This document shows, piece by piece, positions 1 through 64,000 of a stretch of DNA of 64,000 nucleotides. The stretch spans positions 124,001-188,000 of the forward strand of contig CAIZNI010000056.1 in assembly GCA_903934295.1 (NCBI GenBank), written 5' to 3'. The position numbers were made by a program, and so were the translations under genes. How positions within the stretch are numbered: position 1 is the first letter of the stretch; each line of letters opens with the position of its first letter. Source of the DNA: an uncultured beta proteobacterium (GTDB taxonomy: Bacteria; Pseudomonadota; Gammaproteobacteria; Burkholderiales; Burkholderiaceae_E). The notes under the pieces are model-generated. The model saw nothing but the letters and a program-made list of their open reading frames with translations, did no database searches and was not told where the DNA came from.

Positions 1-264
1 GGGTACCGACGCGCTGTTGGCGCCGCCGGCCAGCATGATCGAGAGCACCAGCGCGGTCTCGATGACGGTGACGGCGATTGCCAGCACCAGCGTGCCGAAG
101 GGCTCGCCCACCTTGTGCGCGATGACTTCGGCGTGGTGCACCGCGGCGATGACGGCCGCCACCAGGGCCGGCACGCAGACGAGCAGCATCAGCCCCGTCG
201 AGGGAAAGGCGAGGCCGGCGAGGAATACGCCGAGAGCGGCCAGCGGCAGGGCGATGAAGATCAT
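1..264 (-). CDS. Calcium/proton antiporter, ChaA-like (CaCA family), N-terminal part, truncated by window edge
   Basis: Manual reverse translation from ATG at 264: MIFIALPLAALGVFLAGLAFPSTGLML...HHAEVIAHKVGEPFGTLVLAIAVTVIETALVLSIMLAGG; the HKVGEPFGTLVLA.AVTVIE motif is typical of ChaA antiporters. Not in the ORF track because it is open-ended. Confidence 0.8.
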   Translation of the reverse strand, partial: MIFIALPLAALGVFLAGLAFPSTGLMLLVCVPALVAAVIAAVHHAEVIAHKVGEPFGTLVLAIAVTVIETALVLSIMLAGGANSASVP

Positions 265-302
265 CGGTCGATTATGCGGGGTCGGGCCGGCCCTGCCACT
301 GT

Positions 303-1211
303 TCAGCCTTTCGCGACAGGGCGCTCGCGGGCCGCGTGCGTGAGCACCGCCAGAAAGCTGCGGGCCGCGTGCGACAGGTCGTGACTGCGGGCGGTGAGTA
401 CATCGATCGAGGCCCGCGAGAAGGCGGTCCCCTGCAGGGGCTGCGAGGTCACGGTGCCGGCGGCCAGTTCGCGGGTGAAGGTCATCGGCGGCATGAACGA
501 CACCAGGCTGGAGCTCGCCACCACTTTCAGGATGAGCTGCAGGGAGTCGGTCTCCAGTGCCAGGCGCAACCGGATGCCGGCCGCCGCCGCGGCATTGTCG
601 ATCAGTCGGCGGATCCCGAAGCTGCGGTCGGGCACCGCGGCGGCCACGCCGTCGAGCAGCTTCATCGACACCGGGCCGTCGCCGTGCAGCGGATGCCCGG
701 GCGCGCAGATCAGGTGCATCGGCTGGGTCATCCGGGCGCGCAGCACCAGGTCGTCGCGCGACGGGGAGTTGAAGGCGAGCGCGATGTCGGCTGCATGCGA
801 CAGCAGCCGGTCCGGAATCTCGCCGGTGGCGCACACCGACACCCGGAACTCGATGCCGGGGTGGAGCCGGGAGAAGCGCTCCAGGATTCGCGGCAGGAAA
901 TCATGGGCGGTCGCCTCGACGACCGCCAGCCGGACCGTGCCGCGGCGCAGCGCGCTCAGGTCGTCGAGCCGCTGGCTGAGCGCGCCGACCCGTCGTTCGC
1001 CGTCGTCGACGAAGTCGAGCAGCACCTTGCCGGCCTCGGTGAGGGTCATGCCGCGGCTCGAGCGCTCGAACAGCGTCACCGCGAGCCGGGATTCGAGCAG
1101 CGCGATCTGCCGGCTGATCGCGCTGGGCGCGATCTCGAAGACCTCGGCGGCATGACGCAGCGAGCCGCTGCGCGCCACCGCGGCGAAGTACTTCAGGGAG
1201 GGCAACTGCAT
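303..1211 (-). CDS. LysR family transcriptional regulator
   Basis: N-terminal LysR HTH (MQLPSLKYFAAVARSGSLRHAAEVFEIAPSAISRQIALLESRLAVTLFERS) and LysR substrate-binding domain; divergent to the ABC operon. Confidence 0.93.
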   Translation of the reverse strand: MQLPSLKYFAAVARSGSLRHAAEVFEIAPSAISRQIALLESRLAVTLFERSSRGMTLTEAGKVLLDFVDDGERRVGALSQRLDDLSALRRGTVRLAVVEATAHDFLPRILERFSRLHPGIEFRVSVCATGEIPDRLLSHAADIALAFNSPSRDDLVLRARMTQPMHLICAPGHPLHGDGPVSMKLLDGVAAAVPDRSFGIRRLIDNAAAAAGIRLRLALETDSLQLILKVVASSSLVSFMPPMTFTRELAAGTVTSQPLQGTAFSRASIDVLTARSHDLSHAARSFLAVLTHAARERPVAKG

Positions 1212-1238
1212 GGATCTCGCTCCGCGCGGGGGTGTGGC

Positions 1239-1255
1239 GTTCTGATCATTAGAAC
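1239..1255. promoter_or_regulatory. Candidate LysR-type operator, GTTCT-N7-AGAAC
   Basis: Perfect 5-bp arms (1239-1243 / 1251-1255) with a T-N11-A core, in the divergent LysR/ABC intergenic region. Confidence 0.45.
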
Positions 1256-1359
1256 ACTGGCATCTTGTTTTTGAGACACCACAAGGCGGGGCGCAGGGCT
1301 AGACTCACTCGATGGTGCCATGGTGCACCGCCCCGTCCGCCCATCGCATGGAGAACCGC

Positions 1360-2589
1360 ATGCCCGGCTTCAACCCCCCCGTCACCCGTTCGACCCGATC
1401 CCTGCTGAAGCTGACGCTCTCGACGGTGCTGGCGGCCACGCTGCTGCCCACGACCGCGCTCGCCCAGGACACGATCCGCTTCGGCGCGCCGCTGCCGATC
1501 ACCGGCCCGCTCGCCCCCGAGGCGGTCAAGCAGCAGCAGGGTTACGACCTGTGGGCCGAGACGGTCAACAGCGCCGGCGGCATCAAGGTCGGCGCGAAGA
1601 AGATGAAGGTCGAGATCGTCTACATCGACTATCAGTCGAACACGCCGCGCGCGGTGCAGGCGGCCGAGCGCCTGATCACCCAGGAGAACGTGCACTTCCT
1701 GTTCTCGCCCTTCGGCTCCGGCGCCGCCAAGGCGGCCAGCACCGTGTCCGAGAAATACGGCGTGCCCACGATCGCGGCCACCGCCTCGTCGGCGCAGGTC
1801 TACGACCAGGGCTACAAGAACCTGTTCGGCACCTTCACCCCGAACGGGACGCTCACCGAACCCCTGTCGGACATCGTCACCAAGAAGGCGCCGGGCGTGC
1901 AGCGCGTGGCGATCCTCGCGCGCAACGACCTGTTCCCGCTGGCGATCGCCCAGGAGATGGAAAAGTCCGCCAAGGCGCGCGGCCTGAATGTGGTGTTCTT
2001 CGAGAAGTACGCGATCAACACGCTGGACCACTCGTCGGCGATCGCGCAGTTGAAGTCGGTCAGCCCGCACTGGATCTTCGCCACCGGTTACATCAACGAC
2101 CTGGTGCTGATCAAGAAGCAGATGGCCGACCAGCGCATCGAGGCGGCGGTCATCACCATGATCGCCGGCCCGGCCTACCAGGAGTTCATCGACGCGGTCG
2201 GCAAGGGCGCCGAGAACGTCAGCAGCGCCGCGTGGTGGCACCCGGCAGCGCGCTACAAGGGCACCGACATCTTCGGCACCACCGAGCGGTACACCAAGCT
2301 GTTTCGCGATCGCTACAAGGCCGATCCCGACTACGGCCACGCATCGGCCTCGGTCTCGGGCGTTCTGTTCCAGATGGCCATCGAGAAGGCGGGCACGCTT
2401 GACCGCGCGAAGGTCCGCGAGCAGCTCTCGGCGATGAACGTCCAGACCTTCTGGGGTCCGGTGAAGTTCGGACCCACCGGTCAGATCAACTCGCTCGAGC
2501 CGCCGGTCTTCCAGATCCAGGGCGGGCGCACGGTGGTGGTCCATCCGGCCGCCATCAAGCAGGGCGAGTTCAAGCTGACCGTGAAGTAA
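1360..2589 (+). CDS. Branched-chain amino acid type ABC transporter substrate-binding protein
   Basis: Signal peptide (LLKLTLSTVLAATLLPTTALAQ) followed by DTIRFGAPLPITGPLAPEAVKQQQGYDLWAETVNSAGGI, typical Peripla_BP_6; start chosen at MPGFNPP. Confidence 0.92.
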   Translation: MPGFNPPVTRSTRSLLKLTLSTVLAATLLPTTALAQDTIRFGAPLPITGPLAPEAVKQQQGYDLWAETVNSAGGIKVGAKKMKVEIVYIDYQSNTPRAVQAAERLITQENVHFLFSPFGSGAAKAASTVSEKYGVPTIAATASSAQVYDQGYKNLFGTFTPNGTLTEPLSDIVTKKAPGVQRVAILARNDLFPLAIAQEMEKSAKARGLNVVFFEKYAINTLDHSSAIAQLKSVSPHWIFATGYINDLVLIKKQMADQRIEAAVITMIAGPAYQEFIDAVGKGAENVSSAAWWHPAARYKGTDIFGTTERYTKLFRDRYKADPDYGHASASVSGVLFQMAIEKAGTLDRAKVREQLSAMNVQTFWGPVKFGPTGQINSLEPPVFQIQGGRTVVVHPAAIKQGEFKLTVK

Positions 2590-2602
2590 GCGGGCCGGCG
2601 GC

Positions 2603-3469
2603 GTGTTCACGTTCCAGATTCTGGCCAACGGGCTGGTGCTCGGCTGTTTGTACGCCTGCATCGCAGCCGGGTTCTCGCTGGTCTGGGGCGTGCTCAACGT
2701 CATCAACCTGATGCACGGTTCGTTCATCGTGCTCGGGTCCTATCTCGCCTGGGCCGCCTACAACGGGCTCGGGCTCAGCCCGTGGATCAGCGTGCTGATC
2801 GCCGCGCCGCTGTTCTACGGGCTGGGCTGGCTGATGCAGCGCGGCGTGCTCAACCGGGTGATCGCCGCGCCAGTGCTGGTCACCCTCACGCTCACCTTCG
2901 GCCTGGACCTGATGCTCAACAACGCGATGCTGCTCGCGTTCAAGGCCGACTACCGCAAGCTGATCCTGGAGCCGCCGCTGGGCACGCTCGAACTGGCCTC
3001 GGTGGTGGTGCCGGTCGACCGGCTGGTGGCGATGGCGCTGGCGCTGGTCCTGACCGGGGCGCTGTGGCTGATCCTGCGCCAGTCGCGGGTCGGCCGCGCG
3101 ATCATCGCAGTCCGCCTGGACCGGGATGCGGCGCTGCTGATGGGGGTCAATGTCCCGTCGATCTACGCCTCGGCGTTCGGCTTCGGCGCGGCGATGGCCG
3201 GTTGCGCGGGCGTGCTGCTGGCGCTGATCTTTCCGATCTCGCCGCTGTCGTCCAGCGCCTACCTGGGCAAGGCCTTCGTGGTCTGCGTGCTCGGCGGACT
3301 GGGCAGTGTGCCGGGCGCGGTGCTCGGTGGTCTGGTGCTGGGCGTGGTCGAGAGCTTCGGCGCGATGGCCTTCGGGCCCGAGCACGCGGTGACGCTGTCG
3401 TTCGGGCTGCTGATCTTCTTCCTGATCGTGCGTCCGCAGGGCCTGATCGGCAAGCGGGGTTTCGAGTGA
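2603..3469 (+). CDS. Branched-chain amino acid ABC transporter permease (LivH family)
   Basis: Polytopic protein with LVLGCLYACIAAGFSLVWGVLNVINLMHGSFIVLGSYLAW; follows the SBP. Confidence 0.94.
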   Translation: MFTFQILANGLVLGCLYACIAAGFSLVWGVLNVINLMHGSFIVLGSYLAWAAYNGLGLSPWISVLIAAPLFYGLGWLMQRGVLNRVIAAPVLVTLTLTFGLDLMLNNAMLLAFKADYRKLILEPPLGTLELASVVVPVDRLVAMALALVLTGALWLILRQSRVGRAIIAVRLDRDAALLMGVNVPSIYASAFGFGAAMAGCAGVLLALIFPISPLSSSAYLGKAFVVCVLGGLGSVPGAVLGGLVLGVVESFGAMAFGPEHAVTLSFGLLIFFLIVRPQGLIGKRGFE

Positions 3470-4410
3470 TCCGGCGCCGCGAGGCACTGCTGCTGGGTGC
3501 GGTGCTGCTGCTGGCCGCGCTGCCCTGGCTGGGCAGCACCTATGCGCTGCGGCTGGGCACCTTCGCCTGCATGTACGCGGTGATGGCGGTGTCGTGGAAC
3601 GTGATCGGCGGCCTGTCGGGCTATCCGTCGTTCGCCACCGGCGCCTTCTTCGGGCTGGGCGCCTACGCGGGTGGCGTGCTGCTGTCCAAGGGGGGAGGGC
3701 TGGTGGCCGCGCTGCTGCTGTCGGGCACGATGGCGTTTGCGGGCGCGATGCTGCTGGGCGCGGTGCTGCTGCGGTTGCGCGGCCACTATTTCGCGGTCGC
3801 CAGTCTGGCGGTGGCCGAGGTGTTGCGCGAACTGGCCAACACCTCGACCGATCTGACCGGCGGGGGCATGGGCCTGAACATCCCGCTGGCCACCGGCGGG
3901 GGTTCCGGTCCGCAGGCCGAAGCCTCGTTTTTCTTCCTGGCGATGTGGGCGCTGCTGATGGTCACGCTCGTCACCGTGCTGTGGATCGAGCGCTCCAAGC
4001 TGGGTTTCGGGCTGCAGTGCATCCGGCAAAACGAGTCGGCCGCCGACATGATCGGCGTCAATGCCACTCTCTATAAAAGCGCCGCCTTCGCATTCTCGGG
4101 CGTGTTCGTGGCCATGGCCGGCACGCTCTACGCGGCCTGGGTCCACTACATCGAGCCGGCCGACGTGTTCGACGTGCTGTTCGCGGTCAAGCCGATCGTG
4201 ATGGCGCTGCTCGGCGGGCTGGGTTCCACCGCCGGCGCGGTGCTCGGCGCGTTCGCCTTCCTCGCGATCGAGGAGACGGTGTGGCGCAACTCGCTGTCGA
4301 TCCACACCGGTCTGCTGGGCCTGCTGGTCGTGGTGCTCCTGCTGTTCCTGCCCCAGGGGCTGGTGTCGGTGGGCAAGCGGTTGCGCGACCTGGGAGCGCG
4401 CCGTGTCTGA
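3466..4410 (+). CDS. Branched-chain amino acid ABC transporter permease (LivM family)
   Basis: GTG start overlapping the upstream stop (GTGA); CIRQNESAADMIGVN and PIVMALLGGLGSTAGAVLGAF motifs. Confidence 0.93.
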   Translation: MIRRREALLLGAVLLLAALPWLGSTYALRLGTFACMYAVMAVSWNVIGGLSGYPSFATGAFFGLGAYAGGVLLSKGGGLVAALLLSGTMAFAGAMLLGAVLLRLRGHYFAVASLAVAEVLRELANTSTDLTGGGMGLNIPLATGGGSGPQAEASFFFLAMWALLMVTLVTVLWIERSKLGFGLQCIRQNESAADMIGVNATLYKSAAFAFSGVFVAMAGTLYAAWVHYIEPADVFDVLFAVKPIVMALLGGLGSTAGAVLGAFAFLAIEETVWRNSLSIHTGLLGLLVVVLLLFLPQGLVSVGKRLRDLGARRV

Positions 4411-5152
4411 GCTCCTTCGGCTCGAGTCGGTCTCGCGCCGCTTCGGCGGGCTGCAGGCGCTGCAGGACGTGTCGCTGTCGGTGGGCACCGGTGAGGTACT
4501 GGGCCTGATCGGTCCGAACGGCGCGGGCAAGACCACGCTGGTCAACGTGATCGCCGGCGTTCACCGCGCCAGTTCGGGGCGGGTGATCTTCGAGGGGCGT
4601 GACATCACCCGGCTGCGGCCCTATCAGACCGCGCGCTCGGGCCTGGCGCGCACCTTCCAGATCGTCCAGCCGTTTCCCGAGTTCACCGTGCTCGACAATG
4701 TCGCCGCCGCGGCGCTGTTTTCGCGCAGCGGTCTTGGCCTGCGCGAGGCGCGGCGCGCGGCCGAAGAGCAACTCGCCTTCGTCGGGCTGGTCGAGCTCGC
4801 CGCGCGGCCCGCCGCCAGCCTGACGCTGGCCATGCGCAAGCGGCTGGAACTGGCCAAGGCGCTGGCGATGAATCCGCGGCTGCTGTGCCTGGACGAGGTC
4901 AACGCCGGCCTGAACTCGGCCGAGGTCGAACAGGCGATGGGCCTCATCCGGCGCATCGCCCAGTCGGGGGTGACCATCGTGCTGATCGAGCACCTGATGA
5001 AGGTGGTGATGTCGGTGTGCTCGCGCATCGTCGTGCTGCAGCATGGCGCACTGATCGCCGAAGGCGCGCCGGCCGACATCGTGGCCGATCCGCGGGTGGT
5101 CGAAGCCTATCTCGGCAAGAAATACGCGCTGGCCGCCCGGAGCGCCGGATGA
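4403..5152 (+). CDS. Branched-chain amino acid ABC transporter ATP-binding protein (LivG family)
   Basis: Walker A GPNGAGKTT and LivG-type C-terminus; degenerate signature region (SLTLAMRKRLELAKALA). Confidence 0.92.
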   Translation: MSELLRLESVSRRFGGLQALQDVSLSVGTGEVLGLIGPNGAGKTTLVNVIAGVHRASSGRVIFEGRDITRLRPYQTARSGLARTFQIVQPFPEFTVLDNVAAAALFSRSGLGLREARRAAEEQLAFVGLVELAARPAASLTLAMRKRLELAKALAMNPRLLCLDEVNAGLNSAEVEQAMGLIRRIAQSGVTIVLIEHLMKVVMSVCSRIVVLQHGALIAEGAPADIVADPRVVEAYLGKKYALAARSAG

Positions 5153-5907
5153 GCCCGCCAGCGATCGAAACGGTGAGCGAGCGCCCGGAACTGCTGCGCA
5201 TCGAGGGGCTGCAGTCGGGCTACGGCGAGGTCACCGTGCTGTGGGGCATCGACCTCACGGTGCGCCAGGGCGACATCACCGCGCTGATCGGCTCCAACGG
5301 GGCCGGCAAGTCGACGCTGATGCGCACGATTTCCGCGCTGGTGCGCACCCGCGCCGGACGCCTGTGGTGGTGCGGTCAGCCGCTCGACGGGGAGGATCCG
5401 GCGCAGGTGCTGGCCCACGGCATCGCGCACGTTCCCGAGGGGCGCCGGCTGTTCGGCGCCATGTCGGTCGAGGACAACCTGATCATGGGCGCCTATCTGC
5501 GCCGCGCGTCGCGCGCTGAACTCCACCACGACCTCGAGCGCATCTACACCCTGTTCCCCAGGCTCAAGGAGCGCCGCACCCAGGCCGCGGGTACGATGTC
5601 GGGCGGCGAGCAGCAGATGTGCGCGATCGGGCGCGGGCTGATGAGCGCGCCCCGGCTGCTGATGATCGACGAGCTGTCGCTCGGCCTGTCGCCGCTGCTG
5701 GTCGAACAACTCGTCGAGGCGCTGGCGGTGCTCAACCGCGACGGGCTCACCCTGCTGGTCGTCGAGCAGGATGTGGTGACCGCGCTGGAGCTCTCGGGCA
5801 ACGCCTATGTGATGGACACCGGACGCATCGTCCGCCAGGGGGCGAGCAGCGAACTGCTCCGCGACCCGGCGGTCAGGCAGGCCTATCTCGGCGCGCTGGC
5901 GCCATGA
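5149..5907 (+). CDS. Branched-chain amino acid ABC transporter ATP-binding protein (LivF family)
   Basis: Walker A GSNGAGKST, signature MSGGEQQMCAIGRGLM, Walker B LLMIDELSLGLSP; ATGA overlap with upstream gene. Confidence 0.93.
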   Translation: MSPPAIETVSERPELLRIEGLQSGYGEVTVLWGIDLTVRQGDITALIGSNGAGKSTLMRTISALVRTRAGRLWWCGQPLDGEDPAQVLAHGIAHVPEGRRLFGAMSVEDNLIMGAYLRRASRAELHHDLERIYTLFPRLKERRTQAAGTMSGGEQQMCAIGRGLMSAPRLLMIDELSLGLSPLLVEQLVEALAVLNRDGLTLLVVEQDVVTALELSGNAYVMDTGRIVRQGASSELLRDPAVRQAYLGALAP

Positions 5908-5929
5908 CCCCCACTCCAAGGAAAGCACG

Positions 5930-6682
5930 ATGAGCACCCGCACCCTGGCCGCTGGCGGCTACCGTTTCATCCCCGCCGTCTCTCAGTACTCGGGCGGTGT
6001 CGCCGCCGAGCCGGGCCTGCGCATCGAGCGCGCCCGCTTCTCGCGCGTGGTGCCGCTGCGCGAGGGCTTCGCGGCGATCGAGGCGCACCTGGCCGCGATC
6101 GGGCGGCCGAACGCCGCGTTCTGCGCCTGCGAGCTGCGCTCGCCGGCGCCGTTCACCGAGGACGGGTTCCGGGCGTTCAACGCGATCTACATCAAGACCC
6201 TGGAGCGCTGGGGCCTGATGGAGGGCGGCGTGAACCCGGTCGCGCGCAGCAACGTCTGTCCCGAGATCGCGCCGCCGGCCGATCCCGGGTTCTTTGCCTT
6301 CAGTTACACCGTGGTCGACGCCGGTGCCGCGCCGAGCTTCATCGTGGCCGGCAGCGCCGAGTCCGAAGAGGGCAAGGGTGACTATCGCGACAATCTGGTC
6401 GCGCGCGGCGACACCTCGCCGCAGGGCCTGCGCACCAAGGCGCGCTGGGTGCTGGGCGAGATGGAGCGGCGCATGGCCTCGCTCGGCTTCGACTGGTCGC
6501 ACGCCAGCGCGACGCAGGTCTACACCGTCCACGATTTCCATCCCTTCGTGGGTGACGAACTCGTGCGCCGCGGCGCGATGCCGGGCGGGGTGACCTGGCA
6601 CTTCAACCGGCCGCCGGTCCAGGAACTCGAGTTCGAGATGGACTGCCGCGGCCTGGCGCTGGAGCGCGTGCTGAGGGTTTGA
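5930..6682 (+). CDS. RidA/YjgF-like protein, function unknown, in liv-type operon
   Basis: 251-codon ORF; C-terminal TKARWVLGEMERRMASLGFDWSHASATQVYTVHDF resembles RidA-like folds; co-directional 22 nt after livF-like gene. Confidence 0.6.
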   Translation: MSTRTLAAGGYRFIPAVSQYSGGVAAEPGLRIERARFSRVVPLREGFAAIEAHLAAIGRPNAAFCACELRSPAPFTEDGFRAFNAIYIKTLERWGLMEGGVNPVARSNVCPEIAPPADPGFFAFSYTVVDAGAAPSFIVAGSAESEEGKGDYRDNLVARGDTSPQGLRTKARWVLGEMERRMASLGFDWSHASATQVYTVHDFHPFVGDELVRRGAMPGGVTWHFNRPPVQELEFEMDCRGLALERVLRV

Positions 6683-6688
6683 GCCGTG

Positions 6689-6711
6689 CGCCCGCCGGTG
6701 CCCGGCGGGCG
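6689..6711. terminator. GC-rich hairpin between convergent genes
   Basis: CGCCCGCCG-GTGCC-CGGCGGGCG, perfect 9-bp stem just after the stop at 6682; no strong U-tract. Confidence 0.5.
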
Positions 6712-6731
6712 TTACCGCGCGCCGGGCCGGG

Positions 6732-7799
6732 TCAGGGCCGATCGAGAATCGCGCACGCGGTGGTCGCGAGATGCCTGACGTGGGAGTTGTCTGCCGAGGC
6801 GGGCGAGTTGCCGATGCCGATCAGGTTGCGCTTGAAGACGCCCTGGCCGATCGAGGCCAGGCGAAACATCGAGAAGGCCAGATAGACATTGAAACCCGGG
6901 ATCGCGTCGCGGCCAGTGCGCCGGCAATAGGCCTCGACATAGGCTTGCTCGCCCGGTATGCCCGCCGCCTCGGGATCGATGCCGCTGAGCGTGCCCCAGC
7001 TCTCCGATGCCGAGTGATAGAGGATGCAGCCGTAGGCCACGTCGGCCAGCGGATGACCCAGGGTCGACAGTTCCCAGTCGAGCACCGCGATGATGCGCGG
7101 CTCGGTCGGATGGAACATCACGTTCTCCAGCCGATAGTCGCCGTGCGCGATGCTCACTTCGTCGCTGGGCGGGATGCGGTCGGGCAGTTCGGCGATCAGC
7201 CGCTCCATCTCGGGGATCGGCTCGGTCTGTGCACCGCGATATTGCTTGATCCAGCGGTCGATCTGGCGCTGGAAATAGTTCCCTGGCCGGCCGTAGTCAG
7301 CCAGCCCGATGGCGGCGTAGTCAACCTGGTGCAGGCGTGCCAGCGTGGCATTGAGGTTGTCGTAGATGGCGCGGCGTTCGGCCGGCGCCATCCCCGGCAG
7401 TCGCGCATTTCGAAAGATGCGGCCCTCCAGGAAGTCCATCACATAGAAGGCGGTGCCGATGACCGACTCGTCCTCGCACAGCGCGCGCATTCGCGGCACC
7501 GGAAACCCGATCGACCCCAGCGCCGCCATGACCCGGTATTCGCGGTCGACCTGATGGGCGCTCGGCAGCAACTGGCCCGGCGGCTTCTTGCGCAGCACCC
7601 AGCGGGTCTGGCCGGCGGTGATCAGGTAGGTGGGGTTCGACGCGCCCCGGTTGAACTGGCTGAGCACCAGCGGCTGCGCCGGGTCGGCGACATGGGCGCG
7701 GAACCAGGCGTTCAGGGCGGCTTCATCGAGCCGCTGATTCTCGCGCACTTCGCCGATCGAGGGCCGACCGGGGTCGGCGGTGACAGTATCCTGATTCAT
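6732..7799 (-). CDS. Phosphotransferase family protein (APH/ACAD11-like)
   Basis: Kinase motifs ISIAHGDYRLENVMFHP and IAVLDWELSTLGHPLADVAY; start MNQDTVTADPGRPS. Confidence 0.9.
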   Translation of the reverse strand: MNQDTVTADPGRPSIGEVRENQRLDEAALNAWFRAHVADPAQPLVLSQFNRGASNPTYLITAGQTRWVLRKKPPGQLLPSAHQVDREYRVMAALGSIGFPVPRMRALCEDESVIGTAFYVMDFLEGRIFRNARLPGMAPAERRAIYDNLNATLARLHQVDYAAIGLADYGRPGNYFQRQIDRWIKQYRGAQTEPIPEMERLIAELPDRIPPSDEVSIAHGDYRLENVMFHPTEPRIIAVLDWELSTLGHPLADVAYGCILYHSASESWGTLSGIDPEAAGIPGEQAYVEAYCRRTGRDAIPGFNVYLAFSMFRLASIGQGVFKRNLIGIGNSPASADNSHVRHLATTACAILDRP

Positions 7800-7988
7800 G
7801 GTCGGCTTTCCTACCGGGGCGCATGCGTCCTCCGGAACGGGTTCTGAACGGCCGCCTGAAATCATCGGCGGCGCCAAGCGCGTACTTTAAGGGGTTCGCG
7901 AGGCTTCGTTCAGGACACGCCCGGCGGCGCCGGGTCGGATTGCCGTCATTCAACACATCGGCCCGATCTCCGGGCCGTTGCGTTCGCC

Positions 7989-10193
7989 CTATTCGCCGGC
8001 GAACAGGCTGCCCGCGGTCAGGGGATACGCGGCCACATCATCGGTCACCCAGTTCGCCGCGTTCTTGACGCGATTGGCGAACGCCGTCAGGTCGCTGCGA
8101 TCCAGCGACCCGTTGTACCTGACGTTGTCCTGGGCGAAGGACAGATAGGCGCCCGCCGTGACGAGTTCAGGCGGAATCGCGCCGGCGGCCGTGCCCAGGT
8201 TGAGCGCCGCGAGGAATCGGTCCACGGTGATGGCGCCGGCACTGTTGGGCGTCAGGTCGGTGATCGTGCCCTGGAAGGCGTAGATCGTCTCGGCCGACGT
8301 GCTGAGGCCACCGCCCTTGCCCTGGATGCTGCCCTTGCTGGCCACCGGGGTGAGCAGGTCGGTCTGGATGGTGATGATGGTGCCGGCCGGATAGGCCACG
8401 TCCGCCGTCCACACATAGGCCGCTTCGCCCGTCGCCGGCATGCCGGTGGCCGCGACGTAATCGCGGTCCGAGAAGCCGATCGCCGTCCCTGCGCCGATCG
8501 GCTTGAGCAGAACGAAGGCGATCGCGTCGACCGCGTCGGCGTTGGCCGCCAGGAACAGCAGGTCTCCCGCCGCCAGGGTGGACGGCGGTGCGGCCGCGGT
8601 GGTGAAGGCCAGCGTGGTCGCGTTGGTGATGCCGGCGAACGGATTGCCCGAGGCGTCCTTGATCACCCCGGCCGGAAACTGCAGGTTGTAGGTGAAGCCG
8701 CGCAGCAGATCGGCGCTGGGGTTGATGTTGGCGGTGTTGCCGCTGACGGTGACCTGGGTGGCGTCACCGATCGGAATGGTCCGGGTGTCCCCGGCTCCGT
8801 TGCTCAGGGTCAGGTTGCCGGTGCCGGCCGTGACCGGCTCGTTGAAGGTCAGCACGATGCGGCTGCTGGTGACGCCGGTGGTACCGGCCGCGGGCGCGGC
8901 GCTAACCAGGGTGGGGGCCGTGGTGTCGACCAGCCCGGCGGTCGTGAAGGCCAGTTCGCTGGTGCCGGTGATCGCCGGTGCGTTGGCGCCGCTGGCATCC
9001 TTGAAGACGCCGGCCGCCCAGGTAACGCTGTAGGGGCTGCCGGCGAACAGGTCGGTGCTCGGGTTGATCGTCACGGTGGTGCCGCTGATCTTCACCTGCG
9101 TGGTGTCGCTGACCGCGATGCTGCGGGTGTCGCCCGTGCCATTGCTCAGCACGATGACGCCGGTTCCCGCGCTGACCGTCTGGTTGAAGCTCAGATAGAG
9201 GTTGCTGCGCACGCCCACCGCAGTCTTGCTGGTGGTGGGCGAGTAGACCACCATCTCGGGCGAGCCGGGCCCGCCACCGATTTCGCTCACCACATAGATG
9301 TTGCCGCTGCCGTCCATCGTCAGGCCCTCGTTCTGGGCGATGCTGCTGACCGGCAGGGTGCTGTGGATGTTGCCGGCGCGGTCGATCTTGACGATCTTGC
9401 CGTCGGGCGCGCTCAGGATCAGCAGGTGGGCGTGATCCGGTGCGGTGCTGGGCACCGTGTTCGACAGGGCGTGGATGTCGTTGTGCGCAGTGAGGCCGGT
9501 GAGCGTCGGCGTGAACAGGTTGGTGGCGTTTTCCAGGGTCGGCGATCCGTTCGTCGCGGTGCCGGCGCCGAAGTTGATGCCGGTCTGGAACACGCCCGAG
9601 GGGCCCGACTCCTTGACCGCGACGAAGCCCCCGGTCAGCGGATCGAAGGACAGGCCCTCGATGCCGATGTTGCCGATGGTGGTGCCGAGCTTGACCGTCC
9701 GAACGCCGGCGCCGCCCAGCGTGGTGTTGGGCACGTAGGTGAACTCGTTGACCTGCCGCGAGCGCTCTTCGACCAGCGCGAACTTGCCCCCGCCCAGGTA
9801 GGCGATGCCTTCCGGGTCGTAGAAGTAGGTGCCCTGGGGCTTGGTGACGTCAGCCGCCAGCGTCATCGAGTCGATGAGCGCGCCGGTCTTGGAGACCTGC
9901 ACGACGGCGGTGCCGCCGTCGCCGACCACGAACAGGGTGCCGGTGTCCTTGTTGAAGGTGACGCCGGAGGCCTCTTCGGCCAGCAGGTTCGCGCCCGTGC
10001 CCACCGGCAGGCGATAGCGGCCGCTCTGCGTGTAGTTCGCGAGGTCGTAGGTGCTTTGCGGGTCGGTGAAGCTCAGTGTCGGGGTGGCCAGGGCCAGCGG
10101 GGTGTCGCTGCTGCCGCCGCCGCAGGCGGCGAGGCCGGCCGAGATCAGGGCCGCGAGGGCAAGACGATGGGCAAGGGCGGGGGCGCGGAACAT
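7989..10193 (-). CDS. Lipoprotein with SdiA-regulated/beta-propeller-like N-terminal domain and two Ig-like (Big_5/SwmB-like) domains
   Basis: Lipobox LISAGLAACGGGSS; N-domain with DPEGIAYLGGGKFALVEERSRQVNEF and NEGLTMDGSGNIYVVSE; two homologous Ig-like repeats (VLTFNEPVTAGTGNLTLSNGAGDTRTI...). Confidence 0.75.
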   Translation of the reverse strand: MFRAPALAHRLALAALISAGLAACGGGSSDTPLALATPTLSFTDPQSTYDLANYTQSGRYRLPVGTGANLLAEEASGVTFNKDTGTLFVVGDGGTAVVQVSKTGALIDSMTLAADVTKPQGTYFYDPEGIAYLGGGKFALVEERSRQVNEFTYVPNTTLGGAGVRTVKLGTTIGNIGIEGLSFDPLTGGFVAVKESGPSGVFQTGINFGAGTATNGSPTLENATNLFTPTLTGLTAHNDIHALSNTVPSTAPDHAHLLILSAPDGKIVKIDRAGNIHSTLPVSSIAQNEGLTMDGSGNIYVVSEIGGGPGSPEMVVYSPTTSKTAVGVRSNLYLSFNQTVSAGTGVIVLSNGTGDTRSIAVSDTTQVKISGTTVTINPSTDLFAGSPYSVTWAAGVFKDASGANAPAITGTSELAFTTAGLVDTTAPTLVSAAPAAGTTGVTSSRIVLTFNEPVTAGTGNLTLSNGAGDTRTIPIGDATQVTVSGNTANINPSADLLRGFTYNLQFPAGVIKDASGNPFAGITNATTLAFTTAAAPPSTLAAGDLLFLAANADAVDAIAFVLLKPIGAGTAIGFSDRDYVAATGMPATGEAAYVWTADVAYPAGTIITIQTDLLTPVASKGSIQGKGGGLSTSAETIYAFQGTITDLTPNSAGAITVDRFLAALNLGTAAGAIPPELVTAGAYLSFAQDNVRYNGSLDRSDLTAFANRVKNAANWVTDDVAAYPLTAGSLFAGE

Positions 10194-10250
10194 GGGATGC
10201 GGCTCTCGGTGAGGAAAGCAGCATCATTGCCCCGTCATGTGACGGGACGG

Positions 10251-11120
10251 TTACGCCGCGGCGGCTGCGGTCGGCACTTCCCCGAGCACCGAGGTCCGGT
10301 GCATCTCGCGCCGGTGGCCGTCGTAGTCGTTGACCGCGAGGTGCTGCACCACCCGGTTGTCCCAGATGGTCAGCATGTGCGGGCGCCAGGTCACGCGGAT
10401 GATGAACTCCGGGCGCACCGAGTGCTCGCACAGGAAGCCGAGCAGGCCAGCGCTCTCCGGCTCGGTCATGTCCTCGAGGCGGATGGTGTAGACCTTGTTC
10501 ACGTACAGCGCCCTGCGTCCGGTGTCCGGGTGACGGCGAACCATCGGGTGCACGAACTCTGCCAGTGCCTCGGGACCGGTCCGGATCTTCATCGAGCGCA
10601 GATGCGTGCCGCTGGCCAGATGGCTTTGAGGACCATAGGGCCGGCGCGCGCTGTGCACCGCGTTCGTCTGCTCCAGCAGCGCCTGCATCCCGGGCGACAG
10701 CGACTCGAAGGCCAGGTACTGGTTGGCGAACAGGGTGTCGCCGCCCACCGGCGGCAGTTGGCGGGCGTGCAGCAGCGTGTAGCTGGGCGGGGTCTCGAGA
10801 AAGCTCCAGTCGCTGTGCCAGTTGCCCCCGAAATTCAGGCGCCGGGTCTCGTCGGCCTCCTTGACCACCGCGATCACATTCGGGTGGGTGGTCTCGCCTT
10901 CGACGAAGGGTTCCAGTCCGAAGGGGCCCAGCCGCGCGGTGAAACGCGACAGTTCCCGGTCGTCCAGCGGCTGGTCGGGCAGGGTGACCACCAGATGCTC
11001 ATGCAGCGCGCGCTGGATTTCGGCGATGGTGTCGTCGTCGGCGCGGGTCAGGTCGACGCCGGTGATCTCGGCGCCGCCGGCGCCACTGAGTTGCCTGACC
11101 TGGATTTTCCGGTAAGTCAT
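10251..11120 (-). CDS. TauD/TfdA family Fe(II)/2-oxoglutarate-dependent dioxygenase
   Basis: NWHSDWSF (HxD) motif, VHPMVRRHPDTGRRALYVN, TWRPHMLTIWDNRVVQHLAVNDY. Confidence 0.93.
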   Translation of the reverse strand: MTYRKIQVRQLSGAGGAEITGVDLTRADDDTIAEIQRALHEHLVVTLPDQPLDDRELSRFTARLGPFGLEPFVEGETTHPNVIAVVKEADETRRLNFGGNWHSDWSFLETPPSYTLLHARQLPPVGGDTLFANQYLAFESLSPGMQALLEQTNAVHSARRPYGPQSHLASGTHLRSMKIRTGPEALAEFVHPMVRRHPDTGRRALYVNKVYTIRLEDMTEPESAGLLGFLCEHSVRPEFIIRVTWRPHMLTIWDNRVVQHLAVNDYDGHRREMHRTSVLGEVPTAAAAA

Positions 11121-11154
11121 CTGTTGGGTCCCTTCAGGATCGGCCGCGGCCGGT

Positions 11155-12141
11155 CTATTTCGCAGTGATGTTGGCGCTCTTGATCACCGCGCCCCATTTG
11201 GCGTGGTCGGTGCGGATCATCGCACCGAACTCCTGGGGAGAGGTCGGCTGCGGGGTCATGCCCTGCACCAGCAGCGCCTGTTGCAGGGGACCATCGGCCA
11301 GCGTGCGCCGCATCGCCAGGTTCAGGCGATCGACGATCTCGCGCGGGGTGCCGGCCGGGGCGGCCACGCCGAACCAGGTTGTCGCCTCGAAGCCGGCCAG
11401 GCCGGACTCCAGGAAGGTCGGCACCTGGGGCGCCAGCGGCGAGCGCATCTTCTGACCGAGGGCCAGCCCGACCACATCGCCGCTCTCCATGGTCTTGAGG
11501 TGGCTGGGCAGGATGTCCATCATCAGCGGCACGCGCCCGCCCATCACATCGACCATTGCCGGTGCCGAGCCGTTGTAGGGCACGTGGATGACGTCGATGC
11601 CGGCGCTGCTCTTGAGCAGTTCGATGGCCAGATGACTGGGTGTGCCGTGGCCATAGGAGGCGATCGCCATCTGGCCGGGCTTTTCCTTGGCCCGGCGGAT
11701 GACGTCGGCGAAGCTGCGGATGTCGGACTTCTTCGCGGCCACCAGCATCAGCGGGTTGGCGCTGATCAGCGTGACCGGTTCGAGGTCCTTGAGCGGGTCA
11801 TAGCCGATCGGGGTGGTGGCCAGCAGAGGGCCGGTCACCAGGTTGGCCACCACCGCGGTGAGCAGGGTGTAGCCGTCGGCGGGCGCGCGGGCCACGTACT
11901 GGGCGCCGATCATCGTGCCCGCGCCGGGCTTGTTGTTCACCACCACCTGCTGACCGAGTTCCTCCGACAGGCGCCGCGCGATCAGGCGCACCGCGATGTC
12001 GGTCGCTCCGCCGGCCGCATAGGGCACCACCCAGGTGATCGGGCGGTTGGGGTAGGCGGCCTGGGCACCGGCCAGCGCCGGGGCGGCGCCCAGGACAGCA
12101 GCCAGCAGGGCTGCTGCCGCGGTCTTCAGGTTCTTGAGCAT
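11155..12141 (-). CDS. Tripartite tricarboxylate transporter substrate-binding protein (Bug family)
   Basis: Signal peptide then YPNRPITWVVPYAAGGATDIAVRLIARRLSEELGQQVVVNNKPGAGTMIGA. Confidence 0.95.
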   Translation of the reverse strand: MLKNLKTAAAALLAAVLGAAPALAGAQAAYPNRPITWVVPYAAGGATDIAVRLIARRLSEELGQQVVVNNKPGAGTMIGAQYVARAPADGYTLLTAVVANLVTGPLLATTPIGYDPLKDLEPVTLISANPLMLVAAKKSDIRSFADVIRRAKEKPGQMAIASYGHGTPSHLAIELLKSSAGIDVIHVPYNGSAPAMVDVMGGRVPLMMDILPSHLKTMESGDVVGLALGQKMRSPLAPQVPTFLESGLAGFEATTWFGVAAPAGTPREIVDRLNLAMRRTLADGPLQQALLVQGMTPQPTSPQEFGAMIRTDHAKWGAVIKSANITAK

Positions 12142-12177
12142 GAACTTCTCGCAGGGGAGGGTGAGTGTCGGTACGGA

Positions 12178-13260
12178 TCATCGCGGGGCGCGCGAATCGC
12201 CCACTTTCATTGCCGCGTCGAGCAGCGAGCGGGGCGCGATCAGGTCCTGCGGATTGGCCGGTGCCTGCTTGATGGCCTCGGCCTCGACCGCGATGCGGGC
12301 CTGCTGGCGCACCTGGGCGGCCAGGCCGTTGGGGCTGGTGAACGACACCGGCGAGTCGGCCGAGAGCAGTTCCTGCAGGGTGACGGGCGGCTGCTGCTTG
12401 AGCAGGTGCTCGGCGGCGGCCCGCGATATCCCGTTGGCGGTGCTGATCGCGGTGTAGACCGGCTCGGCGGCGGCGCCGCCCTTGGCCAGCGCGTCGCGCA
12501 TCTCCAGGTTCGACGCATTGAGGGCGGCGACGAAGCGGGCGGCGACCTCGGGTTTCGAGGCGAGGAACTCGCGGGTCATGGTCCAGATCGAGCTCGAGGG
12601 GAATCCGACATCGACCGCCCGCTGCACCAGCTTCGCGCCGGACGCCTCCAGGCGCGCGCCCCAGACATCCCAGACGTAATAGCCGTCGATCTGGCCGCGC
12701 TGGTAGGCCGGCACCGCGACCGGCGGCGCCAGCACGATCATGTTGATGTCGGCGGTCGTCATCCCCGCCCTCTGGAGCGACCAGCGCAGCGCGTAGTCGG
12801 CCTGCGAGTTCTTGGCGATCCCGATGTTCTTGCCTTTCCAGGTCCGGGGGTCGGCGGTCATGCCCGAGGCGGGATTCGCGTAGAGGCCCAGCTTGGTGGT
12901 GCTTGCATCGGCATAGACCGCGCGCAGGTTGATGCCGATCGAGTTGGCCACGATCATCGCCGACGGCGCCATGGTGGCGGTCTGGATCTCGCCGCTGCCC
13001 AGGAAGGACAGCAGCGCAGCGCCGTTGGCGCCCTCGACCATGTCGATCTTCAGGCCGAAGCGGCGCCAGACGTCGACATGCTGGGCATAGGCGAAGTCCC
13101 AGGAAGCACCCGGACCCCAGGCGACCTTGACCACCTGCAGGGGGCCGGCCGGCGGGTCGGCCGCCAGCGCCGAGCCGCTCAGGCCAGCCGTGCCCAGTGC
13201 CAGGCAGGCCGCGGCGGCGGCGCCACGGACAAATGCGACGATTGCGTTGATCGGGTTCAC
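12178..13260 (-). CDS. ABC transporter substrate-binding protein (TauA/SsuA-like)
   Basis: GTG start with signal peptide (AAACLALGTAGLSGSALA), then VVKVAWGPGASWDFAYAQHVDVWRRFGLKIDMVEG; next to ATPase and permease. Confidence 0.85.
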   Translation of the reverse strand: MNPINAIVAFVRGAAAAACLALGTAGLSGSALAADPPAGPLQVVKVAWGPGASWDFAYAQHVDVWRRFGLKIDMVEGANGAALLSFLGSGEIQTATMAPSAMIVANSIGINLRAVYADASTTKLGLYANPASGMTADPRTWKGKNIGIAKNSQADYALRWSLQRAGMTTADINMIVLAPPVAVPAYQRGQIDGYYVWDVWGARLEASGAKLVQRAVDVGFPSSSIWTMTREFLASKPEVAARFVAALNASNLEMRDALAKGGAAAEPVYTAISTANGISRAAAEHLLKQQPPVTLQELLSADSPVSFTSPNGLAAQVRQQARIAVEAEAIKQAPANPQDLIAPRSLLDAAMKVGDSRAPR

Positions 13261-13309
13261 TAGGCCGTCTCCTTGATGAGTGCCGGTGGCGAGCACCGGT
13301 GGTTGAGTG

Positions 13310-13378
13310 GTGCCGGGAAGCGTGGCGCGGGAAAGCGTGATGCCGGGAAGCGTGGTGCCGGGAAGCGTGGTGCGCGCG
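13310..13378. repeat. 15-bp tandem array (GTGCCGGGAAGCGTG), about 4.5 copies, intergenic
   Basis: Units at 13310-13324, 13325-13339, 13340-13354, 13355-13369 and a partial fifth, between the ATPase stop and the SBP start. Confidence 0.85.
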
Positions 13379-13379
13379 A

Positions 13380-14198
13380 TCAGGCCGGAACGAGGCGTTC
13401 CAGCTGGTCGATGAGTTCGTGCTTCAGGTCGTTGAATTCGGGCCGCATCACGATGTCCCGGTAGTTCTCGTCGCCGCGAAAGGGGACGCTCACCTGGCGC
13501 AGCAGGCGACCCGGTGCCGCCGACATCAGAAAGACATGGTCGGAGATCAGCAGCGCTTCCTCGACGTCGTGGGTGATGAACAGCACGGTTCGCGTGCCGT
13601 CCGTCTTGACCACGCGCCGCAGCAGTTGCTGCATCGACAGGCGGGTCTGTGCGTCGAGCGCGGCGAAGGGTTCGTCCATCAGCAGGATGCTGCTGTCGGC
13701 GATCAGCAGCCGGGCGAGCGCGGCGCGCGACTGCATGCCGCCCGAAAGCTGGTGGGGGAAGAGTTTTTGCGCGTCGTGCAGACCGACGCTTTCCAGGTAA
13801 TGCGCGGCGGCGTCGGCGATCTCGGCGCGCGATCGCGTGGCGCCGCCGATCCGGCCGTGGCGGCAGGGGAACGCGACGTTTTCGGCGATGGTGAGCCAGG
13901 GCAGCAGGTTGGGGCGCTGGAACATGAAGCCCCGATCCGGGCCCGGCGCCGACACCGGCAATCCGGCCGCGAGCACCTCGCCGGTGGTGGGCAGGGTGAA
14001 GCCGGCGACCAGGTTCAGGACGGTGGTCTTGCCGCAACCGGTCGGGCCGATCACGGTGGCCGTCTCGCCGGCAGCGACCCGCAGGCTGATGTCGTCCAGG
14101 GCCAGCCGGTCACCCGCGCGGGTCGGGAACGATTTCGACACCGATCGCAGTTCGATGCGCGCCGGTTGACCGGCCGGGTTTGCGAGTGCTTCGGTCAT
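13380..14198 (-). CDS. ABC transporter ATP-binding protein (TauB/SsuB-like)
   Basis: Walker [25 protein letters not shown] signature, Walker [13 protein letters not shown]. Confidence 0.93.
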
Positions 14199-15124
14199 CG
14201 TCCAACCCAGTGCAGCAGCCGCCGCTCGATCATCAGGAACACCATGTCGATGCCCACCCCGACCAGCCCGATCAGGGCCACGCCGACGTAGACCTTGTTG
14301 ATCGCATAGACCTGCGAGGCGCTCTGGATCAGGTAGCCGAGGCCGACCTGGGCGGCGATCAGCTCCGACGCCACCACCACCGCCCAGCTCAGCGCCATCG
14401 CGGTGCGCAGGCTCACGAAGATCTGCGGCAGCGCCGACGGGAGCACCACCCGGACCAGGGTCGAGAAGGTCGACAGCCGATAGTTGCGGGCCAGCCGGAA
14501 GTAGTCGGCCGGCACCGATCGCACGCCGCTCACCGATCCCAGCAGCACATAGAGGAAGGCGGTCATGAAGATCACGAAGACCTTCGCGAACTCGCCGATG
14601 CCGAACCAGATCACCACGATCGGCACGAAGGCGAGCGCCGGAATCGGACGCAGGAAGCCGAACAGGGGCAGCAGGAACGCGCCGGCCCGTTCGTTGTAGC
14701 CGAGCACGATGCCCAGCGGCACGCCCAGGCAGGCCGCGAGCAGAAAGCCGGCGGCGGTGCGCAGCACGCTGGCACGGACATGGTCGAAGAGCCCGTGTCC
14801 GCCGTATCCGCGCTGGAACAGTTCCAGCGCCGCGGCACCCACGCCCGACGGCGTGCCGAGGAACTCCGCCCGCACGCCGGGTACGATGCCCAGCGGAATC
14901 AGATACTCCCAGATCAGCAGGATCAGGACGAACACCGACAGCGGGGGCAGAATCCGGGCGCCGAGGCCGCGAAGTCCGGCGCGCCACGAGGCGCCGGTCG
15001 GTCTGCCCGCGGGCGGGCGTGGCGTCGCGGCAGGGCGTGGCGCCGCCGCGGTGGGGCGTGCTCGGGAGGGGGCGCCGGCTGGGTCTTCGATCGGCGGAGT
15101 CATCGGATTTATCGGAATTGTCAT
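14195..15124 (-). CDS. ABC transporter permease (TauC/SsuC-like)
   Basis: Transmembrane protein with PALAFVPIVVIWFGIGEFAKVFVI and ALPQIFVSLRTAMALSWAVVVASELIAAQVGLGYLI (EAA loop). Confidence 0.93.
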   Translation of the reverse strand: MTIPINPMTPPIEDPAGAPSRARPTAAAPRPAATPRPPAGRPTGASWRAGLRGLGARILPPLSVFVLILLIWEYLIPLGIVPGVRAEFLGTPSGVGAAALELFQRGYGGHGLFDHVRASVLRTAAGFLLAACLGVPLGIVLGYNERAGAFLLPLFGFLRPIPALAFVPIVVIWFGIGEFAKVFVIFMTAFLYVLLGSVSGVRSVPADYFRLARNYRLSTFSTLVRVVLPSALPQIFVSLRTAMALSWAVVVASELIAAQVGLGYLIQSASQVYAINKVYVGVALIGLVGVGIDMVFLMIERRLLHWVGR

Positions 15125-15158
15125 TGCACTGGCTCAACCAAACCAAACCTAATGTACC

Positions 15159-15941
15159 ATGGTTAGAACGTTTGATTCACCGAATCCCGACTGGCCTTCG
15201 CTGTCTGCTCCCGCCGTGCGCACCCTGTTCGACAAGAGCCCCGTTCCGCTTTATTCCCAGCTGGCCGAACTGCTGCGCCAGCGGCTGGCGCGCGGTCAAT
15301 GGAAGATCGGCGAGAAGCTGCCCTCGATCGAGGCGCTGATGCGCGAGTTCGGGGTGGCCCGGGTGACGGTGCGCCAGGCGGTGGAGCTGCTGGCGCGCGA
15401 CGGGCTGCTCTCGCCGCAGGCCGGGCGCGGCACGCTGGTCACTGCCTTGCCCGAGCCCGAGCGCTGGCTGCGCCTGGAGACCTCGCTGCGCGAACTCGCC
15501 GATGTCTATCGCAACGACAAGCCCAAGCTCACCCTGATCGAGGAAGCCGCCAGCCTGCCCGCGCTGCAGCCGGCCGATGGCCGGGCCGCCGCGCGCTACC
15601 ACTTTCTGCGCCGCGTGCATTCGCGCAACGGCGAGGCGTTCTGCGTGATCTCGCTGTACCTCGACGAGCGCGTGTTCGAGTTGGCGCCCGAGCGGTTTCG
15701 CCAGGAAACCGTCATTCCGGTGCTGCTCGATCTGCCCGAGGTCAGGATCGCCCGGGCCCGCCAGACGCTGGTGGTCACCACCGCCGATGTCGAGGTCGCC
15801 GGCCACCTGGGCATCGCACTCAATTCGCCGGTCGCCCAGGTGCGCCGCGTGTTCACCGCGGCCGACGAGACCGTTCTGTACCTGGGCGAGGTCACCTACC
15901 GGGGTGACTACATCCAGTTCGAGATGGACTTGCGGCTGTGA
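15159..15941 (+). CDS. GntR family transcriptional regulator (UTRA domain)
   Basis: PLYSQLAELLRQRLARGQWKIGEKLPSIEALMREFGVARVTVRQAVELLARDGLL wHTH plus UTRA-type C-domain. Confidence 0.94.
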   Translation: MVRTFDSPNPDWPSLSAPAVRTLFDKSPVPLYSQLAELLRQRLARGQWKIGEKLPSIEALMREFGVARVTVRQAVELLARDGLLSPQAGRGTLVTALPEPERWLRLETSLRELADVYRNDKPKLTLIEEAASLPALQPADGRAAARYHFLRRVHSRNGEAFCVISLYLDERVFELAPERFRQETVIPVLLDLPEVRIARARQTLVVTTADVEVAGHLGIALNSPVAQVRRVFTAADETVLYLGEVTYRGDYIQFEMDLRL

Positions 15942-15999
15942 CGCCGGCCACGCGCCCGACCGCTTCGACAACCCACCCCCACCGACCGAGGAGACTGCC

Positions 16000-16764
16000 T
16001 TGCTACCGCTGAATCCCGAGGAGATCGCGCGCTACCGGCGCGACGGCATCATCCAGCCGCGCCAGGGCCTGGGCCCCGAGGCGCTCGCCCGCCTGCGCGA
16101 CAAGCTCGACCGATTCCTGATCGAGCAGAACATCACCGATGCCGACTATGTGCCGGACATCATCGAGCGCGATCCGAGCTGGCTGGAATACGGGGTGATG
16201 CCCGAGATCCTGGATGCGGTTGCGCAGCTGATCGGTGACGACATCATCATCTGGGGCTCGGCCCTGTTCTGCAAGGCGGGCAAGGGCGGTCGCGCCACGC
16301 CCTGGCACCAGGACGGCCACTACTGGCCGATCCGTCCGCTCGAGACCGTCACCGCCTGGATCGCGATCGACAACGTGAATGCCGAGAACAGCTGCCTGCG
16401 GGTGATCCCCGGCTCGCACCGGGATCGCGTCAGCTACCAGCACGATGTGGACAACAGCGACGCGATCATCCTGAATCAGGTGCTCAAGTCCGAGCATCTG
16501 CAAAGCGCGCCGCCGCGCGACATCGAGCTCGAGCCCGGGCGTTTCTCGATCCACGACGTGTACCTGATCCACGGCGCGAATCCGAACAATTCCGGCAAGC
16601 GGCGCGCCGGCATGGTGTTTCGCTACATGCCGGCCTCCTCGGTGTTCGACCGCGAACTGGCTGCCCGGCAGGTCCAGGAGATGGGCGTGCTGGACCTGTC
16701 ACGGCGCCAGCTCCACCTGGTGCGCGGCGTCGATCGCAGCGGCCGCAACGACATCCGGCGCTGA
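16000..16764 (+). CDS. Phytanoyl-CoA dioxygenase (PhyH) family protein
   Basis: TTG start preceded by GAGGAG; TPWHQDGHYWPI (HxD), LRVIPGSHRDR, IHDVYLIHGANPNNSGKRRAGMVFRY. Confidence 0.9.
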   Translation: MLPLNPEEIARYRRDGIIQPRQGLGPEALARLRDKLDRFLIEQNITDADYVPDIIERDPSWLEYGVMPEILDAVAQLIGDDIIIWGSALFCKAGKGGRATPWHQDGHYWPIRPLETVTAWIAIDNVNAENSCLRVIPGSHRDRVSYQHDVDNSDAIILNQVLKSEHLQSAPPRDIELEPGRFSIHDVYLIHGANPNNSGKRRAGMVFRYMPASSVFDRELAARQVQEMGVLDLSRRQLHLVRGVDRSGRNDIRR

Positions 16765-16779
16765 GCGCGGGGAGCTCCG

Positions 16780-17664
16780 ATGGCGAACATCGCTTTCTTC
16801 GGGCTGGGGGCCATGGGCCATCCGATCGCGACCAACCTGATCGCGGCGGGCAACCGGCTGGCAGTCTTCGACCGCTCGCCGCTCGCCTGTGAGCGGCTCG
16901 CCGGCGCCGGGGCGCGCGTCGGCAGCGATGCGGCCGACACGGTTCGCGAGGCCGAATTCATCATCACGCTGTTGCCGACCTCGGTCGAGGTGGGCGAAGT
17001 GCTCGACGGCCCGCGGGGGGCGTTGGCGGGTGCTGCGGCCGGGGCGATGTTCATCGACATGACCACCGGGGCGCTGGCCGATTTCATGGCCCGGCACCGC
17101 GACATCCGCGCGCGCGGCATGAGCCTGATCGATTCGCCGATCGCCCGCGGGCCCGACTACGCCGCGGCCCGCCAGAACCTGTTCCTGGTCGGTGGCGATG
17201 CGGCCGAGATCGCGCGCCTGCGTCCGGTGCTCGGGCCGGTCTGCGAGGAAGTCATCCATTGCGGACCTGCGGGCGCCGCGCTCAAGACCAAGATCATCAA
17301 CAACTACCTGGCCGGCGTGAGTGTGGTGGCCAATGCCGAGGCGCTGGCGCTCGCGGCGGCGGCCGGTCTGGACCGGGATTTTCTGCGCGGCCTGTGGAAA
17401 CGCACCGTCGCCGGGCGCGGCGCGCTCGAGACGGTGTTTCCGGGCAAGGCGCTGGCCGGGGACTTCACCCCGGGCTTCTCGGCGCGGCTGGCCACCAAGG
17501 ACCTCGCGCTGGCGCAGTCGCTGGGCGAGCACTACGGGGTGCCCCTGGCCACCGGCGCTGCGGCGCGCGAGATGTTCGCGCTGCAGGACGCCCGGGGGCG
17601 ACTCGATGAGGACTGGACCGCGCTGCTCGATGTGCTCGAGCGCGGGGCCACACCACCGGCCTGA
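16780..17664 (+). CDS. NAD(P)-dependent oxidoreductase, 3-hydroxyisobutyrate dehydrogenase family
   Basis: IAFFGLGAMGHPIATNLIAAGNRLAVFDR Rossmann motif; KTKIINNYLAGVSVVANAEALALAAAAGLD. Confidence 0.93.
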   Translation: MANIAFFGLGAMGHPIATNLIAAGNRLAVFDRSPLACERLAGAGARVGSDAADTVREAEFIITLLPTSVEVGEVLDGPRGALAGAAAGAMFIDMTTGALADFMARHRDIRARGMSLIDSPIARGPDYAAARQNLFLVGGDAAEIARLRPVLGPVCEEVIHCGPAGAALKTKIINNYLAGVSVVANAEALALAAAAGLDRDFLRGLWKRTVAGRGALETVFPGKALAGDFTPGFSARLATKDLALAQSLGEHYGVPLATGAAAREMFALQDARGRLDEDWTALLDVLERGATPPA

Positions 17665-17703
17665 GCCGGTCGGTCATCCCGCGGCGCCGCGGTGCGCCCG
17701 GGT

Positions 17704-20700
17704 TCAGGCGCCCGTGCTGGTCAGCAGGCGCCGGCAGAGCTCGGCAGCGCGATCGAAATTCAGGGCGTCGATCGCGCTGGCAAGGGCCTCGAGCCCATCG
17801 TCGCCCGCCGCCGCGCTCGGGCGAATGCGCTCGACGAGTTCCAGCGCGCGCATGTCCGAGGCCTGCAGCAGCGGCAGCAGGTCGCTCAGCAGCCGTTGCT
17901 GGTCGGCGGTCGGGATCGCCGTACCGGCGTCGGCTGGCGTCCCGCGACCGGTCACCGGCTCCGGGGTCTGGCCGAGCAGCCCGGTGACCAGCGGCCCGGC
18001 AGCGGCTTCCAGTTCAGCCGCTTCGCTGTGCAGGCGCGCCAGCAGCGCTTGCCGCTGATCGGCCGTCATCGGCTGGGCCAGCGCCCGTTCGGCCGATTGG
18101 GTGGCGGCATGGAAATCATGCGCGCCCACCACCGCCGCCAGACCCTTCAGGGTGTGCAGGATCATGGCGGCCTGCGGCCAGGATTCTTCCTGCCAGTGGC
18201 CGCTCAGGCGTTCGAGGCTTTCAGGCAGGTCGTTCAGGAAACCCCGGAGCATCCGGGCGTAGGCCGGCGCATTGCCGCCCAGCCGCGCGATCGCCGCCTT
18301 CATGCCGATGCCGTTTCGCTCGGCCAGTTCGAGCCACGACCGGGCGATCGGCGCGCCCGCCGGCGCGACCGGTGAGGCGCCCGCCGCGATCTCGGGGCGG
18401 CCGGTGTGACGCAGCAGCAGCGTCACCAGGTCGGACAGTTCGAAGGGTTTGCCGACATGGTCGTTCATGCCCGCCGCCAGGCAGGCTTCGCGGTCGGTGG
18501 CCATCACGTTGGCGGTCATCGCGATGATCGGCAGCGCCGAGAAGCCCGGTCGGGCGCGGATGTGCGCCGTCGCGGTGAAGCCGTCCATCACCGGCATCTG
18601 CAGGTCCATCAGCACCGCATCGAAGGGCGGATCGGCCTCGAACACTGCCGTCATGCCCTTGTGCCCGTTGTCGGCGAGTTCGACCTGCGCGCCCTCGGCC
18701 AGCAGCAGCTCCTGGGCCACCTGCCGGTTGTTCGGGTTGTCCTCGACCACCAGCAGGCGCAGCCCCTCGAGGCGGGCGACGGCCGGGGTGGCTGCGCGCA
18801 CGCGCTCGCGGGCCGCGGGATCGCCCAGTCGGGCGTCGCGGATCGCCTCGGCCAGCATCGAGGCGGTCGCCGGTTTCACCAGGAAACCGTCGAGCAGCGC
18901 GTGTTCGCGCGTCTGGTCGCGGGCCAACTGTTCGCGACCGTGGGCGGTCACCATCATCACCATCGCGTCGGGGCCCCGGTTCTTGGGTTCGCGCAGCCGC
19001 TGGCTGGTCTGCCAGCCGTCCAGCCCGGGCATCTGCCAGTCAATCAGCGCCACGTCATGGGGGCGGCCGCGGGCGCTCTGCTCACGCGACAGTGCGATCG
19101 CCTCGGCGCCGCTGGCCACCGCGTCGACGGTGCCGCCCATCGATGTGACCAGCGCGCCCAGGAGATCGCGGGCAACCGCATTATCGTCGACCAGCAGCAG
19201 CCGCAGACCGCTCAGGGGGCGCCCGCTCGCGGGTAGGGGGCGCCCGCTCGCGGGCAGGGTGCGCCCGCCCGCGGGAAGGGTGCGCCCGCCCGCGGGCGAC
19301 GCCGCCGTGCCGTCCGCGATCTCGTCGCCGATCGGCAGCCGGATGCGGAAGGCGAAAGTGCTGCCCCGGCCCGGGCTGCTGTCCAGCTGAATCTGCCCGC
19401 CCATCAGCTCGACCAGGCGCCGGCAGATCGCCAGGCCCAGGCCGGTGCCGCCGAAGCGCCGGGTGGTGGAGCTCTCGGCCTGCGAGAAGCCACTGAAGAT
19501 GTGGGCGTGCTGGTCGAGCGGAATGCCGATGCCGGTGTCGCGCACCGAGAATTCGATCAGCACGTCGCCGGCACCGCGTTCGATCTGGCGCAGCCGCACC
19601 ACCACCTCGCCGGTCTCGGTGAACTTGATCGCATTGCTGCCCAGATTGATCAGCACCTGCTGCAGGCGCATGTCGTCGGCCACCAGCACCGGGGGCAGCG
19701 CGGTGTCGATGTCGAACAGGACCTCGACCGGCTTGGGGCCCAGGCTGGCCGACAGGATCACCGAGAGGTCGCGCATCAGGCGGTCGATCGGAAACGCGCG
19801 CGGATCGAGCGACATCTTGTCGGCTTCGACCTTGGAGAAGTCCAGGATGTCGTTGAGCAGCAGCAGCAGCGATCGGGCCGCGCTCTCGGTCTTGGCCGCG
19901 TAGTCGCCCTGGCGCTGGGTCAGCGGGGTCGACTGCAGCAGCTTGAGCATGCCCAGGATCGCGTTCAGCGGGGTGCGAATCTCGTGGCTCATGTTGGCCA
20001 GGAACTGGCTCTTGGCGCGGTCTGCCTGCTCGGCGGCCTCCTTGGCATGACGGAAGTTGCGCAGGTTCTCCTCGCGTTCGCTGATCAGCTGGGTGATCAG
20101 GTCCGAGATCGCCCGCAGATCCTGTGCGTCCTCCTGGCCGGGGTCGCTGCTGTGAGGCCATTGTCCGGTGCGCATCTGCTCGGCGGTCTGGCGCAGCACC
20201 GCAAACGCGCTGGCCCGGTTCTGGTTGGCCAGTTGCAGGCTTTCGGACATCTGGTTGAAGCTGTCGACCAGCACCGTCACCTCGCCCGAGGATTTCACCT
20301 CGACCCGACGCGTGAGTTCGCCGCGCGCCAGCCGCGAGGCGGCATTGGCCAGCTCGATGATCGGTCGCGAGAAATTGCGCGCCACCACATAGGCCAGCAT
20401 CAGCACCGCCACGGCGGAGACCGCCAGCAGCGCGATGAAGAAATACAGCGCCGACTCGAAGTCCTTGGACAGCAGCGCGTACGGAACCGCGTACGCAATC
20501 CGCACGAAGGGTGCGCCCGGCACGATCGCCAGATCGCGATAGGCGAGCAGTCCGGCTGCGTTCTTGCGGAAGGTGACCTCGCTCACCAGCCCCGGCTCGG
20601 GCAGGTCGGCCGCGCTCAGCTTGATGCGGGTGCGCGCCGGTCCCAGCAGGTTTTCGCCGGCCGGCGAGAACAGCCAGATCGGTTCCTCGTCGAACAGGGT

Positions 20701-21390
20701 GAAGGTCTTGAGTCGGCTGGCGAAGCCGTCGAGCCGGACCCGGATCACCACCACGCCGCTGAACGCGCCGTTGTCGAAGTCCAGCGAGGGCAGCCCCGCC
20801 AGCAGCGAGAGCCGGCCCTTCTCGTCACGGAAGGGCCCCTCGATCGCGACCTCGCGCGGTGGCATGAACCATTCCATGTTGCCCGACGAGAGCAGGGCCG
20901 GTGTCGTGCGGATCCGCTCGAACAGGCGGTCGAAGTGAACCCGGGTGGGGGCGCTGGCCGCGCGCTGGGCAGCCACCGACGCGGCCGACAGGCTGTCGGT
21001 GGAGGCGCTGCGCTTGCGGTCCTCCACGCTGGCCACCATCTGGCCGGCGGGGTCGGCGTAGTAGATGCCGGAATAGATGTCGTAGTCGGTCTGCAGCCGC
21101 AGGAAATGGGTCTCCAGACCCTTGGCATTGATGATCCGTTCGTCCTGCGAGGCCGACAGGTACATCGCCAGCGATTCCGACGAGGTGATCTGCTTGAGCG
21201 ATCGGTTCAGCCCCAGCCCGAACTCCTGGTCGAAGCTGGCCGCGATGATGCCGATCTGCTGGCGCATCGTCTGCTCGGTTCGCAGGCGGGCCGAATCCTT
21301 GCTGAACTCGAAGGAGACGTAGATGAGCGGCACGCCGATCAGCAGACCGACCGCCAGGAAGGACAGCAGCAGACGATGAAAGATCGGCAT
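17704..21390 (-). CDS. Hybrid sensor histidine kinase (Cache-like sensor, HAMP, HisKA, HATPase, REC, REC, Hpt)
   Basis: [15 protein letters not shown]-box; [19 protein letters not shown]-box; two receivers (LLLVDDN..., [12 protein letters not shown]...DLQMPVMDG); Hpt [13 protein letters not shown]. Confidence 0.96.
19217..19300. repeat. 21-bp in-frame tandem array (4 copies) in the kinase HATPase-REC linker
   Basis: Units at 19217, 19238, 19259, 19280; encodes [14 protein letters not shown] heptapeptides. Confidence 0.85.
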
Positions 21391-21452
21391 CGATCAGCCC
21401 CGGCGCGCCGACCGACGGGTGCGCGCGCGGCCCGGCTCGCGGTGGCGCGCCG

Positions 21453-22571
21453 TCATCGGCGCAGGGCCAGCGATTGCTCGACGACCTCGTCGATCAGGTA
21501 AAGGGCGTCATCGAGCTTGATGCCCAGGGCCTTGGCGCGATTGCGGTTCACCAGATAGGGCCCGCGCTCGGGGGTGCGCACCGCCATGCGAGCCGGGCTC
21601 AGCCCCTGGTCGAGGATGCTGTGCGCCATCTCGAAGGCCATGTGGCCCTGGTTGAATCCCGAGTCGTTGGCGGTCAGCAGCATGCCCTCGAGCACGAACT
21701 GGTCCTCGTGCGAGGCTTCGGGAATCCGGATGTTGTTCAGGTACCAGCGCCCGACCTCCAGCATGTCGACATGGTTGCCCTTGGCGTCTCTCATGGTGTC
21801 GTGGTTCAGGACGACGAAAGCGTCGACCTGCTTGGACAGCTCCAGCGCGCGAGCCTTGAATTCCTCCAGCGAGTTCGTGATCACCTTGTCGACCAGCTTC
21901 AGCGGCAGGCTGCCGCGCTGGGCCAGCTGCTCGATCATCTTGACGTTGGGGCGCGAGGACTCCGAATCGCAGGCCAGGATGGCGAAGGTGCGGGCCTGCG
22001 GCACCAGGCGCTTGAGCAGGTCGAGGCTTTCCTTGTGATAGCCCGACTGCCAGACCCCGGTCACGTTGCGGCCCGGCGCATCGAGGCTGTCGACCAGCCC
22101 GTACTTCAGCGGCAGGCCGTTGATGCCCCAGAACACCACCGGCGTGCTCGAGTCGAGCAGCTGGGCGCCGATGTGCTTGGCCGCGTTGTCGTCGCCCAGC
22201 ATCACCAGGTCGGGCTTGAACGCGCGAATCGCGGTCATGATGCGCGCCGTCGCACTGGCCATCTCGGCGCGGCTGTCCTTGCGCTTGGTGTCCATCCAGT
22301 CCTTGCGCACAACGACTTTCGCGGTCTCGATGAAATCGTTCTGTTCGAGCTGGCGGGCCTGCGCTTCGTCGAGATAGCCCAGCTTGACCATCGCCGCGCT
22401 GACCCCCTTCTGGGTCGACTTCGACCACAGATAGGCCTTGTGGTAGCTGCTGACGATGAAGATGCGCTTGGCCGGCTTGCCCGGCTTGGCCGCCGCGGCG
22501 ACGCCGGCAAGCGCGAGCATCGGCAGCGCCAGCAGCCGGCGGCGCGACGACGCGGTGGTCTGTGTGGCCAT
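21453..22571 (-). CDS. ABC_sub_bind-type (PF04392-like) substrate-binding protein, Tat-like signal
   Basis: SSRRRLLALPMLALAGVAAA signal; KRIFIVSSYHKAYLWSKSTQKG and PVVFWGINGLPLKYGLVDSLDAPGRNVTGV. Confidence 0.82.
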   Translation of the reverse strand: MATQTTASSRRRLLALPMLALAGVAAAAKPGKPAKRIFIVSSYHKAYLWSKSTQKGVSAAMVKLGYLDEAQARQLEQNDFIETAKVVVRKDWMDTKRKDSRAEMASATARIMTAIRAFKPDLVMLGDDNAAKHIGAQLLDSSTPVVFWGINGLPLKYGLVDSLDAPGRNVTGVWQSGYHKESLDLLKRLVPQARTFAILACDSESSRPNVKMIEQLAQRGSLPLKLVDKVITNSLEEFKARALELSKQVDAFVVLNHDTMRDAKGNHVDMLEVGRWYLNNIRIPEASHEDQFVLEGMLLTANDSGFNQGHMAFEMAHSILDQGLSPARMAVRTPERGPYLVNRNRAKALGIKLDDALYLIDEVVEQSLALRR

Positions 22572-22577
22572 GGGGGT

Positions 22578-23942
22578 CTAGACCTTTCGCCGGGCGCGCC
22601 ACTTGCCGAAGATCTCGGTCACCTGTCCCGAGTAGAGGTCGAGCGCTTCCTGCGGCGTGCGCCGCCCCGAGGCCGCCTCGGCGAACATGCGCGGCAGCAG
22701 CCACTCCTTCCAGATCTCGTCGATCGCGCCGTTGGCGTAGCCCGGATAGCCCACGCCCACCGTCCACTTGTCGGCGTCCGAGAAGATGTTGTACTTGTCG
22801 GCCGGCGACGCCTTCGGGTCGTTGGCCACCAGTTGCTGCAGATCGGGCACCAGCTGCGGGAAGGTCGGGAAGTTGTAGAAGCCGCTGGCCAGGAAGGCAT
22901 TGCGCGACTCGCCCGCCAGGTCGACCAGGAATTTCTTGGCCCCGCCGATGTTGCGCGCGAACTTCCAGATGACGTAGGCATTCATCAGGTGCATGACCCC
23001 GAGCTGTCCGGCGGGTCCGCGCGCCGGGCGCCCCAGCAGAATCTTGCTGGCCACCGGGATCTTCTCACTTTCGCCGGTGCGGGTGACCGAGATCGCGTTC
23101 AGTGTGAGCGATCCCTTGCCGGCGAGCATCAGCCGGTTGTTCGAGGACGCATCCCACGAGAAGATCTCGTCGGTCATCGTCTCGGTGTAGAGCGCTTTCG
23201 CGTATTTCAGGGCTTCCAGGCTGTTGCGCGAATTCAGGCATGGCCGGCCGTCGGCGTCCTGGACCGCACCGCCGAACGACAGCAGGATCGAGCGCAGCGC
23301 CATGCTGCTGTCGAGTTCGTTGGACATCCCGATGCCCACCGGGATGCCGTGCTTCTGCTTGATCCGGGCGCCGCCCTCGCGGATCGAGTCCCAGGTGTCG
23401 GGTTTGTAGCCGACGTCGTCCCACAGGTCCTTGCGGTAGTTGACCGGGTCGGGCACGTAGCTGTCCGAGAAACCGAAATACTTGCGGGTGACCGGGTTGA
23501 AGGTGCTCTTGACGGCGATTTCCAGCGGCTTGCCGTACTTGCGCTCGCACTCGGCGTAGATGTCCCGGTGATCGATGACATGGTCTTCGTAGGAGGCCGG
23601 CGGGCTCAGGAACATGCACAGGTCGTGGCCCTGCTTCTTGCCGATCTCGGCGGCCGCGCGACTCTCGATGCTGGTCATGCCGACATTGGTCACCACGACG
23701 TCGGTGTCGTTGCGCTCGCCCCATTCCTTGATGAACTTCTTGTTGAACCATTCGTCGAAGGCGGGCACGAAGTGGTTCCACTGCATGATCTTCAGGGAAT
23801 GTTTCTTCGCGGCGCGGGCGCTGCCCAGCAGGGGCGGGGAAAGGCTGGCGGCCACGCCGACGGCGGCGCCGGTGCGGATGAAGCCACGGCGCGCCTCGGC
23901 GGGGTTCTCGTCTCGGGACGGTGGCAGGGAGGGCTCGGACAT
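22578..23942 (-). CDS. Extracellular solute-binding protein (SBP_bac_1-like), Tat-like signal
   Basis: ARRGFIRTGAAVGVAASLSPPLLG signal; FVPAFDEWFNKKFIKEWGERNDTDVVVTN and later sugar-type SBP motifs. Confidence 0.87.
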   Translation of the reverse strand: MSEPSLPPSRDENPAEARRGFIRTGAAVGVAASLSPPLLGSARAAKKHSLKIMQWNHFVPAFDEWFNKKFIKEWGERNDTDVVVTNVGMTSIESRAAAEIGKKQGHDLCMFLSPPASYEDHVIDHRDIYAECERKYGKPLEIAVKSTFNPVTRKYFGFSDSYVPDPVNYRKDLWDDVGYKPDTWDSIREGGARIKQKHGIPVGIGMSNELDSSMALRSILLSFGGAVQDADGRPCLNSRNSLEALKYAKALYTETMTDEIFSWDASSNNRLMLAGKGSLTLNAISVTRTGESEKIPVASKILLGRPARGPAGQLGVMHLMNAYVIWKFARNIGGAKKFLVDLAGESRNAFLASGFYNFPTFPQLVPDLQQLVANDPKASPADKYNIFSDADKWTVGVGYPGYANGAIDEIWKEWLLPRMFAEAASGRRTPQEALDLYSGQVTEIFGKWRARRKV

Positions 23943-24172
23943 GGGTGGATCTCCGTTGTGATGCGCAGGCCGGGCGTTTTGCCTCTTGATGGGTCGGATG
24001 AGGGTAGCGTGATCGCCGCGCTGGCGCTCGGTTCAATTGCGCCGCCTTATCCGGTCTGCTTTGACGATCGGGAGGAAGACGAACCGGGGGCGGCGGCGCC
24101 GGCGGCCGGTTTCCGGGACAATCCGGTCCGTTGGCCGCGCCGCGGGCCGGATCCTGGATTGAGAGGCGATCA

Positions 24173-24946
24173 ATGAATGAAGTTTCCCTGAAGCAGCGCA
24201 TCCAGGCCGGGCATGTCGCGGCGGGCACCATGGTGTTCGAGTTCTTCGTGCCGGGCCTGCCGCAGATCGCGCGCTCGGCGGGCGCCGACTTCCTGCTCTA
24301 CGACATGGAGCACAGCGGCGCCGACACCGAGACCATCAAGGCGCAGTGCGCTGCCTGCGCCGGCGTGGGCGTGGCGCCGCTGGTGCGGGTGCCCGGACAC
24401 GAGTATTCGCAGGTGGCCCGGGCGCTCGATGCCGGTGCCCACGGCGTCATGGTGCCGATGGTGGCCGACGCGGCCCAGGCCGCCGAGATCGTCTCGTTCA
24501 CCCGGTATCCGCCGCGCGGACGGCGTGGCGCGGCCTTCGGTCTGGCCCACGACGGCTACAGCGCCGGCACGCCGCGCGACAAGATGGCCGCCAGCGAAGC
24601 GCGCACCCTGGTGCTGGCGATGATCGAGACGGCCGAGGGGCTGGCCAATGTCGACGCGATCGCGGCGGTGCCGGGGGTCGATGTCCTGTTTCTGGGCCAT
24701 TTCGACCTGACGAATTTCCTCGGGATTCCGGGCGAATTCACGCACCCGGCTTTCGAGTCGGCGATCCGTGCGATTGCGGCGGCGGCGCAGCGCCACGGCA
24801 AGGTCGCCGCGACGATGGCCGGTGACCAGGCCTGGGCCGAGCGCTTCCATGCGATCGGATACCGGATGTTCGCCTGTGGGCTCGATGTCCATCTGTTCCA
24901 GCACGCGCTGGCCGGTGGCATCCGGGCGGTGCGGGCGCTGGGCTGA
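24173..24946 (+). CDS. HpcH/HpaI aldolase/citrate lyase family protein
   Basis: FFVPGLPQIARSAGADFLLYDMEHSGADTETIK and DVLFLGHFDLTNFLGIPG. Confidence 0.93.
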   Translation: MNEVSLKQRIQAGHVAAGTMVFEFFVPGLPQIARSAGADFLLYDMEHSGADTETIKAQCAACAGVGVAPLVRVPGHEYSQVARALDAGAHGVMVPMVADAAQAAEIVSFTRYPPRGRRGAAFGLAHDGYSAGTPRDKMAASEARTLVLAMIETAEGLANVDAIAAVPGVDVLFLGHFDLTNFLGIPGEFTHPAFESAIRAIAAAAQRHGKVAATMAGDQAWAERFHAIGYRMFACGLDVHLFQHALAGGIRAVRALG

Positions 24947-26199
24947 TGGCGCCGGTCCCGATGTCTTCCACGACGCCCGTGTCCGACGACGCTTCCTCGC
25001 ACGGTGCGCTGCACGGCATCCGCGTGCTCGACCTGACCACCGTCCTGATGGGGCCCTCGGCCACCCAGATGCTGGGTGACCTGGGCGCCGATGTCATCAA
25101 GGTCGAGCCGCCGGCGGGCGACACTGGGCGCTATGTCGGCGCGGCGCGGCACCGCGGCATGGCGGGCGGCTTCCTGCAGAACAACCGCAACAAGCGCTCG
25201 ATCGTGCTCGACCTGAAGAACCCCGACGGGCTCGCCGCCCTGCTGCGGCTGGCCGCCCGCGCCGATGTGCTCATCTACAACGTGCGGCCCCAGGCCATGA
25301 ATCGCCTGGGCCTGTCCTACGACGACGTGCGCGCGGTGCGCCCCGACATCGTCTATGTCGGGATGTTCGGCTATGGCCAGACCGGGCCCTACGGCGGCCG
25401 CCCGGCCTACGACGACCTGATCCAGGCGGTCACCGGGATGCCCTCGCTGATGGCTGTGATCGGCGACGGCGTGCCCCGCTACCTGCCGGTGCTGATCGCC
25501 GATCGCGCCACCGGCCAGGCCGGCGTCAATGCGGTGCTGGCAGCCCTGCTGAGCCGCTCGCGCACCGGACGCGGGCAGGCGATCGAGATTCCGATGTTCG
25601 AGACCATGGTGCCCTTCGTGCTGGGCGAGCACATGGACGGACAGGTGTTCGATCCGCCGCTGGGCGAGGCCGGTTACCAGCGCGTGCTCAGCCGCCATCG
25701 GACGGCCTTCGCCACGCTCGACGGCCATGTGGCCGCGGTCCTCTACACCGATCGCCACTGGCAGGCGTTTCTGGCCTCGTGCGGCGAGCCCGATCGCTTT
25801 GCCACCGATCCGCGGCTGGTCGACCTGGCCACCCGGACCCGGCACATCGATGCGCTGTACGCGGAACTGGCCGAGCGCTTTCGCACCCGCTCCACCGCGC
25901 AGTGGATGGATCTGCTGCAGCAGGCCGACATTCCGGCCGCGCCGCTGAACACCCTGCCGTCGCTGCTCGCCGACCCGCACCTGGACGCGGTCGGTTTCTT
26001 CCGTCACGAGGACCATCCGAGCGAGGGCCGCATCCGCATGATGGCGCCGCTGGGTACCTGGTCCGGTACACCGCCCACCATCCGGCGGCTGGCGCCGCGC
26101 CTGGGCGAACACTCGCGTGAAGTGCTCGCCGAGGCGGGATATGACGCCGCCGAGATCGACCGGCTGATCGACACCGGCGCCTGTCGCGCCGCCCCCTAG
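24946..26199 (+). CDS. CaiB/BaiF family CoA-transferase
   Basis: LHGIRVLDLTTVLMGPSATQMLGDLGADVIKVEPPAGD; LIYNVRPQAMNRLGLSYDDV; start overlaps upstream stop. Confidence 0.95.
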   Translation: MAPVPMSSTTPVSDDASSHGALHGIRVLDLTTVLMGPSATQMLGDLGADVIKVEPPAGDTGRYVGAARHRGMAGGFLQNNRNKRSIVLDLKNPDGLAALLRLAARADVLIYNVRPQAMNRLGLSYDDVRAVRPDIVYVGMFGYGQTGPYGGRPAYDDLIQAVTGMPSLMAVIGDGVPRYLPVLIADRATGQAGVNAVLAALLSRSRTGRGQAIEIPMFETMVPFVLGEHMDGQVFDPPLGEAGYQRVLSRHRTAFATLDGHVAAVLYTDRHWQAFLASCGEPDRFATDPRLVDLATRTRHIDALYAELAERFRTRSTAQWMDLLQQADIPAAPLNTLPSLLADPHLDAVGFFRHEDHPSEGRIRMMAPLGTWSGTPPTIRRLAPRLGEHSREVLAEAGYDAAEIDRLIDTGACRAAP

Positions 26200-27125
26200 C
26201 GCGCCGCTGAGCTGTCGTCGGTGCCTGCGGCGTCGCCGGTCGCGCCGATCACGCGGCTGATCACCGGGTGATAGCGCTCACCTTCGCCCTGGTCGACCGC
26301 CTGCCCGAACCAGGCATCGACCACGCGGGCCCCGCGGGCGTCCACCCCGGTCTGGCGGGCCAGCGCGAGCGCGTAGCGCAGGTCCTTGTGGGCATACCGC
26401 ACTGAGAAAGCGCGCTCGGGAAAGTCGCCCGGCACGATTGCCTTCAGGCCGTGGTTGCGCAGCGCGAAGCTGTCGGCCGATCCCTTGGCCAGGGTCTCGA
26501 ACAGCAGCGCCGCGTCCACGCCGGCCCGTTCGCCGATCGCGCGCGCTTCCGACAGCGCCACTACCGTCTCGAACAGCACCATGTTGTTCAGGATCTTGAC
26601 CACCTGGCCGCAGCCGACCGGACCGCACAGCGAGATCTCGGTGGCGAAGGTGGCGATCAGCGGGCGCACCTGCTCGAAACCGGCAGCGTCCGCCCCGACC
26701 ATGACCGAGAGCGTTCCGGCCTCGGCGGCGGCCCGGGTACGGGCCACCGGCGCGTCGATCAGCAGGGCGCCCGCCGCGGCGAAATCGGCGGCCAGCGCAC
26801 GGGTCATGGCCACATCGGAGGTGCTCAGGTCGACGATCACCTGACCGGCCCGCGCGCCGGCCAGCAGCCCGCCGGGCTGGCGCGCCACCTGCTCGACCAC
26901 CTCGCCCGAGGGCAGCGACAGAAAGACGATGTCGCAGGTCCGCGCGATGTCGGCGATGTCGGCGCCGGCCTGCACGCCGTCGGCGCCCAGCCGCGCCAGC
27001 GGCGCCGGGTCGGTGTCCAGCGCCTTCACCGGCAGCCCCGACTTGCGCGCCAGATTGCGGCAGATCGGCTCGCCCATCACGCCCAGGCCGATGAAACCGA
27101 TGCGGGTGAATCCGGTGGCTGTCAT
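26196..27125 (-). CDS. NAD(P)-dependent oxidoreductase, 3-hydroxyisobutyrate dehydrogenase family
   Basis: RIGFIGLGVMGEPICRNLARKSGLPVKALD; DAPVARTRAAAEAGTLSVMVGADA; KILNNMVLFETVVALSEA. Confidence 0.93.
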   Translation of the reverse strand: MTATGFTRIGFIGLGVMGEPICRNLARKSGLPVKALDTDPAPLARLGADGVQAGADIADIARTCDIVFLSLPSGEVVEQVARQPGGLLAGARAGQVIVDLSTSDVAMTRALAADFAAAGALLIDAPVARTRAAAEAGTLSVMVGADAAGFEQVRPLIATFATEISLCGPVGCGQVVKILNNMVLFETVVALSEARAIGERAGVDAALLFETLAKGSADSFALRNHGLKAIVPGDFPERAFSVRYAHKDLRYALALARQTGVDARGARVVDAWFGQAVDQGEGERYHPVISRVIGATGDAAGTDDSSAAR

Positions 27126-27269
27126 GAACGGTTCCTCGAAGGCGATGAGTCTCGAAGTATCGCGCGCCGGCGGGCGGTGTCCGGCACCGCCGGCGACATT
27201 CCCGGGAGAAATGAACCGCCCGCCGCCTCGGCGCACCCCGGCCGATGACAGGGGGGGTACGATCGCCCG

Positions 27270-28508
27270 ATGACGCCAACCCCTCTGCTGTCCAGCCTGC
27301 GCCCGGTCGCCCCCATCCTCATCGCCGCTTCGGTGATGCTCAGTCTGGTGATGGGACTGCGCCAGAGCATCGGCCTGTTCGTTCAGCCGGCGGTGCGCGA
27401 CCTGTCGATGGCGGTGGCCGATTTCACGCTGGCGATCGCCGTCCAGAACCTGGCCTGGGGCGTGCTGCAGCCGATCGCTGGCGCCTGGGCGACCCGGTAC
27501 GGCTTTCGTCCGGTGATGATCGGCGGGGCGATCGCCTATGTCCTGGGCCTGCTCGCGCTGGCCACCGCCACCGGATTCGCCGGCGTGCTGATCGGCGCCG
27601 GGCTGCTGATCGGGCTGGCGCTGGCCTGCTGCGGTTCCGGACTGGCGATGGCGGTGGTGGCGCGCCCGGTGCCGGCGGCGCTGCGCAGCAATGTGCTGGG
27701 CATGGTTTCGGCGGTGGGTTCGCTCGGCGCCATGATCTCGGCCCCGATCGGCCAGGCGCTGTCGCTTGATTTCGGCTGGCGTGCCGGGGTGTTCGGCTTC
27801 GTCGCGATCTCGCTGGTCATCCTGCCCTGCGCCTGGATGGCCGGGCGCGTCGACCGCATCCCGATTCCCCCCTCGCCGGGTGTCGCCGCCGATGCCGGCA
27901 CCGCGCGCGAAGCGGCCCGTGCGGCGATGCGTTACGGCCCCTTCCTCATCATGACGCTGGCCTATTTCGTGTGCGGCCTGCAGCTGGTGTTTCTCACCAC
28001 CCACCTGCCGTCCTACATCGCGTTCTGCGGGCTCGACCCGATGCTGGGCGCGCAGGCGCTGGCCATGATCGGCGGCTTCAACGTCCTGGGCAGCCTGTTC
28101 TTTGGCTGGGCCGGCGGGCGCTGGCCCAAGGCGGTGCTGCTGGGACTGCTCTACATCAGCCGCTCCCTGGTGCTGGCCGCCTATTTCGGCGAGCCGCCCT
28201 CGAGCGGCAGCACGCTGCTGTTCGCCGCCCTGATGGGCTTCCTGTGGATGGGCGTGGCGCCGCTGGTCTCGGGGCTGGTGATCGAGATGTTCGGTTTGCG
28301 CTGGCAGGCGATGATCCAGGGGTTGGCGTTCACCAGCCACCAGCTGGGCAGCTCGCTGGGCGCCTTCGGCGGCGGCTGGATGTTCGATGCCTTTGGCAAC
28401 TACCAGCTGGCCTGGCAGATCGGGGTCGGCATGGGCATCGTCGGCGGCGTGCTGCAGGTGCTCTCGGGGCTGCGCAAACCGCCGCCCCCGCAACTGGCCA
28501 CCGCCTAG
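27270..28508 (+). CDS. MFS transporter
   Basis: About 12 hydrophobic segments; FVQPAVRDLSMAVADFTLAIAVQNLAWGVLQPIAG; carboxylate-transporter-like. Confidence 0.9.
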   Translation: MTPTPLLSSLRPVAPILIAASVMLSLVMGLRQSIGLFVQPAVRDLSMAVADFTLAIAVQNLAWGVLQPIAGAWATRYGFRPVMIGGAIAYVLGLLALATATGFAGVLIGAGLLIGLALACCGSGLAMAVVARPVPAALRSNVLGMVSAVGSLGAMISAPIGQALSLDFGWRAGVFGFVAISLVILPCAWMAGRVDRIPIPPSPGVAADAGTAREAARAAMRYGPFLIMTLAYFVCGLQLVFLTTHLPSYIAFCGLDPMLGAQALAMIGGFNVLGSLFFGWAGGRWPKAVLLGLLYISRSLVLAAYFGEPPSSGSTLLFAALMGFLWMGVAPLVSGLVIEMFGLRWQAMIQGLAFTSHQLGSSLGAFGGGWMFDAFGNYQLAWQIGVGMGIVGGVLQVLSGLRKPPPPQLATA

Positions 28509-28532
28509 CCCGGGCGGCCAGTCCCCGCTCGA

Positions 28533-29849
28533 CTACCAGCACAATCCTTCCAGCGAGCAGGGCAGTGCCTGCAGCTGCGGCAGGCCGACCAGATCGATCA
28601 CCTGCTGCTCCGGCCGGGCGCGTTGCTGCAGCGCCGCCAGTGCGGTCGGGTTGTTCATCGCGACGATCAGCACATCGCACTGATCGATCAGGTCCTCGAT
28701 CCGGTCGTGCAGCAGTTCACCCACGTGCGGCAGGTGCGTCTCGATGAACCGGCGGTTCGCGCCGATCAGGCGCGACATGAACACCTCGGGGTCGTAGATC
28801 TGCAGCCGGATGCCCTTGCCCAGCAGGCGTTCGGCCAGCGTCACCATCGGACTTTCGCGCAGGTCGTCGGTGCCGGCCTTGAAGCTCAGGCCGATCAATC
28901 CGACCCGCCGCGCGCCGCTGGCCAGGACGCGCGAGACCGCCAGATCCAGATGGCGATCGTTCGAGCTGAGCACGCCCGCGAGCATCGGCATCTCGACATC
29001 GCGCATCTTCGCCAGGTGCGTCGTCGCCCGCAGGTCCTTGGGCAGGCAGGACCCGCCGAAGGCGAAACCCGGGCGCAGATAGGCCCGCGAGATGTTCAGC
29101 TGGGTGTCGCCGCACACCAGGTCCATGACCTCGAACGGGTTCACGCCCAGCGCATCGCACAGTCGGGCGGTCTCGTTGGCGAACGTGATCTTGAGCGCGT
29201 GAAAGTTGTTGCAGCAGACCTTCAGCATCTCGGCGGTGCGCAGGCTGGTGCGGTGCACGGCGCAGGGCAGGTGACCGAACAGTTCCCGGATCGCGGCCTC
29301 GGCGCCGTCATGGCGGCAGCCCACGATGGTGAAGGGCGGATGGTCGTAGTCGCGCACCGACGAGCCCTCGCGCAGGAACTCCGGCTGGAAGGCGACGAAG
29401 AAGTCGCGACCCTCCTGCTTGCCCGACTCGCGCTCCAGGATCGGCACCAGCACCTCTTCGACGGTGCCGGGCACCAGCGTCGAGCGGAACACGAAGACGT
29501 GCGAGCCGGGCTTGCCGCGCAGCGCGCGACCCAGGGCGGCCGCGCTGGCGGTGACCGCCGACAGATCCTGGCTGCCGTTGGCCGCTGATGGGGTGCCCAC
29601 ACAGATGAACGACAGGTCGGTGGCCAGGACCGCGCCGAGCGCGTCGTCGCTGGCCCGGGCGCGGCCGTCGGCGACGACCTGTTTCATCAGGTCGATCATG
29701 CCTTCCTCGACCACCGGGGTCTGGCCGGCGTTGATCTGCGCGATCTTGTGCGCGTCGATGTCCACCCCGATGACCTGATGGCCATCGCGCGCCAGGCAGG
29801 CGAGCGACACCGCGCCGACGTAGCCGAGACCGAAGATGCTGATGTTCAC
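28533..29849 (-). CDS. Nucleotide sugar dehydrogenase, GDP-mannose 6-dehydrogenase (AlgD)-like
   Basis: GTG start; NISIFGLGYVGAVSLACLARDGHQVIGVD; catalytic PGFAFGGSCLPKDLRA; GLSFKAGTDDLRESPMVTLAE; AlgD-like C-terminus (LEGLCW). Confidence 0.88.
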   Translation of the reverse strand: MNISIFGLGYVGAVSLACLARDGHQVIGVDIDAHKIAQINAGQTPVVEEGMIDLMKQVVADGRARASDDALGAVLATDLSFICVGTPSAANGSQDLSAVTASAAALGRALRGKPGSHVFVFRSTLVPGTVEEVLVPILERESGKQEGRDFFVAFQPEFLREGSSVRDYDHPPFTIVGCRHDGAEAAIRELFGHLPCAVHRTSLRTAEMLKVCCNNFHALKITFANETARLCDALGVNPFEVMDLVCGDTQLNISRAYLRPGFAFGGSCLPKDLRATTHLAKMRDVEMPMLAGVLSSNDRHLDLAVSRVLASGARRVGLIGLSFKAGTDDLRESPMVTLAERLLGKGIRLQIYDPEVFMSRLIGANRRFIETHLPHVGELLHDRIEDLIDQCDVLIVAMNNPTALAALQQRARPEQQVIDLVGLPQLQALPCSLEGLCW

Positions 29850-30119
29850 GCGGCAATCCGTTTCCAGTCGGCGCGGCCCGCGGGCGCCCTTGCGCCGGCT
29901 GCCGGCGCGCCGATCGTTCATGTGCGAGGATGGACGATGCAGGCGCTTCGGGCGGGGCACTACGTCACGATCGCCGGCGCTTGATGCGCGTCTTGTTGCA
30001 TTGCACCAAAAGACGTCGATTGCCGTTCCAATACGAATGAATTAAGTTTCGCGGGGGTCGCGACGAGACGCTCGCCGACTTCCCTTCCATCGGACCGGTT
30101 GCACAAGAGGATTTCTGCA

Positions 30120-30440
30120 ATGCCCAAGGTGATCTACATCGAACACAACGCCCGCCGCCACGAGATCGAGGTGCCGGTCGGTCACACCGTGATGCGCGGC
30201 GCCGTCGACAACGGCGTGCCCGGTATCGACGCCGACTGCGGCGGCGAGTGCGCCTGCGCCACCTGCCACGTCTATGTCGACGCCGACTGGCTGGCGCGCA
30301 CCGGCGATCGAACCGAGATGGAGCAGAGCATGCTCAGCTTCGCCGCGGTCACCCAGGACAACTCGCGGCTGTCCTGCCAGATCGTGATGACCGATTCACT
30401 CGACGGGCTGGTGGTGACACTGCCCGACGGCCAGCACTGA
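30120..30440 (+). CDS. 2Fe-2S ferredoxin
   Basis: [18 protein letters not shown] cluster-binding motif plus SRLSCQIVM. Confidence 0.95.
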
Positions 30441-30460
30441 CCCTTCCGGAGGATCCATCC

Positions 30461-31711
30461 ATGGACCAGGCAACCCTCGACGCCGCCCGCCAGGCCGCGT
30501 TTTCAATGCCGCTCGACCAGATCGATGTGAGCGAGCCCCGGCTGTTTCAGGACGACACGGTCGGCCACTACTTCGAGCGGCTGCGTCGCGATGACCCGGT
30601 GCATTACTGCGCCGACAGCCGCTTCGGTCCCTACTGGTCGGTGACCAAGTACAAGGACATCATGCAGGTGGAGGTCAACCACGGCATCTACTCGTCGGAC
30701 GTGCACCTGGGCGGCATCACCATCCGCGACGTGCCCGAGGCGCACCGTCGGCCGATGTTCATCGCGATGGACCCGCCGCGCCATGACGAGCAGCGCCGCA
30801 CCGTGAGCCCGATCGTGGCTCCGGGCAACCTGGCGATGATGGAAGCGACGATCCGCGAGCGCACCTGCAACGTGCTCGACGCCCTGCCGCGCAACGAGAC
30901 CTTCAACTGGGTGGATCGGGTGTCGATCGAGCTCACCACCCAGATGCTCGCCACCATCTTCGACTTCCCCTTCGAAGACCGCAGCCTGCTCACTTACTGG
31001 TCCGACGTGGCCACCGCCGATCTGACCTCCGGCGGCCCGATCGACACCGACGAGAAGCGCACCGCCGAACTCATGAAGTGCCTGGGCTATTTCACCCGGC
31101 TCTGGAACGAGCGGGTGAATGCGCCGCCGCGCAACGACCTGATCTCGATGATGGCGCACTCCCCGGCCACCCGGAACATGGAGCCCCGCGAATTCCTGGG
31201 CAACCTGATCCTGCTGATCGTCGGCGGCAACGACACCACCCGAAATTCGATGTCGGGCGGCCTGAACGCGCTGCTGCGCAACCCGGCCGAGTACGCCAAG
31301 CTGCGCGCCAACCCGTCCCTGACCGCCAGCCTGGTGCCCGAGATCATCCGCTGGACGACCCCGCTGGCGCACATGCGCCGCACCGCGGTGGCCGATGCGG
31401 AACTCGGCGGCAAGCAGATCCGCAAGGGCGACCGCGTGGTGATGTGGTACCTCTCGGGTAACCGCGACGGCGAGTCGATCGAGAACGCCGACCAGTTCAT
31501 CATCGATCGCGCCCGTCCGCGCCAGCACATCTCCTTCGGTTTCGGCATCCACCGCTGCGTGGGCAACCGCCTGGCGGAACTGCAACTGAAGATCCTGTGG
31601 GATGAGATCCTCAAGCGCTTCCCGGTGATCGAACTGGCCGGCGAACCCGAGCGCACCTTTTCCAATTTCGTTCACGGGTTCACATCCCTGCCGGTGCGCA
31701 TCCCCGGCTGA
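30461..31711 (+). CDS. Cytochrome P450, CYP153-like (alkane/fatty-acid terminal hydroxylase family)
   Basis: FGPYWSVTKYKDIMQVE, PMFIAMDPPRHDEQRRTVSPIVAP, LLIVGGNDTTRNSMSGG, heme ligand FGFGIHRCVGNRLAELQ; extensive resemblance to remembered CYP153A sequences. Confidence 0.93.
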   Translation: MDQATLDAARQAAFSMPLDQIDVSEPRLFQDDTVGHYFERLRRDDPVHYCADSRFGPYWSVTKYKDIMQVEVNHGIYSSDVHLGGITIRDVPEAHRRPMFIAMDPPRHDEQRRTVSPIVAPGNLAMMEATIRERTCNVLDALPRNETFNWVDRVSIELTTQMLATIFDFPFEDRSLLTYWSDVATADLTSGGPIDTDEKRTAELMKCLGYFTRLWNERVNAPPRNDLISMMAHSPATRNMEPREFLGNLILLIVGGNDTTRNSMSGGLNALLRNPAEYAKLRANPSLTASLVPEIIRWTTPLAHMRRTAVADAELGGKQIRKGDRVVMWYLSGNRDGESIENADQFIIDRARPRQHISFGFGIHRCVGNRLAELQLKILWDEILKRFPVIELAGEPERTFSNFVHGFTSLPVRIPG

Positions 31712-31743
31712 GCCGGCGCACCGTTTCCTGGAGCAGCAAACTG

Positions 31744-32982
31744 ATGTCGAGTGGAGTCCTGATCGTCGGAGCCGGGCACGCGGCGGGTGCCCTGGCGGCC
31801 GCCCTGCGCCAGAACGGCTATGCCGATCCCATCACGCTGGTGGGCGCCGAGCCCTTGCCCCCTTACCAGCGCCCGCCGCTGTCGAAGGCCTGGCTCAAGG
31901 GCGAGATCGAAGCCGATGCGCTGCTGCTGCGTCCGGCCGCGTTCTATGCGGACAAGGGCATTTCCCTGCGACTGTCGACCCGGGTGGTGTCGATCGATCG
32001 CGCCAGCGCCACGGTGCGCCTGGAGAGCGGTGAAACCTTGCCCTACGACCGCCTGGTGCTGGCCACCGGTTCACGTCTGCGCGCGCTCGACGTGCCCGGG
32101 GTGGGCAGCGCCGGTGTGCTCGAACTGCGCTCGGCCGAGGACGCGCAAAAGATCCGTGCTGCGCTGGCGCCGGGTCGCCGGCTGGTGGTCGTCGGTGGCG
32201 GCTATGTCGGTCTCGAGGTGGCGGCGTCGGCGCGCTCGCTCGGGGTCGACGTCACGGTGATCGAGCGCGAGCCGCGCCTGCTCGCCCGGGTGGCCAGTCC
32301 GACGCTCTCGCAGTTCTTTGCCCGCAGCCATGCCGAGCATGGCGTGACGCTGGTGACCGGTGCCAGCGTGGTGGCTTTCGAAGCGGCCGCCGGTGCGGTC
32401 ACCGGCGTGCGCCTGCTCGATGGCCGGGTATTCGACTGCGATGTCGCGGTGGTGGGCATCGGTGCGCTGGCCAACGACGGGCTGGCGGCGGCTGCCGGTC
32501 TTGCCTGCCGCGACGGCGTGGTGGTCGACGAGCGCGCGCGTACCGACGACGAGGCCGTCTACGCGATCGGCGACTGCACCCAGCGCCCGGTTCCCCGCTA
32601 CGGTCGCAGCCTGCGCCTGGAGAGCGTCCCGAACGCGCTCGAGCAGGCCAAGCAGGCCGCCGCCGACATCTGCGGCAAGCCGGTGCCCAAGCCCGATCTG
32701 CCCTGGTTCTGGTCGGACCAGTACGACATCCGCCTGCAGATCGCCGGCCTGTCGATCGACGTTGCCCAGCAGGTGGTGCGCGGCGATCCCGCCAGCGGCC
32801 GTTTCGCGGTGTTCCACCTGGACGGCACGGGTTGCCTGCAGGCGGTCGAGGCGGTCAATTCGGTGGCCGAATTCGCCGCCGCCCGGCAGTGGGCGGCGGT
32901 CGGTCAGCGTCTGGATCCGGCGCGCATCGCCGACACCGCGGTGCCGGTCAAGCAGATCCCGGACGCACCCGCGGCGGGCTGA
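31744..32982 (+). CDS. FAD-dependent ferredoxin reductase (rubredoxin/putidaredoxin reductase family)
   Basis: LIVGAGHAAGALAAALRQNGY; PPYQRPPLSKAWLKGE; VVGGGYVGLEVAASARSLG; AIGDCTQRP. Confidence 0.94.
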   Translation: MSSGVLIVGAGHAAGALAAALRQNGYADPITLVGAEPLPPYQRPPLSKAWLKGEIEADALLLRPAAFYADKGISLRLSTRVVSIDRASATVRLESGETLPYDRLVLATGSRLRALDVPGVGSAGVLELRSAEDAQKIRAALAPGRRLVVVGGGYVGLEVAASARSLGVDVTVIEREPRLLARVASPTLSQFFARSHAEHGVTLVTGASVVAFEAAAGAVTGVRLLDGRVFDCDVAVVGIGALANDGLAAAAGLACRDGVVVDERARTDDEAVYAIGDCTQRPVPRYGRSLRLESVPNALEQAKQAAADICGKPVPKPDLPWFWSDQYDIRLQIAGLSIDVAQQVVRGDPASGRFAVFHLDGTGCLQAVEAVNSVAEFAAARQWAAVGQRLDPARIADTAVPVKQIPDAPAAG

Positions 32983-33010
32983 GCGCCGCGGCCCAGCCGA
33001 TCGCCTGCGC

Positions 33011-34300
33011 TCAGTCGACCTGCTCGAGCGTCGGCAGCGCTGCCGTGCCGTCGAGCAGCGCAGGGCGCGCCAGGTAGGCGCGAAGGGTCAGCCGGAACCG
33101 GCCGGTCGGGGCCGGCAGCCAGTTGGCCGCGCGCGGGTCGGCAGCGGCCGGCCGCTCGCGGGCGATCCACAGGTCCATGGTGCCGTCGTCGTTTCGCACC
33201 AGGCCGCGCGACCGGTCGCCCACCGCATAGCGTCCGATCGGGTTCTCGACGAAGAAGCACCGGCCGTCGGCCAGCACCTCGTACATCGACAGCGACCAGA
33301 ACCCGTCATTGGGCAGCCCGCCGGCCGGCACCCGCATCCGGTAGCTGTGCGAGCCGTCCAGCGGCTGTCCGTCGGCCGCTTCATCCCTGCTCAGGTACAG
33401 GCACTCGACCGGTTCGAGCGCGGCCAGTCCGCCGAGCGCCACCGCGGCCCGCAGCCGGTAGTCCGTGCCGTAGTTGCCCAGCGCCGCCGGCGGGAATGCC
33501 CATCCGCCGATGCGTCGGGCGCCGCTCGACAGGCCCGCCTGCAGGGGCTGGTGAGCCGCCTCGATGCCGGCGATCCAGCGCGCCTGGATGTCCGGCGACA
33601 GGGTCTCCCAGGCATCGGTTGCGCCCGGGCGCACGCCCAGCGACGACCATTGCGCCAGCATCGGCGCCTCGGCGGCCGGCACCGGATTGCGGCCCAGCAT
33701 TTCGTTGACCACTGCCAGGAAATTGGCTGGGTCGCTCGACAGGCCAACCGCGATCCGTTGCGGATGCGGCTCGCGATCGAGCGCCCGGATCTCGATGCGC
33801 ATCGCGTTCTGCAATTCATGCACCGCCGGCGCGTCGTTCGCATCGTCGATCAGCCAGCGCCCGAGCAGCCAGACGTCGTTGGACGGCGCCCGGATGACGC
33901 GGGCGTCCGCGGGTTCGTTGCCCTGCCATGCCGGTCCGACCAGGAGCACCCGCAGGGGGCCTTCTTCGTCCAGACGGCAGCCCAGCATCGCGAAGTTGTT
34001 GGTGAAGACGTCGATCATCGCGACCGACCAGTAGCGGTCTTCGATCTCGGGGACGCTCAGCATCACGGTGGTGCACGACAGGTCGAGCCAGGTCGATGAG
34101 TACAGCGTGTCGTTGTTCGGGGTGGTCACCGCGCGGGAGCGGTGATCGGCCAGCAGGCGGCGGTGCTGGAAGCGACCGGGGGGCAGGCGTCCCGGGTTTC
34201 GCGGGCTTTCGATCAGGTTGTATCGCGTGCGGGCCATCTCGTAGAGCGGGAACAGGTATTCGAACGCTTGTTCCAGTGCGGGGTCGCTCGATGGCATCAT
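33011..34300 (-). CDS. DUF1254/DUF1214 domain-containing protein
   Basis: TTPNNDTLYSSTWLDLS and DRYWSVAMIDVFTNNFAMLGCR in N-half; DGFWSLSMYEVLADGRCFFVENPIGRYAVGDRS in C-half. Confidence 0.85.
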   Translation of the reverse strand: MMPSSDPALEQAFEYLFPLYEMARTRYNLIESPRNPGRLPPGRFQHRRLLADHRSRAVTTPNNDTLYSSTWLDLSCTTVMLSVPEIEDRYWSVAMIDVFTNNFAMLGCRLDEEGPLRVLLVGPAWQGNEPADARVIRAPSNDVWLLGRWLIDDANDAPAVHELQNAMRIEIRALDREPHPQRIAVGLSSDPANFLAVVNEMLGRNPVPAAEAPMLAQWSSLGVRPGATDAWETLSPDIQARWIAGIEAAHQPLQAGLSSGARRIGGWAFPPAALGNYGTDYRLRAAVALGGLAALEPVECLYLSRDEAADGQPLDGSHSYRMRVPAGGLPNDGFWSLSMYEVLADGRCFFVENPIGRYAVGDRSRGLVRNDDGTMDLWIARERPAAADPRAANWLPAPTGRFRLTLRAYLARPALLDGTAALPTLEQVD

Positions 34301-34335
34301 CGGCTTTCGGTGGTTGCTGAGCGGGGGGAGTCTAC

Positions 34336-34719
34336 ATGGCCGGGTTCACGAAGGTGGTTCTGTCAACCGAGGCCGATGGCCGCGCGCGGTTTCGCGACGA
34401 GCCGTTGGCGCTCGATGAAGGCAGCCCGCAGTCGCGCCTGTCGCGGCTGTTTGCCAGCGGCGGATACCAGTTGCGCGAGAGCCCGGTCGGGTTTCGCAGC
34501 GATTTTCATTGCACCACCAGCCCGCAATGGGTGTTCATCCTCCAGGGCGCGATGGAGATCGGCCTGCAGGGCGGCGTGAGCCGGGTATTCGGTCCCGGCC
34601 AGCATTTCTTCTCGGCCGATCTGCTGCCCGCGGGCGCTGTCTTCGACCCCGGTGTGCACGGGCACTGGAGCCGTCAGGTCGGCGATCAGCCGCTGGTCAC
34701 CCTGTTCGTGCGCGCCTGA
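34336..34719 (+). CDS. Cupin-like protein
   Basis: FHCTTSPQWVFILQGAMEIGLQGGVSRVFGPGQHFFSADLLPAG. Confidence 0.7.
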   Translation: MAGFTKVVLSTEADGRARFRDEPLALDEGSPQSRLSRLFASGGYQLRESPVGFRSDFHCTTSPQWVFILQGAMEIGLQGGVSRVFGPGQHFFSADLLPAGAVFDPGVHGHWSRQVGDQPLVTLFVRA

Positions 34720-34771
34720 ATCGCCGGGGGCTGAGCCCGGATCGGGCGCCGACTGGCGTACAGTCTCGCCC

Positions 34772-35623
34772 ATGCTCGCATACCGACACGGCTTTCACGC
34801 CGGCAATCACGGCGACGTGCTCAAGCACCTGGTGCTGATCCAGGTGATGGCGCACATGAGCGCCAAGGACAAGCCGTACCGCTACATCGACACCCATGCC
34901 GGTGCTGGCGCCTATCTGCTCGCCGATCGTTTCGCCCAGACCACCGGCGAGTACGAGCACGGCATCGCGCCGCTCTGGGCGCGTCAGGGCGAGGCGGCGA
35001 TGCCGGCCGCGGTGGCGGAGTACCTGGCGCTGATCCGCCAGTTCAACCCGCAGGGCGATCTTGCCCAGTATCCCGGTTCGCCCGCGATCGCGCAGGCGAT
35101 GCTGCGCCCGCAGGACCAGATGCGGCTGTTCGAACTCCACACCAGCGATCACCGGCTGCTGCAGGCGCATTTCGGCCGATCACCCAATACCCAGGTGATG
35201 CTGGCCGATGGCTTCGAAGCGCTCAAGAGCCAGGTGCCGCCGTCGACCCGGCGCGCGCTGGTGCTGATGGATCCGTCCTATGAGCTGGTGGGCGACTACG
35301 GCAAGGTGGTGGCCAGCGTGCGCGATGCGGTCACCCGGTTCGCCGAGGGCGTCTACCTGATCTGGTATCCGCTGGTGCGGCGTTCCGAGTCGACGCACCT
35401 GCCGCGCCGGCTCGAGCGCCTCGCTCCCAAGGGCTGGCTGCACGCCAGCCTGACGCTGGGCGAGCCGGACAAGGACGGCTTCGGGATGTATGGCAGCGGG
35501 GTGTTCGTGATCAATCCGCCCTTCACCCTGCACGCCACGCTGCTGCAAACGCTGCCGTGGCTGCGCGACGCGCTGGCCACCTCGGGGCGCGCGCGCTACC
35601 TGCTGGAACACCGCAGCGTCTAG
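34772..35623 (+). CDS. rlmJ: 23S rRNA (adenine(2030)-N(6))-methyltransferase RlmJ
   Basis: MLAYRHGFHAGNHGDVLKHLVLIQVM and DTHAGAGAYLL; LMDPSYE catalytic motif. Confidence 0.96.
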   Translation: MLAYRHGFHAGNHGDVLKHLVLIQVMAHMSAKDKPYRYIDTHAGAGAYLLADRFAQTTGEYEHGIAPLWARQGEAAMPAAVAEYLALIRQFNPQGDLAQYPGSPAIAQAMLRPQDQMRLFELHTSDHRLLQAHFGRSPNTQVMLADGFEALKSQVPPSTRRALVLMDPSYELVGDYGKVVASVRDAVTRFAEGVYLIWYPLVRRSESTHLPRRLERLAPKGWLHASLTLGEPDKDGFGMYGSGVFVINPPFTLHATLLQTLPWLRDALATSGRARYLLEHRSV

Positions 35624-36384
35624 GCGGGAGCCGCTTCCGGGTCGCCCGGGCGGTGCAGGTACAGGTCGCGCGACGGCACCAGATGCTCGCCGCACAGTCG
35701 CACCAGTTGCGCGCGGTCGCCGGCCGCCAGGGCGTCCAGCATCGCGTGGTGCTGGTCGCGCGACCGCTCCAGGTAACCGGGCCAGGCAAAGGCGCTTGAG
35801 CGGATCGGGTGGGTGCGGCGCGCGTATTCGCCGATCGCCTCGGTCAGGGCGGCGTTGCCGCACAGCGCGAACAGGCCCTCGTGAAAGCGCAGGTTGCTCT
35901 GGAAGGCCGCCCCGAGGTCGCCGCAGGCCACGGCCGCGTCATGCTCGTCCTGCAGTCGGCGCAGGGGCGCCAGCGCCGCCGTCGGCTGGGGCAGTGGCAT
36001 CCGGGCCGCGGCACTGCACTCGAGCAGGGTGCGGATCTCGTAGAGCTCGGCCACCTGGGCGGGCAGGAAGGATTTCACCGAGGTGCCCACGTGCGGCGTG
36101 TGCTCGGCCAGACCGCGCGCCTGCAGTTGCGCCAACACCCGGCGGGCGACATGCCGCTTGAGTGCGAAGCGGGCGCACAGGTCGTCCTCGACCAGGCGCT
36201 CGCGCGGCTGCAGTCGGCCCAGCACGATGTCCTGTTCGAGCAGCCCGGCCACCACCTGCACCCGGTCGCCGACATGGCGGTCGCGCAGTTCACCGCTGGG
36301 GCGGTGTTCGTGCGCTGCCGGCGCGGATGCCGATGGGGAAGGGGCGGCGGCGAGGCGGCGGCGCGGGCGGGCTCGGGGTATCAT
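35620..36384 (-). CDS. GntR family (FCD) transcriptional regulator
   Basis: wHTH (LQPRERLVEDDLCARFALKRHVARRVLAQLQARGLAE) plus FCD domain; alternative start at 36399. Confidence 0.87.
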   Translation of the reverse strand: MIPRARPRRRLAAAPSPSASAPAAHEHRPSGELRDRHVGDRVQVVAGLLEQDIVLGRLQPRERLVEDDLCARFALKRHVARRVLAQLQARGLAEHTPHVGTSVKSFLPAQVAELYEIRTLLECSAAARMPLPQPTAALAPLRRLQDEHDAAVACGDLGAAFQSNLRFHEGLFALCGNAALTEAIGEYARRTHPIRSSAFAWPGYLERSRDQHHAMLDALAAGDRAQLVRLCGEHLVPSRDLYLHRPGDPEAAPA

Positions 36385-36403
36385 CGGCTGGATTATCAAT
36401 AAT

Positions 36404-36431
36404 GTCGACCGGTCGGGTCGACGTTTTTTTT
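36404..36431 (+). terminator. Terminator-like hairpin with T8 in leader of IlvD/Edd-type gene
   Basis: GTCGACC-GGTCG-GGTCGAC then G and TTTTTTTT (36424-36431); 7-bp perfect stem, 33 nt before the ATG at 36464. Confidence 0.55.
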
Positions 36432-36463
36432 CAGGGGCAGGGCATGTTCAGCGGCCATCCGAG

Positions 36464-38206
36464 ATGAGCGGCAAACCGGCGCGTGGTGGTCTTCGCAAGG
36501 GATTGACCAGCTACGGCGACGAGGGGTTCTCGCTGTTTCTGCGCAAGGCCTTCATCAAGGGCGCAGGCTACACCGACGACGCGCTGGAGCGCCCTATCGT
36601 GGGCGTGGTCAATACCGGCAGCGCCTACAACCCCTGCCACGGCAATGCGCCGCAGCTGATCGAGGCGGTCAAGCGCGGTGTCCTGCTGGCGGGTGGATTG
36701 CCGATGGAGTTTCCCACGATCTCGGTCCACGAGAGCTTCGCGCAGCCCACCAGCATGTACCTGCGCAACCTGATGTCGATCGATACCGAGGAAATGATCC
36801 GCGCCCAGCCGATGGACGCGGTGGTGCTGATCGGCGGCTGCGACAAGACGGTGCCGGCACAGCTGATGGGCGCGGCTTCCGCGGGTCTGCCGGCCATCGC
36901 GCTGGTGACCGGCGCGATGCTCACCGGCTCGCATCGCGGGACCCGGGTCGGCGCGTGCACCGACTGCCGGCGCTATTGGGCCGATTTCCGTGCCGACGCG
37001 ATCGACGAGGCCGAAATCGCCGCGGTCAACAACCAGCTGGTGCCCACGGTGGGCACCTGCTCGGTGATGGGCACCGCAAGCACCATGGCCTGCATCGCCG
37101 AGGCGCTGGGCATCATGATGCCGGGTGGCGCCAGCGCGCCCGCCGTCAGCGCCGACCGGATCCGCATCGCCGAGCAGACCGGCGCCCAGGCGGTCGCGAT
37201 GATCGCCGCCGATCTCACGCCGGCCCGGATCCTGACCCCTGACGCCTTCGAGAATGCGTTCCGGGTGCTGCTGGCGATCGGCGGGTCGACCAATGCGCTG
37301 ATCCACCTCACCGCGGTGGCCGGGCGGCTGGGCATCGCGGTCGATCTCGACCGGCTCGACCGTTTCGGGCGCGAGACGCCGGTGCTGGTCGATCTCAAGC
37401 CGTCCGGGCAACACTACATGGAGGACCTGCACGCCGCCGGCGGCCTGGCCACCGTGCTGCGCGAACTGCGCCCGCTGCTGCACCTGGATGCCCTGACCGT
37501 CACCGGTCGCTCGCTGGGCGAGGAGCTCGAGCGCGCCCCCGCGCCTTTCGCCCAGTCGGTGGTGCGGCCCTTCGCCGATCCGATCTACGCCGAGGGCGGG
37601 CTCGCGGTGCTGCGCGGCAACCTGGCGCCGGGTGGGGCGATCATCAAGCAGTCGGCCGCGTCGGCGGCGCTGATGGAGCATGAGGGGCGGGCGGTGGTGT
37701 TCGACGACCTTCCCGACCTGGTCGCCCGTCTGGACAGCCCCGATCTCGATGTCGGGCCGCACGACATCCTGGTGCTCAAGCACATCGGGCCGGTTGGCGC
37801 GCCCGGCATGCCCGAGGCGGGCCTGATCCCGATTCCGCGCCAGCTCGCGCGACAGGGCGTCAAGGACATGGTCCGGATTTCCGACGGCCGCATGAGCGGC
37901 ACCGCCGCCGGCACCATCGTGCTGCATGTCACGCCCGAGTCGGCGATCGGCGGGCCGCTCGCGCTGGTGCGCTCGGGCGACCGGATCCGACTGAGCGTGG
38001 CGGCCCGCCGCATCGACCTGCTGGTCGACGAGGCGACCCTCGCCGCCCGGCGCGCCGAGCTGCCGGCGCCACCCGATGCGTCGGCCGAACGCGGCTATCG
38101 CCGCCTGTTCCTGCAAACCGTCACCCAGGCCGATCAGGGGTGCGATTTCGATTTTCTGCGTGCCGGGCGCTTCGATCACCGCGTGCCGCGCGGCGACGAG
38201 GCGTGA
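36464..38206 (+). CDS. IlvD/Edd family dehydratase (probably sugar-acid dehydratase)
   Basis: VGVVNTGSAYNPCHGNAPQLIEAVKRGV; GGCDKTVPAQLMGAASAGLPAI; GTCSVMGTASTMACIAEALG; VRISDGRMSGTAAGTIVLHVTPES. Confidence 0.93.
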   Translation: MSGKPARGGLRKGLTSYGDEGFSLFLRKAFIKGAGYTDDALERPIVGVVNTGSAYNPCHGNAPQLIEAVKRGVLLAGGLPMEFPTISVHESFAQPTSMYLRNLMSIDTEEMIRAQPMDAVVLIGGCDKTVPAQLMGAASAGLPAIALVTGAMLTGSHRGTRVGACTDCRRYWADFRADAIDEAEIAAVNNQLVPTVGTCSVMGTASTMACIAEALGIMMPGGASAPAVSADRIRIAEQTGAQAVAMIAADLTPARILTPDAFENAFRVLLAIGGSTNALIHLTAVAGRLGIAVDLDRLDRFGRETPVLVDLKPSGQHYMEDLHAAGGLATVLRELRPLLHLDALTVTGRSLGEELERAPAPFAQSVVRPFADPIYAEGGLAVLRGNLAPGGAIIKQSAASAALMEHEGRAVVFDDLPDLVARLDSPDLDVGPHDILVLKHIGPVGAPGMPEAGLIPIPRQLARQGVKDMVRISDGRMSGTAAGTIVLHVTPESAIGGPLALVRSGDRIRLSVAARRIDLLVDEATLAARRAELPAPPDASAERGYRRLFLQTVTQADQGCDFDFLRAGRFDHRVPRGDEA

Positions 38207-38226
38207 CCGCCAGCCATAGCCCAAGG

Positions 38227-38946
38227 ATGCCCATGACCACCCCCCGCATGCTCGACGCCGAGGCGATCGCCACCCTGCGCGACGTCTCCACCGCCACCCT
38301 CACCACCGTCCTGCTCAAGAAGGGCCTGCGCAATGTCTGGCTGCGCGGCACCCGACCGCTCGCCCCCGGCCAGCCGCGGCTGGTGGGGCCGGCATTCACC
38401 CTGCGTTTCGTGCCGGCGCGCGAGGATCTGGCCACCCCCGAATCCTGGGCGTCGCCGGTCTCGACCCGCGCCGCGATCGAGGCGATGCCGCCCGGCTGCA
38501 TCGCGGTGGTCGATGCGATGGGCGTGGCCGATGCCGGCATCTTCGGTGACATCCTGTGCGCCCGGATGCGCAAGCGCGGCGTGGCCGGTCTGGTCACCGA
38601 CGGGGTGGTTCGCGACGTGGCCGGTGTGTTCGGAACCGGTCTGCCGGTCTGGTGCGCCGGGGTGGCCGCGCCGCCCTCGGTGGCCGGGCTCACCTTCGTC
38701 GGCTGGCAGCAACCGATCGCCTGCGGCGGCGTCGCGGTGTTCCCCGACGATGTGGTGGTGGTCGACCAGGACGGTGCGGTGCTGATCCCCGCGGCGCTGC
38801 TGGGCGAGGTGCTGGCGCACGCGCCCGAGCAGGAGCGCTTCGAGGCCTGGATCATGACCGAGATCGAGGCTGGCGTGCCTTTGCCTGGGCTCTACCCGCC
38901 CGATGCGCCGACCCGCGCGCGGTATGAGGCGAGCCGCAAGGCCTGA
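38227..38946 (+). CDS. RraA-like / HMG-CHA-aldolase family protein
   Basis: GDILCARMRKRGVAGLVTDGVVRDV and CGGVAVFPDDVVVVDQDGAVLIPAAL, characteristic of the RraA/MenG-like fold. Confidence 0.9.
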   Translation: MPMTTPRMLDAEAIATLRDVSTATLTTVLLKKGLRNVWLRGTRPLAPGQPRLVGPAFTLRFVPAREDLATPESWASPVSTRAAIEAMPPGCIAVVDAMGVADAGIFGDILCARMRKRGVAGLVTDGVVRDVAGVFGTGLPVWCAGVAAPPSVAGLTFVGWQQPIACGGVAVFPDDVVVVDQDGAVLIPAALLGEVLAHAPEQERFEAWIMTEIEAGVPLPGLYPPDAPTRARYEASRKA

Positions 38947-38950
38947 GCGG

Positions 38951-39793
38951 ATGCAGCCGATTGCCTGCGCCGGGCCGGCCGGACCGGTGCGGCTTGTCAC
39001 CGGCGAGGCGCGCCCCGGATCGCGCATCGTCTGGCGCTGCGCGGGCGCCGGTGCGCCGCTGCTGCTCCTTCATGGCGGCATGGGCAGCTGGAACCACTGG
39101 GTGCGCAATGTCGACGCGCTGGCGGCGAGCTACCGGGTGCTCGTGCCCGACATGCCCGGCTATGGTGAGTCCGATCTGCCGGACGGAGCCGACGACCCGC
39201 CCGCGCTTGCTCGGGCATTGCGCGACGGTCTCGATGAACTGCTCGCGCCCGATGAGCGCCTGCGCATCGCCGCCTTTTCATTCGGCGGCACGGTCGCCGG
39301 TCAACTGCTGCTGGCGATGCCGGATCGCATCGCCGGGCTGGCGCTGGTGGGCTCGGCCGGCCTGGGCGTGGTGCGTCCCGGCACCGTGCCGATGGAGCGC
39401 TGGAAGGGCGTCGACGACCCCGCGGCGCTGGCCGGCGTGCACCGGCGCAACCTGGCGCGCCTGATGATCTCGCGCGCCGACCGGGTCGACGAACAGGCGG
39501 TTCGGCTGCACGCGTCCAACCTGGCGCGCGGCCGGGTGCGCAGCGTCGCGCATTCGCTGGGCGACAGCCTGCGTCAGGCGCTGGCGGCCGTGCCGGTGCC
39601 GCTGGCCGGCATCTGGGGCGAACTCGACCCGACCACGCCGCGCGGACCGCAGGAGGTCGGTGAGATCTTCCAGGCGCTGCGCGGTGACCAGGCCCGCCTC
39701 ACGGTGCTGCCCGACGCCGGCCACTGGGTGCAGTACGAGGCCAGCGACCGCTTCAATCCGCTGCTGCTCGAGGCGTTGCGCGCGTTCGCCTGA
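38951..39793 (+). CDS. Alpha/beta hydrolase
   Basis: LLLLHGGMGSWNHWVRNVDALAASYRVLVPDMPGYGESD; AFSFGGTVAGQL nucleophile elbow; DAGHWVQYE. Confidence 0.92.
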   Translation: MQPIACAGPAGPVRLVTGEARPGSRIVWRCAGAGAPLLLLHGGMGSWNHWVRNVDALAASYRVLVPDMPGYGESDLPDGADDPPALARALRDGLDELLAPDERLRIAAFSFGGTVAGQLLLAMPDRIAGLALVGSAGLGVVRPGTVPMERWKGVDDPAALAGVHRRNLARLMISRADRVDEQAVRLHASNLARGRVRSVAHSLGDSLRQALAAVPVPLAGIWGELDPTTPRGPQEVGEIFQALRGDQARLTVLPDAGHWVQYEASDRFNPLLLEALRAFA

Positions 39794-40712
39794 CCCGGCG
39801 AATCCGCGCGGGCGCCTCGAAAAGGCTGCGCGAGAGCACCGCCAGCGCCTCGAATTCGGCGACCCGCGCGCTGGTCTCGCGGGCCACGATCGCGATCGTG
39901 CGGCGCGGCGCCGGGGCGGCCAGCGGCCGGGCGATGAGCGAACTGCCCTCCAGCAAACCGGCCTTCAGGGCCATCTCGGGCACCAGCGCGATCCCCAGGC
40001 CCTCCTCGACCATCTGCACCAGCGTGGGCAGGCTGGTGGCCTCCAGGCCGTTCGGGTTGGCGCGTTCGGCCAGCCGGCAGCCCTCGAGGGTATGGGTGCG
40101 CAGGCAGTGGCCCTCCTCGAGCAGCAGCAGGCGCTGCGAATCGAGCGCTTCGATCCGCAGGCTGGCGCGGCGCAGTGCCGGGTCGCCGGCCGGCGCCACC
40201 AGCCAGAGTTCATCGACCAGCACCTCTCGCACCTGCAGGCCGGCGGTGTCGCCGGGCAGCGCGATCAGCGCGAAATCGAGGCTGCCGTCGCGAACCCGGG
40301 CCAGCAGCGGCTCGGTCTGCTCCTCGCGCAGCGCCGCGCGCAGGCTGGCGTGCCGGTCGCGCAGCGCGCGCACCAGTCGCGGCAGCAGGTAGGGTGCGAT
40401 GGTCGGGATGGCGCCCAGCCGGACCAGCCCGGTCATCGGGCGCGCCGCCTGCGCCACCTGATCGCACAGGTCGCGGGCCATCGCCAGCAGGTCGCGGGCG
40501 CGTCGCACCGCATCGGCGCCGATGTCGGTGAGCGCGACCCGCTGGCGCGTGCGCTCGACCAGTTGCGCGCCCAGCGTGCGCTCGAGCTCCTGGAGACCGC
40601 CCGAGAGGGTGGACTGGGTGACGAAGCAGGCCTGCGCCGCCTCGGTGAAGTTGCGCGTGTCGGCCAGCGCGACCAGATAGGTCAGCTGTCGAAGCGAGGG
40701 CAGTGCGGTCAT
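39753..40712 (-). CDS. oxyR: LysR family hydrogen-peroxide-type regulator, OxyR-like
   Basis: N-terminal LysR HTH; LLLEEGHCLRTHTLEGC with two Cys 9 residues apart as in the OxyR redox pair; divergent to erythrin. Confidence 0.83.
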   Translation of the reverse strand: MTALPSLRQLTYLVALADTRNFTEAAQACFVTQSTLSGGLQELERTLGAQLVERTRQRVALTDIGADAVRRARDLLAMARDLCDQVAQAARPMTGLVRLGAIPTIAPYLLPRLVRALRDRHASLRAALREEQTEPLLARVRDGSLDFALIALPGDTAGLQVREVLVDELWLVAPAGDPALRRASLRIEALDSQRLLLLEEGHCLRTHTLEGCRLAERANPNGLEATSLPTLVQMVEEGLGIALVPEMALKAGLLEGSSLIARPLAAPAPRRTIAIVARETSARVAEFEALAVLSRSLFEAPARIRRVRRTRATPRAAAD

Positions 40713-40720
40713 CGGTTGGC

Positions 40721-40744
40721 TCGATTTGATATCGGAAAAATCGA
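40721..40744. promoter_or_regulatory. Candidate OxyR-type operator, TCGATTT-N10-AAATCGA
   Basis: Perfect 7-bp arms in the AT-rich divergent oxyR/erythrin intergenic region. Confidence 0.45.
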
Positions 40745-40834
40745 TTATAAACAACGGAATTATCTGTTGGACCGTTGGATGGCCTGCGCCCAGTATTCGT
40801 TCATCGCCACCCGCAACCTTCCAGGAGAAACACG

Positions 40835-41320
40835 ATGAACCAGCCCCAGTCAGTCACCCTTCGCAACCTCGAGTCGGCATTCGCCGGCGAGTCGATGGCC
40901 CACATCAAGTACCGCTATTTCGCGCGGATCGCCCGCGAGCAGGGCGACGAGGAAACCGCCCGCGTGTTCGAGGCGACCGCCGACCAGGAGGTCGCGCATG
41001 CCTTCGGCCACCTCGACCTGCTGTTTCCGAAATCACAGATGAGCCCGGCACGGGCGCTCGAACTGGCGATCGAGGGCGAGACCCACGAGTACACCGAGAT
41101 GTATCCGTCGTTCCGGCACCTCGCGATCGAGGAAGGCAACCAGGCGGCGGCGGCCGAGTTCGACGAGCAGATCGCCGAGTCGAAAGTGCATGCCGGTCAG
41201 TTCCGCGCCACGCTCGAGAAGGCCGCCAAGCGCTTCGCGGCGTTGGCAAAGGTGGAGGAGCGGCACGCCAATCATTATCGTGAGACGCTCGCCCGCGTGA
41301 CGGCCGCCAGGCCCGCCTGA
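40835..41320 (+). CDS. Rubrerythrin family protein lacking a C-terminal rubredoxin domain (erythrin-type)
   Basis: Ferritin-like diiron motifs [46 protein letters not shown]; no CxxC pair at the C-terminus. Confidence 0.92.
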
Positions 41321-41403
41321 GCAGACGATCGAATCAGTCAGCCGGCGACGGCCATTCCCCGGGGCGACCGGCACGGCGCCCCTGTTCAACCAAGGAGCAA
41401 GAC

Positions 41404-41568
41404 ATGAAAAGCTGGATCTGTGTGGTGTGTGGTTTTGTCTATGATGAGGCCGCTGGCCTTCCCGACGACGGCATCGCGCCCGGCACCCGCTGGGATGACG
41501 TTCCCGCCGACTGGTCCTGCCCGGAGTGCGGTGTGGCCAAGAGCGATTTCGAGATGGTCGAAGCCTGA
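41404..41568 (+). CDS. Rubredoxin (54 aa)
   Basis: Manual translation [54 protein letters not shown]; two CxxC motifs. Absent from the ORF track (too short). Confidence 0.96.
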
Positions 41569-41590
41569 CGCCTGAACCTCGCTCTGCCGG

Positions 41591-42172
41591 ATGCCCATGG
41601 ATGCCTTCCTGATTTCCACCGGTGTCGTCGCGCTCGCCGAAATCGGCGACAAGACGCAACTGCTTTCATTCATCCTGGCGGCGAAGTTCCGGCGACCCTG
41701 GCCGATCTGCCTGGGCATCCTGGTGGCGACGCTGCTCAACCACGGGGTGGCGGGGGCGCTGGGCGCGTGGATCACCACGCTGCTGGATCCGCAGATGCTG
41801 CGCTGGGGACTGGGCGTCTCGTTCCTGGCGATGGCTGCCTGGATCCTGGTGCCTGACCGGTTCGACGAGAGCGAGGCGAAATTCGCGCGCCTGGGCGTGT
41901 TCGGCACCACCGTGGTCGCGTTCTTCCTGGCCGAGATGGGCGACAAGACGCAGATCGCGACGGTCGCGCTGGCGGCGCAGTACCACGCCTTCGTGGCGGT
42001 GGTGCTGGGCACCACGCTGGGCATGATGCTGGCCAATGTGCCGGCGGTGGTGCTGGGCGACCGGATCGCGCACCGGATGCCGGTGCGTCTGGTGCATTCG
42101 ATTGCCGCGGCCGTGTTCGCATTGCTGGGGGTGGCCACGCTGGCGGGGGCGGGCGAACGCTTCGGGTTCTGA
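41591..42172 (+). CDS. TMEM165/GDT1 family protein (UPF0016), putative Mn2+/cation exporter
   Basis: Two E-x-G-D-K-T/S motifs (LAEIGDKTQLLSF, LAEMGDKTQIATV) in a membrane protein. Confidence 0.95.
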   Translation: MPMDAFLISTGVVALAEIGDKTQLLSFILAAKFRRPWPICLGILVATLLNHGVAGALGAWITTLLDPQMLRWGLGVSFLAMAAWILVPDRFDESEAKFARLGVFGTTVVAFFLAEMGDKTQIATVALAAQYHAFVAVVLGTTLGMMLANVPAVVLGDRIAHRMPVRLVHSIAAAVFALLGVATLAGAGERFGF

Positions 42173-42196
42173 CCGATCGCCGGTCATGTCCCGGTC

Positions 42197-42358
42197 ATGC
42201 GACTCGAAGCCGCCTTGGGCGCCCATTGCGGTGTCGACGACAGCACGCCGGTTGCTGTCGGACACGACTTCGACTACCAGACCACCGCCACCGAGTGTTT
42301 CGCGCTCGCGTGCAGACAGTGCGGGCTGGCGCGGCGCATGCGTATCCGCTGGGTCTGA
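42197..42358 (+). CDS. Possible small Cys-containing protein (53 aa), unknown
   Basis: MRLEAALGAHCGVDDSTPVAVGHDFDYQTTATECFALACRQCGLARRMRIRWV; 24 nt after the GDT1 gene; CxxxxxCxxC. Confidence 0.3.
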   Translation: MRLEAALGAHCGVDDSTPVAVGHDFDYQTTATECFALACRQCGLARRMRIRWV

Positions 42359-42509
42359 TGAAGTCGCCGCGGCTTGTCGCAAGCGCCTTCATGGTCCGAT
42401 GCCGATCGCTGGGCGCGAAACCGGTGGTCACCGCGCAGGACCATGACCGGCGCGAGTCTGCCGCGCATGCCTCGACTGAATCGACGCCGTTCCGCGCAGC
42501 CGCCCGGGT

Positions 42510-43502
42510 TCAGTCGCCCAGCATCGCCAGGCAGCCCGCCTCGGTCAGCACCGCCTGCAGGTCCGGATCGGCGGGCTGGGCCCGGTATCGCGCCCGCAGC
42601 GCCGCCAGTGACTTGGCGTGGTACTTCTGCGGTTTCTGGGTGAACGGCCCGGCGGCCAGATCCACCGCGAAACTGTCCCGCGCATCGGCGACCGCTGCCT
42701 CGTTGGCCAGCGTCCAGGGGGCGAACAGTCCGCCCACCGATTCGCGCAGAAAAGGCATCAGCGTGGCCTGCAGGGCCGGCCAGTTTTCGAACGGACCCTC
42801 GGCGCGCGGCCAGAGCATCCGGTGGATCCAGTCCAGCAGGTGTGGCGCACGGCCCTCGATCAGTGCGCCCGGCGTGGGGTCGGTCCAGGCGCAGTACAAC
42901 TGCCCCCACAGGCCGAAGTCGCCGAACGACGGGCGCCCGCCGAACAGGTAGGGCCGATCGCGCAGGTGCTCGTCCAGACGCGCGATCGCCTGCTCGAAGC
43001 TCGATTCGATCAGCGGGGCCGTCGCGGGGCTGGACCCGACGAACCAGACGCGCTCGACCATCCGCGCGCGCACCTGTTCGCGGATGGCCTCGAAGCCGCC
43101 GGCATCGGCCTGCGGATCGCGCATGCGCGCCAGCCGTCCGGCCGAGGCGATCTGGTCCACCTCACGGGCCCAGCGGTAATGAAACATCCACTTGTTGCCC
43201 CACTCGTCACCGAACTCCTCGAGCAGCGCCGACAGGAATCGGTTGACCGGGTCGTCGGGGTGCACCGAGGGCTCGGGATGCAAGGCCTCGAGCGCGTCGA
43301 TGATGGGCGTGGAGTCCTGCAGCGACTGGCCCTCGGGCGTCACCACCAGCGGGATGATCGGCACCCGGGCGTACTTCTGGTATTCGGCCTGGCTGCTCCC
43401 GGTGCGCGGAATCCAGTCATGCGCGATGCCCTTGTAGCGAAGGTAGGCGCGCACCTTCACCGAGTAGGGGGACATCTCGGCGCCGAACAGGCGATGGTTC
43501 AT
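42510..43502 (-). CDS. Glutathione S-transferase family protein
   Basis: MNHRLFGAEMSPYSVKVRAYLRYKGIAHDWI thioredoxin-fold N-domain; GRPSFGDFGLWGQLY C-domain. Confidence 0.87.
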   Translation of the reverse strand: MNHRLFGAEMSPYSVKVRAYLRYKGIAHDWIPRTGSSQAEYQKYARVPIIPLVVTPEGQSLQDSTPIIDALEALHPEPSVHPDDPVNRFLSALLEEFGDEWGNKWMFHYRWAREVDQIASAGRLARMRDPQADAGGFEAIREQVRARMVERVWFVGSSPATAPLIESSFEQAIARLDEHLRDRPYLFGGRPSFGDFGLWGQLYCAWTDPTPGALIEGRAPHLLDWIHRMLWPRAEGPFENWPALQATLMPFLRESVGGLFAPWTLANEAAVADARDSFAVDLAAGPFTQKPQKYHAKSLAALRARYRAQPADPDLQAVLTEAGCLAMLGD

Positions 43503-43533
43503 GGGGTCCTTTCGTCGCGCCTGGCCGGCGTCT

Positions 43534-45225
43534 TCAATGCCCCTGGCGCAGCAGCTTGCCCGGCAGCGGCTGGTGAACCGCGCCGTTCTCGTCGGCGACC
43601 CGCTCGCCGTTGACCCACACGCCGAGCACGCCGCTGGACCGGGTGACCACCCGGGTCGCATTGGCCGGCAGGTCGTTGGCGCGCGAGCGCGCGCCGCGGC
43701 CCACGCGGGCCGGGTCGAACAGCAGCAGGTCGGCGGCCCAGCCTTCGCGCAGGCTGCCGCGCTCGCGAATGCCGAAGAAGTCGGCCTGGGCGCTGGTCAG
43801 GCGGCGCACCGCCTCGGGCATGCCCATGATGCCCTTGTCGCGCACCCAGTAGCCCATCAGATGCAGGCCGAAGCCCGAATCGTCCAGGAAGGACAGATGC
43901 GCCCCCGCGTCCGACAGCGAGATCAGGCTTTCGCTGTGGGTCAGCAGCTTCGCGACCGCCTGCTCGTCGTGATTGAGCGCGGTCAGCGAGAACAGCGTGC
44001 CCAGGTTCTCGGCGATGGCCAGGTCGAACAGGCAATCGAGCGGATCCACGCCGCGCTCGGCGGCGATGTCGGCGATGCTGCGGTCCTCGAGGGCGCTGTT
44101 TTCCGGATTGACGACCTGCAGCACCTGGATCAGTTGCCAGTTGCCGGAGAAGATCCGGCGGGCCGGGATCTTGAGTTCCTCGCGCAGGCCATTGCGCAGC
44201 ACCGGGTCGCGCATGCGCTCGATCAGGGCATCGCCCTTCAGACCGAAGATCGGTTTCCAGGCCAGCAGCGGCTCGAGCGGGTAGGGAGACTCGAATGAAA
44301 AGTCGAAGACCAGCGGGGTGGCGGCGACCGCGCCGCGCATCCGGTTGCCGCGCCGGTTGGCCGCGGCGATCCCGTCCAGGTCGTCGAACACCCCGTTGGG
44401 CGCCAGGCTCGAGTGCAGCAGCGCCGCGACCAGAACCGGTCGTCCCGATGCCGCCGCGAACTCCTCCAGCTTGGCCACCGGGGTGGGGGGGCCCTTGGTG
44501 ATCATGAACACGCCCTGGTCGCGATCGCGCATCGGCTTGGCCAGCGCCAGGAACTCCGACCAGTCGGCCAGCCGCGACGGCATGGGGCGGCCGTCGTAGG
44601 CGCTGTGCGATGTGGTGGTGGTCGAGGCCAGACCGATCGCACCCGCTGCCAGCGCTTCATCGACCAGCGCCTGCATGCGTGCCACCTCGTCGGGCGTCGC
44701 GGCGCGATCCGAGCCGTCGGAGCCCATCACATAGGTGCGCACCGTCGAATGACCGACGAAGGCGGCGAGGTTCATCGCGCAGCCGCCGGCTTCGATCTGG
44801 TCCATGTACTGGCTGAAGCTTTCGAAGTTCCAGCGGATGCCGGCCTGCAGGCTGGCCAGCGACATGCCCTCGACCTGGGTCAGGTTCTTGGTGACCAGGT
44901 CGCGCGATGCTGCGTCGGGGCGGCAAGGGGCGATGGTGAAGCCGCAGTTGCCGATGACAGCGGTGGTCACGCCCATGCCGACCGACTGGTCGAGATAGGG
45001 ATCCCAGGTGATCTGGGCATCGTAGTGGGTGTGGTTGTCGATGATGCCGGGCATCAGCGACTGGCCGGCGGCATCGATGTTTTCGCGGGCCTGGCTGGAG
45101 TCGATCGGGGCATCGCGGCGGCGCACTGCGGCGATGCGGCCGTCCTTGACGGCCACCTGGCCCTCGAAGGGTTCGGAACCGAGACCGTCGTAGATTTTGG
45201 CGTTTGAAATCAGCAGATCGAACAT
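43534..45225 (-). CDS. N-acyl-D-amino-acid deacylase/D-aminoacylase family amidohydrolase
   Basis: FDLLISNAKIYDGLGSEPFEGQVAVKDGRIAAV; MPGIIDNHTHYDAQITWDPYLDQSVGMGVTTAVIGNCGFTIAPC. Confidence 0.93.
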   Translation of the reverse strand: MFDLLISNAKIYDGLGSEPFEGQVAVKDGRIAAVRRRDAPIDSSQARENIDAAGQSLMPGIIDNHTHYDAQITWDPYLDQSVGMGVTTAVIGNCGFTIAPCRPDAASRDLVTKNLTQVEGMSLASLQAGIRWNFESFSQYMDQIEAGGCAMNLAAFVGHSTVRTYVMGSDGSDRAATPDEVARMQALVDEALAAGAIGLASTTTTSHSAYDGRPMPSRLADWSEFLALAKPMRDRDQGVFMITKGPPTPVAKLEEFAAASGRPVLVAALLHSSLAPNGVFDDLDGIAAANRRGNRMRGAVAATPLVFDFSFESPYPLEPLLAWKPIFGLKGDALIERMRDPVLRNGLREELKIPARRIFSGNWQLIQVLQVVNPENSALEDRSIADIAAERGVDPLDCLFDLAIAENLGTLFSLTALNHDEQAVAKLLTHSESLISLSDAGAHLSFLDDSGFGLHLMGYWVRDKGIMGMPEAVRRLTSAQADFFGIRERGSLREGWAADLLLFDPARVGRGARSRANDLPANATRVVTRSSGVLGVWVNGERVADENGAVHQPLPGKLLRQGH

Positions 45226-45303
45226 GGTGTTCCTCCTGAGCCCAGTATAAAGGCCAGGGGTCCTGGTGGGTTCGATCGAAGCGCTGGGGACCGGTTTTAC
45301 TGG

Positions 45304-45341
45304 TCGATCATGGTCGGTTGCGAGTGACCGGCCATGATCGA
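45304..45341. repeat. Long inverted repeat, 15-bp arms with one mismatch (10 outer bp perfect)
   Basis: TCGATCATGGTCGGT-TGCGAGTG-ACCGGCCATGATCGA, upstream of the amidohydrolase and downstream of the His-rich gene. Confidence 0.85.
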
Positions 45342-45360
45342 AACGGAATGACCGCCCGGG

Positions 45361-45870
45361 TCAGCGCCAGCCGTGATGCGGGTGCCCGCGGTGATGGCGG
45401 TGATGGCGATAGCCGTGGTAGCCGTAGGCGGGAATCACCACCACCGGTGCCGGGCGATAGTAGTGGGGCTGGGCCTGGTAGACCGGCACGACATGAACGG
45501 GTGCGGCGTAGGCGGTGCCCGCAGGGATCAGCGGCCGGTAGGCGACGGGCGGGTGCGGCGCGCGGGCGTGGTTCGGCGGGTAGTAGGCCGGCGGGTGGCC
45601 GTAGGTCTGCGGGTGGCCGTAGCTGTGCGGGTGGCCATAGCTCTGCGGGTGGCCGTAGGTATGCCGGTGGCCGTAGGTGGGCGGATGGCCGTAGGTGGGC
45701 GGATGGCCGTAGGCGGGCGCGTAGGTCTGCGAATGGCCGGTGACCAGACTGGCGCCGACGACGCCCTGCGGGCCGATGACGATGCTGGCGCCGAAGTCCT
45801 GCGCGAGGGCCGCGGACGCGGCCGTCGCGGTGACACCGGCCGCCAGCAGTGCGATGAGCCTTCTGTGCAT
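45361..45870 (-). CDS. Secreted His/Tyr-rich repeat protein, unknown function
   Basis: Signal peptide MHRRLIALLAAGVTATAASAALAQ; seven YGHPxT-like hexapeptides; C-terminal YHGYRHHRHHRGHPHHGWR. Confidence 0.75.
   Translation of the reverse strand: MHRRLIALLAAGVTATAASAALAQDFGASIVIGPQGVVGASLVTGHSQTYAPAYGHPPTYGHPPTYGHRHTYGHPQSYGHPHSYGHPQTYGHPPAYYPPNHARAPHPPVAYRPLIPAGTAYAAPVHVVPVYQAQPHYYRPAPVVVIPAYGYHGYRHHRHHRGHPHHGWR
45586..45711. repeat. 18-bp tandem coding array, 7 copies
   Basis: Encodes YGHPPT/YGHPPT/YGHRHT/YGHPQS/YGHPHS/YGHPQT/YGHPPA. Confidence 0.9.
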
Positions 45871-45887
45871 GGTGAACCTCCGTGATA

Positions 45888-45913
45888 ATGGTTGAACGCG
45901 ATGGTTGAACGCG
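45888..45913. repeat. 13-bp perfect tandem duplication ATGGTTGAACGCG
   Basis: 45888-45900 and 45901-45913, divergent intergenic region. Confidence 0.9.
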
Positions 45914-46066
45914 AGAGGAAATCGGGTCGGTGCTGCCTGGGCGATCAGTGCATCAACCCGCCTTGGACGGTCCGCGAAATCGCCCCGCCTCCTGTTTGAA
46001 CGCAGCCGGTTCGTGCCGGCCGACCCGCGCGATCCTGGCTTACAAACCGTTACCGCCCATCGCCCC

Positions 46067-47281
46067 TTGAATCCCACCGAAACCCGAAACGCCGGCCTGC
46101 TGCCGGTGGCGATCGTTCTGCTGGCCGGCATGGTGGCGGCACTGAACATCGGCAAGTTGCCGCCCTCGATGCCGGCACTGCGCCAGAGCTTCTCCCTGAC
46201 GCTGGTGCAGGCGAGCTACCTCGTCTCGATCTTCCAGCTCGCGGGGCTGTCGCTGGGTCTGTTCGGGGGCCTGCTCGCCGACCGGTTCGGGCCGCGCCGG
46301 GTGATGGGCTGCGGGCTGGCGCTGCTTGCGTTGAGCAGCGGTGCGGGCGCCTTCGCCGGCGATGCGCTCACCCTGCTGGTCTTGCGCGCCCTGGAAAGTG
46401 CCGGCTTCATCCTGACCGTGCTGCCGGGGCCTGCCCTGCTGCGCCGGGGCGTTGATCCGGCGCGCCTGTCCTGGGCACTGGGCTGCTGGGGCTGTTACAT
46501 GCCGGCCGGCATGGCGACGATGATGCTGGCCACGCCCTGGCTGATCGGGCAGTGGGGCTGGACGAGTGCGTGGGCGGTGTGTGCGGGCCTCGCGGTGCTC
46601 ACGCTGCTGGTGCTGCAGCGCGTGCCGCCCGATGCGCGCCGCGCCGACACCTCGGACGGCGTCGCGCGACTGGCCCGCGACACGCTGGGCAGCCCCGGCC
46701 CGTGGTGGCTGGCCCTGTGTTTCGGGCTGTATGCCGGCCAGTTCATCGCGATGTTCAGTTTCCTGCCGACGGTCTATCTGGCGGCAGGCATTTCCGCGGC
46801 GCTCGCCGGCTCGCTGTCGGCGCTGGGCGTGGCGGTCAATGTGCTCGGCAACCTCGCCGCGGGCGTGCTGCTGACGCGCGGTGTGCCCCGACACTGGCTG
46901 ATTGCGGGAACCTCCCTGGTGATGGCCGCCGGTGCCGGCGCCGCTTTCGCCGAGGCGCTGCCCTTCGGGTGGCGGTTTTTCGCGGTCCTGTGTTTCTCGG
47001 CTGCCGGTGGGCTGATCCCGGGGACCCTGTTTGCGACCGCGCCGCGCTTCGCCCCCCATGCCGGCGCGGTATCGACCACCACCGGACTGATGCAGCAGGG
47101 GTCGGCGATCGGCCAGGCGCTGTCGCCGCCGCTGGTGGCGGCGGTGGCCAGCGGCCCGGGCGGCTGGCCACTGGCCAGCGCCTGCCTCGCGGCATTTGCG
47201 CTCGCCAACCTGGGCGCGGCCTGGGCGATCGGGCGGTTCGAGGCTCGCCAGGCAGTGAGCCGGGTGTCGGCGGGTCGTTGA
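46067..47281 (+). CDS. MFS transporter (CynX/NimT-like)
   Basis: IVLLAGMVAALNIGKLPPSMPALRQSFSLTLVQASYLVSIFQLAGLSLGLFGGLLADRFGPRRVM; start uncertain (TTG 46067 proposed; ORF open from 45905). Confidence 0.88.
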   Translation: MNPTETRNAGLLPVAIVLLAGMVAALNIGKLPPSMPALRQSFSLTLVQASYLVSIFQLAGLSLGLFGGLLADRFGPRRVMGCGLALLALSSGAGAFAGDALTLLVLRALESAGFILTVLPGPALLRRGVDPARLSWALGCWGCYMPAGMATMMLATPWLIGQWGWTSAWAVCAGLAVLTLLVLQRVPPDARRADTSDGVARLARDTLGSPGPWWLALCFGLYAGQFIAMFSFLPTVYLAAGISAALAGSLSALGVAVNVLGNLAAGVLLTRGVPRHWLIAGTSLVMAAGAGAAFAEALPFGWRFFAVLCFSAAGGLIPGTLFATAPRFAPHAGAVSTTTGLMQQGSAIGQALSPPLVAAVASGPGGWPLASACLAAFALANLGAAWAIGRFEARQAVSRVSAGR

Positions 47282-47427
47282 GCCAGTGGCGTCTGGCCGG
47301 GGCGGCGACGTCTGGTCGGGAGGGCAGCCGCGTCCCGTCAGGGCGGTAGCGTCTCGTTAATGAGGCAAAATGCAGTTCCTGCTGCGCCGCAGCGAGGGGC
47401 ATCGTCCCACTTCAAAGAGGCATCGAC

Positions 47428-48216
47428 ATGAAACGGGTCGTTTTCAACCAGAAGGGCGGGGTTGGCAAGTCGACGATCGCGGTGAATCTGGCGGCGATCG
47501 CCGCGTCGCGCGGGCGGCGCACGCTGCTGATCGACCTGGACACGCAGGGCAATTCCTCGCGTTACCTGCTGGGCGACGCCGCGATGGACATCAAGCCCAC
47601 CACTGCCGATTTTTTCGAGCACAGCCTGTCGTTCCGGCTGTCGTCGATGTCGATCGGCGAGTATGTGCATCCGACGCCCTTCGAGAACCTGATGCTGATG
47701 CCGGCCAGCCCGGGTCTGGCCGACCTGCAGTCCAAGCTCGAGTCGCGATCGAAGATCCTGAAGCTGCGCAAGGCGCTGGAGGAACTGGAGGGCTTCGATG
47801 AAATGATCATCGACACGCCGCCGGCACTGAATTTCTATACCCGCTCGGCGCTGATTGCCGCCGATGCCTGCCTGATTCCCTTCGACTGCGACGACTTTTC
47901 CCGCCAGGCGCTCTATGGGCTGCTGGAGGCGGTCGAGGAGATCCGGGACGATCACAACGAAGGCCTGCGTGTCGAAGGCATCGTCGTGAACCAGTACCAG
48001 GCGCGGGCTGCCCAGCCGCAGCGCATCGTGCAGGAACTGATCGACGAGAAGCTGCCGGTGCTGGCGAGCCGGCTGTCGTCCTCGGTGAAGGTTCGCGAGT
48101 CCCATGACGCGGCCTCGCCGCTGATTTCGCTGGCGCCCTCGCACAAGCTCACCCTCGAGTTCATCGCCTTGTACGAGGAACTCGAACGCCGCCGCAAGGG
48201 CGCCCGCAAGCGCTAG
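47428..48216 (+). CDS. ParA family ATPase (orphan)
   Basis: Deviant Walker A NQKGGVGKSTIAVNLAAIAASRGRRTLLIDLDTQGNSS; MIIDTPPALNF. Confidence 0.94.
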   Translation: MKRVVFNQKGGVGKSTIAVNLAAIAASRGRRTLLIDLDTQGNSSRYLLGDAAMDIKPTTADFFEHSLSFRLSSMSIGEYVHPTPFENLMLMPASPGLADLQSKLESRSKILKLRKALEELEGFDEMIIDTPPALNFYTRSALIAADACLIPFDCDDFSRQALYGLLEAVEEIRDDHNEGLRVEGIVVNQYQARAAQPQRIVQELIDEKLPVLASRLSSSVKVRESHDAASPLISLAPSHKLTLEFIALYEELERRRKGARKR

Positions 48217-49343
48217 AACGCGCTGTCGAGCATCTGCAGGTAGTCCTCGCGGGTGGCGGTGCGCGGGTTGGTGAGGTGGCAGTGGTCGAGCAGCGCCGCG
48301 TCGGCGATGCCGGCCAGGTGGGCGCGCTGCAGACCCATCGCGCCCAGGCCGGCGGGCAGGCCGAGCCGCTGATTCAGACCTTCGATGAACGCCGCCGGAT
48401 CGCTGCCCGGGGCGATGCCGAGCGCATCGGTCAGGGTGCGCGCCTTGGCGGTGATCGCTGGCGCGTTGAAACGCAGCACCGCCGGAAGCAGCATCGCGTT
48501 GAGCGTTCCGTGGTGCAGCGCCAGCCCCGGCACCGCGCCCAGCGGGTGCGACAGCGCGTGCACCGCGCCCAGGCCTTTCTGGAAGGCCATCGCGCCTTCC
48601 ATCGCCGCCATCATCATCTCCCAGCGCGCGGTGCGGTCCGAGCCGTCGCGGGTGGCGCGCTCGATGTGGCCGATCGCCCGGCGCAGGCCGTCGAGCGCGA
48701 TCGCTTCGGCCGGCGGATTGATCGACGGTGCGATGAAGGTCTCGATGCAGTGCGCGATCGCGTCCATGCCGGTGGCGGCGGTGATGCCCGCCGGCAGGCC
48801 GAGCGTGAGTTCGGGGTCACACAGCGCCAGCCGGGGCAGCAGGTTCGGGCTCAGCAGGCCGAGCTTGCGGCCGTTGCGCATCACGATGACGCTGCCGCGG
48901 CCGACTTCGCTGCCGGTGCCGGCGGTGGTCGGGATGGCGATCAGGGGCGCCACCTTCGGCGTGATCCGCGCGACGCCGCCTTCGACCGCTGCGTATTGCA
49001 GCAGCTCGCCCGGGTGGGTGGTGATGAGGGCGACCGCCTTGGCCAGGTCGATCGACGACCCGCCGCCCACCGCCACCAGACCGTCGCACCCGCTGTCGCG
49101 ATAGACCTGGGCCGCGGTCATCACCGCGTCCTCGGTGGGATTGGGCGGCGTGCCGTCCCACACGGTGGTGCGGGCGGCGCTGCCGATGGTCTCGAGCACG
49201 CGGGCGGCGATCCCGGCGGCGACCACCCCGCGATCGGTGACCAGCATCGGGTGGGCGATGCCCAGTTTCTTCAGCTCCGCGGGCAGCAGGCTCAGGGCGC
49301 CGAAGTCGAACTGGATGGTGGTGAGGTAGGTGATGGTGGCCAT
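48213..49343 (-). CDS. Iron-containing alcohol dehydrogenase
   Basis: GGGSSIDLAKAVALI, PTTAGTGSEVGRGSVI, HALSHPLGAVPGLALHHGTLNAMLLPAVLRFN. Confidence 0.95.
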   Translation of the reverse strand: MATITYLTTIQFDFGALSLLPAELKKLGIAHPMLVTDRGVVAAGIAARVLETIGSAARTTVWDGTPPNPTEDAVMTAAQVYRDSGCDGLVAVGGGSSIDLAKAVALITTHPGELLQYAAVEGGVARITPKVAPLIAIPTTAGTGSEVGRGSVIVMRNGRKLGLLSPNLLPRLALCDPELTLGLPAGITAATGMDAIAHCIETFIAPSINPPAEAIALDGLRRAIGHIERATRDGSDRTARWEMMMAAMEGAMAFQKGLGAVHALSHPLGAVPGLALHHGTLNAMLLPAVLRFNAPAITAKARTLTDALGIAPGSDPAAFIEGLNQRLGLPAGLGAMGLQRAHLAGIADAALLDHCHLTNPRTATREDYLQMLDSAF

Positions 49344-49380
49344 GGCGGTTCCGGCAGTGGAGGGCGGGGAATGCAGAGGA

Positions 49381-49416
49381 GACAGGAAAGACAGAGGGGA
49401 CAGGAAAGACAGAGGG
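49381..49416. repeat. 18-bp perfect tandem duplication GACAGGAAAGACAGAGGG
   Basis: 49381-49398 and 49399-49416, between Fe-ADH and ccmH. Confidence 0.9.
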
Positions 49417-49459
49417 CGGATCGGGTGGAGGGCGACTGACGCCGTCGACGGTGCGCCGG

Positions 49460-49957
49460 TCAGTCGTCGAGCAGGCGGCGGGCCCGCTCCAGCTCGCTGG
49501 CCGGGGCGGTGACCGGGGCGGTGGCCGGAGCGACCGGTCGAGCCGTTTCAGGCGCGCGGGCCCGTGGCGCCGTCCGGCCTGCGTCGGATCCGGTGGCTTC
49601 GGCCGCCAGACGGCTGCGGCGCTGCACCAGCGTCCAGACCAGGGCGCCGCCGGCCAGCAGCGCGAAGGGGCCGCCCCAGAGCAGGGCGGTGTTGCGCTGC
49701 ATCGGCGGCTTGTAGAGAACGAAGTCGCCGTAGCGCTCGACCAGATAGTCCTTGATCTGGGTGTCGGTGCGACCGGAGGCGATCAGTTCCTGCACCTGGT
49801 TGCGCAGGTCGATGGCGAGGTCGGCGTTCGAGTCGGCCAGGGTCTGGTTCTGGCAGACCAGACAGCGCAGTTCCTCGGAGAGCGCGCGCAGGCGCACCTG
49901 CCCGGCGGCGTCGAGCGGCGGCGGGGGCGGCGAGGTGGGGGTGGCGGGACGGCTCAT
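49460..49957 (-). CDS. ccmH: Cytochrome c-type biogenesis protein CcmH
   Basis: ELRCLVCQNQTLADSNADLAIDLRNQVQELI (LRCxxC) plus C-terminal TM. Confidence 0.95.
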   Translation of the reverse strand: MSRPATPTSPPPPPLDAAGQVRLRALSEELRCLVCQNQTLADSNADLAIDLRNQVQELIASGRTDTQIKDYLVERYGDFVLYKPPMQRNTALLWGGPFALLAGGALVWTLVQRRSRLAAEATGSDAGRTAPRARAPETARPVAPATAPVTAPASELERARRLLDD

Positions 49958-50487
49958 TCGGCTTTGAGCTTTGCGATCAGCGGCGCGAGCCGGCGTTCGA
50001 TGACGTCGGCGGTGAGCGGCCCGACGTGCTTGTCGCGCACGATGCCCGCCTTGTCGATGATGAAGGTTTCCGGCGCGCCGTAGACCCCCCAGTCAATGGC
50101 GGCCTTGCCGTTGCGGTCGCTGAGGTTGAGCGCGTACGGATTGCCGAGCCGCGCCAGCCACGCCTGTGATGCCTCGGGTTCGTCCTTCCAGGCCAGCCCG
50201 ACGATCGGCGCCAGACCGCGCTTTGCCCAGTCATTGAGCAGCGGATGCTCGACCTGGCAGCCGGCGCACCACGAACCCCAGACGTTGAGCAGCCAGACCT
50301 GGCCGCGCATGCGTGCCGGCGACCAGTCAGGACCCGCGCCCCCTAGCAGCGGCACGCTCACCGCCGGCGCGGGTCGCCCGACCAGGGGCGACGGGATCTC
50401 GCGCGGGTCGCGGTCCAGTCCCTTGAGCAGGAACCAGGCGATGCCGGCGAACAGGGCCAGCGGGAGGAGGAACTTGAGCGCTCGCAT
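49954..50487 (-). CDS. ccmG: Thiol:disulfide interchange protein CcmG/DsbE
   Basis: LLNVWGSWCAGCQVEHPLLND and YGAPETFIIDKAGIVRDKHVGPL. Confidence 0.95.
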   Translation of the reverse strand: MRALKFLLPLALFAGIAWFLLKGLDRDPREIPSPLVGRPAPAVSVPLLGGAGPDWSPARMRGQVWLLNVWGSWCAGCQVEHPLLNDWAKRGLAPIVGLAWKDEPEASQAWLARLGNPYALNLSDRNGKAAIDWGVYGAPETFIIDKAGIVRDKHVGPLTADVIERRLAPLIAKLKAE

Positions 50488-50515
50488 TGGCGTGCAGTCG
50501 GCCAGGAAGGGGAGG

Positions 50516-50547
50516 GGAGGCGAAGGAGAAAGGAGGCGAAGGAGAAG
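50516..50547. repeat. 16-bp tandem duplication GGAGGCGAAGGAGAA(A/G)
   Basis: 50516-50531 and 50532-50547 in the ccmF-ccmG spacer. Confidence 0.85.
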
Positions 50548-50565
50548 GGCGGCGGTGCAGGGGAC

Positions 50566-52536
50566 TCAGGCGGTGCCGGCGGTGACCGCCCCCGGCGCGC
50601 GCCGGGTGGCCACCCGGCGGTAGCGCGCATCCAGCACGGCCGACAGGCCGCCCAGCGCCATCAGCACGCAGCCCAGCCAGATCCAGTTCACGAAGGGCTT
50701 CACATGCACCCGGACCGCCCAGGCGCCGCTGGGCAGCGGTTCGCCCATCGCGACATAGACGTCGCGCAGCAGGCTGCGATCGATGGCGGCTTCGGTCATC
50801 GGCTGACGCGAGGCCCGGTAGATGCGCTTTTCCGGGTTGAGCACCGCCACGGTGTCGCCGCCGCGACTGAGCACGAAGCGCCCGCGCGTGGCATCGTAGT
50901 TGGGGCCGGCGACGGTTTCCAGTCGCTCGAAGCGCAGCGAATAGCCCGACAGCTCGAGGGTGGCGCCCGGTGCGAGGCTCTGTTCGCGCTCGGTCTCATA
51001 GCCTTTGACCATGGTGACCCCGATCACGAAGACCGCGATGCCCAGGTGAGCCAGATTCATGCCCCACTGGCTGGCCGACAGCAACCGCAGACGGCCCCAC
51101 TGGAGGCGGCCGCCGGCACGCATGGTTTCAAGCAGTCCCGCGGCGGTGGCCGCGATGATCCAGAAGGCGAAAAGCAGGCCCAGACTGACCATCGGGCGCA
51201 CACCGTCTCGGGTGAGGGGCGCCAGCAGCGCTGCCACGACCGCGACTGCCAGGGCCCAGCGCAGCCGGCGCGCCAGGTCCGGCAGATCGGCTTCGCGCCA
51301 GCGGGCCAGCGGTCCCACGCCCATCAGGAACAGGGCGGGTGCCATCAGCGGGTAGAACACCGTGTCGAAGTAGGGGGGGCCGACCGACAGCTTGCCCAGT
51401 CCCAGGGTGTCCAGGGCCAGCGGATAGAGCGTGCCCAGCAGCACCGCGGCCATCGCCACCACCAGCACGATGTTGTTGGCCAGCAGCATCGATTCGCGCG
51501 AGATCAGGGCGAAGCCCGAGCCCACGCCGATACCGGGCGCCCGCCAGGCGAACAGCACCAGCGAGCCGCCGATCACGATCGCCAGGAAGATCAGGATGAA
51601 CACGCCGCGCGTGGGGTCGGTGGCGAAGGCATGCACCGAGGTGAGCACGCCCGAGCGGACCAGGAAGGTACCCAGCAGCGACAGGCTGAAGGCAAGGATC
51701 GCCAGCAGCACGGTCCAGCTGCGAAACGCGCCGCGCTTCTCGGTGACTGCCAGCGAGTGGATGAGGGCGGTGCCCACCAGCCAGGGCATGAACGAGGCGT
51801 TTTCCACCGGATCCCAGAACCACCAGCCGCCCCAGCCGAGCTCGTAGTAGGCCCAGAAGGAGCCCAGGCAGATGCCCAGCGTGAGAAAGCACCAGGCGAT
51901 GGTGGTCCACGGACGCGCCCAGCGCGCCCAGGCGGCGTCGAACCGGCCCTCGAGCAGACCCGCCACTGCGAAGGCGAACGCCACCGCGAAGCCGACGTAG
52001 CCCATGTAGAGCAGCGGCGGATGAAACACCATGCCCGGGTCCTGCAGCAGCGGGTTGAGATCCCGCCCGTTGGCGGCTGCCGGGAGCAGCCGTTCGAAAG
52101 GGTTCGAGGTGAAGATCAGAAACAGCAGCAGCCCGCCCGAGATCAGGCCCAGCACGCCCAGCACCCGCGCGCGCAGGGTGGCCGGCAACGAGGCCGACAG
52201 CAGCGCGACCGCGGCGCTCCAGCCGGTGAGCATCAGCAGCCACAGCACCATCGAGCCTTCGTGGGAGCCCCACGAGGCGGCCACCCGGTAGGCCAGCGGC
52301 AGCGCGGAATTCGAGTGCTGGGCGACCAGCGCCACCGAGAAGTCGTTGGCCACGAACAGCGTCACCAGACAGGCGCCGGCGAACAGCACCAGCGCGAACG
52401 ACGACAGTGCCGCCGGCGCTGCCACCGCCATCAGGCGCGAGTCACGCCGCCAGGCGCCGACGAGTGCCAGGATGTTCATCAGGAAGGTGATCGGCAGCGC
52501 CAGCGTCAGTGCGAACTGGCCGAGTTCAGCGGTCAT
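50566..52536 (-). CDS. ccmF: Heme lyase CcmF
   Basis: [57 protein letters not shown] (WWD domain). Confidence 0.97.
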
Positions 52537-53012
52537 GGGCGGGTGCTCCGGGTGGCCTGGTCGACGAACTGCTGGGGGGCGCCCACCGGGTGCCCGGCGC
52601 GCTTGAGCGCTTCGGCGGCCTCGGGGGGCATGTAGTTCTCATCATGCTTGGCCAGCACTTCGCTGGCGCGAAACGAGCCGTCGGGCTGGACCTGGCCCTG
52701 GGCGACCACACCACGCCCTTCCTTGAAGAGGTCCGGCAGGATGCCCTTGTACGCGACCTGGATGGTGCGCGCGTTGTCGGTGACCCGGAAGTTGATCTGG
52801 GTGCCGTCGGCTTCGCGGCGCAGGCTGCCGTTCTCGACCAGGCCGCCGATCCGGAAGGTCTTGCCCTGGGGCGCTTCGCCGGCGGCGATCTGGGTCGGGG
52901 TAAAGAAGAACACCAGGTTGCTCTGGAAGGCATTGAGCACCAGGCCGACGGCGACCGCCAGCGCCGACACGCCACCCAGGATCCAGATCATGCGTCGGTG
53001 GCGGGGCTTCAT
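52533..53012 (-). CDS. ccmE: Cytochrome c maturation protein CcmE (heme chaperone)
   Basis: [30 protein letters not shown]; heme-binding [13 protein letters not shown]. Confidence 0.97.
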
Positions 53013-53167
53013 TGGTCATCCTCCTGCGAGTTCAGTTCGGCCTGTCGGATCGCGTGCCGGCGGCGCCGGCGCAGCAGCCACAGTTCCAGGGCGATCGCCG
53101 CGGCCATCATGCCGTAGGAGCCCCAGACAAAGAACCCGTAGCCGCCCATGTGGAAGAAGTCGCGCAT
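53009..53167 (-). CDS. ccmD: Heme exporter protein CcmD (52 aa)
   Basis: Manual reverse translation [52 protein letters not shown]; between ccmC and ccmE; below the ORF-track cutoff. Confidence 0.95.
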
Positions 53168-53174
53168 GATCGGT

Positions 53175-53924
53175 TCAGCCCTGCCGGCCGAGCTGGCGGG
53201 CGATTGCGTCGCTGCCGCCCTCGCGCTCGATGATGATGCTGCGCACCCGGTGCAGCGCGACCGCGATCGAATAGAGCCAGGCCGCCAGCGCCATCACCAG
53301 CATGGCGGTGAGCATCATCCGGGCCATGCGGGGCGAGCCGGTGAGCGAGACGCTGGCGCCCTGGTGAAGCGTGTTCCACCATTTCACCGAAAAATAGATG
53401 ATCGGGACATTGATCGCGCCGACCAGGGCCAGCAGCGCGCTGGCGCGGTCGGCCCGGCGCGGCTCGTCGATGGCCGCGCGCAGCGCCATGAACCCGAGAT
53501 AGAGGAACAGCAGGATCAGCGTCGAGGTCAGGCGCGCGTCCCAGACCCAGTAGGCGCCCCAGGTCGGACGGCCCCACAGCGCGCCGGTCCACAGGGCGAG
53601 GAAGGCGAACAGGGCACCGGTGGGCGCCAGTGCCTGCGCCATCATCGCCGACAAACGGGTGTTCCAGATGAGCGAAGCGGCGCACCAGCCGGCCATCACC
53701 AGGTAGATGAACATCGCCATCCAGGCCGCCGGCACGTGGATGAAGATGATGCGGTAGGCCTCACCCTGCTGCCAGTCGGTGGGGGCGACCACGAGCCCGA
53801 GGTAGAGGCCGATCACGGTCAGCAGCGCCGCCGCGCCGCCGAACCACGGGATCAGCCGTCCGGCCAGCGGGAAAAAGGCCGCCGGCGAGGCGAACCGAAA
53901 CCAGGGCTTGGTGTCTTTGCTCAT
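53175..53924 (-). CDS. ccmC: Heme exporter protein CcmC
   Basis: RIIFIHVPAAWMAMFIY and WGRPTWGAYWVWDARLTSTLILLFLYLG. Confidence 0.97.
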   Translation of the reverse strand: MSKDTKPWFRFASPAAFFPLAGRLIPWFGGAAALLTVIGLYLGLVVAPTDWQQGEAYRIIFIHVPAAWMAMFIYLVMAGWCAASLIWNTRLSAMMAQALAPTGALFAFLALWTGALWGRPTWGAYWVWDARLTSTLILLFLYLGFMALRAAIDEPRRADRASALLALVGAINVPIIYFSVKWWNTLHQGASVSLTGSPRMARMMLTAMLVMALAAWLYSIAVALHRVRSIIIEREGGSDAIARQLGRQG

Positions 53925-54643
53925 TCGTAGGCGATTTTAACCGCGAGGGCGGTCGCGAAGGGGCCCAAGACCCAGCAGCCGATGAGGCCGGCCGCCAGCA
54001 GGGACAGGTGGGCCGCGGCGCCCAGGCCGCTGGCGGCGGCCTCGGCGGCACCGGCGCCGAAGATCAGGATCGGCACCGCCAGCGGCAGCACCAGCAGCGC
54101 CAGCAGCGCGCTGCCGGCGCGCGCGCCCAGGGTCAGCGCGGCGCAGATCGCGCCCAGCCACGACAGGCCGGGCGTGCCCAGCGCGAGACTCGCGGCCAGC
54201 GCCAGCATCGCGTCGGTGCTCATGCCGAACTGCAGCCCTGCCAGCGGCGCGAGCAGCACCAGCGGCAGTCCACTGGTCAGCCAGTGCGCCAGGACCTTGC
54301 CCGCCACCAGCGCCGGCAGGGGCGCCGGTGCCAGTACCAGCTGTTCCAGCGTGCCGTCGGCATGGTCGGCGGCGAACAGCCGCGGCAGCGACAGCAGCGA
54401 GGCGAGCAGGGCCGCGACCCAGGCGATCCCGGGTGCGATCTGGGCCAGCAGCGTCGGCTCGGGACTGACGCCGAGCGGGAACAGGGTCATGACCAGGACG
54501 AAGAACACCACGATCAGGGCCAGCTCGGCTTTCGATCGCATGGCCAGGCGCAGGTCGCGGGCGCAGGCGTGAGCCAGCGCGGCCAACGCGCCGGTGGTGG
54601 CGGTGGCGCGCAGGCGCGGCGATGCGGTGGCGGGGCTGCGCAT
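53921..54643 (-). CDS. ccmB: Heme exporter protein CcmB
   Basis: FFVLVMTLFPLGVSPEPTLLAQIAPGIAWVAALLASLLSLPRLF, next to ccmA and ccmC. Confidence 0.95.
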   Translation of the reverse strand: MRSPATASPRLRATATTGALAALAHACARDLRLAMRSKAELALIVVFFVLVMTLFPLGVSPEPTLLAQIAPGIAWVAALLASLLSLPRLFAADHADGTLEQLVLAPAPLPALVAGKVLAHWLTSGLPLVLLAPLAGLQFGMSTDAMLALAASLALGTPGLSWLGAICAALTLGARAGSALLALLVLPLAVPILIFGAGAAEAAASGLGAAAHLSLLAAGLIGCWVLGPFATALAVKIAYE

Positions 54644-54658
54644 GGGATCGGTGCCGCC

Positions 54659-55333
54659 TCAGGCGGCCGCGCGCACGCGCGCCGGGGCCTGCAGGCGGAT
54701 CACCCGGGCATCGCGCTGGGAGGGGACTTCGAGGTGGGTGGCGACCACCGCGCAGCCGCCCGCGACCAGGTGCTGGTCGAGCAGGTGGGCGAACAGGACC
54801 TGACCGTCGGTGTCCAGTGCGGTGTTGGGTTCGTCGAGCAGCCACAGCGGCCGCCGGCCGAGCACCAGGCGCGCCAGCCCGACCCGCCGGCGCTGACCGG
54901 CTGACAGGCGCAGGAAGGGCAGGTGACGCTGGCGACCCAGTCCCACCCGGTCGAGCGCGGCATCGACCGCCGGCCCGTGATCGCCGGCGGCGCCCAGATC
55001 CAGCCAGGCCTGCTGGAGCAGGTTCTCGCGCGCGGTGAGGGTGTCCTTCCAGCCGCTGGCATGGCCCTGGTAGAGGATGACCGAATGCCAGTCGGGATCG
55101 CCGGCGCGGCGTGGCTGGTCGTGCCAGCGCACATCGCCGGCGCTGGGACGGATCAGGCCGGCGATGATGCGCAGCAGCGTCGATTTGCCGCTGCCGTTGT
55201 CGCCGGTCAGCATCAGCCACTGGCTGGCGGGCAGGTCCAGGTCGAGGTTGGTGAAGAGGGTGCGGTTGCCCATCGTGCAGGCGAGGCCCCGGCAGCTGAG
55301 CAACGCCGTCGGTTCGGGCGGGGTGTCCGTCAC
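54659..55333 (-). CDS. ccmA: Heme exporter ATP-binding protein CcmA
   Basis: Walker A GDNGSGKSTLLRIIAGLIRPSAGDVRW; LSAGQRRRVGLARLVLGRRPLWLLDEPNTALD. Confidence 0.96.
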   Translation of the reverse strand: MTDTPPEPTALLSCRGLACTMGNRTLFTNLDLDLPASQWLMLTGDNGSGKSTLLRIIAGLIRPSAGDVRWHDQPRRAGDPDWHSVILYQGHASGWKDTLTARENLLQQAWLDLGAAGDHGPAVDAALDRVGLGRQRHLPFLRLSAGQRRRVGLARLVLGRRPLWLLDEPNTALDTDGQVLFAHLLDQHLVAGGCAVVATHLEVPSQRDARVIRLQAPARVRAAA

Positions 55334-56748
55334 GGGACGACCTGATCGATCCGGATCGCGAGATCGCGCCGTCCGGGGGGGCCCGCCGCGCTGACGCCGA
55401 ACAGGTCGCCGCTGGCGCGAATCGCGTTGCCACTGGCGCTCAGTCGCGCCTCGATGATCAGGGGGCCGGCCTGCGAGGGCTTGCTGGCCGGATTCATCGC
55501 GTCGGCATCGCTCAGCTCGAAGGTGATGGGCAGCTGTTGCGGCGTCAGGCGGCGAGCGGCCAGCGGCATGCGCGGGCCCTCGGCCAGTCGCGCCGACACG
55601 AAGAGCACCGTGCCCGGTGGCAGCCGGTTGGCCAGTGAGGGATCGATCTCGATCCGGCCGGCCGCCACGGGGCCCCCGGGGGCCGATGCAATGGGCGCGT
55701 TGGGCGCGTTGGGCGCGTTGGGTGCGGCGGGTGCGGCGGGTGCGGCAGATGCGGCAGATGCGGCAGATGCGGCAGATGCGGCAGATGCGGCAGGCGCGGC
55801 AGGCGCGGTGGGCCCCCCGGCGGCGCTGCCCGCACCCGTTGCGCCGCCTGGTGCCGCTGCGACGCCGAGCGTGGTTTCGATGCGGCCGATCGCCTCGCCG
55901 ATCGCGCCGGCTTGTCCCGAATCGGGCGGCAGCAGGTCGCGCAAGGTTCGCAGCGTGGTCAGTGCGGACTTCAGGTCGCCGTTGCGGTACTGGGCCGCAC
56001 CCATGAGGGCCAGCGACTTTGGATCGCGCGGGTCGATTGCCAGCGCGCGCGTCAGCAGCGCGACCGGTTCGGGGCCGAACTCGCCGCCCTTCAGGCTGAC
56101 CAGTACATCGGCGTAGTCGGCGAGCAGGCGCGCGCTGGGCGGCGAAAAATGCTGGGCCGCCTTCGCGAACGCCTCAGCTGAACCGGCCAGATCGCCCTTC
56201 ATGCGCAGCGCTTCGGCCAGCATGGCCCATGCCTCGCCGTCGGTTGCCGCGCGGGTGGCGCGTTCGCGCAGGTCGGCGATCGCGGCGTCGAGTCGTGCCG
56301 GATCCATCTCGCCACGCAGTTCGAAGGGGTCGAGCGCCACCACGCCGGGCGCACCGACGCGGTCATAGACCAGCGCGGCCACCAGCGGGATCGCGAGGGC
56401 GAGACCCGTGACGAGCAGCCAGGGCTTGCCGGCGCTGGCGGATCGGCCAACGGCGGTGACCGGTGCTGGGCCGTCCGCCGGAAAATGATCGGCGACTTCG
56501 GCCACCAGTTCGGCCTGGGCGCGCTGCGCTTCCTCCGGGCTCAGGCGACCGGCCTGTGCCTCGGTGTCGATTTCATGGCGGCGGTCGCGATAGACGGCGA
56601 GCCGCTTGGCGTCGTCGGCGGCGAGCGTCGATTCGCCCGCGTGGGGCGCGGCCGCAGGCCCGCCGCGCGGGGTGCGCAGCAAAGGCCAGATGACGGCGGC
56701 GGTGGCGGCGCAGGCAAGCACCGCGAGCGCTACCCAGAAAGCTGTCAT
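55330..56748 (-). CDS. ccmI: c-type cytochrome biogenesis protein CcmI
   Basis: MTAFWVALAVLACAATAAVIWPLL; VYRDRRHEIDTEAQAGRLSPEEAQRAQAELVAEV; TPR region; ATGA overlap with ccmA. Confidence 0.92.
   Translation of the reverse strand: MTAFWVALAVLACAATAAVIWPLLRTPRGGPAAAPHAGESTLAADDAKRLAVYRDRRHEIDTEAQAGRLSPEEAQRAQAELVAEVADHFPADGPAPVTAVGRSASAGKPWLLVTGLALAIPLVAALVYDRVGAPGVVALDPFELRGEMDPARLDAAIADLRERATRAATDGEAWAMLAEALRMKGDLAGSAEAFAKAAQHFSPPSARLLADYADVLVSLKGGEFGPEPVALLTRALAIDPRDPKSLALMGAAQYRNGDLKSALTTLRTLRDLLPPDSGQAGAIGEAIGRIETTLGVAAAPGGATGAGSAAGGPTAPAAPAASAASAASAASAASAAPAAPAAPNAPNAPNAPIASAPGGPVAAGRIEIDPSLANRLPPGTVLFVSARLAEGPRMPLAARRLTPQQLPITFELSDADAMNPASKPSQAGPLIIEARLSASGNAIRASGDLFGVSAAGPPGRRDLAIRIDQVVP
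55694..55810. repeat. 9-bp tandem array, 13 contiguous units, in ccmI
   Basis: GGCGCGTTG x3, GGTGCGGC(G/A) x3, GATGCGGCA x5, GGCGCGG(CA/TG) x2; encodes (NAP)n(AAP)n(SAA)n. Confidence 0.92.
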
Positions 56749-56845
56749 GGAGATGGGCAACTCGTTGATTTTGCTGGATTGTCGCACACGCCCCGCACCG
56801 TCTCCCGCTGGGAGCGGCGCAGGCCGGGGCGGCGGGGCCGGCCGA

Positions 56846-58018
56846 TCAGGCGGGCAGCAGGGGGCCGCGCGCCAGTCGGGCGGTCAGGGTATCGAGAAAG
56901 CTCAGGCACTGGACGAGTTGCGAGCCCTCGACGTATTCGTCGGGCTGATGGGCGACCCGGATCTCGCCCGGCCCGCAGACCACCGTCGGCACGCCGGCCT
57001 CCTGAAGCATCCCGGCCTCGGTGCCGAAGCTCACGCGACCGAATCCTTCGTGCGGACACAGGGGCGCCAGCGCCTGCGCCAGATAGCGGTTGCCGCGTTC
57101 ATCCAGGCCCGGCGCATCGAGGATCTCGTCGATGACGATGTCGCACTCGGGCGAGACCTGGCGCATCGCCGGCACCAGCACGCGCGCGCAGTGATCGCGG
57201 ATGCGCGCCACGATGTCGCCGGCCGCCACCCCGGGCAGCGTGCGGATCTCGAACATGAATTCGCAGTCGCGGGCGGTGATGTTGTGGGCGGTGCCGCCAT
57301 TGATCACGCCGGCGTGCACGCTGGTGTGGGGGAATTCGAAGCCGTCGTGGCGCTCGGCCTGATTGAGTTCGCGCTGCAGCGCGCTCAGGAAGACGATGAT
57401 TTCGGCCGCGGTCTCGACCGCCGAGACGCCCTGGTCGCGCAGCGAGGAGTGCACCGAGAAACCGCGCACCCGGCAGCGGAAGATGGCGGTTCCCTTGTTG
57501 GCGACCACCACCTGCATGCGGGTGGGCTCGCCGATGATGCAGGCCGACGGGCGCACCGGCGCCTGGGCGAGGTGGCGGGCCAGCAGCCGCATGCCGTGCA
57601 TGTTGCTCTCCTCGTTGAAGGACAGCGCCAGGTGCACCGGCGAGGACAGTCGCGCGCTGACTAGCCGCGGTATCGCATCGACACAGCAGGCGATGAATCC
57701 CTTCATGTCGGCACTGCCGCGCCCGAGCCAGCGGCCATCGCGCTCGGTGAGCCGGAAGGGGTCGGTGCTCCAGTCCTGTCCGGCGACCGGCACGACATCG
57801 GAGTGGCCCGAGAGCATCACGCCGGGTCGATCGGCCGGGCCGATGGTGGCGAACAGATTGGCCTTGCCGGGCTCGTCGCCGGGCTGGATCAGGGCCTTGA
57901 TGCCGTGATCGTCCAGCCGGTTGGCCACCCACTCGATCAGCTCGATGTTGCTGCGGCTGCTCACGGTGTCGAAGGCCACCAGGCGCTCGAGGATGGCAAG
58001 GGTGCTGTCGAGTTTCAT
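56846..58018 (-). CDS. argE: Acetylornithine deacetylase
   Basis: LVAFDTVSSRSNIELIEWVANRL; MLSGHSDVVPVAGQDWSTDPF; GRGSADMKGFIACCVDAIP. Confidence 0.93.
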   Translation of the reverse strand: MKLDSTLAILERLVAFDTVSSRSNIELIEWVANRLDDHGIKALIQPGDEPGKANLFATIGPADRPGVMLSGHSDVVPVAGQDWSTDPFRLTERDGRWLGRGSADMKGFIACCVDAIPRLVSARLSSPVHLALSFNEESNMHGMRLLARHLAQAPVRPSACIIGEPTRMQVVVANKGTAIFRCRVRGFSVHSSLRDQGVSAVETAAEIIVFLSALQRELNQAERHDGFEFPHTSVHAGVINGGTAHNITARDCEFMFEIRTLPGVAAGDIVARIRDHCARVLVPAMRQVSPECDIVIDEILDAPGLDERGNRYLAQALAPLCPHEGFGRVSFGTEAGMLQEAGVPTVVCGPGEIRVAHQPDEYVEGSQLVQCLSFLDTLTARLARGPLLPA

Positions 58019-58110
58019 GGACGGGCTGCCGGGAAAGGAGTCGTCGGAGTGTATCGGATGGCCTGTCGGCCTCTGCTAAGGTGGGGTCATTCCCCGGCCG
58101 GAGCCCCTGC

Positions 58111-59019
58111 ATGAAACCGATCGTCGCCCTGGGCGAACCCCTTTATGAATTCAGCCGGCTTCCCGGCACGGTCGAGTTCCGCCAGGGGTTCGGTGGCGAC
58201 ACGTCCAATTTCGCGATCGCAGCTGCGCGTGTCGGGGCCCGGGTCGCCTACCTGTCACGGGTCGGCGACGACCCGTTCGGCGATGAACTGCTCGACCTCT
58301 GGCGCGCCGAAGGGGTCGATGCCCGCGCGGTCGAGCGGGTGGCGCAGGGGGCCACCGGCCTCTATTTCATTACCCACGGGCCGCAAGGCCACGTCTTTTC
58401 CTACCGACGTGCCGGTTCGGCGGCGTCGGCGATGACCTTCACGCCGGGCTTTGCGGCGGTGGTGGGCGAGGCTGCCTGGCTGCATGTGTCGGGCATTTCG
58501 CAGGCGATCAGCGAGACCGCCTGCGACACCGTGTTCGCGGCGATCGACCATGCCCGCACGCACGGCGTACCGGTGTCCTACGACCTGAACCACCGCGTGC
58601 GCCTGTGGCCGGCGGCGCGCGCGGCGGCGATCGCCCGGGCCACCATCGCGCAGTGCGACCTGTTCCTGCCGAGCCTGGACGAGGCCGCGGCGCTGTTCGG
58701 TATCGCATCGGCCGATGCGCTGATCGACTGGTCGCATGCACTGGGGGCGCGTCGGGTGGCGGTGAAGGCCGGCGCGGCGGGAGCAGTGGTCAGCGATGGG
58801 GTGAGCCGGGTCACGATACCGGGGCATCCGGTGACCGCGATCGATGCCACCGGCGCGGGCGACTGCTTCGGCGGGGTGCTGGTGGCCCGGCTGGTGGCCG
58901 GCGATCCGCTGGCGGACGCGGCGCGCGCGGCCTGTGTCGCGGCGGCACTGAGCACCACCGGCTACGGCGCGGTCGCGCCCTTGCCGGATTGGGCGCGGAT
59001 CCGGGGCCTGCTGGGCTGA
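58111..59019 (+). CDS. PfkB family carbohydrate kinase (2-keto-3-deoxygluconate kinase-like)
   Basis: GGDTSNFAIAAARVGARVAYLSRVGDDPFGDELL; AIDATGAGDCFGGVLVARL. Confidence 0.93.
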   Translation: MKPIVALGEPLYEFSRLPGTVEFRQGFGGDTSNFAIAAARVGARVAYLSRVGDDPFGDELLDLWRAEGVDARAVERVAQGATGLYFITHGPQGHVFSYRRAGSAASAMTFTPGFAAVVGEAAWLHVSGISQAISETACDTVFAAIDHARTHGVPVSYDLNHRVRLWPAARAAAIARATIAQCDLFLPSLDEAAALFGIASADALIDWSHALGARRVAVKAGAAGAVVSDGVSRVTIPGHPVTAIDATGAGDCFGGVLVARLVAGDPLADAARAACVAAALSTTGYGAVAPLPDWARIRGLLG

Positions 59020-59046
59020 TCGGGCCGCCAGGGGGCGGCTTCGCCG

Positions 59047-59129
59047 TCAGCCCCCGATCGTCAGCCCCCGATCGTCAGCCCCCGATTGTCGGTCCCCGAC
59101 CGTCGCCCGCGATCCTCAGCCCCCGATCG
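59047..59129. repeat. 14-bp degenerate tandem array TCAGCCCCCGATCG, about 6 units, overlapping the 3' end of a minus-strand CDS
   Basis: Units at 59047, 59061, 59075 (1 mismatch), 59089 (degenerate), about 59103 (degenerate) and 59116. Confidence 0.85.
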
Positions 59130-60162
59130 TCCAGCGGACCGTCGGTGCCTCGAGGGTGCCGCCCCGCGTCGCCACCACTTCATGGATCGGTCCGTGTGCG
59201 CGCAGTGCGCCGACCCACAGCTGCTGCCAGCAGTCCCAGAGCAGGGTCTGCTCGGCCGGCGCCAGATCGCGCAGGATCCGCAGGCCGCTCTGCTCGACGG
59301 TGGCGGTGGTGACGCTGGCGGCGAGCACCGCGCAATCGTCACCCAGGCCGCGCAGCATCCGCGTCAGGTAGTCGGCCGCGCAGTCGGCGCCGCCGTCGGA
59401 CGCGCCGACCAGCGCGGCGGTCTCGCGCCAGTACTGCATGCCGATCAGGCGCGCCGCCAGTCCCGCCAACTCGCGGGTGTCGTCTTCACCGATCACCTCG
59501 GCCAGGGTGACGATGCCGTTGCGGATGTATTCGAGTGCGTAGTTCCGGGCGGCCTTGCGCAGCCGCTCCGGATTCCACTGCGCCTGCGGCGCGCGCGGCT
59601 GGCGGGCCGGGTCGGCGGGCGGTGGACGCTCGCCGGGCGCAAAGCGCAGCCGCTCGGCGGGCGCCAGGTCGTGGTCATGCTCGAGGAAGTAGCCGCACAG
59701 GCCGAACTCGCCGCTCATGTCCTCGCTCACGCACACGAATCCCAGCCGCGGATTGCCCAGCGAGACGCCGTTGTGCGCATACCAGCCCTCGAGGAAGCCG
59801 CGGCTCGCCTCGATCGGCACGCCGCAGATGGTCGGGCCGTCGAACATCCAGCGCGGATAGCGGAAGCGCACCCAGGCCTTGCGGTCGCTTTCCTCGGCGT
59901 ACTCGACCGCGACGCCGCCCATCTCGTTGGACAGCACGTGGTAGCGCGCGCAGGCCACCGCGTGCGGCAGTCCGGTCAGCCCGAGCTTGTCGAAGCTGGA
60001 CAGGAATTTCGCCTCGTGCTGGCGGCGAAACAGCCGGAACATCCACTGGCCCACGACCGAGGGGCCGCGCCGGCTGGCGATCATCAGCTGCAGGCCGAGC
60101 AGGTAGGCGTGGTGCAGGCGGGCCTGGGCGTCGATCGCCGGGCCGGTGTTCGAGTCGGTCAT
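59116..60162 (-). CDS. Conserved-looking hypothetical protein (348 aa)
   Basis: Long ORF from MTDSNTGPAIDAQARLHHAYLLGLQLM; plausible globular composition; no family recognised. Confidence 0.75.
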   Translation of the reverse strand: MTDSNTGPAIDAQARLHHAYLLGLQLMIASRRGPSVVGQWMFRLFRRQHEAKFLSSFDKLGLTGLPHAVACARYHVLSNEMGGVAVEYAEESDRKAWVRFRYPRWMFDGPTICGVPIEASRGFLEGWYAHNGVSLGNPRLGFVCVSEDMSGEFGLCGYFLEHDHDLAPAERLRFAPGERPPPADPARQPRAPQAQWNPERLRKAARNYALEYIRNGIVTLAEVIGEDDTRELAGLAARLIGMQYWRETAALVGASDGGADCAADYLTRMLRGLGDDCAVLAASVTTATVEQSGLRILRDLAPAEQTLLWDCWQQLWVGALRAHGPIHEVVATRGGTLEAPTVRWTIGG

Positions 60163-60503
60163 GATGGGGGCGGCGCTCCGGAGGACGGGGCGCAGTTCGA
60201 AGGATCAGCCCCTTCCGGGGAGTTTGCCTGAGATATCGCTAGCACGGTTTCCGGAAACGGGCTATCATCGAAGGCTGCGCTGAACGTTTTCTCGTTGTTT
60301 CGCTGCCGATTCTCAGGCAGCGGCTCCAGGCTCTGATCAGCTCTTTCTCATCGTCCCCGACCTTTCGCCCTGCCGAGGCATTTTGCCCCGGTTCAGGCTG
60401 GCATTGCGGTCTTCGGTTGGCGTCGATGCTTTGACGTCCACCGTGTCCGCACGGTCAACTCACCCCGTCCGCAACGCCCGGGGTGCGCGAAAGGTTGTTC
60501 CTG

Positions 60504-61880
60504 ATGAATTTTGCCGAACTCGGGCTCAAGTCCCCCCTGCTTGAAGCCATCACTGCCGCCGGTTACACCGAACCCACCGCTGTCCAGCTCGAGGCCATTC
60601 CGGCCGCGCTGGCGGGCTCCGACCTGCTCGTGTCCTCGCACACCGGCAGCGGCAAGACCGCCGCCTTCATGCTGCCGGCGCTGCAGCGCCTGGGCACCCA
60701 GCCCGGTGCCCGCGGCAAGGGCCCGCGCGTGCTGGTCCTGACCCCCACCCGTGAACTGGCGCTGCAGATCAACCGCGCCGCGCTCGACTATGGCAAGGGC
60801 GTGCGCAACCTGCGTACCGCCGCGCTGGTCGGCGGCAGCTCCTATGCGCACCAGCTGCGCTCGCTCGAGCGCCCGGTCGACATCGCGGTGGCCACGCCGG
60901 GCCGCCTGATCGACCACCTGGAACGGGGCCGCATCGACCTGTCGCGGGTCGAGATCCTGGTGCTCGACGAAGCCGACCGGATGCTCGACATGGGCTTCCT
61001 GGAAGATGTCGAGAACATCGTCGGGCGCACGCCCGAAACGCGTCAGACCATGATGTTCTCGGCCACGCTCGACGGCGTGGTGGGCAACCTGGCCCGCCGC
61101 CTGACGCGCGATGCCCGCCGCATCGAAGTCGTGACCAGCGAGCAGCAGCATGCCAATGTCGAGCAGATCGTTCTGTACGCCGACGACCTGTCGCACAAGA
61201 ACAAGCTGCTCGATGCGCTGCTGCGCAATCCCGACATGCAGCAATGCGTGGTGTTCGCGGCCACCAAGATGGCGGCCGACCAGATCGCGGTGCAGCTCGA
61301 GGAAAGCGGCTTTCGCGCCGCCTCGCTGCATGGCGACATGCACCAGGGTCAACGCAATCGCACGCTGCAGGGCATGCGCGAGGGTCGCACCCAGGTGCTG
61401 GTCGCCACCGATGTGGCGGCTCGCGGCATCGACGTGGCGGGCATCTCGCACGTGATCAATTTCGACTCGCCGCGCCAGGCCGAGGACTATGTCCACCGGA
61501 TCGGTCGTACTGGCCGCGCCGGACGCACCGGCACCGCGGTCACGCTGATGAACCACCACGAGCGTCATCGCACCCGCGACATCGAGCGCTACACCGGCCA
61601 GCCGCTGCGCATCGAGACCATTGCCGGTCTCGAGCCGCGCCGTCGTCCGACCAAGCCGTCGTTCGGCGCACCGAGCGGTCCGCGCGGTGCCGATCCGCGC
61701 CGCGGCGCACCGGGCGGTCCGCGTGGCGGGTATGCCGGGCGCGCAGCCCACGGCTCGCATGCCGGCGCTTCCGCCCATTCGGGTGCCCATGCCGGGGCAG
61801 GTCCCGCGCCGGCGGCCGACAGCCGCGGCCCGCGTTCGGGCCCGGGCCAGGGTTACACGGCGCGTCCGCGCAGCCGATGA
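60504..61880 (+). CDS. rhlE: DEAD-box ATP-dependent RNA helicase, RhlE-like
   Basis: MNFAELGLKSPLLEAITAAGYTEPTAVQLEAIPAALAGSDLLVSSHTGSGKTAAF; VLDEADRMLDMGF; HRIGRTGRAG; RGG-type tail. Confidence 0.93.
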   Translation: MNFAELGLKSPLLEAITAAGYTEPTAVQLEAIPAALAGSDLLVSSHTGSGKTAAFMLPALQRLGTQPGARGKGPRVLVLTPTRELALQINRAALDYGKGVRNLRTAALVGGSSYAHQLRSLERPVDIAVATPGRLIDHLERGRIDLSRVEILVLDEADRMLDMGFLEDVENIVGRTPETRQTMMFSATLDGVVGNLARRLTRDARRIEVVTSEQQHANVEQIVLYADDLSHKNKLLDALLRNPDMQQCVVFAATKMAADQIAVQLEESGFRAASLHGDMHQGQRNRTLQGMREGRTQVLVATDVAARGIDVAGISHVINFDSPRQAEDYVHRIGRTGRAGRTGTAVTLMNHHERHRTRDIERYTGQPLRIETIAGLEPRRRPTKPSFGAPSGPRGADPRRGAPGGPRGGYAGRAAHGSHAGASAHSGAHAGAGPAPAADSRGPRSGPGQGYTARPRSR

Positions 61881-63193
61881 CCGGCCAACCCGCCGGAACC
61901 GCCCTGCCGCGTCGTGTCGCGGTGGTGGGTGGCGGGCCGGCGGGTCTGATGGCGGCCGAGCGACTGGCCGACGGGGGCTGCACGGTCGATCTCTTCGACG
62001 CGATGCCCTCGGTGGGACGCAAATTCCTGCTCGCCGGCAAGGGCGGGCTGAACATCACCCATTCCGAACCCGCCGAGCGCTTCGGCGACCGGTTCGGCGC
62101 GGCCGGCGACTGGCTCGCGCCGATGCTGGCCGGGTTCGGCCCGGCCGAACTGCGGGCCTGGGTCCATGGCCTGGGGATCGACACCTTTGTCGGCACCTCC
62201 GGTCGGGTCTTCCCTGAACACATGAAAGCGGCGCCGCTGCTGCGTGCGTGGCTGCACCGGCTGCGCGCGCAGGGCATTCGCTTTCACATGCGTGCGCGCT
62301 GGAGCGGATTCGCGCCGGCGCCCACCGGGGAGGTCGCGCTGTGCTTCGACGCCCGGTCGGGCGACGAGCCGCTGCGCCACGAGGCCGGGGTGGACGGTCA
62401 TCCGCGCTCGTTCGATGCGGTGGTGTTGGCGCTGGGCGGGGCGAGCTGGCCGCAGCTGGGCTCCGATGGCCGTTGGTGGCCGGTGCTCCAGGACCAGGGC
62501 GTGGCGCTGGCACCGCTGGTGCCGGCGAACTGCGGATTCGATGCCGGCTGGTCCGAGCATTTTGCGACCCGGTTTGCCGGCGCCGCGGTGAAGTCGGTCG
62601 CTGCGGGTGTGCAGCCGGACGCGGCGCCCCGGCAGGGCGAGTTCGTGGTGACCGCCACCGGTGTCGAGGGCAGCCTGGTCTACACCCTTGCTCCCGAACT
62701 GCGCGACCGGATCGCGCGCGAAGGCATGGCCTTCCTGTTTCTGGATCTGTTGCCCGACCGTTCGCTGGCGCGGGTGTCCGATGAGTTGTCGCGCCCGCGT
62801 GGCGGGCGTTCGATGTCGAATCACCTGCGGGTGCGACTGGGGCTGACCGGCGTGAAGGCGGCGCTGCTGCGCGAATGCGCGGCGCCGACGGTGTTCGATG
62901 ATCCGGCGCAACTGGCGGGCGCGGTGAAGGCCTTGCCGGTGCGGCTGTTCGCCGCGCGTCCGATCGCCGAGGCGATCAGCACCGCCGGTGGCGTGACACG
63001 CGAGGCAACCGATTCGCACCTGATGCTGCGCGGGCTGCCGGGGGTTTTCTGTGCGGGCGAGATGCTCGACTGGGAGGCGCCCACTGGCGGCTATCTGCTG
63101 ACGGCCAGCCTGGCCAGCGGCCGGGCGGCGGCTGCGGGGGTGCTCGGCTGGCTGCAGGCGCAGGGACCGGCGGCGCAGGGGTCGGCGGCATAG
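61877..63193 (+). CDS. TIGR03862/BaiN-like flavoprotein (HI0933 family)
   Basis: RVAVVGGGPAGLMAAERLADGGCTVDLFDAMPSVGRKFLLAGKGGLNITHSE; GVFCAGEMLDWEAPTGGYLL. Confidence 0.94.
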   Translation: MTGQPAGTALPRRVAVVGGGPAGLMAAERLADGGCTVDLFDAMPSVGRKFLLAGKGGLNITHSEPAERFGDRFGAAGDWLAPMLAGFGPAELRAWVHGLGIDTFVGTSGRVFPEHMKAAPLLRAWLHRLRAQGIRFHMRARWSGFAPAPTGEVALCFDARSGDEPLRHEAGVDGHPRSFDAVVLALGGASWPQLGSDGRWWPVLQDQGVALAPLVPANCGFDAGWSEHFATRFAGAAVKSVAAGVQPDAAPRQGEFVVTATGVEGSLVYTLAPELRDRIAREGMAFLFLDLLPDRSLARVSDELSRPRGGRSMSNHLRVRLGLTGVKAALLRECAAPTVFDDPAQLAGAVKALPVRLFAARPIAEAISTAGGVTREATDSHLMLRGLPGVFCAGEMLDWEAPTGGYLLTASLASGRAAAAGVLGWLQAQGPAAQGSAA

Positions 63194-63250
63194 GGGTCGG
63201 CGGCATAGGGACCGGCGGCATGGTGACCGGCGGCATGGTGACCGGCGGCA
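63161..63250. repeat. 15-bp tandem array, 6 units, spanning the CDS stop codon
   Basis: CAGGGACCGGCGGCG / CAGGGGTCGGCGGCA / TAGGGGTCGGCGGCA / TAGGGACCGGCGGCA / TGGTGACCGGCGGCA x2. Confidence 0.95.
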
Positions 63251-63278
63251 TAATCGGGGTCTGCCAAACGGAGATCCC

Positions 63279-64000
63279 ATGACTGCTTCCACCCGCACCC
63301 TGTTCGAGCCGCTGGACTCGGGGTCGCTGCACCTGCCCAACCGACTGGTCATGGCCCCGATGACGCGTTCATTCGCGCCCACCGGCGTGCCCACCGCCGA
63401 GACCGCCGCCTACTACGCGCGTCGCGCGGCCCAGGATGTGGGCCTGATCATCACCGAAGGCACCCTGATCGAGCGGCCCGCTGCCGGCAACGATCCGGCG
63501 GTGCCGCGTTTCTACGGCGCCGACGCGCTGGCCGGCTGGGCCGAGGTGGTCAAGGCGGTCAAGGCGGTGGGCGGGCGCATCTGGCCGCAGATCTGGCATG
63601 TGGGCGCGCTGCGCAGCGCCAGCCAGTCCTGGCGTCCCGACTCGCCCTTCGAGAGTCCGTCGGGTTTGAGCCGCCCCGAGCGGACGTCCGGCGTGGCGAT
63701 GACCGAGGCCGACATCATCGCGACCATCGAGGCGTTCGCCCAGGCCGGCGCGCAGGCGATGCGCCTGGGCTTCGACGGTGTCGAACTGCACGGCGCCCAT
63801 GGCTATCTGATCGATCAGTTTTTCTGGGCCGGCAGCAATCAGCGTACCGACCAGTGGGGCGGCGCGACGCTGGCGCAGCGCAGCCGCTTCGCCGCCGAAA
63901 CGATTGCCGCGGTACGCCGGGCGACGCGCCCCGATTTTCCGATCGCGATCCGTCTGTCGCAATGGAAGCAGCAGGACTTCCCGGCGCGCATGGCGCTGAC
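63279..64000 (+). CDS. NADH:flavin oxidoreductase (Old Yellow Enzyme family), truncated by window edge
   Basis: Manual translation MTASTRTLFEPLDSGSLHLPNRLVMAPMTRSFAPTGVPTAETAAYYARRA...FDGVELHGAHGYLIDQFFWAGSNQRTDQWGG; open-ended, so missing from the ORF track. Confidence 0.95.
   Translation, partial: MTASTRTLFEPLDSGSLHLPNRLVMAPMTRSFAPTGVPTAETAAYYARRAAQDVGLIITEGTLIERPAAGNDPAVPRFYGADALAGWAEVVKAVKAVGGRIWPQIWHVGALRSASQSWRPDSPFESPSGLSRPERTSGVAMTEADIIATIEAFAQAGAQAMRLGFDGVELHGAHGYLIDQFFWAGSNQRTDQWGGATLAQRSRFAAETIAAVRRATRPDFPIAIRLSQWKQQDFPARMAL

Follow-up and report, generated by a model that had tools for sequence, protein, structure and literature searches.

In the window (the whole 64 kb stretch of DNA that was analyzed), a gene for a GntR regulator of the FCD subfamily and a gene for an IlvD/Edd-family dehydratase lie on opposite strands on either side of a short region that contains a candidate operator, a perfect hairpin, and a run of eight T residues (Table 1). 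The dehydratase gene is on the plus strand, and behind it come genes for an RraA/aldolase-like protein and an alpha/beta hydrolase. In Paraburkholderia, homologous dehydratase and gntR genes are found beside genes for D-glycerate dehydrogenase and for members of the dihydrodipicolinate-synthase and mandelate-racemase families, and these neighbors support a putative sugar-acid role for the operon. The adjoining dehydratase gene is probably controlled by gntR. The stop codon of a predicted upstream ORF, MFSGHPR, overlaps the dehydratase ATG (ATGA), which itself has a weak ribosome-binding site; translation of the two may be coupled.

Table 1. Features of the gntR/dehydratase locus, in window coordinates
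Feature	Position	Strand	Basis or remark
rlmJ, rRNA methyltransferase family; stop 35623, with the actual start probably near 34769	34652–35623	+	convergent with gntR
gntR, FCD subfamily; ATG 36384–36382; longest ORF begins at TTG 36399	35620–36384	-	PF00392, PF07729
Candidate GntR-FCD operator ATTATCAATAAT, consensus ATTRTYRAYAAT	36392–36403		one match per locus in 12 GntR-relative loci
Predicted gntR promoter TCGACC-18-GATAAT, start about 36385	36392–36421	-	consensus match 9/12; inference
Hairpin	36404–36422, extendable to 36401–36425	+	sequence, folding
T8 tract (A8 on the minus strand)	36424–36431	+	sequence
Predicted 7-codon upstream ORF MFSGHPR, AGGGG in front	36444–36467	+	sequence; inference
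IlvD/Edd-family dehydratase	36464–38206	+	PF00920, PF24877, NF004784
RraA/aldolase-like gene (rraA)	38209–38946	+	right behind rlmJ in the two nearest congeners

Direct reading of the DNA gives two arms, GTCGACC (36404–36410) and GGTCGAC (36416–36422), a GGTCG loop (36411–36415), a single G at 36423, and then T8, in the order ATTATCAATAAT-GTCGACC-GGTCG-GGTCGAC-G-TTTTTTTT-CAGGGGCAGGGCATG..., with the end of T8 33 nt from the dehydratase ATG at 36464. Both this arrangement and the gntR start at 36384 on the minus strand agree with a first-pass annotation of the locus. The stem consists of seven perfect pairs and can be lengthened to ten (36401–36425), with folding energies from -11.6 to about -15 kcal/mol, the latter for the 10-pair form. 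As in intrinsic (Rho-independent) terminators, the stem is stable, perfect and G+C-rich, closes a 5-nt loop, is preceded by an A-rich stretch, and is followed by U8; the intervening G can pair in the 10-pair stem. Since the genome holds a single copy of the perfect GTCGACC palindrome, a repeat element is ruled out.

The T8 tract is the sole run of A or T of at least 7 nt in the window, and the 44 T8 places listed for the 4.62 Mb genome collapse to about 35 distinct runs. When 23 runs elsewhere in the genome were sampled, a strong stem abutted the 5′ side in 10, compared with 1 of the 23 on the mirror side and 4.8% of shuffles, and the hairpin-bearing runs mostly lay 40–100 nt behind a same-strand stop codon in a rough gene call. 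The excess of 5′ over mirror stems and the spacing from stop codons indicate that T8 runs in this genome obey terminator syntax and that intrinsic termination of this kind operates in the organism. The window element shares this syntax with about half of the T8 runs, and letter shuffles of the 40 nt preceding its T8 gave an equally good abutting stem in 27 of 5,000 cases. The usual intrinsic terminator follows a stop codon at short distance, whereas this element is flanked by an operator and a start codon; it also differs in that one G parts the 7-pair stem from T8. Its d'Aubenton-type score is about 10 with the extended stem and -8 with the 7-pair stem alone, whereas 11 of 13 other terminators in the genome score 26–49 (the remaining two score 1 and 6); it is thus a weaker terminator than most others of the genome. 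A generic terminator scan over 14 kb returned four sites versus 4.4 in shuffles, no excess, so the significance of the element rests on T8 and the perfect stem, not on the scan. Hairpin and T8 together are a real, terminator-like, lineage-specific element, ordinary in kind though unusually placed, and are unlikely to have arisen by pure chance. The first-pass annotation was right to call the hairpin terminator-like.

Stem and T-run were found in 0 of 15 leaders of homologues, a set that includes no close gntR ortholog and so does not extend to short-range conservation; among the leaders compared, the hairpin occurs in this species only. Upstream regions of other dehydratase orthologs, those with no neighboring gntR, contained nothing resembling it, and comparison of the leader across about 400 genomes of the order yielded short chance matches alone and no counterpart. 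An Rfam search of the leader gave no match up to E = 1. A close gntR ortholog was sought in 74 genomes of the family and elsewhere and was not found, a class-wide sample of 369 genomes contained no additional close GntR, and a scan of genome contigs with this GntR returned distant members only. When the stem was forbidden in folding, both arms remained unpaired and no alternative partner appeared.

These results bear on the suggestion, made in the first-pass annotation, that the hairpin is a conditional attenuator whose leader could be aligned in relatives and searched for an antiterminator. The element does resemble leader attenuators and 5′ UTR terminators of catabolic operons, in that a hairpin precedes the first gene of an operon that is probably inducible. 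However, it differs from leader attenuators in having no antiterminator stem, no leader peptide ahead of the hairpin, and no conservation. These comparisons give no support to a conserved conditional attenuator: the stem and T-run are missing from all 15 leaders, the arms have no antiterminator pairing, Rfam holds no match, and the order offers no counterpart among about 400 genomes. A riboswitch was rejected on the same grounds, absent conservation, alternative fold, and Rfam match.

A second suggestion, that the palindrome is a GntR operator, fared better for its neighbor than for itself. The palindrome was absent from the leaders of orthologous-GntR loci and was rejected as the operator; the AT-rich dyad ATTATCAATAAT, which directly adjoins the left arm of the hairpin, was alone common to them. 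Relatives of the GntR with 40–54% identity occur near a 61–80% identical dehydratase in many loci, and in each of 12 such loci (7–12.5 kb) the consensus ATTRTYRAYAAT has exactly one match, usually placed before the dehydratase, gntR, or the operon. At a thirteenth locus (L085) the match lies just upstream, in L135; two further loci (L086 and L087) carry sites with one mismatch, and in L072 and L088 the consensus was looked for in the locus and was absent. Among loci with more distant GntR proteins (L073–L076), presence of the operator varies. One of these, whose GntR is only 31% identical, has two operator-like dyads about 100 nt apart (L074:2543 and L074:2640). The whole window genome contains two sites that fit the consensus, one of which is the dyad at this locus. 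The other is ATTATCGACAAT at G000:C3:38071-38082 (L137). A literature search for an operator of this FCD-GntR group found none described. The dyad is a clear candidate operator of GntR, and this is a firmer result than any reading of the hairpin. FCD-type GntR repressors with short AT-rich dyad operators offer a parallel: gntR adjoins the dehydratase, and the candidate operator overlaps promoter elements.

The first-pass annotation had held that a plus-strand terminator here would have no upstream plus-strand gene to end, but it overlooked rlmJ, whose stop lies at 35623, with gntR antisense between rlmJ and the hairpin. No other plus-strand terminator-like site was found between that stop and 36401. 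In the two nearest congeners (G002 and G006), a small ORF, rlmJ, and rraA follow one another, then lysR in G006; the 3′ end of rlmJ overlaps the 5′ end of rraA, and gntR and the dehydratase gene are missing between them. Given this overlap, transcription plausibly ran from rlmJ into rraA in the older arrangement. The hairpin is ruled out as the original terminator of rlmJ, since in G002 and G006 no such element stands behind rlmJ, which overlaps rraA. Alignable blocks correspond to 34335–35611, 38267–38931, and 39847–40436 of the window, which has in addition gntR and the dehydratase gene between rlmJ and rraA (about 2.6 kb; 35611–38267) and the alpha/beta hydrolase gene between rraA and lysR (38931–39847). 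The hydrolase gene is missing in congener L140. Because the dehydratase is closer to plasmid copies from Caballeronia and Paraburkholderia (80% identity) than to congeneric copies (73–76%), the comparison favors, though not with certainty, gain of the gntR/dehydratase pair here over loss in the congeners, and the two genes are likely an acquired cassette.

Where transcription is predicted to start determines how these observations can be read. Only two sigma-70-like matches occur in 14 kb (0.8 expected), both of them at this site on the minus strand. On the plus strand, the match to the promoter consensus is weak, with two placements equal at 7/12. One takes the right half of the operator, AATAAT, as the -10 and predicts a start at about 36410, so that the operon RNA would lack the left arm and could not form the hairpin. 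The other takes TATCAT (36379–36384) as the -10 and predicts a start at about 36391, placing the whole hairpin inside the operon's own leader. Each has parallels: in L091 and L092, where the operator also leads the dehydratase, the best promoter match (9/12) draws its -10 from an operator half (AATAAT/GATAAT), and in L068 and L069 a TATGAT (with TTGCGN-18) lies just before the operator, in the same place as TATCAT.

The explanation we favor, albeit tentatively, is that the hairpin and U8 act as an intrinsic terminator and thereby insulate the dehydratase operon against transcription running on from rlmJ. Plus-strand RNA arriving from rlmJ, antisense through gntR, would be stopped at this lineage-specific element, which lies immediately behind the candidate GntR operator and leads the gntR/dehydratase cassette, and the dehydratase-rraA operon would thereby be left to its own GntR-controlled promoter. 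With AATAAT as the -10, transcription would begin at about 36410, at the end of the left arm; the operon's own RNA would be unable to fold the hairpin, and read-through RNA alone would be terminated. Consistent with such insulation are the terminator syntax of T8 runs in the genome and their usual spacing behind stop codons, the stretch from rlmJ to the hairpin with no other candidate terminator, the rlmJ/rraA overlap in congeners with neither gntR nor the dehydratase gene, and the -10 placement of the L091/L092 type, which would put the start inside the hairpin. Several points weigh against it. The plus-strand promoter is weak, and with the tied start at about 36391 the hairpin would belong to the leader of the operon itself. 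The end of rlmJ is about 780 nt away, and the antisense RNA could be stopped earlier by Rho. The terminator score is modest, and the hairpin is not conserved, hence no selection is demonstrable. That the insulation is selective, the 5′ arm overlapping the promoter and start of the protected gene such that upstream RNA folds and terminates while the operon's own RNA escapes, strikes us as improbable.

If transcription instead starts near 36391, some RNA polymerase may stop at about 36431 in the operon's own leader, so that expression would be lowered to a fixed degree or, less probably, in a conditional way. We consider this doubtful: the agreement of TATCAT with TATGAT in L068 and L069 and the position of the hairpin wholly within the leader speak for it, as does the precedent of premature intrinsic termination in 5′ UTRs, such as that of E. 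coli ispU at a 6-bp stem followed by eight U residues (PMC7815308), but the element is conserved in none of the 15 homologous leaders, has no stem-breaking alternative pairing, and belongs to no known leader RNA family. Moreover, the predicted 7-codon ORF lies behind the terminator and so cannot govern it through ribosome stalling as in classical attenuation. A similarly doubtful alternative is that the site is minus-strand promoter DNA, with A8 (36431–36424) serving as an UP element, an A-tract bound by the alpha subunit of RNA polymerase, TCGACC...GATAAT as the gntR promoter core, and the plus-strand hairpin incidental; the gntR mRNA would be nearly leaderless and repressed by GntR at the operator. 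The scarcity of sigma-70-like matches outside this site favors this view. Relative to the predicted gntR start at 36385, A8 would occupy positions of about -46 to -39, where the promoter-proximal UP subsite is located. At rrnB P1, adenines -41 to -43 of this subsite matter (PMC4390567). Yet the -35 matches at only 4 of 6 positions, and a perfect 7-pair stem abutting T8 is not expected of an UP element and would be coincidence. Finally, the element may have no present role and be either a leftover terminator from a rearrangement junction or a product of chance. Its confinement to this species, the departure of about 2.6 kb from the nearest congeners, and the hint of recent acquisition in the dehydratase's kinship to plasmid copies fit such an origin. 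Against this, a functional terminator placed between promoter and gene would carry a cost, and the position of the element exactly at the edge of the operator suggests that it is integrated with the promoter. We consider a relic or chance unlikely. Insulation, termination in the operon's own leader, and UP-element function are not wholly exclusive, and the choice among these three depends on where the predicted transcription starts fall.

Our analysis provides a widespread FCD-GntR/dehydratase module with a clear candidate operator. It also illustrates a way in which a catabolic cassette, once inserted, might be protected from the transcription of its new neighbor.
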